Shown: one piece after another, positions 1-64,000 of the stretch | Position numbering within the stretch: position 1 is the first letter of the stretch | Layout: each line of letters opens with the position of its first letter | Source of the DNA: Actinomycetota bacterium | GTDB taxonomy: Bacteria > Actinomycetota > Actinomycetes > Actinomycetales > Microbacteriaceae | Length of the DNA stretch: 64,000 nt | Direction of reading: 5' to 3' | Assembly: GCA_009702455.1 (NCBI GenBank) | Contig: WLIA01000001.1 | Span: 21,693 to 85,692 of the forward strand | The notes under the pieces: generated by a model | Seen by the model: only the letters and a program-made list of their open reading frames with translations | What the model was told of the DNA's origin: nothing | Database searches by the model: none | Translations under genes and position numbers: made by a program

Positions 1-2
1 AG

Positions 3-929
3 GTCAAGTCAATCGGTGGCGAATATCTTGCCGTCGAAGTTGAAGAGAAGATGCAGTCGAGTGACGGTTATGCAAAAGAGACAAGTAAGGCATACGAACT
101 AAGAGCGGCGCAGATTTACACCGAACAGGCCGCAGACGTAGACATCATTATTACGACAGCGTTGATTCCAGGCAGACCTGCTCCGAAGTTGATTACAGCC
201 AAGGATGTCTCGCTCATGAAGCCCGGCAGCGTGATTGTCGACATGGCTGCAGCTCAGGGTGGAAACGTCGCTGGCTCGGTGGCTGGCGAGCGAGTCGTTA
301 CAAAGAACGGCGTGATCATCCTTGGTTACACCGACTTGCCTTCTCGTTTGCCTGCGCAGTCTTCGCAGCTTTATGGAACCAACCTGGTAAATCTTTTGAA
401 GCTGCTGACTCCAAAGAAGAACGGCAAACTGTCGCTCGACTTTGACGATGTGGTTCAGCGTGCGGTGACGGTTGTTAAGGCTGGCAAGATCACCTGGCCA
501 CCTCCGCCGGTTCAGGTTTCGGCGGCTCCACCGGCGAAAGCCGAAGAGCCGGTTGCTATGCCAGAGAAAAAGAAGATGTCTGGTCGCACCAGAGGCGCAC
601 TCATCGCCGTTGGCATGGCGGGGCTATTCGGGCTTGTATCGCTGGCGCCAGCGCCACTTCCGCAGCACTTCTTGGTGCTGATGCTCTCTGTGGTCATCGG
701 CTTCTATGTCATCGGCAAAGTGCACCACGCCCTGCACACTCCTCTTATGAGCGTGACCAACGCCATCTCTGGAATCGTTGTGGTTGCAGCCATTTTGCAG
801 ATCACCGACTCAATTTTGGCGGTTCAGATTCTGGCCGCCATCGGCGTGCTGCTAGCCAGCATTAACGTATTCGGTGGCTTCGCGGTAACCCGTCGAATGC
901 TCAAGATGTTCACGAGAGGAGACCAGTGA
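3..929 (+). CDS. pntA: NAD(P) transhydrogenase subunit alpha (5'-truncated by window edge)
   Basis: Frame stays open to the window start ([27 protein letters not shown]...); [13 protein letters not shown] and [12 protein letters not shown] motifs; C-terminal TM segments; overlaps pntB. Confidence 0.93.
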
Positions 930-2326
930 TGACTGCTACAGCTATTGCTAACGCCGCCTACATCGCGGCCGCGCTCTTGTTCATCATGAGCCTTGCAGGC
1001 CTAAGCAAGCACGAGACCGGCAGCACCGGTGTTCGTTACGGCATGGCCGGCATGACAATCGCCATGGTTGCCACCATCTGGTTGTCGCTCTCGGGCGAGT
1101 GGACTGACTCTTCGACCATCGGGCTAATTCTTCTCGTGGTTGCGCTTATAGCCGGTGCCGTAATCGGTCTCTGGCGAGCAAAAGTAGTTGCGATGACCGG
1201 CATGCCGGAGTTGATTGCACTGTTTCACAGCTTCGTTGGTCTCACCGCGGTTTTGGTTGGTTGGAACGGCGCGCTTCACTCGGGCGACCTAGCACCAGAA
1301 CTTGTTGGCGTGCACAGGGCCGAAGTGTTCATCGGTGTATTCATCGGTGCGGTGACATTCACCGGTTCGATTGTCGCCTACCTGAAACTGTCGGCAAAGA
1401 TTTCATCAAAGCCACTGATTCTGCCTGGCAGAAACTTCTTGAATCTTTTTGCACTCGTTGGTTTCATCGCGCTAACGGTTGCTTACGTAATTACTCCTGA
1501 ACTCGGGTTGTTGATTGCCGTTACAGCTCTCGCTCTCGCACTCGGTTGGCACCTCGTTGCTTCAATCGGTGGTGGCGATATGCCGGTTGTCGTTTCGATG
1601 CTCAACAGCTATTCGGGATGGGCCGCGGCTGCCACGGGCTTCTTGCTCGGCAACGATCTGTTGATCGTCACCGGTGCTCTCGTCGGTTCGTCTGGTGCAT
1701 ACCTCTCTTACATCATGTGCAAGGCCATGAACCGTTCGTTCGTTTCGGTGATCTTCGGTGGCTACGGAATCGAAGCCCCATCTGAAACCGAAGAAGAGAC
1801 CGGCGAATACACCGAGATTGATGCGGCTTCGGTTGCAGAACTTTTGAAGTCTGCCAAGACCGTGGTCATCACCCCTGGTTATGGCATGGCTGTTGCGCAG
1901 GCACAGTATCCGGTAGCCGAACTAGCCAAGCGACTTCGCGAAAAGGGTGTCGAAGTTCGCTTCGGCATTCATCCGGTTGCTGGTCGCCTGCCTGGTCACA
2001 TGAACGTGCTTCTGGCAGAAGCCAAGGTTCCGTATGACATCGTTCTCGAAATGGACGAAATCAACGACGACCTAGCCAGCACCAACGTGGTTCTGGTTAT
2101 CGGCGCAAATGACACCGTCAACCCGGCAGCCACCGAAAACCCAACCAGCCCAATCGCCGGCATGCCGGTGCTCAAGGTTTGGGAGGCCGAGAACGTGATC
2201 GTCTTCAAGCGCTCAATGGCCTCTGGCTACGCGGGCGTCGCAAACCCTCTGTTCTTCAAGCCAAACGCCAAGATGCTCTTCGGTGACGCTAAAGACAGAG
2301 TTAGCGACATTCTCAAAGCGCTCTAG
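926..2326 (+). CDS. pntB: NAD(P) transhydrogenase subunit beta
   Basis: TM-rich N-terminus then [52 protein letters not shown] motifs. Confidence 0.96.
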
Positions 2327-2415
2327 GCGAACTGGCAGGCAACTTTTCGCGTTCTGTGAGAGATTTGGCATGTGGGGTCGGGTTTTCGACCCGAAAGCTC
2401 TAGGAGATCTCAAAG

Positions 2416-3354
2416 ATGAAAAAGCGCCGTTGGCTCTGGATTTCAGGTGCGGCCGTGGTCGTGGCTGCCGTTGTCGCCGCAATTGCGATTCCGGCGCTCA
2501 CCGTGCAAACCGAGTATGAGACCTACGAGGTGACCCCAACCGCAGTAATCAAAACGGTTGCGGCCAACGGCCAGCTAGCCGAGTCACAGCTCTTGGCATA
2601 CGGCCCGAGCAAGCAAGCGATTTTGATATCGGCAAACGGCTCAGAACCCATCCCAGCGATGTTTGGTTTGAGTCTCGAAGTTAAGCAAATAGAAGTCACC
2701 CGCGGTCAGAGCGTTGAAAAAGACGACCTCTTGTTCAGCTATAAATCGCAACTCGGCCAAACCGTTCAGGTGCGCGCGATTGCCGATGGCATAGTTCGTT
2801 CGGTCGACACATCAGAGGGTTTGATTACCTCTGGTCAGGTTGTGAGCGTAGGCAGCGCAGATCCGGTGGTTTCTGTTTTTGCCAGCGAATATGACGCCGA
2901 CCTGGTTGACGTTGGTCAGAACGCAACAATCGAGCTCGATGCCATCAACGCCGTTTTCGAAGGTTCTGTTCTTTCGATTGGTCAGGTTGCCAGATCGCTC
3001 AGCGGCATCAAGCAGTATGAAGTTTTGGTTGAGGTAAACGAGATTCCAGAAGGTGCACGTTTCGGAATGAGTGCAACAGCAGAGATTGAAGTTGAACGTT
3101 CGGGTTCTGTTCTTGCGGTTCCATTTAATTCGCTAATCGGCGAGAAACCAGAAGTTAAGGTGCTCGTGAAGAATGCAAGTGGCGGTCAGACCGTCACGAA
3201 CGTTGCTGTGAAACTTGGAATCAGGGGAGACTCTCTGGTTGAAATCACCGACGGCCTAAAGGCTGGCGATCTCGTAATTGTTGGGCTGGCCGGCGATGTG
3301 CCAACACCAGTTGAGTTTGGCCCTCCGCGTGGAGCCACAAATAATGGGCGATGA
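2416..3354 (+). CDS. Efflux periplasmic-adaptor-like (MacA/HlyD family) protein
   Basis: N-terminal TM, lipoyl/barrel-sandwich-like segments, followed by MacB-type ATPase and permease. Confidence 0.8.
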   Translation: MKKRRWLWISGAAVVVAAVVAAIAIPALTVQTEYETYEVTPTAVIKTVAANGQLAESQLLAYGPSKQAILISANGSEPIPAMFGLSLEVKQIEVTRGQSVEKDDLLFSYKSQLGQTVQVRAIADGIVRSVDTSEGLITSGQVVSVGSADPVVSVFASEYDADLVDVGQNATIELDAINAVFEGSVLSIGQVARSLSGIKQYEVLVEVNEIPEGARFGMSATAEIEVERSGSVLAVPFNSLIGEKPEVKVLVKNASGGQTVTNVAVKLGIRGDSLVEITDGLKAGDLVIVGLAGDVPTPVEFGPPRGATNNGR

Positions 3355-4036
3355 GGTCGTTCGCCTAGATAAAGTTCGCCGCGATTACCTTGTTGGCGAT
3401 CAAATCACCACGGCATTAGATTCTGTCGATTTGGTTATCGAACGCGGTGAGTTTGTTGCAATCGTTGGCCCATCGGGCAGCGGCAAATCGACCATGATGA
3501 ACCTCATCGGTTGCCTCGATAGACCGAGTGCCGGCACTGTGATGATTGCCGGCGATGCCACCAACTCGCTAACCGACAATCAACTAACCAGCCTGCGCTC
3601 GAAGGCAATCGGCTTCGTGTTTCAGCAGTTTCAGCTGCTGCCAAACACCACAGCGCTCGAAAATGTGATGGCACCGCTGTTGTATCAGGGCATCAGCCCC
3701 AAGCAGGCAAAGAAGTCAGCCACGGATATGCTCGTCAAACTGGGTCTCGGCGAGAGGCTCAACTTTGACCGCAACCGCCTATCCGGCGGTCAGCAGCAGA
3801 GAGTGGCTATCGCAAGGGCGCTGGTCACCGGGCCAGACATCGTTTTGGCCGATGAGCCAACCGGCGCGCTCGACTCAAAAACGGGTGCCGCGGTAATCGA
3901 CCTTCTGAAAGAGCTCAACAAAGAGGGCAGAACCATCATCTTGATTACCCACGACCTAGACATAGCCGCCAGTGCGCCAAGGCGTGTCTTTCTGCGTGAC
4001 GGGCTAATCGAACGCGACGAGCGAGGCGCAGCATGA
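3344..4036 (+). CDS. ABC transporter ATP-binding protein (MacB/LolD type)
   Basis: Walker A GPSGSGKST, signature LSGGQQQRVAIARAL, Walker B IVLADEPTGALD; internal ATG (3344) preferred over the upstream 3278 start. Confidence 0.93.
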   Translation: MGDEVVRLDKVRRDYLVGDQITTALDSVDLVIERGEFVAIVGPSGSGKSTMMNLIGCLDRPSAGTVMIAGDATNSLTDNQLTSLRSKAIGFVFQQFQLLPNTTALENVMAPLLYQGISPKQAKKSATDMLVKLGLGERLNFDRNRLSGGQQQRVAIARALVTGPDIVLADEPTGALDSKTGAAVIDLLKELNKEGRTIILITHDLDIAASAPRRVFLRDGLIERDERGAA

Positions 4037-5199
4037 GATTGCTAGGCACAGCGTCACTCGCGCTAAACAGAATTTGGGCAACCAAGATCAGGTCGCTGCT
4101 CACGATGCTCGGCGTGGTTATCGGTGTCGCGGCAATTGTTGCGCTCACCTCGATTGTCGATGGTGCATCGCAGGGCATCAACAAATCGCTGGCAACTCTC
4201 GGCACTAACCAGCTCAACGTGACATCGATGTTTCCAGACGCACTTAGCGAACTCGACGCCAGAGCTCTAGCCGAACTCGATGAAGTTTCGGTGATGTTTG
4301 TGCAATCGGTCAACGAAGGAACAATTGCAACCGGCGACACCAGGGTCAATGCTCGTCTCGTTGGAGTTTCTTCGCAATACTTCGAGGCCGTCAAGCCAGA
4401 CATTGCAATCGGCTCATATCTGTCGAGCAGTTCTTATGCCGCTTCAGCCAAGGATGTCGTTTTTGGTGGCGATGCCGCGGGTGACCTAGGTCTAACCAAA
4501 GACATGCTCGGCAAAACCGTGAAGCTCAACGGTCAAGACTTTCGTTTGGTTGGCATTCTCGATGATCAGGTTGGTTTCGGAACTAGCGGTCGCGTTTATG
4601 TGACCCTCGATGCGGCGAGAAAACTGTTTAGTCAGTATCCATATGTTTCGAGCATCGTGGTTCAGGCCAAGACTCCAGAGCAAGTTGATGCGTTGCAGTT
4701 CAGCGCCGACGCCCTGCTTCGCGAGAGATACGGTCTCACCGCCGAAGCTGAGACTCGATACACAATAACCAACCAGGCGAATCTGATTGCTGCCGTCGGC
4801 TCAATCACAGACACGCTCGGATTGCTACTCACCGGAATCGCAGCCATCAGCTTGATTGTCGGTGGCATCGGCATCATGAACATCATGCTGGTTTCGGTTC
4901 GTGAACGAACTCGAGAGATCGGTGTTCGCAGGGCAATCGGTGCCAAGCAGAGCAACATCCTGACGCAGTTTCTTATTGAGGCAATTGTGCTGTCGCTTGC
5001 CGGTGGAGTGATCGGGCTCATCCTTGGTGAGATTGCAGCGTTTGCCCTGGCGATTATCGGTGACTGGGTCTTCGCGATCAGGCTAGATACCGTGATGCTG
5101 GCCCTTGGCTTCAGCCTGCTGGTTGGTGTTGTCTTTGGCGTCTGGCCGGCTCGTACCGCGGCCAAGCTCGAGCCAATCGACGCACTCAGGTTCGAATAA
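4033..5199 (+). CDS. ABC transporter permease (MacB/FtsX type)
   Basis: N-terminal TM, MacB periplasmic core, C-terminal VSVRERTREIGVRRAIGA motif. Confidence 0.92.
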   Translation: MRLLGTASLALNRIWATKIRSLLTMLGVVIGVAAIVALTSIVDGASQGINKSLATLGTNQLNVTSMFPDALSELDARALAELDEVSVMFVQSVNEGTIATGDTRVNARLVGVSSQYFEAVKPDIAIGSYLSSSSYAASAKDVVFGGDAAGDLGLTKDMLGKTVKLNGQDFRLVGILDDQVGFGTSGRVYVTLDAARKLFSQYPYVSSIVVQAKTPEQVDALQFSADALLRERYGLTAEAETRYTITNQANLIAAVGSITDTLGLLLTGIAAISLIVGGIGIMNIMLVSVRERTREIGVRRAIGAKQSNILTQFLIEAIVLSLAGGVIGLILGEIAAFALAIIGDWVFAIRLDTVMLALGFSLLVGVVFGVWPARTAAKLEPIDALRFE

Positions 5200-5258
5200 A
5201 CCCAGACTGAGCGCTTGCAAACCCTGCGGCTGTCAGCGGGCGCAAGTACCTTTCAAAC

Positions 5259-5510
5259 GTGGAATTCATCATGACGTTTATCGTCTCGCTTGTCGCACTG
5301 GCAATCGCTGCTTTTGTTTTAGTGGCTGTCTTGGGCCTGATATCGATCTTTTTAGGTGCCGGCGCTTCTCGGCCAGCGACGCGGGCTGAAATGAACGAGG
5401 GCGACTTTCATTCTGGCCCCGAGGGCTATACGCCCAACACTGCTTACCCAGATACTTACTACGGGTCAGCAGGTCAAAACGATCGTGACGAAGAAGACTC
5501 CCGGAATTAA
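5259..5510 (+). CDS. Small membrane protein, unknown function
   Basis: 83-aa ORF with one N-terminal TM segment. Confidence 0.5.
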   Translation: MEFIMTFIVSLVALAIAAFVLVAVLGLISIFLGAGASRPATRAEMNEGDFHSGPEGYTPNTAYPDTYYGSAGQNDRDEEDSRN

Positions 5511-5524
5511 TAGGTAGTAATTTG

Positions 5525-5553
5525 TTGCATTAATGCTATGTAGTATGTATGCT
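5525..5553 (+). promoter_or_regulatory. Putative promoter of the XRE operon (TTGCAT-N17-TATGCT) overlapped by inverted repeats
   Basis: -35-like TTGCAT at 5525-5530, -10-like TATGCT at 5548-5553; ATG only 7 bp downstream; GCATTAATGC palindrome at 5527-5536. Confidence 0.5.
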
Positions 5554-5559
5554 ACAAGC

Positions 5560-5784
5560 ATGAGCAGAAACTCCGAAGAGCCAGTCTTCAACCAGATTGA
5601 GGAAGTGCGCACATCCCTGGGCTTATCCAGGCAGCAGCTTGCCGATCTCGTCGGTGTTCACTACCAAACCATTGGTTACCTCGAGCGCGGGGAATACAGC
5701 CCGTCGCTCGTGCTGGCTCTGCGCATCGCTGAACAACTAAAAACCCCTGTTGAAGAGCTCTTTTGGCTCAAGGAGGAAAAGTAA
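5560..5784 (+). CDS. XRE-family helix-turn-helix regulator
   Basis: VRTSLGLSRQQLADLVGVHYQTIGYLERGEYSPSLVLALRIAEQL; start MSRNSEEP chosen. Confidence 0.88.
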   Translation: MSRNSEEPVFNQIEEVRTSLGLSRQQLADLVGVHYQTIGYLERGEYSPSLVLALRIAEQLKTPVEELFWLKEEK

Positions 5785-6636
5785 ATGAATGAATCACTCG
5801 TAGTTTTCGTAATCTTGGCCACTCTTGCCACTGCTTACTTTTGGATATACCCAAAGTTTGCAGGCAACAACGTCAAGAAAATGGCATGGCTTGACTTAGC
5901 ACTCGGTTTCATTCCGTTAGGTGTGTCAGCAATTCTGTTTTGGCAGTCAGATCCAACTTTCAGAATGGTGTTCTTTGACACCAACTGGTTCTTCTTCACT
6001 TTGGTCGCTATGACCGTGTTGGAACTGCCACTCTTCTTTTGGTACATCAAGGCACGAGGTCTGGGCAGGGCCTACTTAGAATCAATGGGCTTTGGTGGGT
6101 CAAGAGAAGCTGCTTGGGCGACTGCATCTGTCAAGCAGGTAGAGAAGCAACTAAATGACACTCAATGGGACGGGCTGCGAACTAGGGGAGCGAAGATATT
6201 TCTTCTGGTGGCGACAAACTTGTTTCTTTTGGCTGGAGCCGTCTTCTTATTCTTCGTGGGCGATAACGGATGGACTCCGCTATCGCTGATTTACATCCTG
6301 TTGATCTTCGCGTTCTGGTTCTTGCTGCGTCAATCGGTTCGTTTAGTTGCCGATGCACCGGCAGAAGCCCTTGACGAGCGACTAATCCGCATTCGCGACC
6401 GAAGCTACGTAATTGCATATCGCTGGCTTGCGCTTATTGTCATAGGTTTGGCCACCGCTCTCATAGTTTTCAGTGTTGTGTCAGACTCACAAGCTGGAAG
6501 TGACGGTTTCTCGTACAACCTTCCGCTCACCTGGCCTCAGATTCAGGCAATTTTCTGGCTACTTTTTGCATACGCGACCATGCTCCCATCAATGGCGATG
6601 ATCAGACTCGAACTCTCAAAGAAAGGTAAAAAATGA
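5785..6636 (+). CDS. Multi-pass membrane protein, unknown function
   Basis: 283-aa hydrophobic ORF directly following the XRE gene. Confidence 0.7.
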   Translation: MNESLVVFVILATLATAYFWIYPKFAGNNVKKMAWLDLALGFIPLGVSAILFWQSDPTFRMVFFDTNWFFFTLVAMTVLELPLFFWYIKARGLGRAYLESMGFGGSREAAWATASVKQVEKQLNDTQWDGLRTRGAKIFLLVATNLFLLAGAVFLFFVGDNGWTPLSLIYILLIFAFWFLLRQSVRLVADAPAEALDERLIRIRDRSYVIAYRWLALIVIGLATALIVFSVVSDSQAGSDGFSYNLPLTWPQIQAIFWLLFAYATMLPSMAMIRLELSKKGKK

Positions 6637-7790
6637 TTCAACGCGATAGCTTTCCCGACATACTGAGAGGTTTCGCGCTACTTGGTATCGCACTGGTCAA
6701 CATCCCGCTGTTGGCAATCGATCCCGTAACCAACTTTGAAGGCGCAGATCTAACCGACTTTTCAAATGCCTCAACGGCGTTCATAGTTATTGCGCTGTTT
6801 CAGGCCAAGTTCTACCTGCTCTTCTCTTTCTTGTTTGGCTATTCGGCGCACTACATTCTCAAAGACTCCAAGCAAAATCGTGGTCGTTGGGTTGGCAGAT
6901 CAGTCGGGCTAGTTCTGCTCGGCATTCTGCACTTCAGCCTCTTGTTCTTTGGCGACATCTTGTTTGTCTACGGATTGTTCGGTCTGCTTCTGCTTGCTTT
7001 CTACTTTCGCAAAGATAAGACGCTGAAGGTTTGGGCATGGATCATCTATGTCATCTCAGGTCTTTTGCTGCTCGCAGCATCTGCGCTAACCATGCTTGGC
7101 GAGCAGTTTCTTGCGATGAAAGGAAAAACCTTTCCAGAGGTTTCCACCGATGAATTCGCAAGTGTGATGACAAATGACAATTTCATCGCCTCAATTTCTG
7201 AGAGGCTCGAGCTTTGGATTACCGCAGCACCGACCGGATTCTTGCTGCAAGGCCCAATGGTCTTCGTAGCCTTTCTGGTTGGTGTTCTTGCTGCGCGCAG
7301 AAAAGCGCTCGGCGAAGGTGCGAATGCTTCGACTATGAAGAAACTTGCTGTCTGGGGTCTGACCCTCGGCCTGCCAATCCAGTTGCTTTCGGCATACATT
7401 TTCATTCAGAACGCCGTTTCCGAAAACTACAGCTACGGAACCTACTTGCTCTCAATCGCCATCAACTTTCTGGCTGCACCAATTCTTTCGGCCGGCTATG
7501 TTGGGCTGCTCTGGCTAATCAGTCGAAAGCTACAACTTGGGCTTTTGTCATCGGCAGGCAAATATTCGCTCACGATTTACCTGAGCCAATCGGTGATTTT
7601 CGCAACCCTATTCTCAGGATGGGGATTCGGGCTGTTTGCGCAACTTGGGGTTCTGCCGGTCACCCTGATTGGTTTCGCAACCTGGCTTGCTTTGGCGTTG
7701 ATTGCTCAACTCGTCGCCAAATCGGGTCGCAAGGGACCGATGGAGTCGCTGCTTACGGGGTTCAGCAAAATGTTTGCAGGTAAGCAATGA
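6633..7790 (+). CDS. DUF418-type membrane protein
   Basis: DILRGFALLGIALVNIPLL N-terminus and C-terminal SAGKYSLTIYLSQS pattern typical of DUF418 proteins. Confidence 0.8.
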   Translation: MIQRDSFPDILRGFALLGIALVNIPLLAIDPVTNFEGADLTDFSNASTAFIVIALFQAKFYLLFSFLFGYSAHYILKDSKQNRGRWVGRSVGLVLLGILHFSLLFFGDILFVYGLFGLLLLAFYFRKDKTLKVWAWIIYVISGLLLLAASALTMLGEQFLAMKGKTFPEVSTDEFASVMTNDNFIASISERLELWITAAPTGFLLQGPMVFVAFLVGVLAARRKALGEGANASTMKKLAVWGLTLGLPIQLLSAYIFIQNAVSENYSYGTYLLSIAINFLAAPILSAGYVGLLWLISRKLQLGLLSSAGKYSLTIYLSQSVIFATLFSGWGFGLFAQLGVLPVTLIGFATWLALALIAQLVAKSGRKGPMESLLTGFSKMFAGKQ

Positions 7791-8248
7791 ACCTCGAACA
7801 ACTCGGTCTACTCGGCGTATTTCTTGCCGGCGCAACGCCCTGGCTTGAGGTCGAGGTGGGCATCCCAGCGGGTTTGCTGTTTGGCCTTGACCCGTTCTGG
7901 GTTGTGACAGCCGCACTGGTTGGCAACGCCATCATGATTTTTTTGTTCGCCTATTCCGGCTCGGCCATTAGAGACTGGATTCGCTCAAAGAGAAAAGACA
8001 AAACTTCGAGCAAGCCTGATCGCTTTGCCAAGGCGCAAAAATTGTTTGACCGCTATGGCATCTTTGGCCTGGCCGCGCTCGCGCCGGTTGTTGTGGGCAC
8101 GCAGTTCGCTGCAGCAATTGCAGTTGCAGCGGGTGTGAAACCGCTTCGCGCAGCTCTGCTGATTAATGGGGCGAATGCAGCCTGGGCAATTGCCATTGCC
8201 TCCCTAATGCTGCTCATAGGCTTAGACCGCTGGGCTCAATTCGCCTAG
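7787..8248 (+). CDS. Small multidrug export / DedA-like membrane protein
   Basis: PWLEVEVGIPAGLLFGLDPFWV...FDRYGIFGLAALAPVVVGTQFAAAIAVAAGV. Confidence 0.65.
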   Translation: MNLEQLGLLGVFLAGATPWLEVEVGIPAGLLFGLDPFWVVTAALVGNAIMIFLFAYSGSAIRDWIRSKRKDKTSSKPDRFAKAQKLFDRYGIFGLAALAPVVVGTQFAAAIAVAAGVKPLRAALLINGANAAWAIAIASLMLLIGLDRWAQFA

Positions 8249-8274
8249 CAAGCTAACTTGCGTCGAGGAGAAAT

Positions 8275-9504
8275 ATGAACGCCGAACTGCTAAAAAACCT
8301 AATAATCGTGATCACGGTTGCTGTGGCCGTGTTCAAGGTTGCTCTCAACGAACTTGATGTTCGATCGAGCCGCACGGCTTTAGCAGGCAGCCCTAAGGCT
8401 GAGGTCAAGAAAGCCGTTGAATACACAGTGACCAAAAGACGCTTTGAGTCGACCACAACTGTCATCACTGCCACCGTCGTGCTCGCATTTCTTGTTCTCG
8501 GTCTCTACGGTCAGATTCAGCAGTTGGTAGCCGGCTCTATTCAGGGCCAGATTTGGCAAGACCTGGTTTTCTTGCTTGCTATGGCTCTCGGACTATTCAT
8601 CCTTGGGATACCGGGTTCTATCTACAAGACCTTCGTAATCGAGGCGAAATTCGGATTCAACCGCACAACCGTCAAGACTTTCATCATCGACAGGATTCGA
8701 GGCATAGTTCTCGGTGCTTTGATTCTTGGCCCGATTCTGCTCGGCTTGCTTTGGATTTACCAGCAAGTTCCAAACCAAATCTGGTGGATAGCTTTCGTCG
8801 CAATCAACTTGATCTCTTTGATAACTGCAGCCATAGGCACCAGCGTGATTCTGCCGTTATTCAATAAGTTAAAGGAACTGCCAGAGGGTGAATTGCGTGA
8901 CAAGATTCTTGCTCTCTGTGAGAGGCAGAACTACAAACTCAAGCGCATTTATGTCATGGATAGCTCCAAACGTTCATCCAAGTCAAATGCGTTCTTTAGC
9001 GGGATTGGCAAAACCAAGACAATCGTTCTATTCGACTCTCTAATCGCCAACCACACGGTTGATGAAGTAGTTGGTGTTCTAGGCCACGAAATGGGTCATG
9101 ACAAGCTCGGTCACATTCGCTCTATGTTGCTCTTGAACATGCTTCAGAGCTTCGTGATTTTTGCCCTCTTTGGCTGGGCTTTACAAGAGCCCGCGCTATC
9201 TGAGGCCCTGGGCGGTAGCGGAGTTCAACTAGTGCTTTCACTGATCGCATTCGGAATGTTGTTCTCGCCAATCAACTTTCTCCTAGGGATTTTTGACAAC
9301 TACATGACCAGGCGAAATGAGCACGGTGCAGACATTTTCGCTTCTCAGGTTTATGGCAAAGAGCACATCATCTCAGCCTTGCAGCGACTAAGTGCAGACA
9401 ACCTAGCCAATCCCGCGCCACACCCGTTATACGTGCTGGCTTACTATTCGCACCCACCGGCCAGCAAGCGCGTATCTCATGTCTTAGAGGCAAAGCTCGC
9501 CTAG
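8275..9504 (+). CDS. M48-family (Ste24-like) membrane metallopeptidase
   Basis: HExxH motif VLGHEMGHDKLGH, multiple TMs, RRNEHGADIFA. Confidence 0.92.
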   Translation: MNAELLKNLIIVITVAVAVFKVALNELDVRSSRTALAGSPKAEVKKAVEYTVTKRRFESTTTVITATVVLAFLVLGLYGQIQQLVAGSIQGQIWQDLVFLLAMALGLFILGIPGSIYKTFVIEAKFGFNRTTVKTFIIDRIRGIVLGALILGPILLGLLWIYQQVPNQIWWIAFVAINLISLITAAIGTSVILPLFNKLKELPEGELRDKILALCERQNYKLKRIYVMDSSKRSSKSNAFFSGIGKTKTIVLFDSLIANHTVDEVVGVLGHEMGHDKLGHIRSMLLLNMLQSFVIFALFGWALQEPALSEALGGSGVQLVLSLIAFGMLFSPINFLLGIFDNYMTRRNEHGADIFASQVYGKEHIISALQRLSADNLANPAPHPLYVLAYYSHPPASKRVSHVLEAKLA

Positions 9505-9537
9505 CTGTTTTGAGCGACGCGCAGGTCCTGGCATTTA

Positions 9538-9864
9538 CTAGCCGGCTGGGATGAAACCCTTGTCTAGCTCCCACGGGCGAATCGGGGAGTTCTCGAGAAT
9601 CCAAAACTGTAGGTCTTTGTCTAGGCCGAGAATGATTGCGATGCCAACCAAAACAAAAATGATGCCGAGCACTCGCTTGAAGTTTCCCTCTGGGTTTGCG
9701 ATCCAGCGTGCTTTGCCAACTACCTTTTGACCCAGTAGCGCAATCACCAATAGGGTTCCACAGAGCCCAATTACGTAAGCCACTAGAAGCAGAATGCCTT
9801 CGGCAAACGAAGCCGGCAAAACCGTGACCGTTGCGACGACGTGGATCTCAATCATCAACTTCAA
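9538..9864 (-). pseudogene. C-terminal remnant of a CcdA/DipZ-type cytochrome c biogenesis membrane protein
   Basis: ASFAEGILLLVAYVIGLCGTLLVIAL...GIIFVLVGIAIILGLDKDLQFWILE resembles only the last TM segments of CcdA-like proteins; N-terminal part absent. Confidence 0.5.
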
Positions 9865-10246
9865 GAAGGCTGACAGCGCTGAGCGAAGGGTTCAAGCAGT
9901 AGGAGACAGCCTCGCTGAGTCGCTGGAACTGATAGCTGAAGCCTTGGGCCAAAGGGCTGGCGTTCGTTGGACCGTACAGTGGGCATACGGTGACACGTTC
10001 GAAATTGAGAACTGTGGAGACGAGGACGCCTTCCAGGTTGTCCTGAGGTCCCATGAAACTCTCATGGTCCGATGCAATTCCGATTTCCCAATAGCCAAAG
10101 TTAGCCCTGGTGACTCATTTTCATTCATCGCTGCTCGGACCATGGCCACATCAGACGCAAATCTGTATTTGTCTTGGGAAAGTGAGTCTGGAGAGGCCTC
10201 CACTTGGACCAGGCTCCTGCCGTTCAGGCCGAAACACGTGAAGTAA
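9794..10246 (+). CDS. Hypothetical protein, probably N-terminally truncated; first ~25 aa are antisense to the CcdA remnant
   Basis: WTVQWAYGDTFEIENCGDEDAFQVVLRS...VSPGDSFSFIAARTMATSDANLYLSWE looks like a genuine C-terminal domain; upstream residues look non-homologous. Confidence 0.4.
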   Translation: MPSANEAGKTVTVATTWISIINFKKADSAERRVQAVGDSLAESLELIAEALGQRAGVRWTVQWAYGDTFEIENCGDEDAFQVVLRSHETLMVRCNSDFPIAKVSPGDSFSFIAARTMATSDANLYLSWESESGEASTWTRLLPFRPKHVK

Positions 10247-10260
10247 AGTCCTCTGCCCCT

Positions 10261-11172
10261 TCACTCCGCAGGATCAACATCAATGAGCCCGAATCCAACC
10301 GGATTGGCGGCAGCCTTGAGTGGGTAGACATTCCAAACCTCGACCCCGTCCTTGCTCCTGCTTGGGCGGAGGTATCCAGAGGTAACAAGATTGCCATCCT
10401 CTAGTTCCACAACAACAGGAGTGACTAGCCGTTCAACTGATGAATTCAGCGGCCTGCCCTGATCATCAACTAAGCGAACATCCCTCAGCAAGTTACCTTC
10501 GGCGTCATAGGGGAAGATGTTCGTAACAGGCAGGCCGTTGTAGATCAAGCCAGTGGTTCTAGAGGCCGGGTTTCCATTGACCAATTCATCGGAAAGCTGA
10601 ATGGTATTCTCCGAGAGCCCATAGAACATAAGCGCCATAGGAAGAATTGCAATCGTTGTTGCAATTACCCTAACTCGACGCCACAGTGGTCCGAAGTTTG
10701 TCGAGCCCAGCCAGACTGAAATTGAGACCAGGGCGATCCAAGCTAGCCACTGTTCGAGCCCGGAGGGAACTCCGAGGTAGCCGTCATCACCCAAGATGTA
10801 GAGCTCCAAGAAACCATAGCTGCTTATCCCAATCGCTACCCAGAACAATGGCTTGAACGGTCTCAGGAAATCCCGCACGGCTTTTGCAACTGGGCTAGCG
10901 TCAAGTCGCTCTTGAATTCCGGCAACGAAGTCCTTGAAAACTCTTTTTTGAGGCGCCACAGGATCCAAGCCAGCTGCTTGACGCAAGTCATTTGCATACT
11001 CCAGTGAGTTAGGTAGAGAAAGCTCTCCGCTTTCATCCTCGGCACGTGCCTCTAGGTTTTCCCTAACCTCTCGGAGAATGTCTTCCCGCAGCCCCGGTCC
11101 TAAGTCCTGAAGGAACTCTTCGATTTCAGAAATGAACTTTTCCACTAGGCGGTTTTGAACTTTGTTGGTCAT
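10261..11172 (-). CDS. HAAS/DUF1700-like membrane protein
   Basis: N-terminal EKFISEIEEFLQDLGPGLREDILREVRENLEARAEDE, TM segments; 4-bp overlap with an upstream padR. Confidence 0.75.
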   Translation of the reverse strand: MTNKVQNRLVEKFISEIEEFLQDLGPGLREDILREVRENLEARAEDESGELSLPNSLEYANDLRQAAGLDPVAPQKRVFKDFVAGIQERLDASPVAKAVRDFLRPFKPLFWVAIGISSYGFLELYILGDDGYLGVPSGLEQWLAWIALVSISVWLGSTNFGPLWRRVRVIATTIAILPMALMFYGLSENTIQLSDELVNGNPASRTTGLIYNGLPVTNIFPYDAEGNLLRDVRLVDDQGRPLNSSVERLVTPVVVELEDGNLVTSGYLRPSRSKDGVEVWNVYPLKAAANPVGFGLIDVDPAE

Positions 11173-11519
11173 TTTGTAGCCCCCTTCTTGTTTTCTAGCG
11201 TTGACTCCGAGAGGAGTGATGCCATGGTTTTCGAGAAATCTGTCCAGGTCTTTTCGGCGTTCGCGAGCTCAATCTGACCCGGCTTTGTAATTGAGTAATA
11301 CTTCCTATTTGGGCCATCCTCAGACTCCATGAAGTAGCTCTTTAGTGAGCCTGAACCCTCCAGTCTGCGGAGGGTGCCATAGACCGAAGCATCCCCAATT
11401 TCAGTGAAGCCAGAGTCCCTGAGTCGCTTTGCAATCTCATACCCGTACTGGTCCTCGACGCTGATCACGGCAAGAATCGCTAGATCCAAGGCTCCCTTGA
11501 GTAGCTGTGTAGTGTCCAA
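11169..11519 (-). CDS. PadR-family transcriptional regulator
   Basis: LLKGALDLAILAVISVEDQYGYEIAKRLRDSGF...SVYGTLRRLEGSGSL. Confidence 0.92.
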   Translation of the reverse strand: MDTTQLLKGALDLAILAVISVEDQYGYEIAKRLRDSGFTEIGDASVYGTLRRLEGSGSLKSYFMESEDGPNRKYYSITKPGQIELANAEKTWTDFSKTMASLLSESTLENKKGATK

Positions 11520-11532
11520 AGCACACCTCCTA

Positions 11533-11566
11533 TGTAATCAAGAGTATTGTGTAATACAGAGTAGTG
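11533..11566. repeat. Tandem imperfect 17-bp repeat in the padR promoter region
   Basis: TGTAATCAAGAGTATTG / TGTAATACAGAGTAGTG (14/17 by eye), containing GTATT-N4-AATAC. Confidence 0.6.
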
Positions 11567-12082
11567 TCAAGTGAGGTCCGCGTGTCGCGGAATAAGATTT
11601 CACCAAGGGGGAAAATGACAACTGGCAGACCTGAGTCGCACCTACTGCGTGAGCTTCATGTGTTAGCAAGTGCGGTGGTGGTGCTCGTCGGCTTTTTGGC
11701 TGATCCGTTCATCGTTCAAAAGATCGGACCCGTCCAGGTAATTCAATCCTTTGGCATCCTTTTCGTGGCAGGGGCAATAGCTTTTTGGGCTATTGGCTTG
11801 ATTCTCACCAGAAAGCTGCCTGTTGTGATCAACGTCTGGTCTGTCATCGTTTCGGCTACCGCAAACATGGCAGCGGTTGGCGGATCTTTTCTTGCCTTCA
11901 GAATTTGGTACAACAAGTGGCCCTTCAATCTTGAGCCTGTTGAACCCACCGGCTTTGAGGGTCCTGGAGCGCCCCTCTTCATACTGCTTGTGCTCCTAGC
12001 CTTCTCGGGATTGGTTTGGCTCCTTGGCCTCCTCGCAGTAGGGGCAACAACACTCAATCAGGATCTGAAACTAATTGATTGA
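11564..12082 (+). CDS. Membrane protein, unknown function
   Basis: 172-aa ORF with several TM segments; true start may be ATG at 11615. Confidence 0.55.
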   Translation: MSSEVRVSRNKISPRGKMTTGRPESHLLRELHVLASAVVVLVGFLADPFIVQKIGPVQVIQSFGILFVAGAIAFWAIGLILTRKLPVVINVWSVIVSATANMAAVGGSFLAFRIWYNKWPFNLEPVEPTGFEGPGAPLFILLVLLAFSGLVWLLGLLAVGATTLNQDLKLID

Positions 12083-12130
12083 ACTTGGGTCCAGGTGCCA
12101 TAGTGCGAAATCCAATTTTACCGGCCCAGT

Positions 12131-13069
12131 TTATGAAAGCCGCAGTTCGTTGGCTTGCAGAATTTCACAAAGTTTCCCAGCAGCTTCACTTGCCCGAACC
12201 AACGAGCTTTGAAGTCCTTGCCCCTTAGCGAGCCAGCCGCAAAGGATGCCCGCAAATCTATCTCCCGCACCTGTTGTGTCTTTTATGCTTGACGCTTTCC
12301 AGGCTGGCACGAGACCAGAGAAAAGGGGGCCGGCAAAAACTGAACCTTCCGATCCCATAGTTATCACTACAGTCCTATTCTTGGTTGCCAAGTTGTTTGC
12401 AACTTCAGTTGCATCAGCCGGGGAGAGGATTTCTCTTCCTGTTAACTCTGAAGCCTCGTGCTTGTTGAGAAGCAGTACAGCGCAGGATTCGATTAGGGAG
12501 CTGTCCCCTTCGCGCATCGGAGAGGGGTTCAGGGCAACGCGAATGTTCAATTCCTGGCAGAGCGTCATCACCCTGCTGTTGGCTTTGGAGGAAATTTCGC
12601 CTTGAAGCATAACGAGCGGAGGTGCGTGTTTTTTGATACTGCCTTCTAGGAAGTCGAGGGTCAGCATTTGGTTTGCCCCTGGATTTACAATTACGAAATT
12701 TTCTCCGGTATGGGAAACGCAAATCCACGCTGAACCAGTTGAATGGGAAGACGGCTGAATCTCGAGAGTCAGGTTGGATAAGTGGCGGGTCGCTTGCTTA
12801 ATGGAGTCAATGTCATTTGGGTTGGCAGAGCAAACAAGTACAACTCGGGCTCCAGTCATGGCGGCCGCCAGGGCCTGGTTTAGACCCTTCCCCCCAAGCG
12901 ACACCCTATTCTCATCGCTAGTGCAGGTTTCACCCGGGTTCGGAAAGTGATCTACATAGGTTGTTGTGTCGATGTTGACCGATCCAACTACCAAGATGTC
13001 GACCGAGCCTTCGTTCGCTGAGTCTGGAAATTGTGACCTGTTCGTTACCAATAGTGCTCCATTCTCCAA
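12131..13069 (-). CDS. PfkB-family carbohydrate kinase (ribokinase-like)
   Basis: VVGSVNIDTTTYVDHFPNPGET...GGKGLNQALAAAMTGA and C-terminal DTTGAGDRFAGILCGWLA. Confidence 0.92.
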   Translation of the reverse strand: MENGALLVTNRSQFPDSANEGSVDILVVGSVNIDTTTYVDHFPNPGETCTSDENRVSLGGKGLNQALAAAMTGARVVLVCSANPNDIDSIKQATRHLSNLTLEIQPSSHSTGSAWICVSHTGENFVIVNPGANQMLTLDFLEGSIKKHAPPLVMLQGEISSKANSRVMTLCQELNIRVALNPSPMREGDSSLIESCAVLLLNKHEASELTGREILSPADATEVANNLATKNRTVVITMGSEGSVFAGPLFSGLVPAWKASSIKDTTGAGDRFAGILCGWLAKGQGLQSSLVRASEAAGKLCEILQANELRLS

Positions 13070-13087
13070 CTGCTTGACATTCCAATT

Positions 13088-13123
13088 AGTCTAGACTCAA
13101 CACGAATTGCCCAACACGTGTTG
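13088..13123. promoter_or_regulatory. Divergent operator region, candidate LacI-family sites
   Basis: Two perfect palindromes: AGTCTAGACT (13088-13097) and CAACACGTGTTG (13112-13123), centres 25 bp apart, between the kinase and SBP genes. Confidence 0.5.
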
Positions 13124-13162
13124 ACGTAATTTACTAAGAGTAACTTTAAACGAAAGGTAATC

Positions 13163-14515
13163 ATGAAACCAAAGCTTGCCGCCTCGGGATTGAAGTCAGC
13201 CGCGATAACCGCACTGCTTACCCTATTGGCTGGTTGCACTGCTCCGATGGCTGACCAAGGCGAAGTCATAACCATGTGGCGTCCGATCACCTCAGATGCC
13301 GAGCAAACCTACATCCAGGAGAATTTTGTGGATGCCTACAACGCCACTAATCCGGTAAACCCTGTCGAAGTTAGCTACCGAGACTGGAACACCGCCGCAC
13401 AGCTTCAGCAGGCTTCTGTTGCAGCAGGTGAAGGCCCCGACATCATCTACACAGCGGGTCCCTCAAACGCCCTTGCTTACATTCAAGCTGGACAGCTGTT
13501 GCCTCTCAATAAGTACGCGGAGGAATTTGGCTGGAATGACAAGATTCAACCTTGGGCACTAGAAACAGGTTATTCAGAAGCGAATCTTTATCTGATACCA
13601 GAGACCTACGAGACAATGTTGATGCTCTACAGCCCGGAGACTTTTGAGGCAAATGGTTGGTCCGTGGCATCAAATCGTTCAGACTTTGACACCTTTGTAC
13701 AACAGTCACAGGATGCAGGAATGACTGCCATTGCGACCGGTAACAAGAGCTGGGCACCCACCACCGAACACTTGCTCAGTGTTGTTCTTAATAACGTTGC
13801 CGGACCAGAAGCGGTCTATGAGGCTCTATCTGGAAATAAGTCCTGGACTGATCCTGAGTTTGTGGACGCAATCACAACTATGAAGGGCTGGTTCGACTCA
13901 AAGGCGATGGGCGGCGGGTCGGAAATGTACTTCTCAACAACGGTTGAAGAGTTGTACAACTCGATTGCCACTGATACCGCTAGTACCTACTGGACCGGTT
14001 CATGGGCGTTCAACAACGTCGGAGAGTACTTTCCTGAAGATGGACAGGGAAAGTCGTGGGACTGGTCTCTAGTGCCACCGCTGTCAGACCGGGTTTCTGA
14101 GCCACCAGTTTCGATCGGGATTGGAAGAACAATCGCCGTGAACGCTGCCACCAAGAATCCGGATGGTGCAGCGGCCTACATAAACTGGCTCATCCAGAAT
14201 CCGAAGGCTCAGCTGGCCAAGACAGCAGCTATCGGTGTGGCACCTATGCCGCTGATGTTCGATGCTGCCGATTTCCCAGCCGACATTGATCCGCGTGTTG
14301 CCAGTCTGTATCAGACGATTGCCGATGCAAAAACCATTGGGTACCTAACTTGGACCTTCTGGCCCCCAAAGAGCAATAGATACCTATATGAAGAGATGGA
14401 TAAAGTCATCGTCGGAGACCTCTCCGTTGAAGACTACCTGGCTGGCCTCGATGCGCTCTTTGCGCAAGAGCTTGCTGAGGGCTTAGTGCCACCAAGGCCT
14501 AACCCGAGTAACTAA
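13163..14515 (+). CDS. Sugar ABC transporter substrate-binding lipoprotein (family 1)
   Basis: Lipobox LLAGC, extracellular solute-binding protein layout, followed by two MalF/MalG-type permeases. Confidence 0.9.
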   Translation: MKPKLAASGLKSAAITALLTLLAGCTAPMADQGEVITMWRPITSDAEQTYIQENFVDAYNATNPVNPVEVSYRDWNTAAQLQQASVAAGEGPDIIYTAGPSNALAYIQAGQLLPLNKYAEEFGWNDKIQPWALETGYSEANLYLIPETYETMLMLYSPETFEANGWSVASNRSDFDTFVQQSQDAGMTAIATGNKSWAPTTEHLLSVVLNNVAGPEAVYEALSGNKSWTDPEFVDAITTMKGWFDSKAMGGGSEMYFSTTVEELYNSIATDTASTYWTGSWAFNNVGEYFPEDGQGKSWDWSLVPPLSDRVSEPPVSIGIGRTIAVNAATKNPDGAAAYINWLIQNPKAQLAKTAAIGVAPMPLMFDAADFPADIDPRVASLYQTIADAKTIGYLTWTFWPPKSNRYLYEEMDKVIVGDLSVEDYLAGLDALFAQELAEGLVPPRPNPSN

Positions 14516-14533
14516 TCGATCCTTAGGGGCCAC

Positions 14534-14563
14534 GTGAGTCCAATCCTCTTGGGTTGGACTCAC
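14534..14563 (+). promoter_or_regulatory. Intercistronic stem-loop between SBP and permease genes
   Basis: GTGAGTCCAA-N10-TTGGACTCAC, perfect 10-bp stem. Confidence 0.75.
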
Positions 14564-14582
14564 AGGGCCATGGAGCAAAAAC

Positions 14583-15449
14583 ATGCAAAAGAAACAAATT
14601 CGAATCGGTTGGTTCTATCTGCTACCGCTGCTTACAGTCAATGGTGTAGTGGTATTCCTGCCAGCCGTGAGCAATGTATTCCTATCCTTCACTTCCTGGT
14701 CTGGACTTGGACAACCGAAATGGATCGGAATCGATAACTACATCCGTCTACTCCAAGATGATGTGGTTCATCAGGCCATTCTCAGGAACCTCGTGTGGAC
14801 ACTCATTTTTCTAATAGTGCCAATGGGGCTCGCGCTATTCGGCGCTTACTTGGTCCTTCGAGCGCCAGCAGCGGGGACCTTTTTTCGGTTGGTATTTTTT
14901 ACCCCGTACATTGTTTCGACTGTGGTGTCTGCCTCAGTTTGGAGTTTTCTTTACTCACCAACGCTCGGTCTTTCCCCACTTCTTTTTGGGGCCGGAGCGG
15001 ACACACCAAACCTATTGGGCAATGGGGACACCGCTCTTTATGCAGTCGCATTGGCAAACATTTGGCAGTGGTGGGGCTTTCTGATGATGGTCTTTTTTGC
15101 TGCCATGCAATCTGTCAATCCAAGCCTTTACGAGGCAGCCGAACTTGATGGTGCTGGCGCCTTCCGAAAACTGATTAGCGTCACACTCCCAGCAATTCGA
15201 CCAACGATCATGTTTCTTGCGCTCATGACCGTGATCTGGTCATTTCTCATTTTTGATTACATCTTCATCATGACCGGGGGCGGTCCTGCGGGAAAGACCG
15301 AAGTGTTGGGGACCCTTCTCTACAAATCGGCCTTTTGGTCGCGAGAAGCTGGTTATGCCGCGTCCATCGGAGTCCTCATGGGGCTAATCAGCCTTTTTGT
15401 AGTTGGTATCTATTTGTCGCTCAGAAAGAGGCTCAAGTGGGAAATTTAA
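14583..15449 (+). CDS. Carbohydrate ABC transporter permease (MalF/UgpA type)
   Basis: LYEAAELDGAGAFRKLISVTLPAIRPTIMF EAA-loop. Confidence 0.93.
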   Translation: MQKKQIRIGWFYLLPLLTVNGVVVFLPAVSNVFLSFTSWSGLGQPKWIGIDNYIRLLQDDVVHQAILRNLVWTLIFLIVPMGLALFGAYLVLRAPAAGTFFRLVFFTPYIVSTVVSASVWSFLYSPTLGLSPLLFGAGADTPNLLGNGDTALYAVALANIWQWWGFLMMVFFAAMQSVNPSLYEAAELDGAGAFRKLISVTLPAIRPTIMFLALMTVIWSFLIFDYIFIMTGGGPAGKTEVLGTLLYKSAFWSREAGYAASIGVLMGLISLFVVGIYLSLRKRLKWEI

Positions 15450-16300
15450 AAACAAAAAGGAAGACCCTGAGTCCAAAAAATACCCTCATCGAGGTTGCAC
15501 GTTTCACGGTTCTGGGTTTGTTAGCTGTCTTTTCAGCTGTGCCATTGCTGGTTACTGTATGGAATTCGCTAAAGACTCAAGTGGAGATTGCAAATAACCC
15601 GCTGGGTCTTCCATCGGACCCCAAGTGGCAAAATTATCTTGATGCCTGGACCGTGGGGAATTTCGGTACAGGTTTCGCAAGTTCGGTGGCGGTGGTGGTC
15701 GGCAGTGTATTGCTGATCGCGATTGTTTCAACCATGGCCGCCTATGCGCTCTCAAGGTTGGATTTTCCAAAATCCGGAACTTTGATTCTGTATCTATTGG
15801 TGCTGAACTCACTGCCAATCCAACTATTTCTCGTTCCGCTGTTTTTCGTTTGGTCCAGACTTGGTCTTTATGATACTCATCTAGGGCTGGTAATTATCTA
15901 CACTGCCGTGAACGCTCCATTTGCGACTCTCTTACTGCGATCATTCATGATTGGCATTCCGAGAGACTACGAGGATGCAGCCAGAGTTGATGGCGCTGGT
16001 GAATTCAAGGTCTTTTTGTCTGTGACGCTACCCCTCGTCTGGAGTGGGATATTAACCATTTCATTGGTGGCATGTCTAGCTGTTTACAACGAGTTCTTCC
16101 TTGCATTGATGTTCATTCAAAGCCCGGAACTTATGCCAATTTCAACCAGCCTTTTCAATTTCCGGAATGGGTTCAGCACAAATTTCCCGCTTCAAGCAGC
16201 TGCCGGGATGATGATGCTGGCCCCCATGATGCTGGCCTTTCTGGTTCTTCACAAACGATTTGTCAGCGGAATCACTTCCAGCGGATTAGCGGGGTCGTAA
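15437..16300 (+). CDS. Carbohydrate ABC transporter permease (MalG/UgpE type)
   Basis: DYEDAARVDGAGEFKVFLSVTLPLVWSGI EAA-loop; GTG start at 15437 overlapping the previous gene. Confidence 0.92.
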   Translation: MGNLKTKRKTLSPKNTLIEVARFTVLGLLAVFSAVPLLVTVWNSLKTQVEIANNPLGLPSDPKWQNYLDAWTVGNFGTGFASSVAVVVGSVLLIAIVSTMAAYALSRLDFPKSGTLILYLLVLNSLPIQLFLVPLFFVWSRLGLYDTHLGLVIIYTAVNAPFATLLLRSFMIGIPRDYEDAARVDGAGEFKVFLSVTLPLVWSGILTISLVACLAVYNEFFLALMFIQSPELMPISTSLFNFRNGFSTNFPLQAAAGMMMLAPMMLAFLVLHKRFVSGITSSGLAGS

Positions 16301-16306
16301 GTTTTG

Positions 16307-17647
16307 ATGTATCCATCTTTTCGAGTGTTACGCAAAAATTTTGAGGCACTTGTCAGCTCAAAATCACTTTCGGGTTACGATGTTTCAGGGCTATTGGAGA
16401 AGTTGCAGAGCACCCCTGACGATTACCAAAAACTTTTTCAGCTTGGGCAAGAGATAGAACAGCGCCCGCTAAGGGAATCCTGGAAGTACGTCGAACCTAA
16501 CGCTCTTGATTTGATTCTCCAGCAGAGTAGTTTCGTAAGTTCGGCGCCGGTTCCAGCTTTGTTGGCATCTGACGTTTTTCACCGGGCGAGGGCAGGTTTT
16601 CTGTCTTCTGTTGTGGGGTGCGTTTTAGGTAAGCCAGTTGAAGTTCATCTTGATTCAAAATCCCTCATCAACGCTTTGGAAAAGTCGAACCAGTTCCCAA
16701 TTCAGGGTTACATTTCAAAAACAATTGTGGAGAACGGCGGATTGGATTTCCTGCATAAAGACGCCCCGGTTTCGTTTGCAGAGAACCTCCGAAACGTTCC
16801 ACCAGATGATGACATCAACTACACCCTCGTCGGCCTTGTTCTTCTTGAAAAGTTCGGACCCGACTTCGCGCAATCCGATCTTGCAGCAATCTGGCGGGAT
16901 TCACTTCCGCTTGGATTTACCTGGGGGCCGGAAAGGCTTTTTCTGAGTCGCTACGCAATGGAGATGGGGCTCGACGACAATCCTCAAATTGAAGTAGCTG
17001 GTTTTGCAGACTCGCTTAATCCAGGTTCTGAACTTTGTGGCGCATTGATCCGATCGCATATCTATGGATATGCATCCCCCGGAGACCCACTTCAGGCGGC
17101 AAGCCTGGCCTGGCGGGATGCGACGATGACTCATAGGGGAAATGGTGTGTATGGATCAATGTATCTTGCCTCGGCAATAGCCATAGCCTTTGTTGAAAAG
17201 AACCCTGAGGCAATATTCCGCCGCGCTTTAGAGTTCATCCCTCAGAAGTCACGTTTACATGAGGCGATCGCATACGCTATCGACTCCGTCATGAATTCGC
17301 CAACTTGGGAATCTGCCTATGAGTTGATTCATGGGAGGTATGGAGACTTCGGTCATTGCAAAATTTTCCAGGAAATTGGAACAGTTGTTAACTCAGTTTG
17401 CTTCGCTGGCAGTATTTCAGAAGGGTTGAAAATTCAGTTATACCAAGGCAACGACACAGATAGTTTTGGTTCTGCAGCAGGTGCAATCCTTGGCGTTTAT
17501 TTCGGCGAAGGGAATTTGGAAGAGAGCTGGATCTCCCCCTTTCAGGACAAACTACATAGCGCGCTTGCGGGTTTTCATGATCTTTCCCTGGACTCCGTTG
17601 CCTGGAGAGTGGGAAAAGTGGCGACTCTAGGGCTTGATGTAGACTAA
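16307..17647 (+). CDS. ADP-ribosylglycohydrolase-family protein
   Basis: ARAGFLSSVVGCVLGKPVEVHL, PPDDDINYTLVGLVLLE and GNDTDSFGSAAGAILG match the family's metal-binding Asp motifs. Confidence 0.85.
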   Translation: MYPSFRVLRKNFEALVSSKSLSGYDVSGLLEKLQSTPDDYQKLFQLGQEIEQRPLRESWKYVEPNALDLILQQSSFVSSAPVPALLASDVFHRARAGFLSSVVGCVLGKPVEVHLDSKSLINALEKSNQFPIQGYISKTIVENGGLDFLHKDAPVSFAENLRNVPPDDDINYTLVGLVLLEKFGPDFAQSDLAAIWRDSLPLGFTWGPERLFLSRYAMEMGLDDNPQIEVAGFADSLNPGSELCGALIRSHIYGYASPGDPLQAASLAWRDATMTHRGNGVYGSMYLASAIAIAFVEKNPEAIFRRALEFIPQKSRLHEAIAYAIDSVMNSPTWESAYELIHGRYGDFGHCKIFQEIGTVVNSVCFAGSISEGLKIQLYQGNDTDSFGSAAGAILGVYFGEGNLEESWISPFQDKLHSALAGFHDLSLDSVAWRVGKVATLGLDVD

Positions 17648-17659
17648 GCAACAAGACCT

Positions 17660-17679
17660 AACTGATTATCCAATTAGTT
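17660..17679. promoter_or_regulatory. Inverted repeat upstream of lacI-type gene
   Basis: AACTGATT-ATCC-AATTAGTT (one mismatch), 16 bp upstream of the lacI-type start. Confidence 0.4.
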
Positions 17680-17695
17680 TCATAGAGGTGGGCAA

Positions 17696-18703
17696 TTGGT
17701 AAAGCGCGCAGACGTTGCTGCCTTGGCCGGAGTATCGCCGTCGGTAGTCAGCTACGTGCTAAACGGAGGCCCGCGTCACGTCTCAGAGCCCACTCGATTA
17801 AATGTACTTGCCGCGGTAAAACAGCTCGGCTACACGCCGAATGCTCTTGCTGCTGGCCTAAGGCGAGGGGCAACAAAGACAATCGGAATGATAATGCCCT
17901 CGCCGGTCAACCCTTATCTAGCTGAACTTGCTGATCAAATCGAAGAACAAGCAGCGGAACTCGGATATTCGATTCAAATTTCCATATCCCGCAATGATCG
18001 TGAACAGGATATCGGAAGCATTCGTGGGCTTCTTGATCGTCAGGTGGATGGATTGATAGTTCTGTCGACCTCCGCCTTCGAGTCTCTGCAAGCCCTAGGA
18101 AGAGACCAAGTTCCTATCGTGGTAATTGACCATATTTCCGAGCGGTCGAGAGTTTCGAGTGTTCACGTGAATAACGAACTCGAATCAAGGAAAGCGGTTC
18201 ACTATCTTCACCAGCTCGGTCACGAAACAATCGCATGCCTATCTGGTCCACAGGAAGTTCCAACCAGTGACGAGCGTATTTCCGGTTGGCGTTTAGCCCA
18301 GCAGGAATCTGGGTTTAGTGATTCTGATTCCCTCATTGTGAGAGCTCCCTATACGGCCCAGGGGGGCTGGGACGCAACGGCAGAACTTATTGATATGACG
18401 AATTTGAAACCCACCGCTGTTTTCGTTGCTTCGGATGCTCAGGCTCAAGGATTACTTGCTGCACTCTCGGAGAGGGGTATTTCAGTACCCTCCGAAATGT
18501 CAGTCATAAGCTTTGATGGCAGTGCTACCTCTCGCTTCACCTCTCCGCCCTTGACTGTAGTGATGCAGCCTGCTCAAGAAATTGTTGAGATTGCCCTAAA
18601 TGAGCTTCTTAGGAAGATTGCTGAGCCGAACTCCGAACCTGCGCACATTGTCATGAACTGTCAACTCATTGAACGAGCTAGCACGGCAGCACCTGCTAGA
18701 TAA
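17696..18703 (+). CDS. LacI-family transcriptional regulator
   Basis: N-terminal VKRADVAALAGVSPSVVSYVLNGGPRHVSEPTRLNVLAAVKQLGYTPN. Confidence 0.95.
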   Translation: MVKRADVAALAGVSPSVVSYVLNGGPRHVSEPTRLNVLAAVKQLGYTPNALAAGLRRGATKTIGMIMPSPVNPYLAELADQIEEQAAELGYSIQISISRNDREQDIGSIRGLLDRQVDGLIVLSTSAFESLQALGRDQVPIVVIDHISERSRVSSVHVNNELESRKAVHYLHQLGHETIACLSGPQEVPTSDERISGWRLAQQESGFSDSDSLIVRAPYTAQGGWDATAELIDMTNLKPTAVFVASDAQAQGLLAALSERGISVPSEMSVISFDGSATSRFTSPPLTVVMQPAQEIVEIALNELLRKIAEPNSEPAHIVMNCQLIERASTAAPAR

Positions 18704-19021
18704 GTTGGGTGATCAAAATCTGAGGCCTTCAGACTTTGGATCAACAATCGACTACATTTCGCAATTTAGGGTGTCCACGAACATGTCTCAACGGTCTTTG
18801 TTTCACTGCAGTTACGGCGCCTGAAATACACATTTCTATTCTGAACCGACCCGTTTCTGGCCTGGTTTGCAAATCCAGGCAACACAAAATCTTGGGAAAT
18901 CCGGAGAGCAACAGCAGATCAGGTTCGGCTATCCACATCGAAGCAAGCAAGTCGTCCAATACTTGAGCCGACACCAGTGCAAACCTAATAACCATTTGCA
19001 CACACACTTGCACAATCAAAC

Positions 19022-19070
19022 AAAAACTCCCTCTCAGAAGTGCCTTCTCAGGCTCTAAATCAAGGGAGTT
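19022..19070 (-). terminator. Rho-independent terminator downstream of tRNA-Ser
   Basis: On minus strand AACTCCCT...AGGGAGTTTTT with an inner AGAAG/CTTCT stem. Confidence 0.7.
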
Positions 19071-19072
19071 GC

Positions 19073-19160
19073 TGGCGGAGAATGGGGGATTCGAACCCCC
19101 GAGGGCTTGCACCCAACGCGCTTTCCAAGCGCGCGCCATAGGCCACTAGGCGAATTCTCC
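19073..19160 (-). tRNA. tRNA-Ser (anticodon GGA), CCA encoded
   Basis: GGAGAATTCGCCTAGTGGCC...GCGCTTGGAAAGCGC...long variable arm...GGGGGTTCGAATCCCCCATTCTCCGCCA. Confidence 0.95.
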
Positions 19161-19253
19161 TGGGTTGTGATCGACTTGCGATAACCGCACAAGTCTAACG
19201 GTGCACTCATCCTCGCCGGTTAGCGGTTGCTTTCAGTGGGTAGGGTGATAGGC

Positions 19254-20543
19254 ATGAATCCACGCTGGCGCATCGCAGCTGCTATCACAGCGGCAATTTT
19301 TCTGTTTGGTGTCGTAACTCCTTCGGTTCAGGCAGCAACTGTCAAAGCCGGAGGCTCATGCACAACAGTTGGGAAAGCGACAAAAGTTGGAACTAAAACT
19401 TATGTCTGCACCAAAGTGGGCAAGACCAAGGTTTGGAAATTAAAAGCGACTCCTGTTGCTAAACCAACGCCAACCCCTGCCAGTTTCTCGAAGTGCATGT
19501 TGCCGGTAGCCGACGGCCGGGGAGATGTAGCTCTCGGCCTACCTCGAATCTCGGCTAGAGGCAAATCGGTGGGCGATGTTCACGCGACGGTAATTTTTGT
19601 TGACTTTCCTGACATGACAATGAGGCCCACCCCAGAGGCAGCTCTCGGCCTGGTTAGCCCTAGAGCCACAGAGATTTTCAAAGAGATTTCTTACGGACGA
19701 TTGAATTACATGATTGAGCCAAATCTGAATTGGTTCATGATGAGCAAACCGTCGACAGCATATTCATATTCGACATTTCGATCACACCAGGATTTCGTCA
19801 AAGAAGTAATTTCGCTTGCAGACCCAACAACAGACTTTTCGAAAACTGACAGTCTGATTGTGATTACTAACCCACTTCAACGCGCACTCTCATTTGGACC
19901 AGCGATGACATTCCCGGCATCTGAGGGATTCATTGCAGATGGCAGGCTCATCAATAACGGCACGACAAGCGGCAGCGACATTAGTTATTGGGGCGCTGCC
20001 TGGTTGAATCATGAGATTGGCCACTCATTTGGATTGGCCGACTTGTATGCATACGGCGTAGCGGCCGACCAAACCTTTAAATTCACAGGTGAATTTAGCC
20101 TCATGGGCTTGAGCGATGAACGCAGTCGAGCGCCGGGATTCCTGGCTTGGGAGCGGTTCGTTATTGGATGGCTCGATCAGAGTCAGCTCGTCTGTGCTCC
20201 GAGCGGAGTGGGAACCTATAGCCTCTCGCCGGTTGCAACAGCTGGCGGCACCAAGGCTGTGGTTATTCCAACCGGCGCAACCACAGCCCTGATTGTTGAG
20301 TCGCGAAAGCCCATTGGCATAGACGGCAAGTTGTCTAAGTCAGGTTTGCTCGTCTACAGGGTCGACACTTCCATCCAGTCGGGTCGAGGTGTGGTTCAGG
20401 TTCTCTCGAACACTTCCTTGGCGGCCGATCCTCGTTACTTGAAGGCACCTTTGGCGGTTGGCGAGAGCCTAACTGTCGGCGGCTACACCTTTACCAACAA
20501 GTCGAGCAGCCCTGACGTCGATGTTCTAGTGGTCTCACGCTAG
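19254..20543 (+). CDS. Secreted M6-like zinc metalloprotease-domain protein
   Basis: Signal peptide; HEIGHSFGLADLYAYG zinc motif; N-terminal Cys-pair module GGSCTTVGKATKVGTKTYVCTKV. Confidence 0.75.
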   Translation: MNPRWRIAAAITAAIFLFGVVTPSVQAATVKAGGSCTTVGKATKVGTKTYVCTKVGKTKVWKLKATPVAKPTPTPASFSKCMLPVADGRGDVALGLPRISARGKSVGDVHATVIFVDFPDMTMRPTPEAALGLVSPRATEIFKEISYGRLNYMIEPNLNWFMMSKPSTAYSYSTFRSHQDFVKEVISLADPTTDFSKTDSLIVITNPLQRALSFGPAMTFPASEGFIADGRLINNGTTSGSDISYWGAAWLNHEIGHSFGLADLYAYGVAADQTFKFTGEFSLMGLSDERSRAPGFLAWERFVIGWLDQSQLVCAPSGVGTYSLSPVATAGGTKAVVIPTGATTALIVESRKPIGIDGKLSKSGLLVYRVDTSIQSGRGVVQVLSNTSLAADPRYLKAPLAVGESLTVGGYTFTNKSSSPDVDVLVVSR

Positions 20544-20557
20544 GTAAACTTGACCTT

Positions 20558-20647
20558 GGACTCCCCGTGCGGCGTCACCTCGGCTAACTCCCCCAGGGCA
20601 GAAATGCAGCAAGGGTAACTGGGCTCTGACGGGTGTGCGGGGAGTTC
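20558..20647 (+). ncRNA. ffs: Bacterial small signal recognition particle (4.5S-type) RNA
   Basis: Terminal stem GGACTCCCCG/CGGGGAGTTC enclosing CCCCCAGGGCAGAAATGCAGCAAGGGTAACTGGGCTCTGACGGG; immediately upstream of dnaX as in other actinobacteria. Confidence 0.88.
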
Positions 20648-20683
20648 TTCAGCACTGTCAGCAGAGAGGGTTAGGCTCAACGA

Positions 20684-22525
20684 ATGGTTACCGCCCTTTA
20701 TCGCCGCTATCGCCCAGAGGCGTTTGCCGAGCTAATCGGCCAGGCCCAGGTGACCACACCTCTTATGACGGCACTTCGCAACGATCGAGTGAACCACGCC
20801 TACCTGTTTTCAGGCCCGCGCGGTTGTGGCAAGACCACCTCGGCACGCATCCTCGCGCGTTGTTTGAACTGCGCAGAGGGGCCAACCGACACCCCTTGTG
20901 GCAAGTGCCCGAGTTGCATCGAACTTTCGCGCGATGGCAGCGGCTCGCTCGATGTCGTTGAGATTGACGCCGCGAGTCACAACGGTGTCGATGATGCCCG
21001 CGACCTTCGTGAGCGTGCAGCGTTTGCCCCGGCTCGCGATCGCTACAAAATTTTCATCTTGGATGAAGCACACATGGTCACACCGCAGGGCTTCAACGCG
21101 CTACTCAAGATTGTCGAAGAGCCACCTGCTCACGTGAAGTTCATCTTCGCAACTACCGAGCCAGACAAAGTTATTTCAACTATTCGTTCGCGCACGCACC
21201 ACTATCCGTTCAGGTTGGTGCCACCTGCGCAGATGCACGAATACCTCGAGTCACTGTGCAAAGAAGAAGACGTAACTGTTGAGCCAGGTGTTATTGCTTT
21301 GGTTGTGCGCGCCGGTGGCGGTTCGGTTCGTGACTCGCTTTCGCTACTCGATCAACTCATGGCCGGCAGCGACGACCGCAAGGTTAGCTATGACCGCGCG
21401 GTTGCCTTGCTCGGTTTCACTCACGGCACCCTGCTCGATTCGGTAATCGATGCGTTTGCCGCAAAGAATTCAGCCGCCGTATTTGCCAGTGTTGACTCGG
21501 TTATTCAAACCGGACAAGACCCGAGACGTTTTGTCGAGGACCTGCTCGAGCGACTTCGCGATTTGATTGTCGTGCTTGCCGTTGGCAACAACGCTGGTTC
21601 TGTGCTGCGCGGCGTTCCAAACGACGAAATCGAGAAGCTCACCACTCAGGCATTCGCTTTCGGAATGTCTTCGCTAACCCACGCCTCAGAGGTCGTCAGC
21701 GAAACCCTCAACTCAATGTCTGGGGCAACCAGCCCGAAGCTACAACTCGAGCTCATGTGTGCCAGGGTTCTGGTTCCGGCAGCCTCAGACTCAGAGGCCG
21801 GCAGCCTTGCCCGTCTCGACCGACTAGAGCGCCGCATCGGCGTCTCAGGCGCGCCAGAACAAGCCTCTAGCCCAGTTGCTGCCTCACAGTCCGCCGCTTC
21901 GAAGCCAGCATCTGCGCCGGCTACCTCCGCGCCAACCGAGGCGATTGTGGTCGAGGGTCTAAGCGAACTCACCACACAGAGCTTCAAAGATTCTTGGGCC
22001 GACATTCTCTCTGTTGTAAACAAAGAGTCGAAAGCCGCCTGGATGGTTGCTTTCGCCCTTCAGGTAATCGACTTCGACGCAAGCACGACCATTCTGACAC
22101 TCAAGTTTCCGAACGAACGCGATCTTGAAACATTCAAGACCTCTGGCAACTCAACCGATGTTTTGCGTCGAGCCATCAACTCTGTCTTGGGTGTGACGGT
22201 TAAGTTCAAGCCTCAGTTTGGCCCACCTGCAACTGCTCCGATCGCTGTTGTTGCAGAAGCACCTTCAGCTGAGCCGTCAACTCCTGTCGAAATAACTGCC
22301 GCAACAACCGAACCGGCAGCCAGCGCAGATGCCGAAGACGACGCGGTTGCGTTGCTCGAAGAAGAAGCAGCTGCAGTCGAGAGTGCACCGGCACCAGTTG
22401 TTGAAAAGCCGAAAGCTAAGTCACGCAACTCAAAGCTCGTTGACGAAGAGTCTCGCTATGGTGAGTCGCTGCTTCGCGAGATGCTCGGTGCCGAACCTGT
22501 CGATGACAAAAAGAACGGCCGCTGA
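20684..22525 (+). CDS. dnaX: DNA polymerase III subunit gamma/tau
   Basis: [26 protein letters not shown]...[20 protein letters not shown]. Confidence 0.97.
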
Positions 22526-23118
22526 TGTATGAGGGTGTAGTTCAAGAACTAATCGACGAACTAAGTCGACTGCCAGGTGTTGGCCCAAAGTCTGCCCAGC
22601 GCATCGCCTTCTATCTTTTGCAGACAGATGACGATCAGGCAATCAAGCTTTCAAACGTTTTGCGCGAAGTCAAAGAGCGTGTTCGCTTCTGTGAAGTCTG
22701 CGGCAACGTTAGTGAAGAAGAGCGTTGCAACATCTGCCGCGATGCTCGCCGCAACCAGACCATGATTTGTGTCGTCGAAGAAAGCAAAGACGTTCAGGCA
22801 ATTGAGCGCACACGCGAATACCGTGGCCTCTATCACGTGCTCGGTGGGGCAATCAGCCCAATCGAAGGAATCGGCCCAGATCAGCTGCGAATCAAAGAGC
22901 TATTGACCCGTCTTTCAAACGCACAGGTTGTCGAAGTCATTATCGCCACAGACCCAAACATGGAGGGCGAGGCAACGGCAACCTACATCGCCCGCATGCT
23001 CGCTCCGCTTGGCATCAACGTGACCCGCTTGGCTTCTGGCCTGCCGGTTGGTGGCGACCTCGAGTATGCCGACGAGGTAACCCTTGGGCGTGCCTTCGCG
23101 GGTCGCCGTCAGGCTTAG
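22525..23118 (+). CDS. recR: Recombination protein RecR
   Basis: [23 protein letters not shown], four-Cys zinc motif [16 protein letters not shown], Toprim [14 protein letters not shown]. Confidence 0.97.
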
Positions 23119-23132
23119 GCTCTGCGCACACG

Positions 23133-23157
23133 CGCGAAGCGATAACTTCGCTTCGCG
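23133..23157. terminator. Strong hairpin downstream of recR (possible terminator, no T-tract)
   Basis: CGCGAAGCG-ATAACTT-CGCTTCGCG, perfect 9-bp stem. Confidence 0.4.
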
Positions 23158-23277
23158 GGCCGCCGCCAAGCCTAAAGGTTTAGGTAGCCCCACAGCCGCG
23201 AACCAAACTAAACTTGGGGTTTGAGGCAATGACCGCCGCAAAAACCCCTTGTTTCCCCTAATTTTCGGGAGTGTGCG

Positions 23278-24561
23278 TTGGCCCTAATCGTGCAGAAGTT
23301 CGGTGGCTCGTCGGTTGGCGATGCCGCGAAAATCAAGCACGTCGCGAAACGCGTAATCGAAACCCAGCGAGCAGGCAACCAGGTTGTCGTAGTCGTCTCT
23401 GCCATGGGTGACACCACCGATGAACTCATCGATCTAGCTCAGTCGGTTTCGGCCAACCCATACGACGCTGCCCGCGAAATGGACATGCTGCTCACCTCGG
23501 GCGAGCGCATCTCTATGGCACTTCTCGCCATCGCAATCAATGCTCAGGGCGCAAACTCACGTTCTTTCACCGGTTCGCAGGCCGGAATCATGACCAGCGC
23601 AAAACACGGTGACGCACGAATTAGCGAAGTCACGCCAGTGCGCATTCGAGAGGCACTCGATGCGGGCGACATCGCAATCGTCGCTGGCTTTCAGGGCTTC
23701 AACAAAGATTCGAAAGACATCACCACGCTTGGCCGCGGCGGCTCAGACACCACAGCCGTTGCGCTGGCAGCAGCGCTCGACGCCGATGTTTGTGAAATTT
23801 ACTCGGATGTCGACGGCGTTTACACCGCAGACCCGCGCGTGATTCCGCAGGCTCACAAGCTAGACCAAATTGATATCGAATCAATGCTCGAGTTGGCTGC
23901 CGCCGGAGCGAAGATTTTGCACATCCGTGCGGTTGAATATGCTCGTCGTCACAACGTTGATCTGCGTGTGCGTTCAACGTTTAGCAAAGATCCGGGAACC
24001 ATCGTCTACTCAACAAAACCAGAGGGAAGCAAAATGGAAGAGCCAATCGTTTCAGGCATCGCCACCGACAAGGGTCAGGCCAAAATCACCGTCATCGGAA
24101 TTCCCGACGTTCCTGGTAAGGCCGCCGAAGTGTTTCGCGTGGTTGCAGAAGCCGACTCAAACATCGACATGATTGTTCAGAACAACCCAACCGGTGTCGA
24201 CGTAACCGACCGCGTTGCCGACATCTCATTCACGCTGCCGCTCGGTGATCTCGGTCGCGTTGCAGGTGCACTCGAGGCCGCAAAGGCCACACTCGGCTAT
24301 CGCGACTTAGAGCAGGATGCCGACATCGGCAAGCTGTCTGTCGTTGGTGCGGGCATGCGCACTCACTCTGGCGTTTCATCGACACTTTTCGCCGCGCTGG
24401 CCAAGGCCGGAATCAACATCGAGATGATCTCGACATCAGAGATTCGCATTTCGGTTGTGACCAGCTCGAAGCAGCTAGACGATGCTGCCCGTGCCGTGCA
24501 CACCGCCTTCGGTCTCGACAGCGACGAAGAGGCCACTGTTTACGCCGGAACCGGACGCTAG
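23278..24561 (+). CDS. lysC: Aspartate kinase
   Basis: ALIVQKFGGSSVGDAAKIKHVAKRV; ACT domains; followed by asd; TTG start. Confidence 0.96.
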   Translation: MALIVQKFGGSSVGDAAKIKHVAKRVIETQRAGNQVVVVVSAMGDTTDELIDLAQSVSANPYDAAREMDMLLTSGERISMALLAIAINAQGANSRSFTGSQAGIMTSAKHGDARISEVTPVRIREALDAGDIAIVAGFQGFNKDSKDITTLGRGGSDTTAVALAAALDADVCEIYSDVDGVYTADPRVIPQAHKLDQIDIESMLELAAAGAKILHIRAVEYARRHNVDLRVRSTFSKDPGTIVYSTKPEGSKMEEPIVSGIATDKGQAKITVIGIPDVPGKAAEVFRVVAEADSNIDMIVQNNPTGVDVTDRVADISFTLPLGDLGRVAGALEAAKATLGYRDLEQDADIGKLSVVGAGMRTHSGVSSTLFAALAKAGINIEMISTSEIRISVVTSSKQLDDAARAVHTAFGLDSDEEATVYAGTGR

Positions 24562-24570
24562 GAGACCACT

Positions 24571-25638
24571 GTGAGCCGCAAACCAAACCTTGCCCTCGTC
24601 GGTGCAACCGGTGCCGTTGGCACCGTGATGATCGACATCATCAACAACCGCGAGAACATCTGGGGAGAGATTCGCCTAATAGCGAGTGCTCGTTCGGCTG
24701 GCAAGAAGATTAGGGTTCACGGCGAAGACCTAACAGTTGTTGCTCTCGCCCCCGAGGCATTTGATGGCATCGACATTGCGATGTTCGATGTGCCAGACGA
24801 GGTTTCAGAAGTTTGGGCACCGATTGCCGCTCAGCGCGGAGCGATTGCGATCGACAACTCTGGTGCTTTCAGAATGAACGACCTGGTGCCGCTTGTGGTT
24901 CCAGAGGTTAACCCAGAGCAGGCCAAGAATCGCCCGCTCGGCATAATCTCAAACCCAAACTGCACAACCTTGACGATGATGGCCGCACTCGGTGCGTTGC
25001 ACGATAAGTGGACGCTCAAGGAACTCGTTGTCTCGAGCTACCAGGCTGTCTCTGGTGCCGGTGCTGCTGGCATCGATGAACTGGCAGCCGAACTGGCTGT
25101 CGTTGGTGGCAACGCGACGCTTGGAAGTCAAAGCGATGATGTTCGCGCAGCTCTCGCTGCTACCGGCAACGATTTGAGCAATTCGCTTTGGGCTCACCCA
25201 ATTGCTCTAAACGTTATTCCATTTGCAGGCTCACTCAAGGATGGTGGCCACTCAAGCGAAGAGCTAAAGGTTCGCAACGAGTCGCGCAAAATTCTGGGCA
25301 TCAAAGATCTAAAGGTTGCCGCAAGTTGCGTTCGCGTTCCGGTTCAGGTTTCACACTCGCTAACCGTGCACGCAACCTTCGCCGAATCACTAACCGCAGA
25401 CGAGGTGCGCAACTTGCTCGAGCAGCAGCCGAGTATCCGTGTGCTTGATGACCCTGCCAATGGTGTCTACCCGACACCGAGTCATGTTGCCGGTCAAGAC
25501 CCGACCTTTGTTGGTCGCATTCGCCAGTCACTCGACTTCGACAAGAGCATTGAGTTGTTTGTCGTTGGCGACAACCTGCGCAAGGGCGCAGCGCTAAACA
25601 CCTACGAAATTGCCGAGCTAGTAGCAAAAGAGTTCTAG
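24571..25638 (+). CDS. asd: Aspartate-semialdehyde dehydrogenase
   Basis: [27 protein letters not shown] active-site Cys motif, [12 protein letters not shown]. Confidence 0.96.
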
Positions 25639-25647
25639 TCTGTTCTT

Positions 25648-26220
25648 ATGCGCAAAGCCACAGCCCTGATCGGTGCCTTAGTTCTAGCTTTCGTTCTCAG
25701 TGCCTGCGGCACCTCTGCTTCTGACCCTGTGCCAGAAGAATCAAATGCCATCACGACACCTAGCCCGAGCCTGATTCCGCCGGTTCCTGGCACAGATGTT
25801 CGCTCGATCGACCCGAGTTTCTATGACGTCGGCTTCAGCGAATTCTTGTTTAGGGCGGGCGACGGGCCGGTTTGGTGCACCATCAACGCCGACGAAAAGT
25901 GGGCGCTCTGCGAGCAGAACGAAGCCGCCGCCGAGTATGAGCCGCTGCAAACCCCCGACGATTGTCAGGGCAGCTATGGCTATCAGTTGAAGCTCTATGA
26001 AGACCCAACCAACTCAACCCTCGAGAATGGGGTGGCAGCCGGCTTTATGTGCAGCGGCGGTTACTACTCAGACCCATCGGTGGCACAGACCCTGCAAAAT
26101 GGTGAGTCAATCACGGTTGGCGACATCAAGTGTTACGTAATCGACTTCACAGCGCGCTGCGACAACAAGAACTCGCAATACATCGCGCTCGGTGCAAAAG
26201 TTTGGGCAGCTAAAAACTAG
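25648..26220 (+). CDS. Putative lipoprotein, unknown function
   Basis: Lipobox-like VLSACG; secreted-type sequence with several Cys. Confidence 0.6.
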   Translation: MRKATALIGALVLAFVLSACGTSASDPVPEESNAITTPSPSLIPPVPGTDVRSIDPSFYDVGFSEFLFRAGDGPVWCTINADEKWALCEQNEAAAEYEPLQTPDDCQGSYGYQLKLYEDPTNSTLENGVAAGFMCSGGYYSDPSVAQTLQNGESITVGDIKCYVIDFTARCDNKNSQYIALGAKVWAAKN

Positions 26221-27116
26221 CTCTTTGCTACCAGGGTGATCACGCGAACCTCTGGGCGATTGAACCAACGAATCGGCGCGTAAATCGAATTGCCGAGACC
26301 GGCGCACACATTTAGCAACATCACTCGATCCGCAAATGAGCAAGCACTCATGCCCTTCGCGTTCTTGTTAGGCAGATCGCTGTTTGTAGTGATTGCTCCG
26401 ATGAACGGAAACCGAACCTGACCGCCGTGCGTGTGACCCGCAAAGAGAATGTCGACTTCGTTTTCGGCCATCGCCTCAATTACTCGACGGTATGGAGCGT
26501 GTGTCACACCGATTGTGGCGTCGGCCTTCGCACGCAACTGTGCGCTTTGATCGAGCGAATCTAGATCGTCAAGATCAAGGTGCGCATCGTCAACGCCGAG
26601 CAGGGCCAGCTTCACGCCGTTCACCTCGAGCGTTGTCGAACTGTTGTTCAGATTGCGCCATGCATGCGACTCAAACGCGCCGGTGAGTTTTGCGGTTTCG
26701 AGTGGCTGCTCTTGGTGCGGAGTTGAAGGGCGAAACACGTAGGCAATCGGGCTCTTGAATCGTGGCGCGAAATAGTCGTTTGAACCGTTCACAAAAACAC
26801 CAGGCGTCTTCATGATCGGCGCGAGCGCGGCGAGAGTCTCGTCAATCACATTTTTGTGACCGAGGTTGTCACCGGTGTTCACAATCAAGTCAGGCTTCTC
26901 GGCAATTAGCCCTGCGATAAACCGCTGCTTGCGCTTCTGCCAGGGAGCCATGTGAATGTCGCTGATGTGCAGCACTCTTATGGCGGCCGAGCCCTTGGGC
27001 AGAACCGCCGCCTCACCGCGAATCACTGCAAATCGCCAGCGGGCACCGGTTAGCGCCCAGAGGGCCACGAGCGCTGCAGCGACTGCCAGCAGCGTTAGCC
27101 AGGTCTGCCAAGTCAT
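26217..27116 (-). CDS. Metallophosphoesterase, membrane-anchored
   Basis: LHISDIHMAPWQ, NTGDNLGH, NGSNDYF, FAGHTHGGQVR. Confidence 0.93.
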   Translation of the reverse strand: MTWQTWLTLLAVAAALVALWALTGARWRFAVIRGEAAVLPKGSAAIRVLHISDIHMAPWQKRKQRFIAGLIAEKPDLIVNTGDNLGHKNVIDETLAALAPIMKTPGVFVNGSNDYFAPRFKSPIAYVFRPSTPHQEQPLETAKLTGAFESHAWRNLNNSSTTLEVNGVKLALLGVDDAHLDLDDLDSLDQSAQLRAKADATIGVTHAPYRRVIEAMAENEVDILFAGHTHGGQVRFPFIGAITTNSDLPNKNAKGMSACSFADRVMLLNVCAGLGNSIYAPIRWFNRPEVRVITLVAKS

Positions 27117-27133
27117 GCTTGAGAAGCCATGGC

Positions 27134-29659
27134 CTATGAAGGGCCGCTGCTGATCAGCAGCAGAATTGCGCCCGAGCCAGGTGCAGAGGTGCCAACGGCC
27201 GGGTCTGTGCCAACAACGTATCCCTTTGGAATAGTCGGTGACTTCACGAAGTACTGCGCTTGCGAAGGCTGTGGCTCGCTAACCGCGGCGAAACCGGCGG
27301 CCAGAAGTTTGGCCTTGGCAGCTGCCACGGTTAGACCCGCAACATCTGGAACAACCGTGTTGCCGCCCTTGCTGACGTAAATCTTGATTTGGGTTCCACG
27401 AGGCACAACCGTGCCGACAGCAGGGCGGGTGTATGCAACTGTGCCAGGTGGAACAGAAGAAGAAACCGGAGTAACCATAATCGCCGCATTTAGGTCTGAG
27501 GTTTGAATCACCTGAGCGCCAGAGCTAGGCACCTGACTTGCGATGTTTGGCACCGTGATCATGGTGGCCTCGATCATGCTCGCTGGTGGCGCATCAAACG
27601 GCCCACCCGGATACAACTTGTTCACCTGCTGCATAGTTGTGCGCCAGATGTCGTGACGCACTGTGTTAGCTGCCTTGTTGTTTAGTCGAACGCGAGGCAG
27701 AGCAACAGAACCCGAAACGTTGCCGACCCAGGTTGCGGTTGAAACCGCGCTCGAGTAACCGGTCATCCAAGTTTGAACACCTTCGTCTGTGGTTCCGGTT
27801 TTTCCGGCGAGCGGCGTGTTGTCTCCGGTTGATGAAGCGCTACCGGTTCCTCCGCTCATAACGCGCTGCAGCGCATAGGTCATTCCCGCTGCAACTTCTG
27901 GCGTTACGGCCGCGCTGCAAATTGATCGCGGTGGGGTTAGTTCTTTCTTGCTCGAACGCACAACCACTCTGTCGATAGCAACAGGTGAACAGTAAACGCC
28001 CTTGTTGGCAATTGCCGCACCGGCTGCCGCCATGGTGAGCGGCGAAAGTTCGTTGACGCCAAGAATCGATGAAGGAACATATTGCAATTCGGTTCCGTCA
28101 GATCGCTTGACACCAAATGCAACTGCAGTGTCACGGATGTCGCAGAGGTCAAGCTGGCTGGCCATGCTCGCGAACGCGGTGTTGACCGACAGCGAGGTGG
28201 CCCTTATGACTGACAAGTCTTCGGGCTCTTTAACGATATTGTTCGGTGCCCACGTGCCAAGCAGGGTGCCGCAGCGAGCCGAGAAGTCAGAGGCGTTCCA
28301 CTCTTTGACGCGCCCGTCAACGTGGTCGTTTAACTTGAAACCTCTGGTTAGCCAGGCGGCCAGGGTAAAGATTTTGTAGGTCGAACCGGTCTGAAAGCCA
28401 CTAGATCCGCCGTAGCTCTTGTCACTCGAGTAGTTCACCGAGGTTCTGCTCGGGTCATCGCTGAGGGTCTGGTCGTAGATGCGGTTCTGGGTCATGGCCA
28501 AAATTCGACCGGTGCCAACCTGCACAGAAACGGTTGCCGAACCGAGTTTGTATTCGTTGGTTGGCGGAGCCCACTTGTTGGTGGCTGCGTATGCTGCCTG
28601 CTGAACATCCATGTCCATCGAGGTGTAAATCTCGAGTCCGCCGCGGCGAAGAAGCATCTCTCGGTCTTCGAGTGTCGGGCCAAACTCAACGCTGTTGCGA
28701 ATTTCCCAAACCGCATAGTCGCAATAGAACGCGGTTACCTGGTTCGCTTCGCAACCGGCAGGGGTGTCACTTATGTTGACGATGATTGGTGTTGCCTTAG
28801 CCGTCGAAGCTTCTTGAGCTGTGATGTAACCCTCGGCCTGCATGTTGTCGATCACATAGTCGCGGCGGCTCTTGGCACGGTCTAGGTTCTCAGCTGCATC
28901 TGGTCGGTAATCGTTTGGCGACTTCAGCATCGCAGCCAGCAGCGCGGCCTGCGGAATGTTCAGCTCTTTTGCCTCTACGCCAAAGTAATACTCTGAAGCC
29001 GACTGAACACCGTTGATCTGGTTTCCGAAGAACGCGAGGTTAAGGTATCCAGCCAAAATCTCTTGCTTGGTGGCAACGCCTTCGAGGGCAATGGCCAAAC
29101 GAATTTCGCGAAGCTTGCGGTCTACGGTGGCGACGGTTGCCTCTTCAATGGCTTCTTTGTCGCCACTGAGGTTTGCCGCCTCAACCAGCGAGTTCTTCAC
29201 GTACTGCATAGTGATGGTTGAGCCACCCGGGCCACCACCACCCATGGCCGCGTTGGTAAGGGTTGCGCGAATAAGCGAAATGATGTCAACGCCGCCGTGC
29301 TCGAAGAAGCGCGGGTCTTCGGTGGCCACCACGGCATTGCGAATATTCGGCGACATGTCGTTGTAGTCGATCGAGATGCGGTTCTCGTTATAGAACTTGG
29401 CCACCTCAACCGGCTCGCCGTTTTTGATGCCATAAATGGTCGATGCCTGTGATGCGTTTACCGGCTTGATGTAGTCGGGGAGGTTCTCAAAGATGCTGAT
29501 TCCCGCGGAGGCCGCGAACCCGCCCACCAGGATAATCGGGGCCAAAACCACCATTGCTAGCACGCCCGCAATAGCGCTCAATCCACTGAACTTTAGGATT
29601 GCGCTAAAGAAGGTCTCGTTCTTCTTGCCGCCAGACATAAGGTCAAGGTTACCCGACAA
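27134..29659 (-). CDS. Bifunctional class A penicillin-binding protein with C-terminal PASTA repeats
   Basis: Transglycosylase ATEDPRFFEHGGVD; transpeptidase GSTYKIFT and GKTGTTDEG; PASTA-like VPDVAGLTVAAAKAKLLAAGF. Confidence 0.95.
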   Translation of the reverse strand: MSGNLDLMSGGKKNETFFSAILKFSGLSAIAGVLAMVVLAPIILVGGFAASAGISIFENLPDYIKPVNASQASTIYGIKNGEPVEVAKFYNENRISIDYNDMSPNIRNAVVATEDPRFFEHGGVDIISLIRATLTNAAMGGGGPGGSTITMQYVKNSLVEAANLSGDKEAIEEATVATVDRKLREIRLAIALEGVATKQEILAGYLNLAFFGNQINGVQSASEYYFGVEAKELNIPQAALLAAMLKSPNDYRPDAAENLDRAKSRRDYVIDNMQAEGYITAQEASTAKATPIIVNISDTPAGCEANQVTAFYCDYAVWEIRNSVEFGPTLEDREMLLRRGGLEIYTSMDMDVQQAAYAATNKWAPPTNEYKLGSATVSVQVGTGRILAMTQNRIYDQTLSDDPSRTSVNYSSDKSYGGSSGFQTGSTYKIFTLAAWLTRGFKLNDHVDGRVKEWNASDFSARCGTLLGTWAPNNIVKEPEDLSVIRATSLSVNTAFASMASQLDLCDIRDTAVAFGVKRSDGTELQYVPSSILGVNELSPLTMAAAGAAIANKGVYCSPVAIDRVVVRSSKKELTPPRSICSAAVTPEVAAGMTYALQRVMSGGTGSASSTGDNTPLAGKTGTTDEGVQTWMTGYSSAVSTATWVGNVSGSVALPRVRLNNKAANTVRHDIWRTTMQQVNKLYPGGPFDAPPASMIEATMITVPNIASQVPSSGAQVIQTSDLNAAIMVTPVSSSVPPGTVAYTRPAVGTVVPRGTQIKIYVSKGGNTVVPDVAGLTVAAAKAKLLAAGFAAVSEPQPSQAQYFVKSPTIPKGYVVGTDPAVGTSAPGSGAILLLISSGPS

Positions 29660-29679
29660 AGTCTGGGATAATTCTGAGC

Positions 29680-29835
29680 ATGACTAAGTGGGAATACCTA
29701 ACAACACCCCTTCCGCCGCACAACCAGACAGCCATTTTGAATGACTGGGGCAAAGACGGCTGGGAGCTCGTAACCATCGAAACCAACGCAATGGGCGGCC
29801 TCGTGGCCTTCTTTAAGCGCCCGCTGGAGGGCTAA
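29680..29835 (+). CDS. DUF4177-like small protein (51 aa)
   Basis: MTKWEYLTTPLPPHNQTAILNDWGKDGWELVTIETNAMGGLVAFFKRPLEG*; adjacent to ridA; below the ORF-track length cutoff. Confidence 0.8.
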   Translation: MTKWEYLTTPLPPHNQTAILNDWGKDGWELVTIETNAMGGLVAFFKRPLEG

Positions 29836-30306
29836 ATGTCTCTCATCGAACAGCGTCTAATCGAGCTAGGTTCGCCGCTTCCAGAAGTGGCCAAGCCGGT
29901 AGCGGCATACGTGCCTTCGGTGGTTTCAGGCAACCTCGTATTCACCTCTGGCCAGCTGCCTTTCAGCAGCGGCGCCCTGCTGGCAACCGGCAAGGTGGGG
30001 GAGTCTGACGGCTTGATTGACCCGGCTTTGGCAAAGACCCTCGCTCGACAGTGCGCTCTAAACGCGCTCGCGGCAATCAAGTTGGCAATTGGCGATCTAG
30101 ATCGCGTAACCCGCATCGTGAAGGTTGTCGGTTTCGTTTCGTCTGTGCCGCAGTTCACCGGTCAGCCCGGAGTAATGAATGGCGCGAGTGAATTTTTGGT
30201 CGAGGTTTTCGGTGATAAGGGAGTTCACGCACGCAGCGCTGTGGGTGTGCCGTCGCTTCCGCTCGACTCTCCTGTCGAAGTCGAGCTAATCGCCGAATTC
30301 GAGTAG
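29836..30306 (+). CDS. RidA-family protein
   Basis: YVPSVVSGNLVFTSGQLPF...LNALAAIKLAIGDLDRVTRIVKVVGFV. Confidence 0.92.
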   Translation: MSLIEQRLIELGSPLPEVAKPVAAYVPSVVSGNLVFTSGQLPFSSGALLATGKVGESDGLIDPALAKTLARQCALNALAAIKLAIGDLDRVTRIVKVVGFVSSVPQFTGQPGVMNGASEFLVEVFGDKGVHARSAVGVPSLPLDSPVEVELIAEFE

Positions 30307-30309
30307 TTC

Positions 30310-30906
30310 TTACCTAGCGTTTCGAATGAACCTTGCGGGGTTTCCCGCAACTACGGTTGAGGCTGCCACGTTCTTGGTCACCACTGCACCCGCGCCGACT
30401 ACAGCATCATCGCCGATTTCGACCCCGGCGAGAATAATCGCGCCAGAACCAATCCAAACGTTCTTGCCGATAGTGATCGGAAGGCCAGCCTCCCATCCCT
30501 GTGCTCGCAATTCTGGGTCGAGTGGGTGAATCGGAGTCATTAGCTGCACGTTAGAGCCGAACATCGTGCCTGAGCCGATGCGAATTTCAGCGACATCGAG
30601 CGCGATCAATCCGTAGTTTGCAAAACAGTTATCGCCCCAGTGAATGTTTTTGCCGAAATCGACCTTGATAGGTTCGCGCAACCATAGACCTGAACCGACG
30701 GTGCCGAAAATTTCAGGCAGCAAAGCAACCGCCGCATCGGAATCGTAGGGAAGTTTGTTGTTGTATTCGGTGCAGAGTCTGCTAGCTGCGGCAATCGCCT
30801 TCCATTGCTCAGGCCCAGCTTTGTACCAATCGCCTGCATTCAGGCGTTCAGTCATCGATCGAGTATCACTCGGATCTATTGCTCTAATTCGACTGTCGAC
30901 TGTCAA
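30310..30906 (-). CDS. Sugar O-acetyltransferase (Maa/NodL/LacA type)
   Basis: Hexapeptide repeats: ITIGKNVWIGSGAIILAGVEIGDDAVVGAGAVVTKNVAASTVVAGNPAR. Confidence 0.92.
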   Translation of the reverse strand: MTVDSRIRAIDPSDTRSMTERLNAGDWYKAGPEQWKAIAAASRLCTEYNNKLPYDSDAAVALLPEIFGTVGSGLWLREPIKVDFGKNIHWGDNCFANYGLIALDVAEIRIGSGTMFGSNVQLMTPIHPLDPELRAQGWEAGLPITIGKNVWIGSGAIILAGVEIGDDAVVGAGAVVTKNVAASTVVAGNPARFIRNAR

Positions 30907-30915
30907 GATTTTCCT

Positions 30916-32862
30916 CTAGTCGTTTGCTCCGCCGGCAATTTTGCCGCTGATGATATCCATCACGCTGGTATCAGCCAAAGTGGTAACGTCACCAATTGGT
31001 CGATCTTCTGCAACATCGCGAAGCAGGCGACGCATGATCTTTCCGCTGCGAGTTTTCGGCAATTCTGCAACCACGATTATCGTGCGCGGTTTGGCAATTG
31101 GCCCGATTTCTTTGGCCACGTGCTCGCGCAGAATTTTGCTAACGTCAGCGTCGTTGCCTGCAGCTTCGATTTGGTTCTGTCGAAGAATCACAAACGCAAC
31201 AATTGCTTGACCGGTGGTTTCATCTTTTGCACCGACAACCGCGGCTTCGGCAACAAACGGATGCGACACCAAAGCGCTCTCGATTTCAGCCGTCGACAAG
31301 CGGTGACCAGAAACGTTCATCACGTCGTCAACGCGACCCAGTAACCAGAGGTCGCCCTCTTCATCCCACTTAGCGCCGTCGCCGGCGAAGTATTTGCCCT
31401 CGAACTTCGACCAGTAGGTTTCTTTGAAGCGGTCTGGGTCACCCCAGATGCCGCGAAGCATTGCCGGCCAAGGTTCGGTAAGCACAAGCAACCCGGGATC
31501 GCCGCGACCTAGCTCGTGACCTTCGTCATCGAGCACTGCGGCCGAAACACCCGGCAGCGGCACTTGGGCAGAGCCAGGCTTCAGGGTGGTCACGCCCGGC
31601 AGGGGCGAGACCATGATCGCACCGGTCTCGGTCTGCCACCAGGTGTCGACAATCGGGGCTTGCCCGCCACCGATGTGTGCGCGGTACCACATCCATGCTT
31701 CAGGGTTGATTGGTTCGCCAACCGAACCGAGAACGCGAATGCTCTTTAGGTTGTATTTGTCTGGAATCTCGCTGCCGAGTTTCATGAACGTGCGAATCGC
31801 GGTTGGCGCGGTGTAGAAAATGCTGACCTTGTATTTCTCGATGATGCTCCACCAGCGACCCCAGTCTGGAATGTCTGGTGTTCCTTCATAGATCACCTGG
31901 CTCGCGCCGTTTGCAAGTGGGCCGTAGACAACATAGGAGTGACCGGTGATCCAGCCGACGTCGGCGGTGCACCAGTAAATGTCTTTTTCTGCGTGCAGAT
32001 CGAAAACGTTTTTGTGCGTGTATGCGGCTTGCGTTAGGTAGCCGCCCGAAGTGTGCAAAATGCCTTTTGGTTTTCCGGTGGTGCCCGATGTGTAAAGAAT
32101 GAAAAGCGGATGCTCTGCATCGAACGCCTGCGCCTCGTGCTCTTCGCTCGCATTGCCAACGGCTTCTCTCCACTCAACGTCACGGCCTTCGACCCAGTCG
32201 ACGTCTTGGTTGGTGCGGCGAACTACCAAAACATTTTTCACGGATGCGCACTTGCCTGCGCTGAGTGCCTCGTCAACTGCCGGCTTGAGTGCACTGGCTT
32301 TACCCTTGCGATATCCGCCGTCTGCCGTGATAACAAGTTTTGCTTCTGCGTCTTCGATTCGCGAGCTGAGTGACTCGGCGCTGAAGCCGCCGAAGATCAC
32401 GCTGTGAACTGCGCCCACACGGGCAACCGCCTGCATCGCGATAACGGCTTCGGGAATCATCGGCATATAGATGGCAACGCGATCGCCGGCTTTGATGCCG
32501 AGTGCGGTTAGGGCGTTTGCGGCCTTCTTAACTTCGCGGGTTAGTTCTGCGTAGGTGAGTTGCTTGCTGTCGCCCGGTTCGCCTTCGAAGAAGATAGCGG
32601 TGCGATCTCCGTTGCCGGCTTCAACGTGACGGTCTAGGCAGTTGTAAGAGATGTTGAGTTTGCCATCGGCGAACCACTTGGCAAACGGGGCATTGCTGAA
32701 ATCTAGGGTCTGGGTGAAGGGTTTGTGCCAGTAGAGCTCACGTGCCTGCTTGGCCCAGAAGCCAAGCCTGTCGGCCTTTGCTTCGGCATAGAGACTGGCT
32801 TGAGCTATGGCTTGGCGAGCAAAAGCTTCACTCGGCGCGAAGTGGTAGTTCTCGGCAGACAT
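30916..32862 (-). CDS. acs: Acetyl-CoA synthetase
   Basis: AMP-binding YTSGTTGKPKGILHTSGGYL, DTWWQTETGAIMVSPLPG, C-terminal KTRSGKIMRRLLRDVA. Confidence 0.96.
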   Translation of the reverse strand: MSAENYHFAPSEAFARQAIAQASLYAEAKADRLGFWAKQARELYWHKPFTQTLDFSNAPFAKWFADGKLNISYNCLDRHVEAGNGDRTAIFFEGEPGDSKQLTYAELTREVKKAANALTALGIKAGDRVAIYMPMIPEAVIAMQAVARVGAVHSVIFGGFSAESLSSRIEDAEAKLVITADGGYRKGKASALKPAVDEALSAGKCASVKNVLVVRRTNQDVDWVEGRDVEWREAVGNASEEHEAQAFDAEHPLFILYTSGTTGKPKGILHTSGGYLTQAAYTHKNVFDLHAEKDIYWCTADVGWITGHSYVVYGPLANGASQVIYEGTPDIPDWGRWWSIIEKYKVSIFYTAPTAIRTFMKLGSEIPDKYNLKSIRVLGSVGEPINPEAWMWYRAHIGGGQAPIVDTWWQTETGAIMVSPLPGVTTLKPGSAQVPLPGVSAAVLDDEGHELGRGDPGLLVLTEPWPAMLRGIWGDPDRFKETYWSKFEGKYFAGDGAKWDEEGDLWLLGRVDDVMNVSGHRLSTAEIESALVSHPFVAEAAVVGAKDETTGQAIVAFVILRQNQIEAAGNDADVSKILREHVAKEIGPIAKPRTIIVVAELPKTRSGKIMRRLLRDVAEDRPIGDVTTLADTSVMDIISGKIAGGAND

Positions 32863-33005
32863 CTTTGTGCTCCAACCTTTGTTTCCTGCTCGTCATAATG
32901 CCACAGATTGAAACATCAGTTTCGGGTGGTTTTGGGTTTCTCAGAATTCGCTGGCAAACCGTTGAAAATTTGCCACGCTAACGCCAAATGGGGATAGCCG
33001 AAGAT

Positions 33006-33011
33006 TATGAT
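33006..33011 (+). promoter_or_regulatory. Candidate -10 box (TATGAT) for the 6C-like RNA
   Basis: TATGAT ends 7 bp upstream of the first hairpin base (33018); no convincing -35. Confidence 0.4.
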
Positions 33012-33017
33012 TTAAGT

Positions 33018-33107
33018 GTTGGTTTATTCCAACCTCCCATACTGGTTCCCCCAATCAGGTATGGGCGGCGGCAGGTTTCCCCCAAACCTGCCGCCATCTC
33101 CTTTTTA
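33018..33107 (+). ncRNA. 6C-like small RNA: three consecutive hairpins, two with C-rich loops, ending in a terminator
   Basis: GTTGG/CCAAC (33018-33033); CCCATAC...CCCCC...GTATGGG (33036-33065); GGCGGCAGGTTT-CCCCC-AAACCTGCCGCC (33067-33095) then TTTTT. Confidence 0.75.
33067..33107 (+). terminator. Rho-independent terminator (third hairpin of the 6C-like RNA)
   Basis: Perfect 12-bp stem, CCCCC loop, downstream T-tract. Confidence 0.85.
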
Positions 33108-33164
33108 ATTCACAGATTTGCGTGGAATACCCCGCACCCTTTGGCCAGCAGCCATCCTTGGCCC

Positions 33165-34043
33165 ATGTTTACTCAACCCGAGCTGTTGCCAATAGCCCGG
33201 CTGCTTGCTGAGGCTGGGGTCACCGACCTGGTTTTCAACGGCTACTCTCACGCAGCCGTATTGCGGCACAATCGGTGGTCGGCGGTGGAATCGGGCTTTG
33301 AAAGCGAAGAGCAGCTGGCTAAGGCAGCCAAGTTTCTGGTTTCAATGGGTGGCAAACAGATTGATCTTGCGCACCCATTTGCAAGCGCAAACCTCGACAA
33401 ATTGCGTGTTCACGCAATGCTGGCCTCGGCGGTCAATCGGCAAACCCACCTTTCGATTCGCGTTCATGCTTCACGCGACTTGGCACTGAGTCAATGGCTC
33501 GGTGTGAATCAGATTTCTCAAGCGCAGACTCAACAGTTGCGACACGTGCTCGATAGCCGAGAAAGTTTCTTGATCAGCGGTTCGGCCGGTGCCGGTAAAA
33601 CCACGCTGCTTCGAGCGCTGCTATCTGAGAAATCTTCTGAGCGAGTTATCACAATTGAAGACACTGCCGAGTTGCAACTGTTATCGAGAGACAGCGTTTC
33701 ACTTGTAGCTCGTGAGCCCAATGTCGAAGGTCGCGGCGAGATCACGCTTAATCAACTTTTGATTGAGTCGCTTCGAATGCGCCCAGATCGAATAGTTATC
33801 GGTGAGGTTCGGTCTGCCGAACTAATTACCCTGCTGCAGGCCAGCAGCTCGGGGCACAGCGCGGCGGCAACCATCCATGCGACTTCAATCGAGCAAGTCT
33901 CTGCACGCATCGAATCGATTGCCACCGCCAGCCTGTTTGAACCCCAGCAAATCACGCGTCTGGCCAAGAGCACGATAGCTTGGCTGATTCACGTATCAAG
34001 CCAGGCTTCGCGCCGTTGCCTAGAAATTAGGCGAAATGTCTGA
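33165..34043 (+). CDS. CpaF/TadA-type secretion ATPase
   Basis: LISGSAGAGKTTLLRALL, ITIEDTAELQL, RMRPDRIVIGEVRSAELITLLQASSSGHSAAATIHA; ATG at 33165 chosen because an RNA plus terminator lie upstream. Confidence 0.93.
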   Translation: MFTQPELLPIARLLAEAGVTDLVFNGYSHAAVLRHNRWSAVESGFESEEQLAKAAKFLVSMGGKQIDLAHPFASANLDKLRVHAMLASAVNRQTHLSIRVHASRDLALSQWLGVNQISQAQTQQLRHVLDSRESFLISGSAGAGKTTLLRALLSEKSSERVITIEDTAELQLLSRDSVSLVAREPNVEGRGEITLNQLLIESLRMRPDRIVIGEVRSAELITLLQASSSGHSAAATIHATSIEQVSARIESIATASLFEPQQITRLAKSTIAWLIHVSSQASRRCLEIRRNV

Positions 34044-34830
34044 TCGCGAAACTTTTGCAAGGTTCAACTCGCTAATGGCGGGTGGTCTATCACTAGACCA
34101 GGCCACGCGAATTGCAGACCCGACAAAACTGAGCGATCAGTTTGCGAAACACTATCGATTGCTAATGGCGGTCTGCCAAGAGGCGGGCGGGTCGCCGGTT
34201 TTGGCTCTGCGCAATCTCGAGAAAATCGCCGAACAGCAGCAAGAAAACGAAGCAAGGCTTCGGCTTGCCGGCACGGTGCCCAAGGCCACCGCACGCCTGG
34301 TGCTCTTGCTGCCGATGGGTTCTAGCCTGCTCGGACAGCTGCTTGGCCTTGGCTCGATAGCCGTCTTCTTTGAGTCGATGCCTGCACTTGTTTCGCTGTT
34401 GATCGGGTTGCTGCTTCTCATGGCTGCGCAGGCCTGGTCGCAAAGAATCATGTTGAGCGCGAATCGACTGCAACAGGGTGACCAAATCGTGCTCGACGCC
34501 ATCGCTCTCTGTCTCGATTCCGGGTTGCCACTGCGCCAATCGCAAGAGATTGTGCTGACCCGTTATGTCGAATTCTTTGAGGTCGAAGTATCAGAGCAAA
34601 CAAAAAGTGAGATAGCCGAGCTTGTGCACTTCTCGGATGTTTCTGGTGCACCAATTGCAAAACTACTTCGCAATCGGGCAGAAGAAAGTCGTCGCCAAAC
34701 GGCTCATGCGCAAAACGAAAATCTTGAGCGTGTTTCGATTCGACTGTTGGCTCCGCTTGCAGTCTTTGTTTTGCCGGCCTTTGTGTTGATTACGGTTTTA
34801 CCAATCTCAATTTCACTGATCACAAACTAA
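34036..34830 (+). CDS. Type II secretion system F-domain protein (TadB/TadC-like)
   Basis: TM architecture and position after CpaF; VLDAIALCLDSGLPLRQSQ. Confidence 0.75.
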   Translation: MSDRETFARFNSLMAGGLSLDQATRIADPTKLSDQFAKHYRLLMAVCQEAGGSPVLALRNLEKIAEQQQENEARLRLAGTVPKATARLVLLLPMGSSLLGQLLGLGSIAVFFESMPALVSLLIGLLLLMAAQAWSQRIMLSANRLQQGDQIVLDAIALCLDSGLPLRQSQEIVLTRYVEFFEVEVSEQTKSEIAELVHFSDVSGAPIAKLLRNRAEESRRQTAHAQNENLERVSIRLLAPLAVFVLPAFVLITVLPISISLITN

Positions 34831-34843
34831 TGAAAGGAACCGA

Positions 34844-35062
34844 TTGAAAAGACTCAACGCCAAACGTCTCAGGCTCTCCTCTTGGTATCTAGACGAAGCT
34901 GGTGCCGCAACAGCCGAGTATGCAATTGCCACCATGGCGGCCGTTGGCTTCGCTGGGCTTCTGGTGGTGATCATGCGCAGCGAAGAGGTAAAAGAAATAC
35001 TTCTAGACCTGGTGCGCAGCGCGCTGACCTATACGAACGAAGATGAACCCGCGAGCAACTAG
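34844..35062 (+). CDS. DUF4244/Flp-pilin-like protein
   Basis: DEAGAATAEYAIATMAAVGFAGLLVVIM, short prepilin-like ORF in Tad context. Confidence 0.8.
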   Translation: MKRLNAKRLRLSSWYLDEAGAATAEYAIATMAAVGFAGLLVVIMRSEEVKEILLDLVRSALTYTNEDEPASN

Positions 35063-35393
35063 CGATGCGGGTGCGGTCACCGCCGAGTTTGCGGTGGTGT
35101 TGCCGACGGTGTTCATGATCATGGCAATCTCGCTTGCAACGCTTTCGGCCCAGCTCGAGCGGTTCAAACTCGTGTCGGTGGCGGGCATGATTTCTCGGGC
35201 GGCGGCCAGGGCAGAGCCGCTCGATTCGGTGAAGACGGTCTTCGCCGAGCAACTCGAGGGTCGCGCTTTGACCATCGCGAGCAAGGGCACGATGGTTTGC
35301 GCCGAGGTTTCGCAAAGGCTCGAAATCGCAGTTTTGCCCGATTTTGGCCTGCGACTCGCCGAAACGCAGTGTGCGAGAAAGATTGGTCTCTGA
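35043..35393 (+). CDS. TadE-family pseudopilin-like protein
   Basis: DAGAVTAEFAVVLPTVFMIMAISLATL. Confidence 0.85.
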   Translation: MNPRATSDAGAVTAEFAVVLPTVFMIMAISLATLSAQLERFKLVSVAGMISRAAARAEPLDSVKTVFAEQLEGRALTIASKGTMVCAEVSQRLEIAVLPDFGLRLAETQCARKIGL

Positions 35394-35395
35394 AA

Positions 35396-35752
35396 GTGGC
35401 ATTTCTGACCAAATTGATCGAAAATCGAGGGTCAGGCACGGTTTTGGGTCTCGGAGTGGTTCTAACCACCTTAGGTGCCCTGCTGGCCAGTAATTTGGCG
35501 GTTTTTGTCTTCTTTTCGGCCGAAAAACTAGCAGTTCAAGCCGACCAAATAGCCGTTGCGGCAGCCAATTCGGCTCGTGGTTTGAGCAGCGGTCATCCCT
35601 GTCAAGTTGCTGACCAAATTGCAACTATGTATATGGTGTCGCTTGACTCATGTCGTATTGTCGGTTTCGATTCATTTATACGGCTGCGTTCTGTAGTGGT
35701 CGGCATCGAGTTGAAAGCCTCATCTCGAGCTGGGCCTGCCGGGGGCAACTGA
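35396..35752 (+). CDS. TadE-like / Flp-locus helicase-secretion-neighbourhood protein
   Basis: NRGSGTVLGLGVVLTTLGALLASNLAVFVF...QADQIAVAAANSARG; GTG start. Confidence 0.75.
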   Translation: MAFLTKLIENRGSGTVLGLGVVLTTLGALLASNLAVFVFFSAEKLAVQADQIAVAAANSARGLSSGHPCQVADQIATMYMVSLDSCRIVGFDSFIRLRSVVVGIELKASSRAGPAGGN

Positions 35753-35767
35753 AACAAGGAGCAATGC

Positions 35768-38464
35768 GTGGCAAATAGCCGAAAACTGGTCATCGTCGAG
35801 TCGCCGGCCAAAGCCAAAACCATTGGCAAGTATCTGGGCAACGACTTCGAGGTCTTGGCCTCGGTCGGGCACATCCGTGATTTGATCGACACCAAAGACG
35901 TGCCATCTGAACTCAAGAAGACTTCGATCGGCAAGTTCTCAATCAACATCGAGAACGACTTCGAGCCGATGTATGCCATTTCGGCCGGCAAGAGCAAAAC
36001 CGTGAGCGACCTCAAGGCCGCCCTAAAAAACGCGGATGAGCTCTATCTCGCTACCGATGAAGACCGCGAGGGCGAGGCCATTGCCTGGCACCTGTTGCAG
36101 GTGCTCAAGCCGAAGGTTCCGGTTAAGCGAATGGTGTTTCACGAAATCACCAAAGAGGCCATTCAGGCCGCGCTAAGCCACACGCGCGACATCGACGAAA
36201 ACCTGGTTCAGGCGCAAGAGACCCGTCGCGTTGTCGACCGTCTTTATGGCTACGAAGTTTCGCCTGTTCTGTGGCGCAAGATTAATCGTGGTCTGAGCGC
36301 CGGTCGCGTGCAGTCACCGGCTATGCGTTTGGTGGTCGAACGCGAGCGCGAGCGCATGGCGTTTGTTTCGGCAAGTTACTTCGATGTCAAGGCCGTGCTC
36401 GATTCGCAGGTTTCGGGCGAACCAAACTTTGAGGCGAAGCTGCTCAGCATCGACGGCAAGCGCATCGCAACCGGCGAAAGCTTTAACGATCTGGGTGTTC
36501 TAAAGTCTGACGTTCGAGTGCTCACCGAAGCCGAAGCAACTTCGCTAGCCGAGCAAATGAAATCAAAGTCGGTTGACATTGAAGTAACTTCTGTCGAGGC
36601 AAAGCCATCGACTCGTCGACCAGCTGCACCATTCACAACTTCAACGCTTCAGCAAGAGGCATCGCGCAAACTTCGCATGTCAGCGAAGCAAACCATGGAT
36701 ACCGCGCAGTCGCTGTATCAAGAGGGTCACATCACCTACATGCGAACCGATTCGCCAACGCTTTCTGCTCAGGCAATCTCTGCAGCAAGATCGCAAGCCG
36801 CCGAGATGTTTGGCAAAGAGATGGTTGCCGATGCTCCTCGCGTTTACACCGGCAAGTCGAAGAACGCGCAGGAGGCGCACGAAGCGATTCGCCCAGCCGG
36901 CGAGGTATTCAAGCGCCCGTCTGAGATGTCGGGCATCATCTTCGGCAGGGCCTTTGAGCTCTATGACCTGATCTGGAAGCGAACCATCGCCTCGCAGATG
37001 CAAGACGCCAAGGTTTCAACTACCACCGCCAAAATAACGGTCACCGGGCTCGAAGGCCACGGCCCGGCAGAGTTCACATCGTCTGGAACCGTGGTGACCT
37101 TCAAGGGCTTCATGGCTGCCTATGAAGAGGGCCACGACGAGAGCCGCGAAGAAGACGAGAGCGAAGAGCGCGAATCGAAGCTGCCAAAGCTAGAGGTTGG
37201 TCAGAAGCTCAAAGCAATCGACGTTTTTGCTAAAGACCACCAGACCTCGCCACCACCGCGCTATACAGAAGCGAGTTTGGTAAAGGCTCTCGAAGAAGAC
37301 GGAATCGGTCGCCCTTCGACATACGCCTCGATTATGTCGACAATCATCGGCAAGGGTTACGTCACCAAGCGCGGTCAGGCACTCGTGCCCGAATGGATTG
37401 CATTCACCATCACCCGTTTTCTAGAAGAAAACTTCGAGCGACTCGTTGACTATGCTTTCACCGCGCAGATGGAAGAAGACCTCGACCTAATTGCCTCTGG
37501 TGATCTTGATCGCAGCACCTGGCTGCACCGCTTCTATTTTGGCGGCGAGGGCGTCGAGGGATTACACCCGACCGTCGAGAATGTTGTCGACAGTGACCCT
37601 CGTGCGGTGAACTCGATTCACATCGCAGACAACATCACGCTTCGCACCGGCAAGTATGGCCCTTACATCGAGACCATGGTTGAACCCGGCAGCGAAGGCG
37701 CAGACGAAAACGGTCGTCGCATCGTTAACATTCCTGAGGGTCTCGCACCCGACGAGTTGACGGTTGAGAAAGCGCAAGAGCTAATCGATGCGCCAATCAT
37801 TAGCGATCGAATCATGGGGCAAGATCCTGATACCGGCTTCGACATTCTTTTCAAGGATGGCCGCTACGGCCCATACGTGTTGCTCGACGACCCAAAGGCC
37901 GAGAAGCAAAAGACCGCTTCGCTTTTCAAGTCGATGTCTCCGGAGACCTTCACGTTTGAAGAGGCAGTCAAACTGCTTTCGCTTCCTCGAGTGGTTGGCG
38001 TCGACCCAGAGACCGAGACCGAAATCACCACCCAGAACGGCAAGTTCGGCCCGTACATGAAGAAGGGCACCGACTCTCGCTCGCTGGCAAGCGAAGAAGA
38101 CATCTTCGGCATATCGCTCGAGCAGGCTCTAGAGCTCTACAAACAGCCGAAGTATGGCGGCAGGCGAACTGCGGCCACCCCGCTAAAGGAGTTTGGCGAA
38201 GACCCGCTGTCGAAGTTGAATGTGGTCGCCAAGACCGGCCAATTTGGGCTCTATGTAACAGACGGCTTGGTCAACGCGACCGTGCCGAAAGAAGAGCCGC
38301 TAGACGAGTTGACCTCTGATCGCGCTTTTGAGTTGCTAATGGTTCGTCGTGAGAAGCTCGGTGTTGAACCGGGCGAAGCGCCACCAAAAACCTCGCGTTC
38401 TCGCAAGACAGCCACAACCACCCGAGTGGTCAAAAAGGGTGCAACGCGAAAGAAGAAGGCCTAA
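35768..38464 (+). CDS. topA: DNA topoisomerase I
   Basis: KLVIVESPAKAKTIGKYLG, LATDEDREGEAIAWHL, ITYMRTDSPTLS, Lys-rich tail. Confidence 0.97.
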   Translation: MANSRKLVIVESPAKAKTIGKYLGNDFEVLASVGHIRDLIDTKDVPSELKKTSIGKFSINIENDFEPMYAISAGKSKTVSDLKAALKNADELYLATDEDREGEAIAWHLLQVLKPKVPVKRMVFHEITKEAIQAALSHTRDIDENLVQAQETRRVVDRLYGYEVSPVLWRKINRGLSAGRVQSPAMRLVVERERERMAFVSASYFDVKAVLDSQVSGEPNFEAKLLSIDGKRIATGESFNDLGVLKSDVRVLTEAEATSLAEQMKSKSVDIEVTSVEAKPSTRRPAAPFTTSTLQQEASRKLRMSAKQTMDTAQSLYQEGHITYMRTDSPTLSAQAISAARSQAAEMFGKEMVADAPRVYTGKSKNAQEAHEAIRPAGEVFKRPSEMSGIIFGRAFELYDLIWKRTIASQMQDAKVSTTTAKITVTGLEGHGPAEFTSSGTVVTFKGFMAAYEEGHDESREEDESEERESKLPKLEVGQKLKAIDVFAKDHQTSPPPRYTEASLVKALEEDGIGRPSTYASIMSTIIGKGYVTKRGQALVPEWIAFTITRFLEENFERLVDYAFTAQMEEDLDLIASGDLDRSTWLHRFYFGGEGVEGLHPTVENVVDSDPRAVNSIHIADNITLRTGKYGPYIETMVEPGSEGADENGRRIVNIPEGLAPDELTVEKAQELIDAPIISDRIMGQDPDTGFDILFKDGRYGPYVLLDDPKAEKQKTASLFKSMSPETFTFEEAVKLLSLPRVVGVDPETETEITTQNGKFGPYMKKGTDSRSLASEEDIFGISLEQALELYKQPKYGGRRTAATPLKEFGEDPLSKLNVVAKTGQFGLYVTDGLVNATVPKEEPLDELTSDRAFELLMVRREKLGVEPGEAPPKTSRSRKTATTTRVVKKGATRKKKA

Positions 38465-38466
38465 TC

Positions 38467-39090
38467 GTGGCAAGCGGTCTATTCATTTCATTCGAGGGAA
38501 TCGATGGAGTTGGCAAATCAACCCAGCTCGATTTGCTCGTGCAGTTCTTGAATGAACAGGGCCGCACCGTGTGCCGCACTCTCGAACCAGGTGGAACAGA
38601 CCTCGGTCGCGAGATTCGCGAATTGCTTCTGCATCGCAAGGGTGAGGTGTCACCGCGCGCAGAAGCACTTTTGTTTGCCGCAGACCGCGCGCATCACGTA
38701 GCTAATGTTGTTCGACCAGCACTAGAGAGAGGTGAGGTTGTCGTCACAGACCGCTACCTCGATTCTTCTGTTGCATATCAGGGCAGTGGTCGCGACCTCG
38801 GCTTCAATCAGGTGCGAGACCTTTCGCTATTTGCTGTTGATGGCTTGCTGCCGCACCTAACCGTGTTGCTAGATCTTGACGCCTCCAAGGCTGCGGCTCG
38901 AAGAAGCAACACCGGCGCAGAACCCGATCGACTCGAGCGCGCAAAAATCGAATTCTTTGAATCGGCGCGCCAGGCATATTTAAAAATGGCTGCCGATGAG
39001 CCGGCACGCTTCTTGGTTCTCGACGCAGAGCAAAGCGTCGAGAGCATGCAGGCAAAAATCCGTGAGCGAGTTCAAGGATTACTCGGGTAA
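38467..39090 (+). CDS. tmk: Thymidylate kinase
   Basis: FISFEGIDGVGKSTQ, VVTDRYLDSSVAYQG. Confidence 0.96.
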   Translation: MASGLFISFEGIDGVGKSTQLDLLVQFLNEQGRTVCRTLEPGGTDLGREIRELLLHRKGEVSPRAEALLFAADRAHHVANVVRPALERGEVVVTDRYLDSSVAYQGSGRDLGFNQVRDLSLFAVDGLLPHLTVLLDLDASKAAARRSNTGAEPDRLERAKIEFFESARQAYLKMAADEPARFLVLDAEQSVESMQAKIRERVQGLLG

Positions 39091-40235
39091 TGCCAACCCC
39101 AATTTGGCGTGAACTTTTTGGGCAGAGCGATGCGATTGCTCAACTCGAGCAAGCCGTTAGCAACCGAGACTCGGGGGTTCACCACGCTTGGCTAATGACG
39201 GGCCCACCGGGCTCTGGCAGGTCGAACATGGCTGTGGCCTTCGCAGCAGCGCTGCTCTGCAAGGATGGCGGGTGCGCCACCTGTCACTCGTGCACATTAG
39301 CCATGTCGGGCAATCATCCAGACATCAATTTGCTAACCACCGAAAAGGTCGGCATCTCGATTGAAGAGGTTCGCAACCTGGTGGTTAGCGCACAAATGGG
39401 TGGCTCGATGGGGCGCTACCGAATCATGATCATCGAAGACGCAGACCGCATGGCCGAGCGCTCGTCAAACGTATTGCTAAAGGCTCTCGAAGAACCGCCC
39501 GCCGGAACCGTATGGATTCTCTGCGCACCGAGCGAGGCCGACATGTTGCCCACCATTCGCTCGCGCGTTCGCCGCATCGCGCTCAAGACACCATCGGTTG
39601 AAGAAGTCGCCAAGTTGCTCGTTGAGCGTGACTCGATTGAACACTCGCTGGCGCTAACAGTTGCTGCCGAAGCCCAGAGTCACATCGGCATGGCACGACG
39701 CCTTGGCACGAGTGTTGATGCGAGAGGGCGACGCAAGGATACTTTGGTTGCGGCTCTAGCAATCGACACGGTTACCAATGCCGTCTATACCGCCGAGCGC
39801 TGGATCGAATTGGCAAGACGCGATGCCGATGCGTTGACCGCCGAGCGCGATGCCGATGAGCGCGACGAGTTATTGCGAGTTCTCGGTGTCGAAGACACCT
39901 CGAAGTTGCCGCCCTATGCGCGCGCCGACGTGAAAGCACTCGAAGAATCGCAGAAGAAACGCGCAACGCGATCGCTGCGCGATGGACTCGACCGAATTCT
40001 GGTCGACCTGCTTTCACTTTTCAGAGACGTGCTCATGGTGCAACTTAGCGCGGGTGTGCCGCTGGTAAACGAGTCGCTCAAATCGCAGATTGATTCTGTG
40101 GCACAGCGCTCGACCGCACAGCAATCACTAGAGAAATTGCACCAGATTGAATTGGCGCGAACCCGAATTGCCGCCAACGTTAAAGACCTAATGGTGCTCG
40201 AAGCACTAGCCGTGAACCTGAAGACCAAGCGGTGA
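39090..40235 (+). CDS. holB: DNA polymerase III subunit delta'
   Basis: HAWLMTGPPGSGRSNMAVAFAAALLC, zinc-binding Cys cluster, EDADRMAERSSNVLLKALEEPP. Confidence 0.94.
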   Translation: MPTPIWRELFGQSDAIAQLEQAVSNRDSGVHHAWLMTGPPGSGRSNMAVAFAAALLCKDGGCATCHSCTLAMSGNHPDINLLTTEKVGISIEEVRNLVVSAQMGGSMGRYRIMIIEDADRMAERSSNVLLKALEEPPAGTVWILCAPSEADMLPTIRSRVRRIALKTPSVEEVAKLLVERDSIEHSLALTVAAEAQSHIGMARRLGTSVDARGRRKDTLVAALAIDTVTNAVYTAERWIELARRDADALTAERDADERDELLRVLGVEDTSKLPPYARADVKALEESQKKRATRSLRDGLDRILVDLLSLFRDVLMVQLSAGVPLVNESLKSQIDSVAQRSTAQQSLEKLHQIELARTRIAANVKDLMVLEALAVNLKTKR

Positions 40236-40264
40236 ATTTAGAATTGTTGAAACGAGAGGTAATT

Positions 40265-41782
40265 ATGCGAGCCAAGAAAAGCCTGGCCATGTTTGCAACC
40301 TTCACGCTGCTTTTGGCGGGATGCGCCGCCGTGACGCCAGCAGATTCGGCAGTTTCAGACAACGTGCCAGCTGCGCTCAAGCCCTTCTATACCCAGAGCG
40401 TTAACTGGAAAGAATGTGGCGAAGACCTCAAGTGCGCAACCATCAACGTTCCGGTTGACTACAAGAAGCCAGCGGCCGGATCAATCAAGCTTTCACTCAA
40501 CTACCTGGCCTCAACTGGCGACGCAGACCTCGGCTGGTTGGTCGAGAACCCAGGCGGCCCCGGCGGTTCGGGCATCGACTTTGTGGCAAGCGCTTCAGCC
40601 CAGGTTGCTAGCGAAGCTGTGCGCAAGCGTTACAACGTGGTTGGTTTTGACCCGCGCGGTGTGAAGCGAAGCGCTCCGATTAAGTGCCTCAGCCCGAAGG
40701 CCACAGACGAGTTTCTCTATGGCACCACTCCCGGAGCACCCGGGTCAACCGCTGAGATGGCTGCATCGCGCAAAGCCATGAAGAAGTTCATCGACGCCTG
40801 CGCGAAAAACAGCGGCAAAATCTTTGGATTCGTTGACACGGTTTCGGCGGCCCGCGACATGGATGTCATCCGGGCGGTTCTCGGTGAAAGCAAGCTCAAC
40901 TTCATGGGCTTCTCTTATGGAACCTTCTTGGGAACCACCTATGCTTCGGTTTTTCCAGAGAGAGTTGGTCGCTTCGTGCTTGACGGGGCAATCGACCCGA
41001 CCGTGAGTGACGAAGATCAGAGCGCAAACCAGCTCAAGGCTTTTGATCAAGCTCTCAAGAATTACCTAGAAAACTGTTTGACAGTCGACAAGGCAAACTG
41101 CCCGTTCACGGGCACAGTCGAGAGCTCGATGAAGCGAATCACAGCTTGGTATAAGCAACTCGAAACCAAAGAGCTGAACACCGACCTCAATCGTCGCAAG
41201 CTGACGATTTCTGGCGGCATCACCGGTTTGATCATGACGCTCTACAGCGACACCTACTGGCAGTACACAACCACTGCTTTCAAAAACGCTTTTGCCGGTG
41301 ACGGCACACTGTTCTTACAGCTGGCCGACTTCTACAACGACAGAGAGACCAACGGAACCTACGGCTCGAATCAACTCGAGGCCAACCTAGCCGTTTCGTG
41401 TCTCGACGGTCGCTCTGACCCGAGCCCGAAAGCGATGAAGGCGCAGAACTCCAAGCTGCAAAAGCTCAGCCCGTTCTTCGGTCGCTACTGGCTCAACGGC
41501 GCACTCGGATGCGAGCAGTGGCCATACAAGGTTGCCGCCAAGCCAAAGAGTTATGCGGCCAAGGGCTCGGCACCCATCCTTGTGGTTGGAACCACCGGCG
41601 ACCCAGCGACCCCTTACTGGCAGGCGCAGAACCTGGCCAACAAGATTCTCGACAACGCCCAGCTGGTGACTTTCAACGGCGAGGGGCACACGGCCTACGG
41701 TCGTTCGAACGCGTGCATCGTCAAGAATGTCGACGCCTATCTGATCGATGGCATCGTGCCGGCAACCGATCCGAACTGCTAG
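40265..41782 (+). CDS. Secreted alpha/beta-hydrolase, tripeptidyl-aminopeptidase-like lipoprotein
   Basis: Lipobox LLLAGCA; NPGGPGGSGIDF; nucleophile GFSYGTFLG; C-terminal VVGTTGDPATPYWQA. Confidence 0.9.
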   Translation: MRAKKSLAMFATFTLLLAGCAAVTPADSAVSDNVPAALKPFYTQSVNWKECGEDLKCATINVPVDYKKPAAGSIKLSLNYLASTGDADLGWLVENPGGPGGSGIDFVASASAQVASEAVRKRYNVVGFDPRGVKRSAPIKCLSPKATDEFLYGTTPGAPGSTAEMAASRKAMKKFIDACAKNSGKIFGFVDTVSAARDMDVIRAVLGESKLNFMGFSYGTFLGTTYASVFPERVGRFVLDGAIDPTVSDEDQSANQLKAFDQALKNYLENCLTVDKANCPFTGTVESSMKRITAWYKQLETKELNTDLNRRKLTISGGITGLIMTLYSDTYWQYTTTAFKNAFAGDGTLFLQLADFYNDRETNGTYGSNQLEANLAVSCLDGRSDPSPKAMKAQNSKLQKLSPFFGRYWLNGALGCEQWPYKVAAKPKSYAAKGSAPILVVGTTGDPATPYWQAQNLANKILDNAQLVTFNGEGHTAYGRSNACIVKNVDAYLIDGIVPATDPNC

Positions 41783-41853
41783 CGGCTGACTCGATGCCCT
41801 GCCGCACTCGCAGCGCGAAAGGTAAACTTTCGCTGTTGCCTTTTGCGCAACTC

Positions 41854-41926
41854 GCCGCCTTAGCTCAGTTGGTAGAGCAGCTCCCTCGTAAAGAGCAGGT
41901 CTGGGGTTCAATTCCCCAAGGTGGCT
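41854..41926 (+). tRNA. tRNA-Thr (anticodon CGT), CCA not encoded
   Basis: GCCGCCTTAGCTCAGTTGGTAGAGCA-GCTCC-CTCGTAA-AGAGC-AGGTC-TGGGGTTCAATTCCCCA-AGGTGGC-T. Confidence 0.9.
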
Positions 41927-41986
41927 CTGGTTGCCTTTAGAGCATGCGGGAGTAGTATGGCTCTTGGCTCTGAAAGGGGTTAGCAA

Positions 41987-43363
41987 ATGTTAAGCCGCAA
42001 AGGTTTACACCCCTCGCAACTCGTAGCAATTGCCTTTACAGCCGTAATTCTCATCGGCACTTTTCTTCTTATGACGCCTTTGGCGACAGCGCCCGGAAAA
42101 TCAACCGGATTTGTTGACGCACTCTTTACCTCAACCTCTGCCGTTACCGTTACCGGCCTCGGAACGCTCGACACCGAAACCCACTGGTCTTTCTGGGGTC
42201 ACCTGATCATCGGATTCCTGATTCAAGTCGGAGGTTTCGGAATCGTCGGTTTCGCAAGCCTGGTCGGGTATCTGCTCGAGGGTCGCATCTCGCTGAAGAA
42301 CAAGATGACAACCTCTTCTGAGTCATCACTTGCTGTTGCCCCCGACATCAAGACGCTGTTGAAGAACATTGCCAAAATGATGCTCGGTTTTCAGGCCGTG
42401 CTTTTTGTTTTTCTCTTTGTGCGGTTCATGACCGAATACAAGTACAGCTGGCAGGATTCGCTCGGACACGGTCTCTTTCACGCTATAGCGAGTTTTAACA
42501 ACGCGGGCTTTGCTCTCTATTCAGATAGCCTGATGGGCTTTGCTCGAGACGGTTGGATTATCGTTCCGGTTTTTGTAACCGTTTTTCTTGCAAGCCTCGG
42601 TTTTCCGGTCTTGGTCGAAATTCGCGATCGCCTGAAACTCAAGGTCTATGCACTGCTGAAAAAGAAGCCTGACTACTGGATGGCTCCGCAGTGGTCTCTA
42701 AACTCGCGCATCGTCTTGTGGTCTAGTTTGGTTCTGCTTATTGCCGGAACTCTAGGCGTCGCGTTTATGGAGTGGGATAACCCGCGAACTCTTGGCCCAC
42801 TCGACCCAATCAGCAAGACTCTCGATAGCATCTTTGCCTCGGTTATGCCCAGAACAGCTGGTTTCAACGCTATGGACATCGGTGCGTTGTATCCGGCGAC
42901 CTGGCTCGGCATGGAAATTCTGATGTTTGTCGGTGGCGCTAGCGCGTCAACTGCCGGAGGAATCAAGCTTGGCACGGCAGTGGTTTTGTTCTACATCATC
43001 TACACCGAGATTCGCGGCGAGGCCGCCGTAAACATTGGCAACCGTCGCCTGCCACGTTCTATGCAGCGCCAGGCGCTAACCATCGTGAGTCTTACAACTT
43101 TTGTGATTCTCGGGGCCGTAGCGCTGCTGAGACTGACCACCAATTTCACGCTCGACGAGATCATCTTTGAGGTCGTTTCGGCAACTGGAACGGTCGGTCT
43201 TTCGACTGGCATAACCGCCGACCTGCCAGAGCACGCCAAGTTTTTGCTATCGCTGCTCATGCTGTTTGGCCGACTAGGGCCTATTGTGGTTGCCACATCG
43301 CTCGCGATGCGAAAAACGAAGCGCCACTTCGAGTATCCAAAGGAAAGCCCGCTAATTGGTTAA
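41987..43363 (+). CDS. TrkH/KtrB-family potassium uptake protein
   Basis: ALFTSTSAVTVTGL, FHAIASFNNAGFALYSDS, MPRTAGFNAMDI, GGASASTAGGIKLGT. Confidence 0.95.
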   Translation: MLSRKGLHPSQLVAIAFTAVILIGTFLLMTPLATAPGKSTGFVDALFTSTSAVTVTGLGTLDTETHWSFWGHLIIGFLIQVGGFGIVGFASLVGYLLEGRISLKNKMTTSSESSLAVAPDIKTLLKNIAKMMLGFQAVLFVFLFVRFMTEYKYSWQDSLGHGLFHAIASFNNAGFALYSDSLMGFARDGWIIVPVFVTVFLASLGFPVLVEIRDRLKLKVYALLKKKPDYWMAPQWSLNSRIVLWSSLVLLIAGTLGVAFMEWDNPRTLGPLDPISKTLDSIFASVMPRTAGFNAMDIGALYPATWLGMEILMFVGGASASTAGGIKLGTAVVLFYIIYTEIRGEAAVNIGNRRLPRSMQRQALTIVSLTTFVILGAVALLRLTTNFTLDEIIFEVVSATGTVGLSTGITADLPEHAKFLLSLLMLFGRLGPIVVATSLAMRKTKRHFEYPKESPLIG

Positions 43364-43400
43364 GTTACTAAAATCATTAACAAAGAGAAGGTGCATCTAG

Positions 43401-44090
43401 TTGCCAAAGTCAAACGGTCCATCGCGTCGCAGAAGTTTTCACGCCGTCAATGTTGCGGTAATCGGTCTCGGCCGTTTCGGCTCGTCGCTTGCCCAAGAAC
43501 TCGTCAAGGGTGGGCACCAGGTTCTTGGCATCGACAACGACGACAAGATCGTGCAGAGCCTGGCCGGCGAGTTGACTCACGTGGTCACTGCTGACACCAC
43601 CGACGAAGAGACCCTCAAAGAGCTCGGGCTCGCAGATCTCGATTGCGCAGTGGTGGCCATTGGTGCCGATCTCGAGGCAAGCATTTTGACCACATCGCTG
43701 CTTTTGCAAATCGGTGTAAAGCAACTCTGGGTAAAGGCTAACTCAACCGCGCACGGCCGAATTCTTGAACAAATTGGCGCGCACCACGTTATTTTTCCCG
43801 AGTACGAAATGGGTCGTCGAGTTGCCCACATGGTTACCGGCGAGTCACTTGACTACGTTCAGATCGATGAGGACTTCGTTATGGTCAAGTCGGTTTGCCC
43901 CGAATCGTTCGATGGAAAAACTCTGGCCGAGCTGAAGATTCGCAGCACTTATAAGGTGACCGTCGTTGCCGTTAACCATGGCGATGGGGTCTACGACCCT
44001 GCGTTTCCAGAGACGAAGTTGAAGTCAGGCGATCTTTTAGTTGTTGCCGGCGGCAAGCTAGCTCTCAGCGAATTCGTTCAGGTTCAGTAG
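43401..44090 (+). CDS. TrkA/KtrA-family potassium channel regulatory protein
   Basis: NVAVIGLGRFGSSLAQELVKGGHQVLGIDNDDKIVQ (RCK_N); C-terminal TrkA-C. Confidence 0.95.
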   Translation: MPKSNGPSRRRSFHAVNVAVIGLGRFGSSLAQELVKGGHQVLGIDNDDKIVQSLAGELTHVVTADTTDEETLKELGLADLDCAVVAIGADLEASILTTSLLLQIGVKQLWVKANSTAHGRILEQIGAHHVIFPEYEMGRRVAHMVTGESLDYVQIDEDFVMVKSVCPESFDGKTLAELKIRSTYKVTVVAVNHGDGVYDPAFPETKLKSGDLLVVAGGKLALSEFVQVQ

Positions 44091-44104
44091 CTCTAGGTGC
44101 GCTG

Positions 44105-45313
44105 CTAGCTCTGCGTGCCAACTTGAGCTCGGTAGCCCTGCACTGTTGACCTCAGGCCGATGCCGCAAACGCCAATCATTTTGCTATCGCGGTAGTAACC
44201 AAAGACGCAATCGCCCTCGATTTCACCGTGGATGAGTTTCACTTCATCGGCTAGAGCCAGCAATCCAAAGGCAAGAATATGCATTTCGAACTGATCGCTC
44301 CAGAAAGATGGCATCGGCGCAAACGTTTCATCGAGCACTGCGGGCCAGTTCTCGGCCTCGTTGAGTTTCGCCGCCAGCACCTGACCAACGCGCTTGGCGG
44401 TATCCGTGGGAATGTTCCAGTGTTCAACTCGGCGGGCAACCCCATCGAAAAGCGGGTTTGCGAACCTGGCAACATCGCCGATTGCAAAAACGTCTTCGGT
44501 CACGTTTCCATTGGTTTTAACGGCGCGCATCGCGTTATCGGTTAGAACGCCATCGCTCAAATCGAGCCCGGTGCCATCGAGCCACTCGGTGTTGGTGTCT
44601 GAGCCGATGGCCTCGATGAACACATCGCAGGCTAGTTCTTCGCCGGTGTCGAGAAGCACGGCAGAAATCTTGGTCTCACCAATCAAATCGCTAACCGAAG
44701 TTTTCATTTTGAAGCGAACACCCTCAGCCTCGTGGCGGCGCTGAATTTCGCGAGCTAACTCAACGCCGAGAGGTCGAACAATCGGGTGAATGCCAGGTGC
44801 CACCACTGTCACGTCACAGCCCAACTTGCGAGCGGTGGCGGCAACCTCGCACCCGATGAAGCCGGCACCTAAAATCACAACACGCGCACCAGGCACAAGC
44901 TCGGCACGTAGTGCAATCGCGTCATCTAGTGTGCGAACCGCGTGTCGCCCGGCCAACTCAGAGTTGTTCACTTGCAAACGCTTCGGCCGAAGACCGGTTG
45001 CGATGATCAGGGCAGAGTAAGGGTGCACCTGACCGGTCGAGTCGGTGACTGTGTGATGTTCGAGGTCTGCGCTAACGGCTCGCGTGCCGAGAATCCAGTT
45101 GACGTCTTCAGTTGCTGGTCGCTGCGCGAAGGCAACCGCTTCGTGGCTCACCTCTTTGGCAAGCACTTCTTTGCTCAGGGGAGGGCGGTTATAGGGAGCG
45201 TATGGCTCTTCGCCAATTGCGGTGATTGGGCCGGCATAACCGAATCGTCGCAGTGCTTCCGCTGCGCGCAATCCACCCATGGATGCGCCAACGATGACGA
45301 CCGGCTTGGTCAC
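44105..45313 (-). CDS. FAD-dependent ferredoxin reductase (P450-system type)
   Basis: VIVGASMGGLRAAEALRRFGY, YNRPPLSKEVL, VVILGAGFIGCEVAATARKLG, DVFAIGDVARF; next to ferredoxin. Confidence 0.93.
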   Translation of the reverse strand: MTKPVVIVGASMGGLRAAEALRRFGYAGPITAIGEEPYAPYNRPPLSKEVLAKEVSHEAVAFAQRPATEDVNWILGTRAVSADLEHHTVTDSTGQVHPYSALIIATGLRPKRLQVNNSELAGRHAVRTLDDAIALRAELVPGARVVILGAGFIGCEVAATARKLGCDVTVVAPGIHPIVRPLGVELAREIQRRHEAEGVRFKMKTSVSDLIGETKISAVLLDTGEELACDVFIEAIGSDTNTEWLDGTGLDLSDGVLTDNAMRAVKTNGNVTEDVFAIGDVARFANPLFDGVARRVEHWNIPTDTAKRVGQVLAAKLNEAENWPAVLDETFAPMPSFWSDQFEMHILAFGLLALADEVKLIHGEIEGDCVFGYYRDSKMIGVCGIGLRSTVQGYRAQVGTQS

Positions 45314-45328
45314 GATTTATCCGTGTGC

Positions 45329-45526
45329 TTATTTTTCGACGATGAAGATGGCCTGCATAGGGCAGACGTCGATTGCTGCCTCAACATTGGCGCGTTCGCT
45401 GTCGTCTGCCTCTGCGACATACTCGAGCTTGTCGTCGTTGTTCAGGCGAAAAATGTTTGGCGCTTCAAAAACGCACTGGCCGTAGTGCTGGCACTTGCTC
45501 ATGTCGACGTCGATCTTGATGGTCAT
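45329..45526 (-). CDS. 3Fe-4S-type ferredoxin (65 aa)
   Basis: DMSKCQHYGQCVFEAPNIFRL...CPMQAIFI. Confidence 0.93.
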   Translation of the reverse strand: MTIKIDVDMSKCQHYGQCVFEAPNIFRLNNDDKLEYVAEADDSERANVEAAIDVCPMQAIFIVEK

Positions 45527-46402
45527 TTATTTCTCCTCAACGGTTGATGGGTAAAGGTCTTTTGATGGTGTGCGAATTCCGCGGAACTCCCAGTCGCCAC
45601 CGAGCGCTGTCGAGATGACTTCTTCGCTCTCGGTTGGCTGCGCGCCCACGTCGGTGCGAATTGGCGTTGGGCCTTCGACGATGTGGTTGGTCAGCTTGCC
45701 AAGGCCCTCGACCTCAACCTCGACAATGTCGCCTGGTTGAACAGGGCGAGAGAACGCAGGAGTGCCGCTGAACAAAATGTCGCCAGGAACAAGCGTGATG
45801 GTGCGAGCAATGTCGGCAACCAGATAGTGCATGTCCCACTCCATGTTGTCGGTGTTGTCTTCTTGCTTAACCACACCGTTGACAAGAGTGCGAATGTTCT
45901 TGTTTCTGAAATCCCAGTCGGTAACAACACCTGGGCCAATCGGCGCGAGAGTGTCTGAACCCTTTACTCGCAACATCGAGCCGGCATCGGTGTCACGAAA
46001 ATCATGCAGACCGTAATCGTTGCCGATTGTGTAGCCGGCAATGTATTCGCCTGCTTCAGCCGGTGAAATGTTGCGGCAGGTTTTGCCGATCACGATCACG
46101 ATTTCGCCCTCGTAGTTCAACCACTTGCATCCCTGCGGGCGAACCACGGCTGCATTGTGGCTGTTCATCGCCGTCACCGGCTTCTGAAAGTAGGTCGGCG
46201 CAGCTGGCAGCTTGGTCATGAACTCTTTGGTGCGGCTGTCGTAGTTCAGGTGCACAGCGATGATCTTGGCCGGTTCAACCGGCGGAAGGTGCACTGCGTC
46301 GGCAATCGCCACGCGGCGACCGTCTCCGGCAACAAGGTGTTCGCCATCGCGAATTACCTGGGTTGGGTAGCCATCGAGCAGAATGCGTCTAAATTCAGCC
46401 AC
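45527..46402 (-). CDS. Fumarylacetoacetate hydrolase family protein (HpaG/HpcE-like)
   Basis: IIAVHLNYDSR, WLNYEGEIVIVIGKTCRNIS, GYTIGNDYGLHDFRD, PGDILFSGTP. Confidence 0.9.
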   Translation of the reverse strand: MAEFRRILLDGYPTQVIRDGEHLVAGDGRRVAIADAVHLPPVEPAKIIAVHLNYDSRTKEFMTKLPAAPTYFQKPVTAMNSHNAAVVRPQGCKWLNYEGEIVIVIGKTCRNISPAEAGEYIAGYTIGNDYGLHDFRDTDAGSMLRVKGSDTLAPIGPGVVTDWDFRNKNIRTLVNGVVKQEDNTDNMEWDMHYLVADIARTITLVPGDILFSGTPAFSRPVQPGDIVEVEVEGLGKLTNHIVEGPTPIRTDVGAQPTESEEVISTALGGDWEFRGIRTPSKDLYPSTVEEK

Positions 46403-47306
46403 GGCTGTTCACCACGTTTTTAGCCTGCGGAAAACCGCCCTCTGGACGAGGGAAGTAGACGTGAACCTGGCCGGTTCCGATCGAGTTCTCGTATTCGCTA
46501 TACATGACACCCTTGGCTGTGTTCTCTTCTTCGCCGGTAGCACCCGCCATTGCGAGCCAGTGGTAGAAGCCAGCTTCTGGCTTGTACTTCTTGAAGTTCG
46601 GCATGTTGTCGAGAATCGCCTTGTGGTCGCCGGCCTTCATCCACTCGAGCACCTCGAGGTCGGCGGCGTATGCCTCTGGAGTGAAGATGTGCTTCGGGTC
46701 GCTTGCCTCGTGCTTGCGAAGTTCGCGCAGTGGCCAGAAGGTGTGTGACAGCGCACCCGATGCGAGCAACAGCACCTTGCGATCGCTATCACGGATGGCT
46801 TCGCCGAGTGCACGCCCGGCTCGCTTGAAGTCTTCGTAGTCGCCGGTCTGGCAAACGCTCATGCTTACCCAGCGCTTGTCGTCGAGACCGCGACCGAGGT
46901 AGTGCCAAAGGTTTACGGTCGCATAGAAAATCGGAAGGTGTGGGTCTGCAATCGGTGTGATCCAGGTGCCGTTCTTCTCGTCATACTTTGCAACGAGGTT
47001 TGCGAGTTCTGGGTCACCCTTCATCGCATAGGGAACCTGCGACATTCCACGTGGCAATTCTTCTGAGGTGAAGAGCCCGCTGCGCTCGGCAGCTGAGGTG
47101 ATTACGAACTCAACGGTGGTTGCCCAGTGCGAGTCGAGCACTACAACGGTGTCGAAGTCGAGAGTCTCCATGACCTCTTTGCGAAAACGCTTTAGACCAG
47201 GCACGAGAGTTATCTCTTTGCCGTTATTCAGATCTAAACGGGTCGCCTCCGGCAACATGATTGTTGGCACGTGAGCAAGAATTGCTGCGCCTACTACTTC
47301 GCCCAT
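46395..47306 (-). CDS. Class III extradiol dioxygenase, 3,4-dihydroxyphenylacetate 2,3-dioxygenase-like
   Basis: Protocatechuate/LigB-like fold; GAAILAHVPTIMLPE, VVVLDSHWATT, LLLASGALSHTFWPL; in operon with HpaE- and HpaG-like genes. Confidence 0.85.
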   Translation of the reverse strand: MGEVVGAAILAHVPTIMLPEATRLDLNNGKEITLVPGLKRFRKEVMETLDFDTVVVLDSHWATTVEFVITSAAERSGLFTSEELPRGMSQVPYAMKGDPELANLVAKYDEKNGTWITPIADPHLPIFYATVNLWHYLGRGLDDKRWVSMSVCQTGDYEDFKRAGRALGEAIRDSDRKVLLLASGALSHTFWPLRELRKHEASDPKHIFTPEAYAADLEVLEWMKAGDHKAILDNMPNFKKYKPEAGFYHWLAMAGATGEEENTAKGVMYSEYENSIGTGQVHVYFPRPEGGFPQAKNVVNSRG

Positions 47307-47309
47307 TGT

Positions 47310-48773
47310 CTATTCCTTCCATCCGTTTGGTGAAACCACTGTGTTCTTTACATCTGCATAGAAATCGAATGACCAGTTGCCGCCCTCGCGGCCAATGCCC
47401 GACTTCTTCGAGCCACCGAACGGAGCCCGAAGGTCGCGCACGAAGAAACAGTTAACCCAAATTGTGCCAGCAACCAGTTCTTTTGTGATCTTGTCTGCGT
47501 GCTCGCGCTTGCCAGAAACCACAACGGCGGCCAGGCCGAATTCGGTGCCGTTTGCCATCTCGAGCGCCTGCTCGTCAGAGCTGAAAGTCTGCATGCACAA
47601 GACCGGCCCGAAGACCTCGGCGGTAACTATCTCGCTGCCGGCGGCGGGGTTCTTGACGAGAGTTGGCCTAAAGAACAGGCCACCGAGGTCGGCGTTTGGC
47701 TCGCCGCCCATGATGATGTCTGCGCCCTCTGCCTTGGCGCGATCGACGAAGCCCTTGATGCGGTCGAAGTGCACCTGGTGAATCTGCGGGCCTATGTCGG
47801 TGTTCTCGTCGCGAGGGTCACCCTGGTTGATATTGCCCGCACGTTCGATGAACTTGGCGGCGAACTCGTCGGCAACCGATTCGTGCACCAAGATGCGTGT
47901 GCCCGAAAGGCAAACCTGGCCGGCGTTGTCAAATTGCTCAACGGCGAGTTCGGCTGCGAGGTCTAGATCTGCATCTTCGAAAACCAAGAGCGGGCTCTTT
48001 CCGCCGAGTTCGAAACTAATCGGTGTCAAATTGTCTGCAGCCGCGCGGGCAATAACTTTTGCTGTCGGCACCGAACCGGTGAAAGATATTCGCGAGATGT
48101 CTTTGTGTGCAACAAGAGCCGCACCGGCTTCTTTTCCGTAACCCTGAACAACGTTGAAAACGCCGTCTGGAATTCCGGCTTGCTTGGTTAGGTCTGCGAA
48201 GTAAGACGCCGACAGGGGAGTCCACTCTGCAGGCTTCAAAACCACAGTGTCGCCCGCTGCGAGCGCCGGACCAATCTTCCAGGTTGCCAACATAAGTGGC
48301 GCATTCCAAGGAGTGATCAGCGCGCAAACACCAGACGGGTCCCAAGATATGTTGTTGCTGTGACCGCGAGTTTCAAAAACTTCGTGGTGCAAATCGTTGA
48401 TTGCCCAATCGGCAAAGAAGCGAATGTTCAGCGCAACACGTGGCATTACGCCGCGGCGGTGTGAACGCAAAAGCGATCCGTTATCCATGGTTTCAAGTTG
48501 CGCGAGAGTCTCGATGTTCGCTTCGACCAGGTCGGCGAGTTTGTGCAGAAGCTCGCCGCGCTTTTTCGGGCCCATCGCTGCCCAACCCTTGAACGCAGCC
48601 TTCGCAGCAGCAACCGCCAGGTTTACCTCGTGCTCGCCACCGCGTGAGATTTCACCCATGAAGCTGCCGTCGACGGGCGAGGTGTTTGTAAAGGTTTCGG
48701 CAGAGGCGACGCGCGTTCCGTTAATGAAGTGTCGGGTGTCAATTGATGCACCTACGAGGTCGATTGTGCTCAC
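47310..48773 (-). CDS. Aldehyde dehydrogenase (HpaE/CHMS dehydrogenase-like)
   Basis: PWNAPLMLATWKIGPALAAGDTVVLKPAEWTP, ELGGKSPLLVF, AGQVCLSGTR. Confidence 0.92.
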   Translation of the reverse strand: MSTIDLVGASIDTRHFINGTRVASAETFTNTSPVDGSFMGEISRGGEHEVNLAVAAAKAAFKGWAAMGPKKRGELLHKLADLVEANIETLAQLETMDNGSLLRSHRRGVMPRVALNIRFFADWAINDLHHEVFETRGHSNNISWDPSGVCALITPWNAPLMLATWKIGPALAAGDTVVLKPAEWTPLSASYFADLTKQAGIPDGVFNVVQGYGKEAGAALVAHKDISRISFTGSVPTAKVIARAAADNLTPISFELGGKSPLLVFEDADLDLAAELAVEQFDNAGQVCLSGTRILVHESVADEFAAKFIERAGNINQGDPRDENTDIGPQIHQVHFDRIKGFVDRAKAEGADIIMGGEPNADLGGLFFRPTLVKNPAAGSEIVTAEVFGPVLCMQTFSSDEQALEMANGTEFGLAAVVVSGKREHADKITKELVAGTIWVNCFFVRDLRAPFGGSKKSGIGREGGNWSFDFYADVKNTVVSPNGWKE

Positions 48774-48805
48774 TCTTCTGGCCCCTTTGTCAGCTAAGAA
48801 TGCAT

Positions 48806-48825
48806 TTCATTTGGATGCTAATGAC
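48806..48825. promoter_or_regulatory. Candidate MarR operator A
   Basis: TTCATTTG-GATG-CTAATGAC, member of the shared 20-bp inverted-repeat set. Confidence 0.5.
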
Positions 48826-48885
48826 CTAGATTACGCCATACTTAGAAGCAGCAAAGGCAAGATTTGTAACGATTTAGGAGCTCTT

Positions 48886-49590
48886 GTGACCCAGTCAGTT
48901 CGCCCGCGAATCGCGATTCTCGGTCGTTTTGCCGAGAACACGTCGGCCACCCGCCGAGACGCCATTGTCACAGCCCTTCGCCTGGCCGAGGCCGTTTATG
49001 CCGCCGGTGGCGAGCCAATGACCCTGTTGCCTGTTGCCAATTCAAACTGGGATGAACGCCTCGCCGGATTCCAGGGTGTCTTGCTGCCGGGTGGTGGCGA
49101 CATCAATCCGCGCACCTACGGGCAAGAGTCTCAGAGCGATGAGATCTATGGGGTGCACGACCTTCAAGACGCCGTGGACATCAGCTTGGCCAATTGGGCA
49201 ATTGATCGCGGAGTGCCACTGCTTTCGATTTGTCGCGGCACCCAGATCGTCAACGTGGCAACAGGTGGCACCCTTGTTCAGCACATGGATGAGCCGCACC
49301 GCCACCACGTGCACGACGTAACCATCGAGTCGCACGGCTCAGACCTCGGGCTAACCGAGTCAACCGTCGAGTCGAGTTGCTACCACCACCAGATGCTCGA
49401 TCGCCTTGGCGATGGTCTCGAGGTAATCGCGCGTTCGGCAGAGGGCACAATCGAAGCCGTCTCGATCAAATCGCACGGATGGGCCTTTGGATTGCAGTGG
49501 CACCCCGAAGACAACTGGAACACCGACGACCAGCAGGCGAAAATCTTTGAGAAGTTTGTTAGCGAAGCGGCTAAAGCGAAAGCAATCTAA
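48886..49590 (+). CDS. Gamma-glutamyl-GABA hydrolase-like (PuuD-type) class I GATase peptidase
   Basis: GVLLPGGGDINPRTYGQ, nucleophile LLSICRGTQIVNVATGGTL, LQWHPED; GTG start with AGGAG upstream. Confidence 0.9.
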   Translation: MTQSVRPRIAILGRFAENTSATRRDAIVTALRLAEAVYAAGGEPMTLLPVANSNWDERLAGFQGVLLPGGGDINPRTYGQESQSDEIYGVHDLQDAVDISLANWAIDRGVPLLSICRGTQIVNVATGGTLVQHMDEPHRHHVHDVTIESHGSDLGLTESTVESSCYHHQMLDRLGDGLEVIARSAEGTIEAVSIKSHGWAFGLQWHPEDNWNTDDQQAKIFEKFVSEAAKAKAI

Positions 49591-49605
49591 AGCTGCGCAT
49601 GAACA

Positions 49606-50103
49606 CTACTGAGCTTCGGTAAACGCGGTTACCGCGCGAAGCATGTCTGCAAACAGGGTCTGGTTTTTCTCGTCTACGACGCTCGAGATTTTCTGCTCCT
49701 GCTTGTTGAATTCCGGAAACAGGCCATCCATGAGCTTGCGACCGCTGTCGGTTAGCGAAACCAAAACCAGTCGGCCGTCATCCTTGCTCTTTTCACGGGT
49801 CAGATAACCGCGACCTTCGAGGGTGTTGAGCACGCCGGTGAGTGTTGCCTTTGAAAAGCCGCCCTCGTCTGCAATCTGTCGGGTTTCGATCGGCTCCCAG
49901 ATCCAGGTGACCCAGAGCACCACGAAGGCGGTCCAAGACAGACCACTGGCCGCCAAAACCGTGCGCTCGAGGTGATTGCGAACCGCGCTCGCGGCCCTGA
50001 AGAGGTTTGAGGTAACGGCCATGGCCTGAAAGTCGAGGTTCATGTGCGCCAAGCGCTCAGAAACCTGACGTTCGGTCTCGGCAAGCGTGTGCTGACCAGC
50101 CAT
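49606..50103 (-). CDS. MarR-family transcriptional regulator
   Basis: LSWTAFVVLWVTWIWEPIETRQIADEGGFSKATLTGVLNTLEGRGYLTREKSKDDGRLVLVSLTDSG. Confidence 0.94.
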   Translation of the reverse strand: MAGQHTLAETERQVSERLAHMNLDFQAMAVTSNLFRAASAVRNHLERTVLAASGLSWTAFVVLWVTWIWEPIETRQIADEGGFSKATLTGVLNTLEGRGYLTREKSKDDGRLVLVSLTDSGRKLMDGLFPEFNKQEQKISSVVDEKNQTLFADMLRAVTAFTEAQ

Positions 50104-50159
50104 TCGAGCCCCTATCTTCGCAGTGCCGTGCTGTAGCAATACTAAGTTGCAATCGCGAG

Positions 50160-50179
50160 GTCGTTTACATCCGAATGAT
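50160..50179. promoter_or_regulatory. Candidate MarR operator B (marR promoter)
   Basis: GTCGTTTA-CATC-CGAATGAT. Confidence 0.5.
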
Positions 50180-50229
50180 AACTATTTGCTCAATTGTCGA
50201 AACACGGATGCCCGACTCGCTAATCTGAG

Positions 50230-50249
50230 ATTATTCGCATCCGAACAAT
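50230..50249. promoter_or_regulatory. Candidate MarR operator C (P450 promoter)
   Basis: ATTATTCG-CATC-CGAACAAT; near-perfect inverted repeat, 16 bp upstream of the P450 start. Confidence 0.65.
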
Positions 50250-50265
50250 CTCGAAGGAGAGCTCG

Positions 50266-51504
50266 ATGAAGAGCATCACTCTTGCCAACCTCGACGTTTT
50301 CGAGAATGGCGCACCCTGGTCGCTATTCGCAGATCTGAGACGAGAGTCTCCGATTCACTGGAACGAAGAAGAGAAACCAAACAGCGGCTTCTTTTCGGTA
50401 ACTCGTTACCACGACATCGTTAAGGTGTTGCGCGATTCAGACACTTTCACGAGCGAACGCTTCACCAATCTCGAAGAGGTTGACGCCGAGCAAGAAGAGG
50501 CGCGACGATCGTTGCTCGAAACTGATGGCACTCGTCACCGTGCGCTTCGCAGATTGTTGCAGGGGCAGTTCACTCCGCAGGCAGTTGCCAAGTATGAAAC
50601 TTTCTTGCGCGGTCTAACCGCGACGACACTCGACAACGCATTTGCAAAAGGCGAGTTTGATTTTGTCGAAGAAGTTGCTGCAGACTTTCCGATTCAGGTT
50701 TTGGCAAAGTTGCTCGATGTTCCAGAGAGCGACACCGGGCAGCTGATCGACTGGGGAAACCGCATGATTGGTTTCGACGATCCTGAGCACGCCGATGTTT
50801 TGATTAACGATCCAGAGAGCGAAAAGTATCGCTTGGTTCCATTCAAGTCGCCAGCTGCACTCGAGGTGTTTGCATACGGAGACGAACTCGCTCGTCAGCG
50901 CAAAGGCAAAGACGGAACCGATTTGGTTTCGGTTTTAGTAAACAGCCCAATGTCGGATGGCATCGCGCTAACCGAACGCGACTTTCACACCAACTTCTTG
51001 CTGTTGGTCGTAGCCGGAAACGAGACCACTCGTCACACGATTAGCCACACCATGAACAACCTGATCAACAACCCAGATCAGCTGGCCCTGCTGCAAGAAC
51101 GCCCTGACCTGATTCCTTGGGCGGTAGAGGAGTTCTTGCGCTACGCCAGCCCGGTCTACCACTTCAGGCGCACGGCAACTAAAGACGTTGACTTCAATGG
51201 TGTTGAGATCAAGCAGGGGCAGAAGATTGTTCCTTGGTTTGCCTCTGGTAACCGCGACGACAGCGTCTTTGAAAACCCAAACAAGTTCGACGTAACCAGA
51301 AACCCAAACGAGCATATGGCCTTCGGCCGCGGTGGCCCGCACATGTGTTTGGGCAACGCTCTTGCCCGCATCGAGCTGCGGGTAATGTTCGAAGACCTAG
51401 TTAGCCGCGTCGACAAAGTCGAACGGGTTGGCGATGTCGACTTCTTGCGTTCAAACTTTGTGCACGGCATCAAGCGCATGCCGGTGAAGGTAACTCTTCG
51501 CTAG
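50266..51504 (+). CDS. Cytochrome P450
   Basis: I-helix LLVVAGNETTRHTISH, EEFLRYASPVYHFRRTA, heme loop FGRGGPHMCLGNALARIELR. Confidence 0.97.
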   Translation: MKSITLANLDVFENGAPWSLFADLRRESPIHWNEEEKPNSGFFSVTRYHDIVKVLRDSDTFTSERFTNLEEVDAEQEEARRSLLETDGTRHRALRRLLQGQFTPQAVAKYETFLRGLTATTLDNAFAKGEFDFVEEVAADFPIQVLAKLLDVPESDTGQLIDWGNRMIGFDDPEHADVLINDPESEKYRLVPFKSPAALEVFAYGDELARQRKGKDGTDLVSVLVNSPMSDGIALTERDFHTNFLLLVVAGNETTRHTISHTMNNLINNPDQLALLQERPDLIPWAVEEFLRYASPVYHFRRTATKDVDFNGVEIKQGQKIVPWFASGNRDDSVFENPNKFDVTRNPNEHMAFGRGGPHMCLGNALARIELRVMFEDLVSRVDKVERVGDVDFLRSNFVHGIKRMPVKVTLR

Positions 51505-51514
51505 CAAATGTTTG

Positions 51515-52222
51515 CTAGATCAGCTTTGCAACTTGTGACAAGAAGTTGTCGACTAGTTCAAAAGTTCTCTCGCGAGCTGCCGCGTCTTCGGCTTCGGTTT
51601 GCTTTTGCATAACCACCGGGTCTTGACCGTCTTGCAAAACCTTCTTGTCGCCACCCCAGTCGAGCCAACCCTTTAAACCAGCTGCATTCAGTTCTGGATG
51701 AAACTGAATCGCGAGCGAGTTTTCAATTAAGAAAGCCTGCGAAGAAACCGGATTGCGAGCAATCTCTATTGCTGCCGGTGGAACCTGCCAGTGGTCGTAG
51801 TGAAATTGAAACCACGGTCCATTCGAAACCAGGTTTGGTCGATCGCTGAAAATGTATGTCCAACCGATTTCGCCTTTTGCTCCCGGAGCAACCGAGCCAC
51901 CCATCGCACGCGCAATTAGCTGACCGCCAAAGCAAATTCCGAGCACCGGCTTTCCGCTGGTGACGGCCTGTCGAATCCACTCGATTTCGGGCAAGAGCCA
52001 GTTTCCAATGCAGGCGTCATCCCAGGCACCCCACGGTGCGCCCATCGGAATTATGACGTCGTAGTCGTTGAAGTCTGGAAACTCGTAGTTGACGTTTGGG
52101 CTACCAAAGTTGTCTTGCGAAACGACCAAGCGCTCTTCGATCTCGAAGCCGTGGTGACGCAAACGCTCAGACACAGGCCCGGTTGGGCTCACGTGGTCGT
52201 GCTGAATGAAGAGGGCCTTCAT
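51515..52222 (-). CDS. Class I glutamine amidotransferase-like protein
   Basis: Nucleophile elbow PVLGICFGGQLIARAMGG; C-terminal LAIQFHPE. Confidence 0.92.
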   Translation of the reverse strand: MKALFIQHDHVSPTGPVSERLRHHGFEIEERLVVSQDNFGSPNVNYEFPDFNDYDVIIPMGAPWGAWDDACIGNWLLPEIEWIRQAVTSGKPVLGICFGGQLIARAMGGSVAPGAKGEIGWTYIFSDRPNLVSNGPWFQFHYDHWQVPPAAIEIARNPVSSQAFLIENSLAIQFHPELNAAGLKGWLDWGGDKKVLQDGQDPVVMQKQTEAEDAAARERTFELVDNFLSQVAKLI

Positions 52223-52283
52223 GCTCGCCTTTCATAACGTTTTGAGAATCTTCGCTTTTGCAAGTATCTCCTAGGGCTATTAT

Positions 52284-52303
52284 TTCGTTTGAGTCCTAAC
52301 GAT
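52284..52303. promoter_or_regulatory. Candidate MarR operator D
   Basis: TTCGTTTG-AGTC-CTAACGAT. Confidence 0.5.
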
Positions 52304-52339
52304 GTGGTTAGGGCGCTCTTTTGTTATCTAGGAGTTGCA

Positions 52340-53692
52340 ATGAAGCACGACCTCGTGGCCCTGCGTAAAGATCTTCAATCAAGAGAAATTGACGTTCTTC
52401 GCTTCATGTATTCAGACGTTCTTGGCATTACCAGGTCGAAAGACATGCTGGTCAGCCAACTCGACAAGTCGGCTCACAGCGGCCCAGCTTTCTGTCAGGG
52501 GGTTTGGGTCACCACAACCGGCGGTGACGTGCTCGATGCAAACAACATCGCTTCTGACGGTCTGCAAGACCTCATCACGCAGATTGACCCGAGCACAATT
52601 CACGAATTGCCGTGGGAGCCGGGAGTTGCATACGTGCTAGTCGATGCCTACAACCCAGACATGAGCGAAAACATGATGTCGCCGCGAATGGTGCTTCGCA
52701 AAGTTGTTGCCGAATACAACGCGCTCGGCCTGCAGCCGGTGTGTGGCCCAGAGCTCGAGTTCTATATCGCAGACGTCACCGAGGATGGCGGCTACAAGCG
52801 TTCACTAAGTCGCACAGGTCGCGTTTACACATCCGGCACTTTGGTTGACCCGCACGGAACTTTCTTGCACTTGTTGCGTATGCTCGACCAACTCGACATC
52901 GGAGTTTTCGCCGGTAATCACGAGTTCAGCCCATCGCAGTACGAGATCAACCTTTGGCACAGCGAAGCGCTCGATGCAGCCGACAGAACTTTCTTGTTTA
53001 AGACCGCAATCAAAGAAGTTGTAGCGCGTTCTGGTCAGCACGCAACTTTTGTTGGCAAGCCTTGGGCAGACGAGGGTGGCAGCGGCTTCCACCTTCACTT
53101 CTCGGTTACCGACATGAATGGCGTCAACCTGATGCACGACGGTGCCGGCAATCTTTCTGAGACCGCAAAGCAGATGATCGCCGGAATCACCGCGAACGCA
53201 GCCGGGCTGACTGCTTTCACCAACCCAACAATCAACGCCTTCAAACGTCTCGGGCCAGACACTCTTGCGCCATACCGCGCCAACTGGGGTTACGACAACC
53301 GCAGCTGCATGCTCAGGGTTCCGCCAGAGCGCGGCTCTGGAACGAGGCTCGAGGTTCGTGTGGGCGACGGGGCAGCTAACCCCTATCTGGTTACAGCCAG
53401 TGTTTTGGCTGCCGCGCTAGATGGGATCAAGCGCAACCTAGCTTGCCCAGAACCCGCCGAGGGCATGGCCTACGACAATGAGGCCGCCGCGATTCTGCCC
53501 GTGACCTTCACAGAAGCACTAGACGCTCTCGAAGCCAACGAGGCCTTCAAGACCTACATGGCAAAAGAACTTGTGGCCGTGCACCTGGTTATGAAGCGCG
53601 ACGAAATCGAACGCTACAACGCAGCGGTAGAAGATCCGTCGACTCGCGATGTCACCCAGTGGGAGATCAACGAGTACTTCGCCGATTTCTAA
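52340..53692 (+). CDS. Glutamine synthetase-like / gamma-glutamylamine synthetase family ligase (GlnA/PuuA-like)
   Basis: DVLRFMYSDVLGITRSKDML, GPELEFYI, EGGSGFHLHFS-type motif (DEGGSGFHLHFS), NPTINAFKRLGPDTLAPYRANWGYDNRSCMLRVP. Confidence 0.92.
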   Translation: MKHDLVALRKDLQSREIDVLRFMYSDVLGITRSKDMLVSQLDKSAHSGPAFCQGVWVTTTGGDVLDANNIASDGLQDLITQIDPSTIHELPWEPGVAYVLVDAYNPDMSENMMSPRMVLRKVVAEYNALGLQPVCGPELEFYIADVTEDGGYKRSLSRTGRVYTSGTLVDPHGTFLHLLRMLDQLDIGVFAGNHEFSPSQYEINLWHSEALDAADRTFLFKTAIKEVVARSGQHATFVGKPWADEGGSGFHLHFSVTDMNGVNLMHDGAGNLSETAKQMIAGITANAAGLTAFTNPTINAFKRLGPDTLAPYRANWGYDNRSCMLRVPPERGSGTRLEVRVGDGAANPYLVTASVLAAALDGIKRNLACPEPAEGMAYDNEAAAILPVTFTEALDALEANEAFKTYMAKELVAVHLVMKRDEIERYNAAVEDPSTRDVTQWEINEYFADF

Positions 53693-53695
53693 AAA

Positions 53696-54505
53696 CTAAT
53701 TGTTTTTTGAACGGTCTTCAACGAGGGTTCCGCCGTTGAATGTCACTCCGACTTCTCGATAGTAGCCAGCAAGAATTTGCTTCACCGGAAGAATCGAGTT
53801 GAGTTCATCCCACTGCGAATCGCCGAGAGTAAGTTCTGCATCACCAACCCATGCTTGACCGAGATCTGCGTCGACACCTCCCATGGTGATTAGCTGATCC
53901 ATCGAGTTGCCGGCACCCGGAACAATTGAAGGCATGAAGCGCGAGTGCAACATCTTGTGTCCATTTACAAATCCATTTGTCTCGCTCGGTTCGCGCAACG
54001 TAATGACCGCACTTGCTAGACGGTGATCGTATGCCGAAAGACTCGCACCGATTTTTGCGCCGGCTTCAAGCTTCGGTGTTGCCTTGCCGTGATTGAAAAT
54101 TCTTGTGACGTGTGCTGATCCGAGTTTCTTCGGGTAGCCCTGAAACCATCCGCGCGCAATTGCAAAGTCTTTCGTTACCCAAATGGCAACACACCTCGAA
54201 TAGGTGACGCCGTTGTGCTTGCATCGCACGACAACGAAAGCTTCGAGATACTGCGAGCGAATCGGGTCGAGCAATTCGGCTCCGCCTTCGCTGCAGCTCT
54301 GCCAGTCGGCCCAGATGATCGCAACGGCTCCGGGCTGCTCGTCGGCCAGCTCGATGTCGTCGGGCAAAATGGCGCGCACATTGGCGGGGTCGGTTAGATA
54401 CTCGACCGTCAGCAAGGTGCCTGAGTAGTACCAAGGCATATTCGGCACCAGGGTGCTCTTGCCGGTCGGGGTCAGTGGGGCAATGAATCCGTGCAATTCG
54501 CTCAT
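53696..54505 (-). CDS. Acetoacetate decarboxylase-family protein
   Basis: PWYYSGTLLTVEYLTDPANVRAILPDDIELADE, GWFQGYPKKLGSAHVTR. Confidence 0.85.
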   Translation of the reverse strand: MSELHGFIAPLTPTGKSTLVPNMPWYYSGTLLTVEYLTDPANVRAILPDDIELADEQPGAVAIIWADWQSCSEGGAELLDPIRSQYLEAFVVVRCKHNGVTYSRCVAIWVTKDFAIARGWFQGYPKKLGSAHVTRIFNHGKATPKLEAGAKIGASLSAYDHRLASAVITLREPSETNGFVNGHKMLHSRFMPSIVPGAGNSMDQLITMGGVDADLGQAWVGDAELTLGDSQWDELNSILPVKQILAGYYREVGVTFNGGTLVEDRSKNN

Positions 54506-54522
54506 GTCTAAAACCCTACTGA

Positions 54523-54542
54523 ATCATTAGTGTCCGAATAAT
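54523..54542. promoter_or_regulatory. Candidate MarR operator E
   Basis: ATCATTAG-TGTC-CGAATAAT. Confidence 0.5.
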
Positions 54543-54637
54543 TGGGCATTTGGGCCATTTATAACGATTCGGATAAGGCCACGCCACAGCGGGCAGTCAA
54601 CTTGCATTGGGCAAGGCCTTTCGCCACGCTTATAGAA

Positions 54638-54657
54638 ATCGTTCATACCCGAACGAT
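54638..54657. promoter_or_regulatory. Candidate MarR operator F
   Basis: ATCGTTCA-TACC-CGAACGAT; near-perfect inverted repeat 28 bp upstream of the permease start. Confidence 0.65.
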
Positions 54658-54685
54658 TCGTTTCTCAATGAGGAGATAGACACTT

Positions 54686-56179
54686 ATGTCAGATACACAG
54701 CTAAAGAAGGGTCGACTCGGAGTTCTCGGGATCGTCTTCTTCGTCGTAGCAGCATCTGCACCCCTGGTCGGAATGACCGGTGCAGTTCCAGTAGCAATGC
54801 TTGCCGGAAACGGCGCCGCAGCCCCGGGTGCATACCTTGCGGTAGGTCTCGTTCTGCTCTTGTTCAGCGTTGGATACACAGCCATGAGCAGCAGAGTCAC
54901 AAACACCGGTGCGTTCTTCGCATACGTAGGTCGCGGACTCGGAACCAATGCCGGTGTCGCATCTGCATTTGCGTCGATCGTGGCTTACATAACAATTCAG
55001 CTGGCAATCTACGGATTCTTCGGTGGGCTAATGGCGGGCGAAATGGCCGCCAGATTCTCAATCGATTTGCCGTGGTACGCATGGGCAATTGTTGCCTGGT
55101 TGATTGTCACCGGTCTCTCACTTCTATCTGTTGACGTCGGTGCAAAAGTTCTCGGTGTCTTGATTGTTCTTGAGGTACTTGCGCTCTTCACAACCGCAAT
55201 CGTGATTTTGGTTGCTGGCGGCCCTGAGGGCATGAACTTCGGTGCATCGTTCTCACCCGACCAAATCTTTGTTGGCGGATTCGCCGGCGGTGCTGGAATT
55301 GCGATTGCTTTCGCATTCGCTTCTTTCATCGGTTTCGAAGCAACAGCAATCTACGGTGAAGAGACAACCAACCCGAAGCGCGTTGTTCCGAAAGCAACTT
55401 ACTGGGCAATCGGAATCATCACCGTTTTGTTTGCAATCACGTCATTCGCAATGGTCACCGGAATGGGTGCGAGCAAGATCTTTGATGAGGTAATCGCGCG
55501 CTCTGCGGTCGAAGGTGTTCCGCTGGCTAACCCAGCTGGAGTTCTCTTCTCGCTAACCGATCAGTATGTAGGTTCTTGGATGACTCAGATCATGAGCGTT
55601 CTAGTGATTTCAAGCCTCTTTGCCGGATTGCTAGCCTTCCAGAACGCCAACAGCCGCTACTTCTTCGCGCTCGGTCGCGGTGGAGTGCTGCCTAAGCGCT
55701 TCGGCATGACCAACAACGCTGGTGCACCATCAGCCGGCGTCATCTTGACCTCGGTTATCGCACTAGTTGTGATGGTTGGCTTCGCAGCCGCTGGCCTAGA
55801 CGGAATCGGAAACCTCTTCTTCTGGATGAGCGCGGTTGCAGTAATCGCCATCATCTTCGTTGAGATTCTGGTCTCGATCGCGGTCGTTGCTCACTTCATG
55901 AAAGAGGGTGGCGAGAACGTTTGGCGTTCAAAGGTCGCTCCAATCGCATCGGCAATTGCTCTTGCGGTCGGTCTCTACCTCTTGATGTCACGCTTCAACC
56001 TGCTTGCCGGCACGGTTCCAGAGGGTGTCGACCCATCGCTTCCAGAAAGCGCATGGCAGTTGAATACTCTCGGATGGGTTCTCGTTCTATCGCCGTTTAT
56101 CGCGGCTCTAGTCGGTTACCTCTTCGCCGTAGTCAACAAGAAAGAAAACGCTTCACTTGTGAAAGACATTCTTTCTTAG
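54686..56179 (+). CDS. APC-family amino acid/amine permease
   Basis: GIVFFVVAASAPLVGMTGAVPVAML; FASFIGFEATAIYGEETTNPKRVVPKATY. Confidence 0.92.
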   Translation: MSDTQLKKGRLGVLGIVFFVVAASAPLVGMTGAVPVAMLAGNGAAAPGAYLAVGLVLLLFSVGYTAMSSRVTNTGAFFAYVGRGLGTNAGVASAFASIVAYITIQLAIYGFFGGLMAGEMAARFSIDLPWYAWAIVAWLIVTGLSLLSVDVGAKVLGVLIVLEVLALFTTAIVILVAGGPEGMNFGASFSPDQIFVGGFAGGAGIAIAFAFASFIGFEATAIYGEETTNPKRVVPKATYWAIGIITVLFAITSFAMVTGMGASKIFDEVIARSAVEGVPLANPAGVLFSLTDQYVGSWMTQIMSVLVISSLFAGLLAFQNANSRYFFALGRGGVLPKRFGMTNNAGAPSAGVILTSVIALVVMVGFAAAGLDGIGNLFFWMSAVAVIAIIFVEILVSIAVVAHFMKEGGENVWRSKVAPIASAIALAVGLYLLMSRFNLLAGTVPEGVDPSLPESAWQLNTLGWVLVLSPFIAALVGYLFAVVNKKENASLVKDILS

Positions 56180-56186
56180 CATTCAG

Positions 56187-58031
56187 CTAAAGGGTTGGCC
56201 CAGGCTTCGGCTTGGGCCAATTCCTTTTTAACTTCGAAGTGAGTGGTGTAAGCGCCCAAAGAATTGCCGCGGCATCTATAACTTCTTGAGTGATTGCTGC
56301 CTGGGTCGGGTTTAGCACACCAAAAGCTGCCGACAACATCGCAGCGATAGAAAGTGACATGCCGATCAATCCGGCCTGTTTTGCTTTTGAGTATGCGCCT
56401 TGCGAAATGTCGATTGCGTAGGCAAGGTGCGAGATTGAGTCTTCGATTATCACAACGTCGGCAGCTTCGCTTGCCGCAGTTGCTCCACGCGCACCCATGG
56501 CAACACCGACAGATGCTGCGGCGAGGGCCGGCGCATCGTTGATTCCATCGCCAACCAGAATCACAGATTTACTGTCTTGTTTCATCTCGCGCCGAACCAG
56601 TTCGAGTTTCTGTTCTGGTGAGCATTCGGCAATAACTTCATTGGCGTTTATCTGTTTGCCGATTTCATCTGCCGTCTTTTGAATGTCACCAGAAACCAAA
56701 ATCACCCGCTCGATGCCGAGTTTGCGCATCGCATCTACCGTGTGCAAAGAGTCTTCTCGAATCGGATCATCGAGACCGAGCAGGGCCACAAGTTTGCCGT
56801 CGACGCTCACGGCCACGCGAAGAGTCGAAGTCACCTTGGCCCAACTCGGTAGGTCGGCAGGAGGTTGCCCAACCTCGACCCGCTTGCCGTCGACCGATCC
56901 GGTTATCTGTCTGCCGTGCGACTCTGAAACATCGCTGGCGGGCAAGAGTGCTAACTTCATTCGTTCGGCTTCGGTGACAATTGCCTTGGCAACCACGTGC
57001 GGGCTGTGAAGCTCAAGGCTGGCGGCCAGCCGCACGACCTCTTCGGCGCTCGCCCCGGCCGAAAAGACGGCCTCGGTCACGGCTGGCCCGCCGCGCGTCA
57101 ACGTGCCGGTTTTGTCGAGCATCACGACTTTGGCCTTGGCCAAATGCTCGAGAGCGTCACCGGTCTTGATAAGTGCGCCCCTGGATGCCGCCTTTGACAT
57201 GCCAGAGATAATCGCAACCGGAATCGCAAGAATCAGCGGGCAGGGAGTCGCCGCAATCAAAACCGCAACGGCCACCAAGACATCGCCACTCACAAGAAAA
57301 GAAACTGCCGAAAGAATTAGCGTGAAAGGCACGAACCAGAGAGCCCAGCGGTTTGCCAGCCTAACCGACCTGGCAGAACTGGCCGTAGCTTGCTCGACTA
57401 GTCGAATCAGATTCGCGTAGGTCGAGTCTTTCGGCAGGCACGACACCTGAAGTTCGAAAGAAGCTGCTGAGTTGACGACGCCCGATGAAACCTGCTCGCC
57501 AAGCAATCGGTTTACCGGCATCGGTTCGCCGGTGAGTGCCGACTCGTCTAGCTCGGCATTCGAAAGCAGAACGCCATCAATCGGAACCACTTCGCCGCCC
57601 AAGACTCGAATGCGATCACCAATTTTGATTTCTGCTAGATCGACATCTTTCACTTTCGCGTTGGTTAACAAGAGGTGAGCAATTTTTGGTGCTCTTTCAA
57701 GCAGAGCCTTCAGTTCGCTTTGCGATTTTCCTTTTGCCCAGTCTTCGAGAGCGCGGCCAGTTGCAAGCATGAGTGAAATAATCGCCGCGGCCAAGAACTC
57801 GCTAACCAGCAAGGCAGCAACGATTGCGATGAGTGCGAGTGAGTCGCTCGAGACTTCGCGATTTTGAATCGAGGCGATTGTCCACCTAACAGAAAGCAGA
57901 AGGCCGACGGCTGCACCGGTTGAGAGAATCGAATTCGACAGCACTTCAGAGCTCGCGAGCGCTAGTCCTAAAGCGAGCGAGAGCACAGTTAGCGCGAGAA
58001 ACCAGTAGCGCTTGATGTTTATTGTGTGCAC
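56187..58031 (-). CDS. P1B-type heavy-metal-translocating P-type ATPase
   Basis: TPCPLILAIPVAIISG membrane motif, DKTGTLTRGG, VGDGINDAPALAAASVGVAMG; no N-terminal CxxC metal-binding domain. Confidence 0.93.
   Translation of the reverse strand: MHTINIKRYWFLALTVLSLALGLALASSEVLSNSILSTGAAVGLLLSVRWTIASIQNREVSSDSLALIAIVAALLVSEFLAAAIISLMLATGRALEDWAKGKSQSELKALLERAPKIAHLLLTNAKVKDVDLAEIKIGDRIRVLGGEVVPIDGVLLSNAELDESALTGEPMPVNRLLGEQVSSGVVNSAASFELQVSCLPKDSTYANLIRLVEQATASSARSVRLANRWALWFVPFTLILSAVSFLVSGDVLVAVAVLIAATPCPLILAIPVAIISGMSKAASRGALIKTGDALEHLAKAKVVMLDKTGTLTRGGPAVTEAVFSAGASAEEVVRLAASLELHSPHVVAKAIVTEAERMKLALLPASDVSESHGRQITGSVDGKRVEVGQPPADLPSWAKVTSTLRVAVSVDGKLVALLGLDDPIREDSLHTVDAMRKLGIERVILVSGDIQKTADEIGKQINANEVIAECSPEQKLELVRREMKQDSKSVILVGDGINDAPALAAASVGVAMGARGATAASEAADVVIIEDSISHLAYAIDISQGAYSKAKQAGLIGMSLSIAAMLSAAFGVLNPTQAAITQEVIDAAAILWALTPLTSKLKRNWPKPKPGPTL
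56195..56229 (+). terminator. Rho-independent terminator with UUCG tetraloop
   Basis: TTGGCCCAGGC-TTCG-GCTTGGGCCAA (11-bp stem with one G-U) followed by TTCCTTTTT; overlaps the 3' end of the convergent ATPase gene. Confidence 0.85.
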
Positions 58032-58066
58032 CGCTCAAGTCTCTCACCCGCCCATAGACTCAGAAC

Positions 58067-59458
58067 ATGAGTGAAGTAGCCATTGAATTTCTGGGGGCGG
58101 CGGGCACTGTCACCGGCAGCCGTTTTTTGCTGACCTGCGAGTCAACCAAAGTCATGATCGACTGCGGCATGTTTCAGGGCCTCAAAGAGTTGCGTCTCAA
58201 GAACTGGAACCCGCTTGGCATTGATCCCGGTTCGATTGACGCCGTGATTCTGACTCACGCGCACCTAGATCACTGCGGTTACCTGCCCAAATTGGCCAAG
58301 GATGGCTTCGCCGGCAAGGTGTTTCTCACCAAATACACCGGCAAGCTCGCCGAGGTTATTCTTCGTGACTCGGCTCGAATTCAGACAGAAGACGCCAAGT
58401 ATGCGGCGCTCAAGGGGTTCTCAAAACACAACCCGCCAAAAGCTCTCTACGAAGAGGATGACGTTCAAAAAGTGGTCACACGCTTTAGCCCAACCGAGTT
58501 TGGCGTTCGAACCCAGGTTGCCGAACAAACCTTCGTCACGTTTCAGCCCGCCGGGCACATCCTTGGGGCCGCCTTTCTAGAGGTTGAGTTTTTTGGCAAA
58601 AGAATTCTCTTCACCGGTGACATGGGCCGAGACGAGCATCCTCTCTTAGCGCCACCAAAGAGGGTGCCAATCGGTGCGGTCGATGCAATCATCACAGAGT
58701 CGACCTATGGCGATCGCGAACACGCACCGGTGACAACCGGTTTCGAAGACGCAATCAATCGCACAATAGCTCGAGGTGGCTCGGTGCTGATGCCGGCATT
58801 CGCAGTCGACCGAACCGAGGTGATTCTGGTTCGGTTGCGTGAGCTAACAGAGCAGGGATTGATTCCGCCCGTGCCGATTTATGCTGATTCGCCGATGGCT
58901 CTGAAAGCACTCGATTTCTATCGCGATGCGATTAACACCGCTAGCCCCGAGATTCGAGAGGAGATTGCAAAGACTTGGAACGGGCGCGATCCATTCGATG
59001 CCGGAGATCTGCACGAGTTGCGCTCAGTTGAAGAATCAAAAACCATCAACAATCCAACCAGTCCTTGCATAATCATTTCGGCAAGCGGCATGGGAACCGG
59101 CGGAAGAGTTGTTCATCACCTTCGAGACATGCTTCCGCAGGCAAAGCACACGATAGTTTTTGTTGGTTTTCAAGCCATGGGAACGCGCGGTCGCAGATTG
59201 GTCGACGGAGCAACAGAGGTAAAAATGCACGGCGAGATGGTGCCGGTTAGAGCATCGATCGAACAGATTCAATCTTTCTCGGTGCACGCTGATGCCGATG
59301 AACTAATCGCCTGGATGAATTCTGCGAGCGAAAAGCCGAAACAGGTATTAGTTGTGCATGGAGAAGGTGGTGTGGCCGAAACCTTTGCTGAGCGAGTGCA
59401 CAAAGAGCTCGACGTGCCAAGCAAAGCACCTCAGCTTGGGGAGCGAATCGTTCTTTAG
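58067..59458 (+). CDS. MBL-fold RNA-specific exonuclease-like protein (beta-CASP)
   Basis: LTHAHLDHCGYLPKL, FTGDMGRDEHPLL, ESTYGDREH, SVHADADEL. Confidence 0.93.
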   Translation: MSEVAIEFLGAAGTVTGSRFLLTCESTKVMIDCGMFQGLKELRLKNWNPLGIDPGSIDAVILTHAHLDHCGYLPKLAKDGFAGKVFLTKYTGKLAEVILRDSARIQTEDAKYAALKGFSKHNPPKALYEEDDVQKVVTRFSPTEFGVRTQVAEQTFVTFQPAGHILGAAFLEVEFFGKRILFTGDMGRDEHPLLAPPKRVPIGAVDAIITESTYGDREHAPVTTGFEDAINRTIARGGSVLMPAFAVDRTEVILVRLRELTEQGLIPPVPIYADSPMALKALDFYRDAINTASPEIREEIAKTWNGRDPFDAGDLHELRSVEESKTINNPTSPCIIISASGMGTGGRVVHHLRDMLPQAKHTIVFVGFQAMGTRGRRLVDGATEVKMHGEMVPVRASIEQIQSFSVHADADELIAWMNSASEKPKQVLVVHGEGGVAETFAERVHKELDVPSKAPQLGERIVL

Positions 59459-59475
59459 CCGATAAATTTGAATGG

Positions 59476-60867
59476 ATGACAGTTTCGCCATTCAAAGTCT
59501 TTGCCTCTATTGCCGCCGCTGCCCTAGTGCTTGGCGGGCTGCAGCCAGCGGCAGCGGTAACTCCAACCCCCACACCTTCGGCGACGCCAACAGCCACATC
59601 AACCCCTTCGGCAACACCGACGCCAAAGCCCACGCCGACTCCGGTTGCCAATAAACCGCGCACCTGCAGCATCAAGGCTGCTGCTACCAGCCGTGATCTC
59701 GCGCACTTCTATGGCTACGTGATGAATGCGCGAACGGGAGAGGTCTATGCCAACATCCGTGGAGATGAAGCGACGCCATCTGCTTCTGTTATGAAGGTCT
59801 TCACCGCGGCAATGGCTCTCGAAACCATGTCGACCCAATACACGGCGACCACTCGCGTTTTCACTTTGCCAGACCAACCGGGCGTCATTGTCTTGCGTGG
59901 CGGTGGCGACCACACCCTGAGCCGCCTAAATTCGCCGCGCTACACCACATACAAGAAGCCGCCAAAACTTTCGACACTGGCGGCGCAGGTTTTAGCAAAA
60001 CTGCCGGCCGACCAGCAGATCACCAAAATCATTCTTGATGACACCTACTTCGACAAACCGTTTTGGAACCCAGCGTGGAGAACATCGGATCGAACCAACG
60101 GTTACATCTCACTGATTACTTCTCTCAAGGTCGATAGCGATCGCGCGAATCCTGATTTGACTTCACGTGCATACAGCGGGGTTAGAAGCAAAGACCCGGT
60201 GATGGCTGCTGGCACACACTTTAAGAAAGCTCTGGGAACACGCGCGGCAACAGCAACTCTTGAAGTTGGTGCCACCCCAGAGCAAGCGATTGAGACAACT
60301 TCGGTTCAGTCGCAGCCGATGTCGGTTTGGCTAGACCACGCACTGAAGTATTCAGACAACACCGAGACCGAAATGATTGCGCGGCACGCGCTTCGCATCA
60401 ACGCCATGGCGACCACCTTCACAAATATTCAGCCGCTCATGAGAAGAGTCATGAAGGTTTACGGCGTCGATGCGAGAAAACTCGTTATGGCCGATGGTTC
60501 AGGTTTGGCGCAATCAAACCGAGTGACCGCGCGCATGACCGCCGAGCTGATTGCCAAAGCCGTTGATCCGACATCGGTCTTGAACCCGATGATTAGCTAC
60601 CTTCCAGTCTCTGGAATTTCGGGCACCCTCGCCACCCGCTTCAACGGCGACAACCGATCTGCCCGCGGCTTTGTGCACGCCAAGTCTGGCTACATCCCTG
60701 GCCTCTACAGCCTTGCCGGGGTGGTTTACGCCAAGGATGGCACGGCCATCAGCTTTGCCGGATTTGCTCGCAGCGCCGCAGGAAAAACCGTCGGCTATGG
60801 AGCGCGCACCGGCCTAGACACCCTCGCAGACCGGCTCTATGAATGCGGAGCCGGCAGTTTCTTCTAG
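59476..60867 (+). CDS. dacB: D-alanyl-D-alanine carboxypeptidase (PBP4/DacB family), paralog 1
   Basis: SxxK (SVMK), SDNTETEMIARH, KSG (HAKSGYIPG); Thr/Pro-rich linker after the signal peptide. Confidence 0.92.
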   Translation: MTVSPFKVFASIAAAALVLGGLQPAAAVTPTPTPSATPTATSTPSATPTPKPTPTPVANKPRTCSIKAAATSRDLAHFYGYVMNARTGEVYANIRGDEATPSASVMKVFTAAMALETMSTQYTATTRVFTLPDQPGVIVLRGGGDHTLSRLNSPRYTTYKKPPKLSTLAAQVLAKLPADQQITKIILDDTYFDKPFWNPAWRTSDRTNGYISLITSLKVDSDRANPDLTSRAYSGVRSKDPVMAAGTHFKKALGTRAATATLEVGATPEQAIETTSVQSQPMSVWLDHALKYSDNTETEMIARHALRINAMATTFTNIQPLMRRVMKVYGVDARKLVMADGSGLAQSNRVTARMTAELIAKAVDPTSVLNPMISYLPVSGISGTLATRFNGDNRSARGFVHAKSGYIPGLYSLAGVVYAKDGTAISFAGFARSAAGKTVGYGARTGLDTLADRLYECGAGSFF

Positions 60868-60907
60868 TTGAGCGGCCTCTTTCTCGCGACTGTGAGAGAC
60901 TGAACGC

Positions 60908-62311
60908 ATGTCAGCAATGAGGCTCGAACACGACCTGCTTGGCGAATTAGAAGTTCCGGCAGACGCATACTGGGGAATTCACACCGCTAGGGCAGTCGCA
61001 AACTTTCCAATTTCCGGCGTTCCAATTGCGCATTACAGAAGCCTGATTAAAGCTCTAGCGCTAGTCAAAGAAGCCGCCGCCGACGCGAATTTCAAAGTCG
61101 GTGAACTCGATGCAGACGTTCACAAATTTATTGTTGCCGCCTGCCGAGATGTAGCCGAAGGTGCACTCGACAGCTCATTTGTCGTCGATGCGATTCAGGG
61201 TGGTGCCGGCACAAGCACAAACATGAACGCGAACGAAGTGATCGCAAATCGCGCGCTCGAACTAGCGGGCTTTGCCAAGGGTGATTACGAGCAAATTCAT
61301 CCGCTCAATCATGTAAACATGTCGCAGTCGACCAACGATGTTTACCCAACCGCACTCAAGGTTGCTTTGATTCTAGAAATTCGTGAATTGATTCAAGCCA
61401 TGGATTACCTGCGCAACGAATTCGCCAGCAAGGCAACCGAGTTTCGCGGCGTAATAAAAATGGGCCGCACCCAGTTGCAAGATGCGGTGCCGATGACCCT
61501 CGGTCAAGAGTTTGCGGCTTTCGCACGCATGACCATGGAAGACGAACAACGTCTTCGCGAGTTGGTTCCGCTGCTCTGCGAGATCAACCTCGGCGGCACA
61601 GCCATCGGCACGCAGTTGAATGCACCGGCCGGGTATGTTGCGGCAGTTACCGAGCGCCTTGGCGAATTAACCAAGATTGATTTCGAAAGCGCGGCCGACA
61701 TGGTCGAGGCGACCCAAGACGCCGGAGTCTTCGTTATGGTTTCGGGAGTCTTGAAGCGTGTTGCCGTGAAGCTCTCAAAAACCTCTAACGACTTGCGTCT
61801 GCTGTCTAGCGGCCCGCGCGCAGGCTTTGGCGAAATCAACCTGCCGCCGATGCAGGCTGGCTCTTCGATAATGCCCGGCAAGGTGAACCCCGTTATTCCA
61901 GAGGTGGTCAACCAGGTTGCCTTTGCGGTCATTGGCTACGACCTAACCGTCACCATGGCGGCAGAGGCTGGCCAGCTTCAACTCAACGCCTTCGAGCCAA
62001 TCATGTGTCGAGCACTGATGATGGGAATCACCCAGTTGAAGGCGGCTTGCTACATTCTGGCCGATCGCTGCATTTCTGGCATAACCGCCAATGAGGAGCA
62101 GCTGAGACTCAGCGTTGAAAACTCGATTGGTCTTGTAACGGCACTATCGCCGATGCTCGGCTACGAAAACGCGACCCTGGTGGCAAAGCGAGCCCAACTC
62201 GAAGGCAAGACCGTGCGCGAGGTGGTCGTCGACCTCAGTTTGATGACCGTCGACGAATTCGAATCGATTCTTGGCGATGTCGACCGGCTAGCCGGCCCAC
62301 CCCAGGGCTAA
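60908..62311 (+). CDS. aspA: Aspartate ammonia-lyase
   Basis: QGGAGTSTNMNANEVIANRA, MSQSTNDVYPTA, GSSIMPGKVNPVIPEVVNQV. Confidence 0.95.
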   Translation: MSAMRLEHDLLGELEVPADAYWGIHTARAVANFPISGVPIAHYRSLIKALALVKEAAADANFKVGELDADVHKFIVAACRDVAEGALDSSFVVDAIQGGAGTSTNMNANEVIANRALELAGFAKGDYEQIHPLNHVNMSQSTNDVYPTALKVALILEIRELIQAMDYLRNEFASKATEFRGVIKMGRTQLQDAVPMTLGQEFAAFARMTMEDEQRLRELVPLLCEINLGGTAIGTQLNAPAGYVAAVTERLGELTKIDFESAADMVEATQDAGVFVMVSGVLKRVAVKLSKTSNDLRLLSSGPRAGFGEINLPPMQAGSSIMPGKVNPVIPEVVNQVAFAVIGYDLTVTMAAEAGQLQLNAFEPIMCRALMMGITQLKAACYILADRCISGITANEEQLRLSVENSIGLVTALSPMLGYENATLVAKRAQLEGKTVREVVVDLSLMTVDEFESILGDVDRLAGPPQG

Positions 62312-62913
62312 TCCTTGTAGAGAACCTTCGGCTTCTTTGCCGCATTCTTCTCTTTGATTCGAACAGCAACCGCGCCGGCAACAGTGCCGATGACGATGAA
62401 GCTAGCGCCAATCAAGAGTCCGGTGAATGCGCTGTCCTCAGCGCCAGTCGTTCTTGTTCCGTCAGCGGTGACAGTTGGTGCCGATGAGTCAAGCAGCGTT
62501 GCACACGCAATCTGTTCGGCGGTCTCTTGCTCGTAGCCAGAAGTGTTGGTCACCGAGAACTTGAAAGTGCCTTCGATGGCGTGACCATCGTTGCCAACCG
62601 AGCGCCAGTCAACCGTGTAGTCACCGGGTTTAGCCAGCGAGGTTATGCTCCAGAGGGTTGCTCCAGAAGCTTCGAGGCAGCCAACCGGCTGAACGTTGCC
62701 CTGCGAGTCACTGACTCTGACTTCAAAACCCTCATTGCGATCATTTGCCATGACGTCGGAAGAAAAGTCGACCATAACTCCAATTTGGCCGGCTTCGACG
62801 GTTTCACCCGATGCGGGATAGGTGCCGATTACCTCGTCATGAGCGAATGCACTAGGAGCAACAAAGAGAGTTGCTGCGAGCGCGATTATTGAAGCAAATT
62901 TGAGTTTTTTCAT
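62308..62913 (-). CDS. CopC-domain copper-resistance-like protein
   Basis: Signal peptide AFAHDEVIGTYPASGETVEAG; VDWRSVGNDGHAIEGTFKFSV; C-terminal TM. Confidence 0.88.
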   Translation of the reverse strand: MKKLKFASIIALAATLFVAPSAFAHDEVIGTYPASGETVEAGQIGVMVDFSSDVMANDRNEGFEVRVSDSQGNVQPVGCLEASGATLWSITSLAKPGDYTVDWRSVGNDGHAIEGTFKFSVTNTSGYEQETAEQIACATLLDSSAPTVTADGTRTTGAEDSAFTGLLIGASFIVIGTVAGAVAVRIKEKNAAKKPKVLYKD

Positions 62914-62999
62914 GGTCTAAGTCTAAGAGCCGAATTGCTGTTGTGCTTTCGGGTCAAGTTAGAATTGATGTATTCAAAGCAAAAAGTCAGGAGTCAGTC

Positions 63000-64000
63000 G
63001 TGTCAGAAGGCAAGGCTAAGTTTGCATATTTGAAGCAGGTCGCCATCGGCGCAGCTTCGGGTGTTGCCACTCTGACTCTGATCATCGCCGGCTTTAGCAT
63101 CTCGGGTACGGCCACACCAATCAACAACTCAAGCTCTGACTCGGCAAACCCAGACGCTTCTGCTTCGCCGAGCGCAACGGCGACCCCAACCTTTGCTCGC
63201 ACCTGCAGCGTTGCCACCGAGTCGACCGACCCTAAGCTTGCAACCTTCGCAGCAGCGGTTATCAACCCAGCAACCGATGAGTTGCTTTTTGATCGCAGCA
63301 GCGAAGTGGGTGCTGCCCCGGCTTCAACGCAGAAGATGCTAACCGCGGCTGCCGCCTTGCAGGTGCTCGGCCCAAACTATCGAGTCGAAACCAAGGTCTA
63401 CCAAGACCCGGCTAACCTTTCGACCATTTATCTGGTCGGTGCCGGCGATCCAACCCTTTCGAGAACCCCAAACGGCAAGCAGTCTGTTTATCGCGATGCA
63501 CCCAAGCTGAGCGACCTTGCCGTGGCAGTTAATGCATCGCTGGCCGGTCAAGCCGTCAGCAAGATTGTGCTCGATTCAACCCTGTTTTCTGGCCCATCCT
63601 GGGAGCCAACCTGGGAGCGCAGCGAGCAAACTCAGGGCTACATGTCTGAGGTAACCGCGCTGCAGGTTGATGGTGACCGCAAGAATCCGGCTTCTGCCAC
63701 CTCGGCGAGAAGCACAACTCCGGTTGCCAACGCCGGCAAGTATTTCAAGACTGCACTCGGAACATCAGCGGCAGCCGCGGTGATTTCAGAAGCCAAGATG
63801 CCAGCGGGCATGAAGCAAATCGCAAGCGTCTATTCGCAACCGATTAGCCAGTGGGTGAAGCACATGCTGCTCACCTCAGACAACACCCAAGCCGAATACC
63901 TTGCCCGACTCGTTTCGCTCAAGCAGGGTTTCGACGGTTCGTTCAACTCGCTCAACGCCGCAATCAAGATGGGCTTGAACGCAACAATGCTGTCGTCTGC
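63000..64000 (+). CDS. D-alanyl-D-alanine carboxypeptidase (PBP4/DacB family), paralog 2, 3'-truncated by window end
   Basis: GTG start; VSEGKAKFAYLKQVAIGAASG...EVGAAPASTQKMLTAAAALQVLGPNYRVETKVYQD; missing from the ORF track because it runs off the window. Confidence 0.9.
   Translation, partial: MSEGKAKFAYLKQVAIGAASGVATLTLIIAGFSISGTATPINNSSSDSANPDASASPSATATPTFARTCSVATESTDPKLATFAAAVINPATDELLFDRSSEVGAAPASTQKMLTAAAALQVLGPNYRVETKVYQDPANLSTIYLVGAGDPTLSRTPNGKQSVYRDAPKLSDLAVAVNASLAGQAVSKIVLDSTLFSGPSWEPTWERSEQTQGYMSEVTALQVDGDRKNPASATSARSTTPVANAGKYFKTALGTSAAAAVISEAKMPAGMKQIASVYSQPISQWVKHMLLTSDNTQAEYLARLVSLKQGFDGSFNSLNAAIKMGLNATMLSS

Follow-up and report, generated by a model that had tools for sequence, protein, structure and literature searches.

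The acs-tadA intergenic region

The window analysed here is a stretch of 64,000 nucleotides from a genome of the actinobacterial family Microbacteriaceae. The element of interest occupies the gap between two divergent genes, acs on the minus strand, whose start codon ends at 32862, and tadA on the plus strand, which starts at 33165 (Table 1). It consists of three hairpins and a T tract at 33018-33107, two of the hairpins having CCCCC loops. A sequence-only reading of the window had described this arrangement, with the C loops on the last two hairpins and the T tract as part of a terminator, and both the sequence and the fold confirm its coordinates.

Table 1. Features of the acs-tadA region (positions are those of the window)
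Feature	Position	Strand	Description	Evidence
acs, divergent upstream gene	30916-32862	-	TIGR02188 acetate--CoA ligase, 971 bits	profile match; common to 19 of 20 family 6C loci
Probable -10 box, TATGAT	33006-33011	+	6 nt before H1	sequence; TANNNT in congeners
Hairpin H1	33018-33033	+	5 bp, GUUGG-UUUAUU-CCAAC, loop UUUAUU	fold
Hairpin H2	33036-33065	+	12 bp with one bulge, CCCCC loop at 33048-33052	fold; R1 match; compensatory changes
Hairpin H3, terminator stem	33067-33095	+	12 bp, CCCCC loop at 33079-33083	fold; terminator scan; compensatory changes
T tract of intrinsic terminator, TTTTT	33102-33106	+		sequence; terminator scan
tadA, next gene downstream	33165-34043	+	TIGR03819 TadA family ATPase, E 2.2e-67	profile match; RNA-tadA order common to congeners and family

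The predicted minimum free energy of 33018-33107 is -41.1 kcal/mol, compared with -21.1 +/- 2.75 kcal/mol in dinucleotide shuffles (z = -7.28), and none of 200 such shuffles was equally stable. A terminator scan of 32863-33200 found a single terminator-like site, namely H3 with its T tail. Because no gene ends in the gap between acs and tadA, the transcript served by this terminator starts within the gap. Moreover, the divergence of the two genes means that there is no upstream gene in need of it, and H3 can therefore be rejected as the terminator of a neighbouring gene. A TANNNT sequence occurs at the place of the -10 box in all 24 congeners examined, against 13.2 expected from shuffles. On the minus strand, a promoter-like sequence at 33032-33004 (TTGGAA-17-CATAAT) overlaps the -10 box of the RNA, and it may be that acs and the RNA start from overlapping divergent promoters.

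Conservation of base pairing

The covariation alignment comprised 45 sequences from the genus, 41 of them distinct. In this alignment, which was fitted to the covariance model R1 (see below) and hence leans towards the structure, 97.5% of cells are paired, compared with 75.5% in shuffles and 31-45% in slid controls. Compensatory changes are found in 19 of the 23 base pairs across the 45 sequences, and not one of 500 shuffles reached any of the five covariation measures. Hairpin H1 lies outside R1, and its stem changes on both sides among congeners, giving variants such as GTCAGC/GCTGAC, GTCGAGC/GCTCGAC and GTTAGGT/ACCTAAC. The small-RNA gene at 33018-33107 is real and strongly conserved.

Relationship to 6C RNA

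The Rfam model of 6C RNA, RF01066, gives no match at E <= 10, neither here nor anywhere else in the genome of the window (1.29 Mb, 85% complete), just as the sequence-only reading had anticipated in suggesting that covariance models might score the element poorly. The gathering score of 47 bits is a curator's threshold and not a biological definition. Since the element falls below it, we refer to a 6C homologue and not to an Rfam-grade member. How well does this threshold serve in related genomes? Within the same family, RF01066 matches 113 of 150 genomes at E <= 10, mostly below the cut-off, and only 5 of the 150 pass it. The match in the C. glutamicum control, which we take to be the known 6C locus, is also below the cut-off. 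The 6C RNA of C. glutamicum has been demonstrated by Northern blot (PMC4046766). In this clade, the Rfam threshold performs poorly as a test for 6C.

Homology of the element to 6C can be traced through intermediates. Among the best 20 family loci called by RF01066, tadA lies downstream in 17 and a divergent acs lies upstream within 1.5 kb in 19, so that these RNAs share the position of the window element, in the order acs / RNA / tadA. Covariance model R1 was built from 18 of these best 20 sequences, none of them from the genus of the window. Within the window genome, R1 matches one place only, 33033-33099, with 36 bits and E 0.0015 (E 7.3e-5 when the window alone is searched), E-values that, owing to a short calibration, are uncertain by about fivefold. 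The single copy also leads us to reject a repeat or mobile palindrome. In the genus, 44 of 60 genomes have an R1 match; comparison with a TadA search shows that 43 of the 44 share a contig with tadA and immediately precede it, and the remaining one (genome G048) lies at a contig end. In the family at large, R1 finds the RNA in 125 of 150 genomes and 74 of 85 genera, the named members including Leifsonia poae and Cryobacterium (loci L216-L218 and L220). Thus, nearly all members of this large actinobacterial family carry 6C, which the Rfam threshold has kept hidden. In other orders, R1 also recovers loci called by RF01066, with identical coordinates, albeit weakly (mostly 20-31 bits). As the sole R1 match of its genome, and with covariation in support, the element is homologous in sequence and structure to called 6C members, and the identification as a 6C-like RNA made in the sequence-only reading is supported by a model derived entirely from RF01066-called relatives.

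The position of the element tells the same story. The B11/6C RNA of M. tuberculosis is encoded in the Rv3660-Rv3661 intergenic region (PMC12395582), in agreement with the place near Rv3660c given in the sequence-only reading. In a mycobacterial-type locus, a divergent HAD hydrolase gene precedes an RF01066 match (90 bits), which is followed by Ssd/CpaE (TIGR03815, 355 bits); this is the Rv3660-Rv3661 arrangement, where B11 was found. The tad genes of the window match TIGR03819 TadA (below the curated cut-off), TadE_Rv3655c (below the cut-off) and the TIGR03816 Rv3654c family, and by these profile matches they correspond to the same locus as the mycobacterial-type 6C neighbourhood. The element therefore sits beside the tad/Ssd locus, whose tad genes are pilus genes, as does the Rv3660-Rv3661 RNA. 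No Ssd/TadZ gene lies between the window RNA and tadA, which is directly next. The earlier statements that synteny with tad is kept and that no Rv3660c/TadZ-like gene is visible both hold, the former also across the family, where the order is the same. The nearest named relatives of acs, 72-73% identical, are in Leifsonia and Cryobacterium. The association of 6C with tad genes is an old one, and hints at a conserved core function on which the species-specific targets of mycobacteria have shed no light.

With 6C (RF01066) and mycobacterial B11, then, the window RNA shares hairpins with C-run loops, a terminator hairpin in last position, a -10 box just upstream, and a co-directional place next to the tad/Ssd region. 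The 6C layout, a pair of hairpins each capped by a C-homopolymer loop with the terminator hairpin coming last, is present in full. The window RNA differs in having C5 loops where C6 or more is typical, in giving no RF01066 match, in its stems, whose sequences do not resemble the mycobacterial ones, and in having tadA rather than Ssd as the next gene. With the 6C RNAs of the family, including those of Leifsonia poae and Cryobacterium, it shares the order acs / RNA / tadA and near-identical loop frames, GATTCCCCCCAATC and GTTCCCCCCAAC, all being found by one model. The window RNA widens the known 6C family and does not represent a novel kind of RNA.

Loop length

The loops of 6C RNAs typically contain six C residues, and eight in C. 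glutamicum (PMC4046766). Both loops of the window element are C5, and so fall short of the six per loop that is typical, though not universal, of 6C. Counts of C in H2 and H3 across the genus (three rows, L017, L021 and L029, parsed by eye) are (5,6) in 17 loci, (5,5) in 16, (6,5) in 5, (6,6) in 5 and (7,5) in 1. Two loci upstream of tadA depart from the pattern: L019 has an interrupted H2 loop, CCACCC, together with a C4 loop in H3, while L017 has an H2 loop without a C run (GTTTTCAAAT) and keeps C5 in H3. In the rest of the family, 41 of 59 loci are (6,6), a count that leaves out one false match (L120). Six C in both loops is the prevailing state in the family, whereas most loci of the genus have at least one C5 loop, and the earlier description of the loops as reduced is a fair one for the genus when set against the rest of the family. 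Five-C loops are a trend of the genus and not a peculiarity of the window, with drift in both directions. Relatives at the same position carry four to seven C per loop, save for the one interrupted and the one lost loop, and this natural series could be used for testing the role of loop length in regulation by C-loop/G-tract pairing.

Probable mode of action and targets

The best explanation of the locus, and one that we hold with good though not complete confidence, is that the element at 33018-33107 specifies an sRNA some 90 nt long, a homologue of 6C (B11) in the same position, which has its own promoter and terminator and most likely acts in trans via its C5 loops. We infer the transcription, boundaries and trans action of the window RNA from experiments on mycobacterial B11/6C. 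In M. marinum, the C-rich loop of the B11 terminator pairs with G tracts by the ribosome-binding site, as established via compensatory mutations (PMC12395582), and in M. abscessus either C-rich loop is sufficient (PMC10470900). Considering that the window RNA keeps exactly the parts used by B11, the same action is the one best expected of it, and it most likely behaves like mycobacterial B11/6C. The RNA would start from its own sigma-70-type promoter and end at its own terminator, formed by H3 and the T tract. Either or both of its two exposed C5 loops would initiate base pairing at G tracts near ribosome-binding sites, and this pairing would lower translation and promote decay of the mRNA. 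Such trans action would proceed without a known RNA chaperone.

Which mRNAs might be targeted? The sequence-only reading had suggested predicting G-rich targets, and we searched 694 kb of the window genome with 610 heuristic gene starts. G5 tracts occur at -20 to -1 of 6 of the 610 starts. The search did yield a few good sites, but complementarity to the loops around these 610 starts was no stronger than that of scrambled oligonucleotides, and neither of the two best candidates has a conserved G-tract target site. One candidate is the ORF at 11615-12082, whose product is a small membrane protein; AAGGGGGAAA at 11605-11614, directly ahead of its start codon (ATG at 11615), could form 8 base pairs with the region of the H3 loop. 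We rejected this ORF, which has no relative in the other 59 genus genomes searched. The second candidate, dgt, was rejected as well: the same G5 run is present in the nearest relatives only, where it encodes the end of an overlapping upstream gene, and elsewhere the G runs are scattered. Target sets differ among mycobacteria (PMC12395582), and so the lack of enrichment does not refute the proposed mechanism.

Alternative interpretations

Could the element instead be a cis-acting 5' leader of tadA, with H3 as an attenuator and tad expression arising by read-through? The element is co-directional with tadA, the T tract is only 58 nt upstream of the gene, and Rfam gives RF01066 the type Cis-reg. 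In addition, many congeners have a poor T tract (CCCCTAATTTAA), which would permit read-through. However, no alternative antiterminator pairing is apparent, the distance to tadA differs greatly between loci (58-209 nt), and the 6C structure is kept in other orders where Ssd is the next gene. Furthermore, the 6C RNAs of mycobacteria and corynebacteria are discrete RNAs of about 90-100 nt, which act in trans in mycobacteria (PMC12395582, PMC4046766). On balance, we consider a leader unlikely.

A different proposal concerns the five-C loops, and here too we are doubtful. The five-C seed of this small-genome lineage might reflect functional retuning, such that loop length tracks the length of G tract tolerated near start codons; the RNA would then act on far fewer targets or on other ones, perhaps with control of the tad operon among its roles.

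C-rich terminator loops are found in many sRNAs, and the hairpins might accordingly be convergent or belong to an unrelated sRNA, for instance a CcsR1-like CCUCCUCCC RNA. Indeed, cmscan gives weak matches (18-20 bits) to CcsR1 (RF02791), BjrC80 and ar7, which share a C-rich loop in the terminator hairpin. These scores are far under the cut-offs of 60-80 bits (CcsR1 scores 18 bits on the window, E 0.61, against a gathering score of 65.3 bits) and come mainly from the terminator hairpin, and we reject all three identities. The three RNAs differ from the window element in position and are without a matching second C-loop hairpin, whereas position, two-loop layout and R1 tie the element to 6C. An origin outside 6C is very improbable.

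Finally, an N-terminal extension of TadA encoded through the hairpins, suggested by the open ORF at 32988-34043 and by a tadA frame that stays open through the element in 11 of the 26 loci of the genus, the window included, is refuted by frame changes and stops, in that 15 of the 26 loci carry a stop codon within the element or downstream of it, all three registers occur between element and tadA, and conservation follows base pairing.

Other features of the 6C loci

A DnaA-box-like motif, TTNTCCACA, lies between the RNA terminator and tadA in most congeners. It was observed downstream of the element in loci L001-L029 and L084-L101, and 27 of 45 genus loci are within one mismatch of TTATCCACA, compared with 0.8 expected from shuffles. 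The copy in the window, TAATTCACA at 33106-33114, is weak, with two mismatches, and beyond the genus only a few genera with small genomes show the motif clearly. In a mycobacterial-type genome, an Ms1 RNA (RF02566, 229 bits; L051, 63-363, minus strand) lies about 1.1 kb from 6C. One locus, L123, has two R1 matches on the same strand, at 150-230 and 260-333, 30 nt apart and scoring 53 and 26 bits; the pair is possibly a tandem copy of the RNA.
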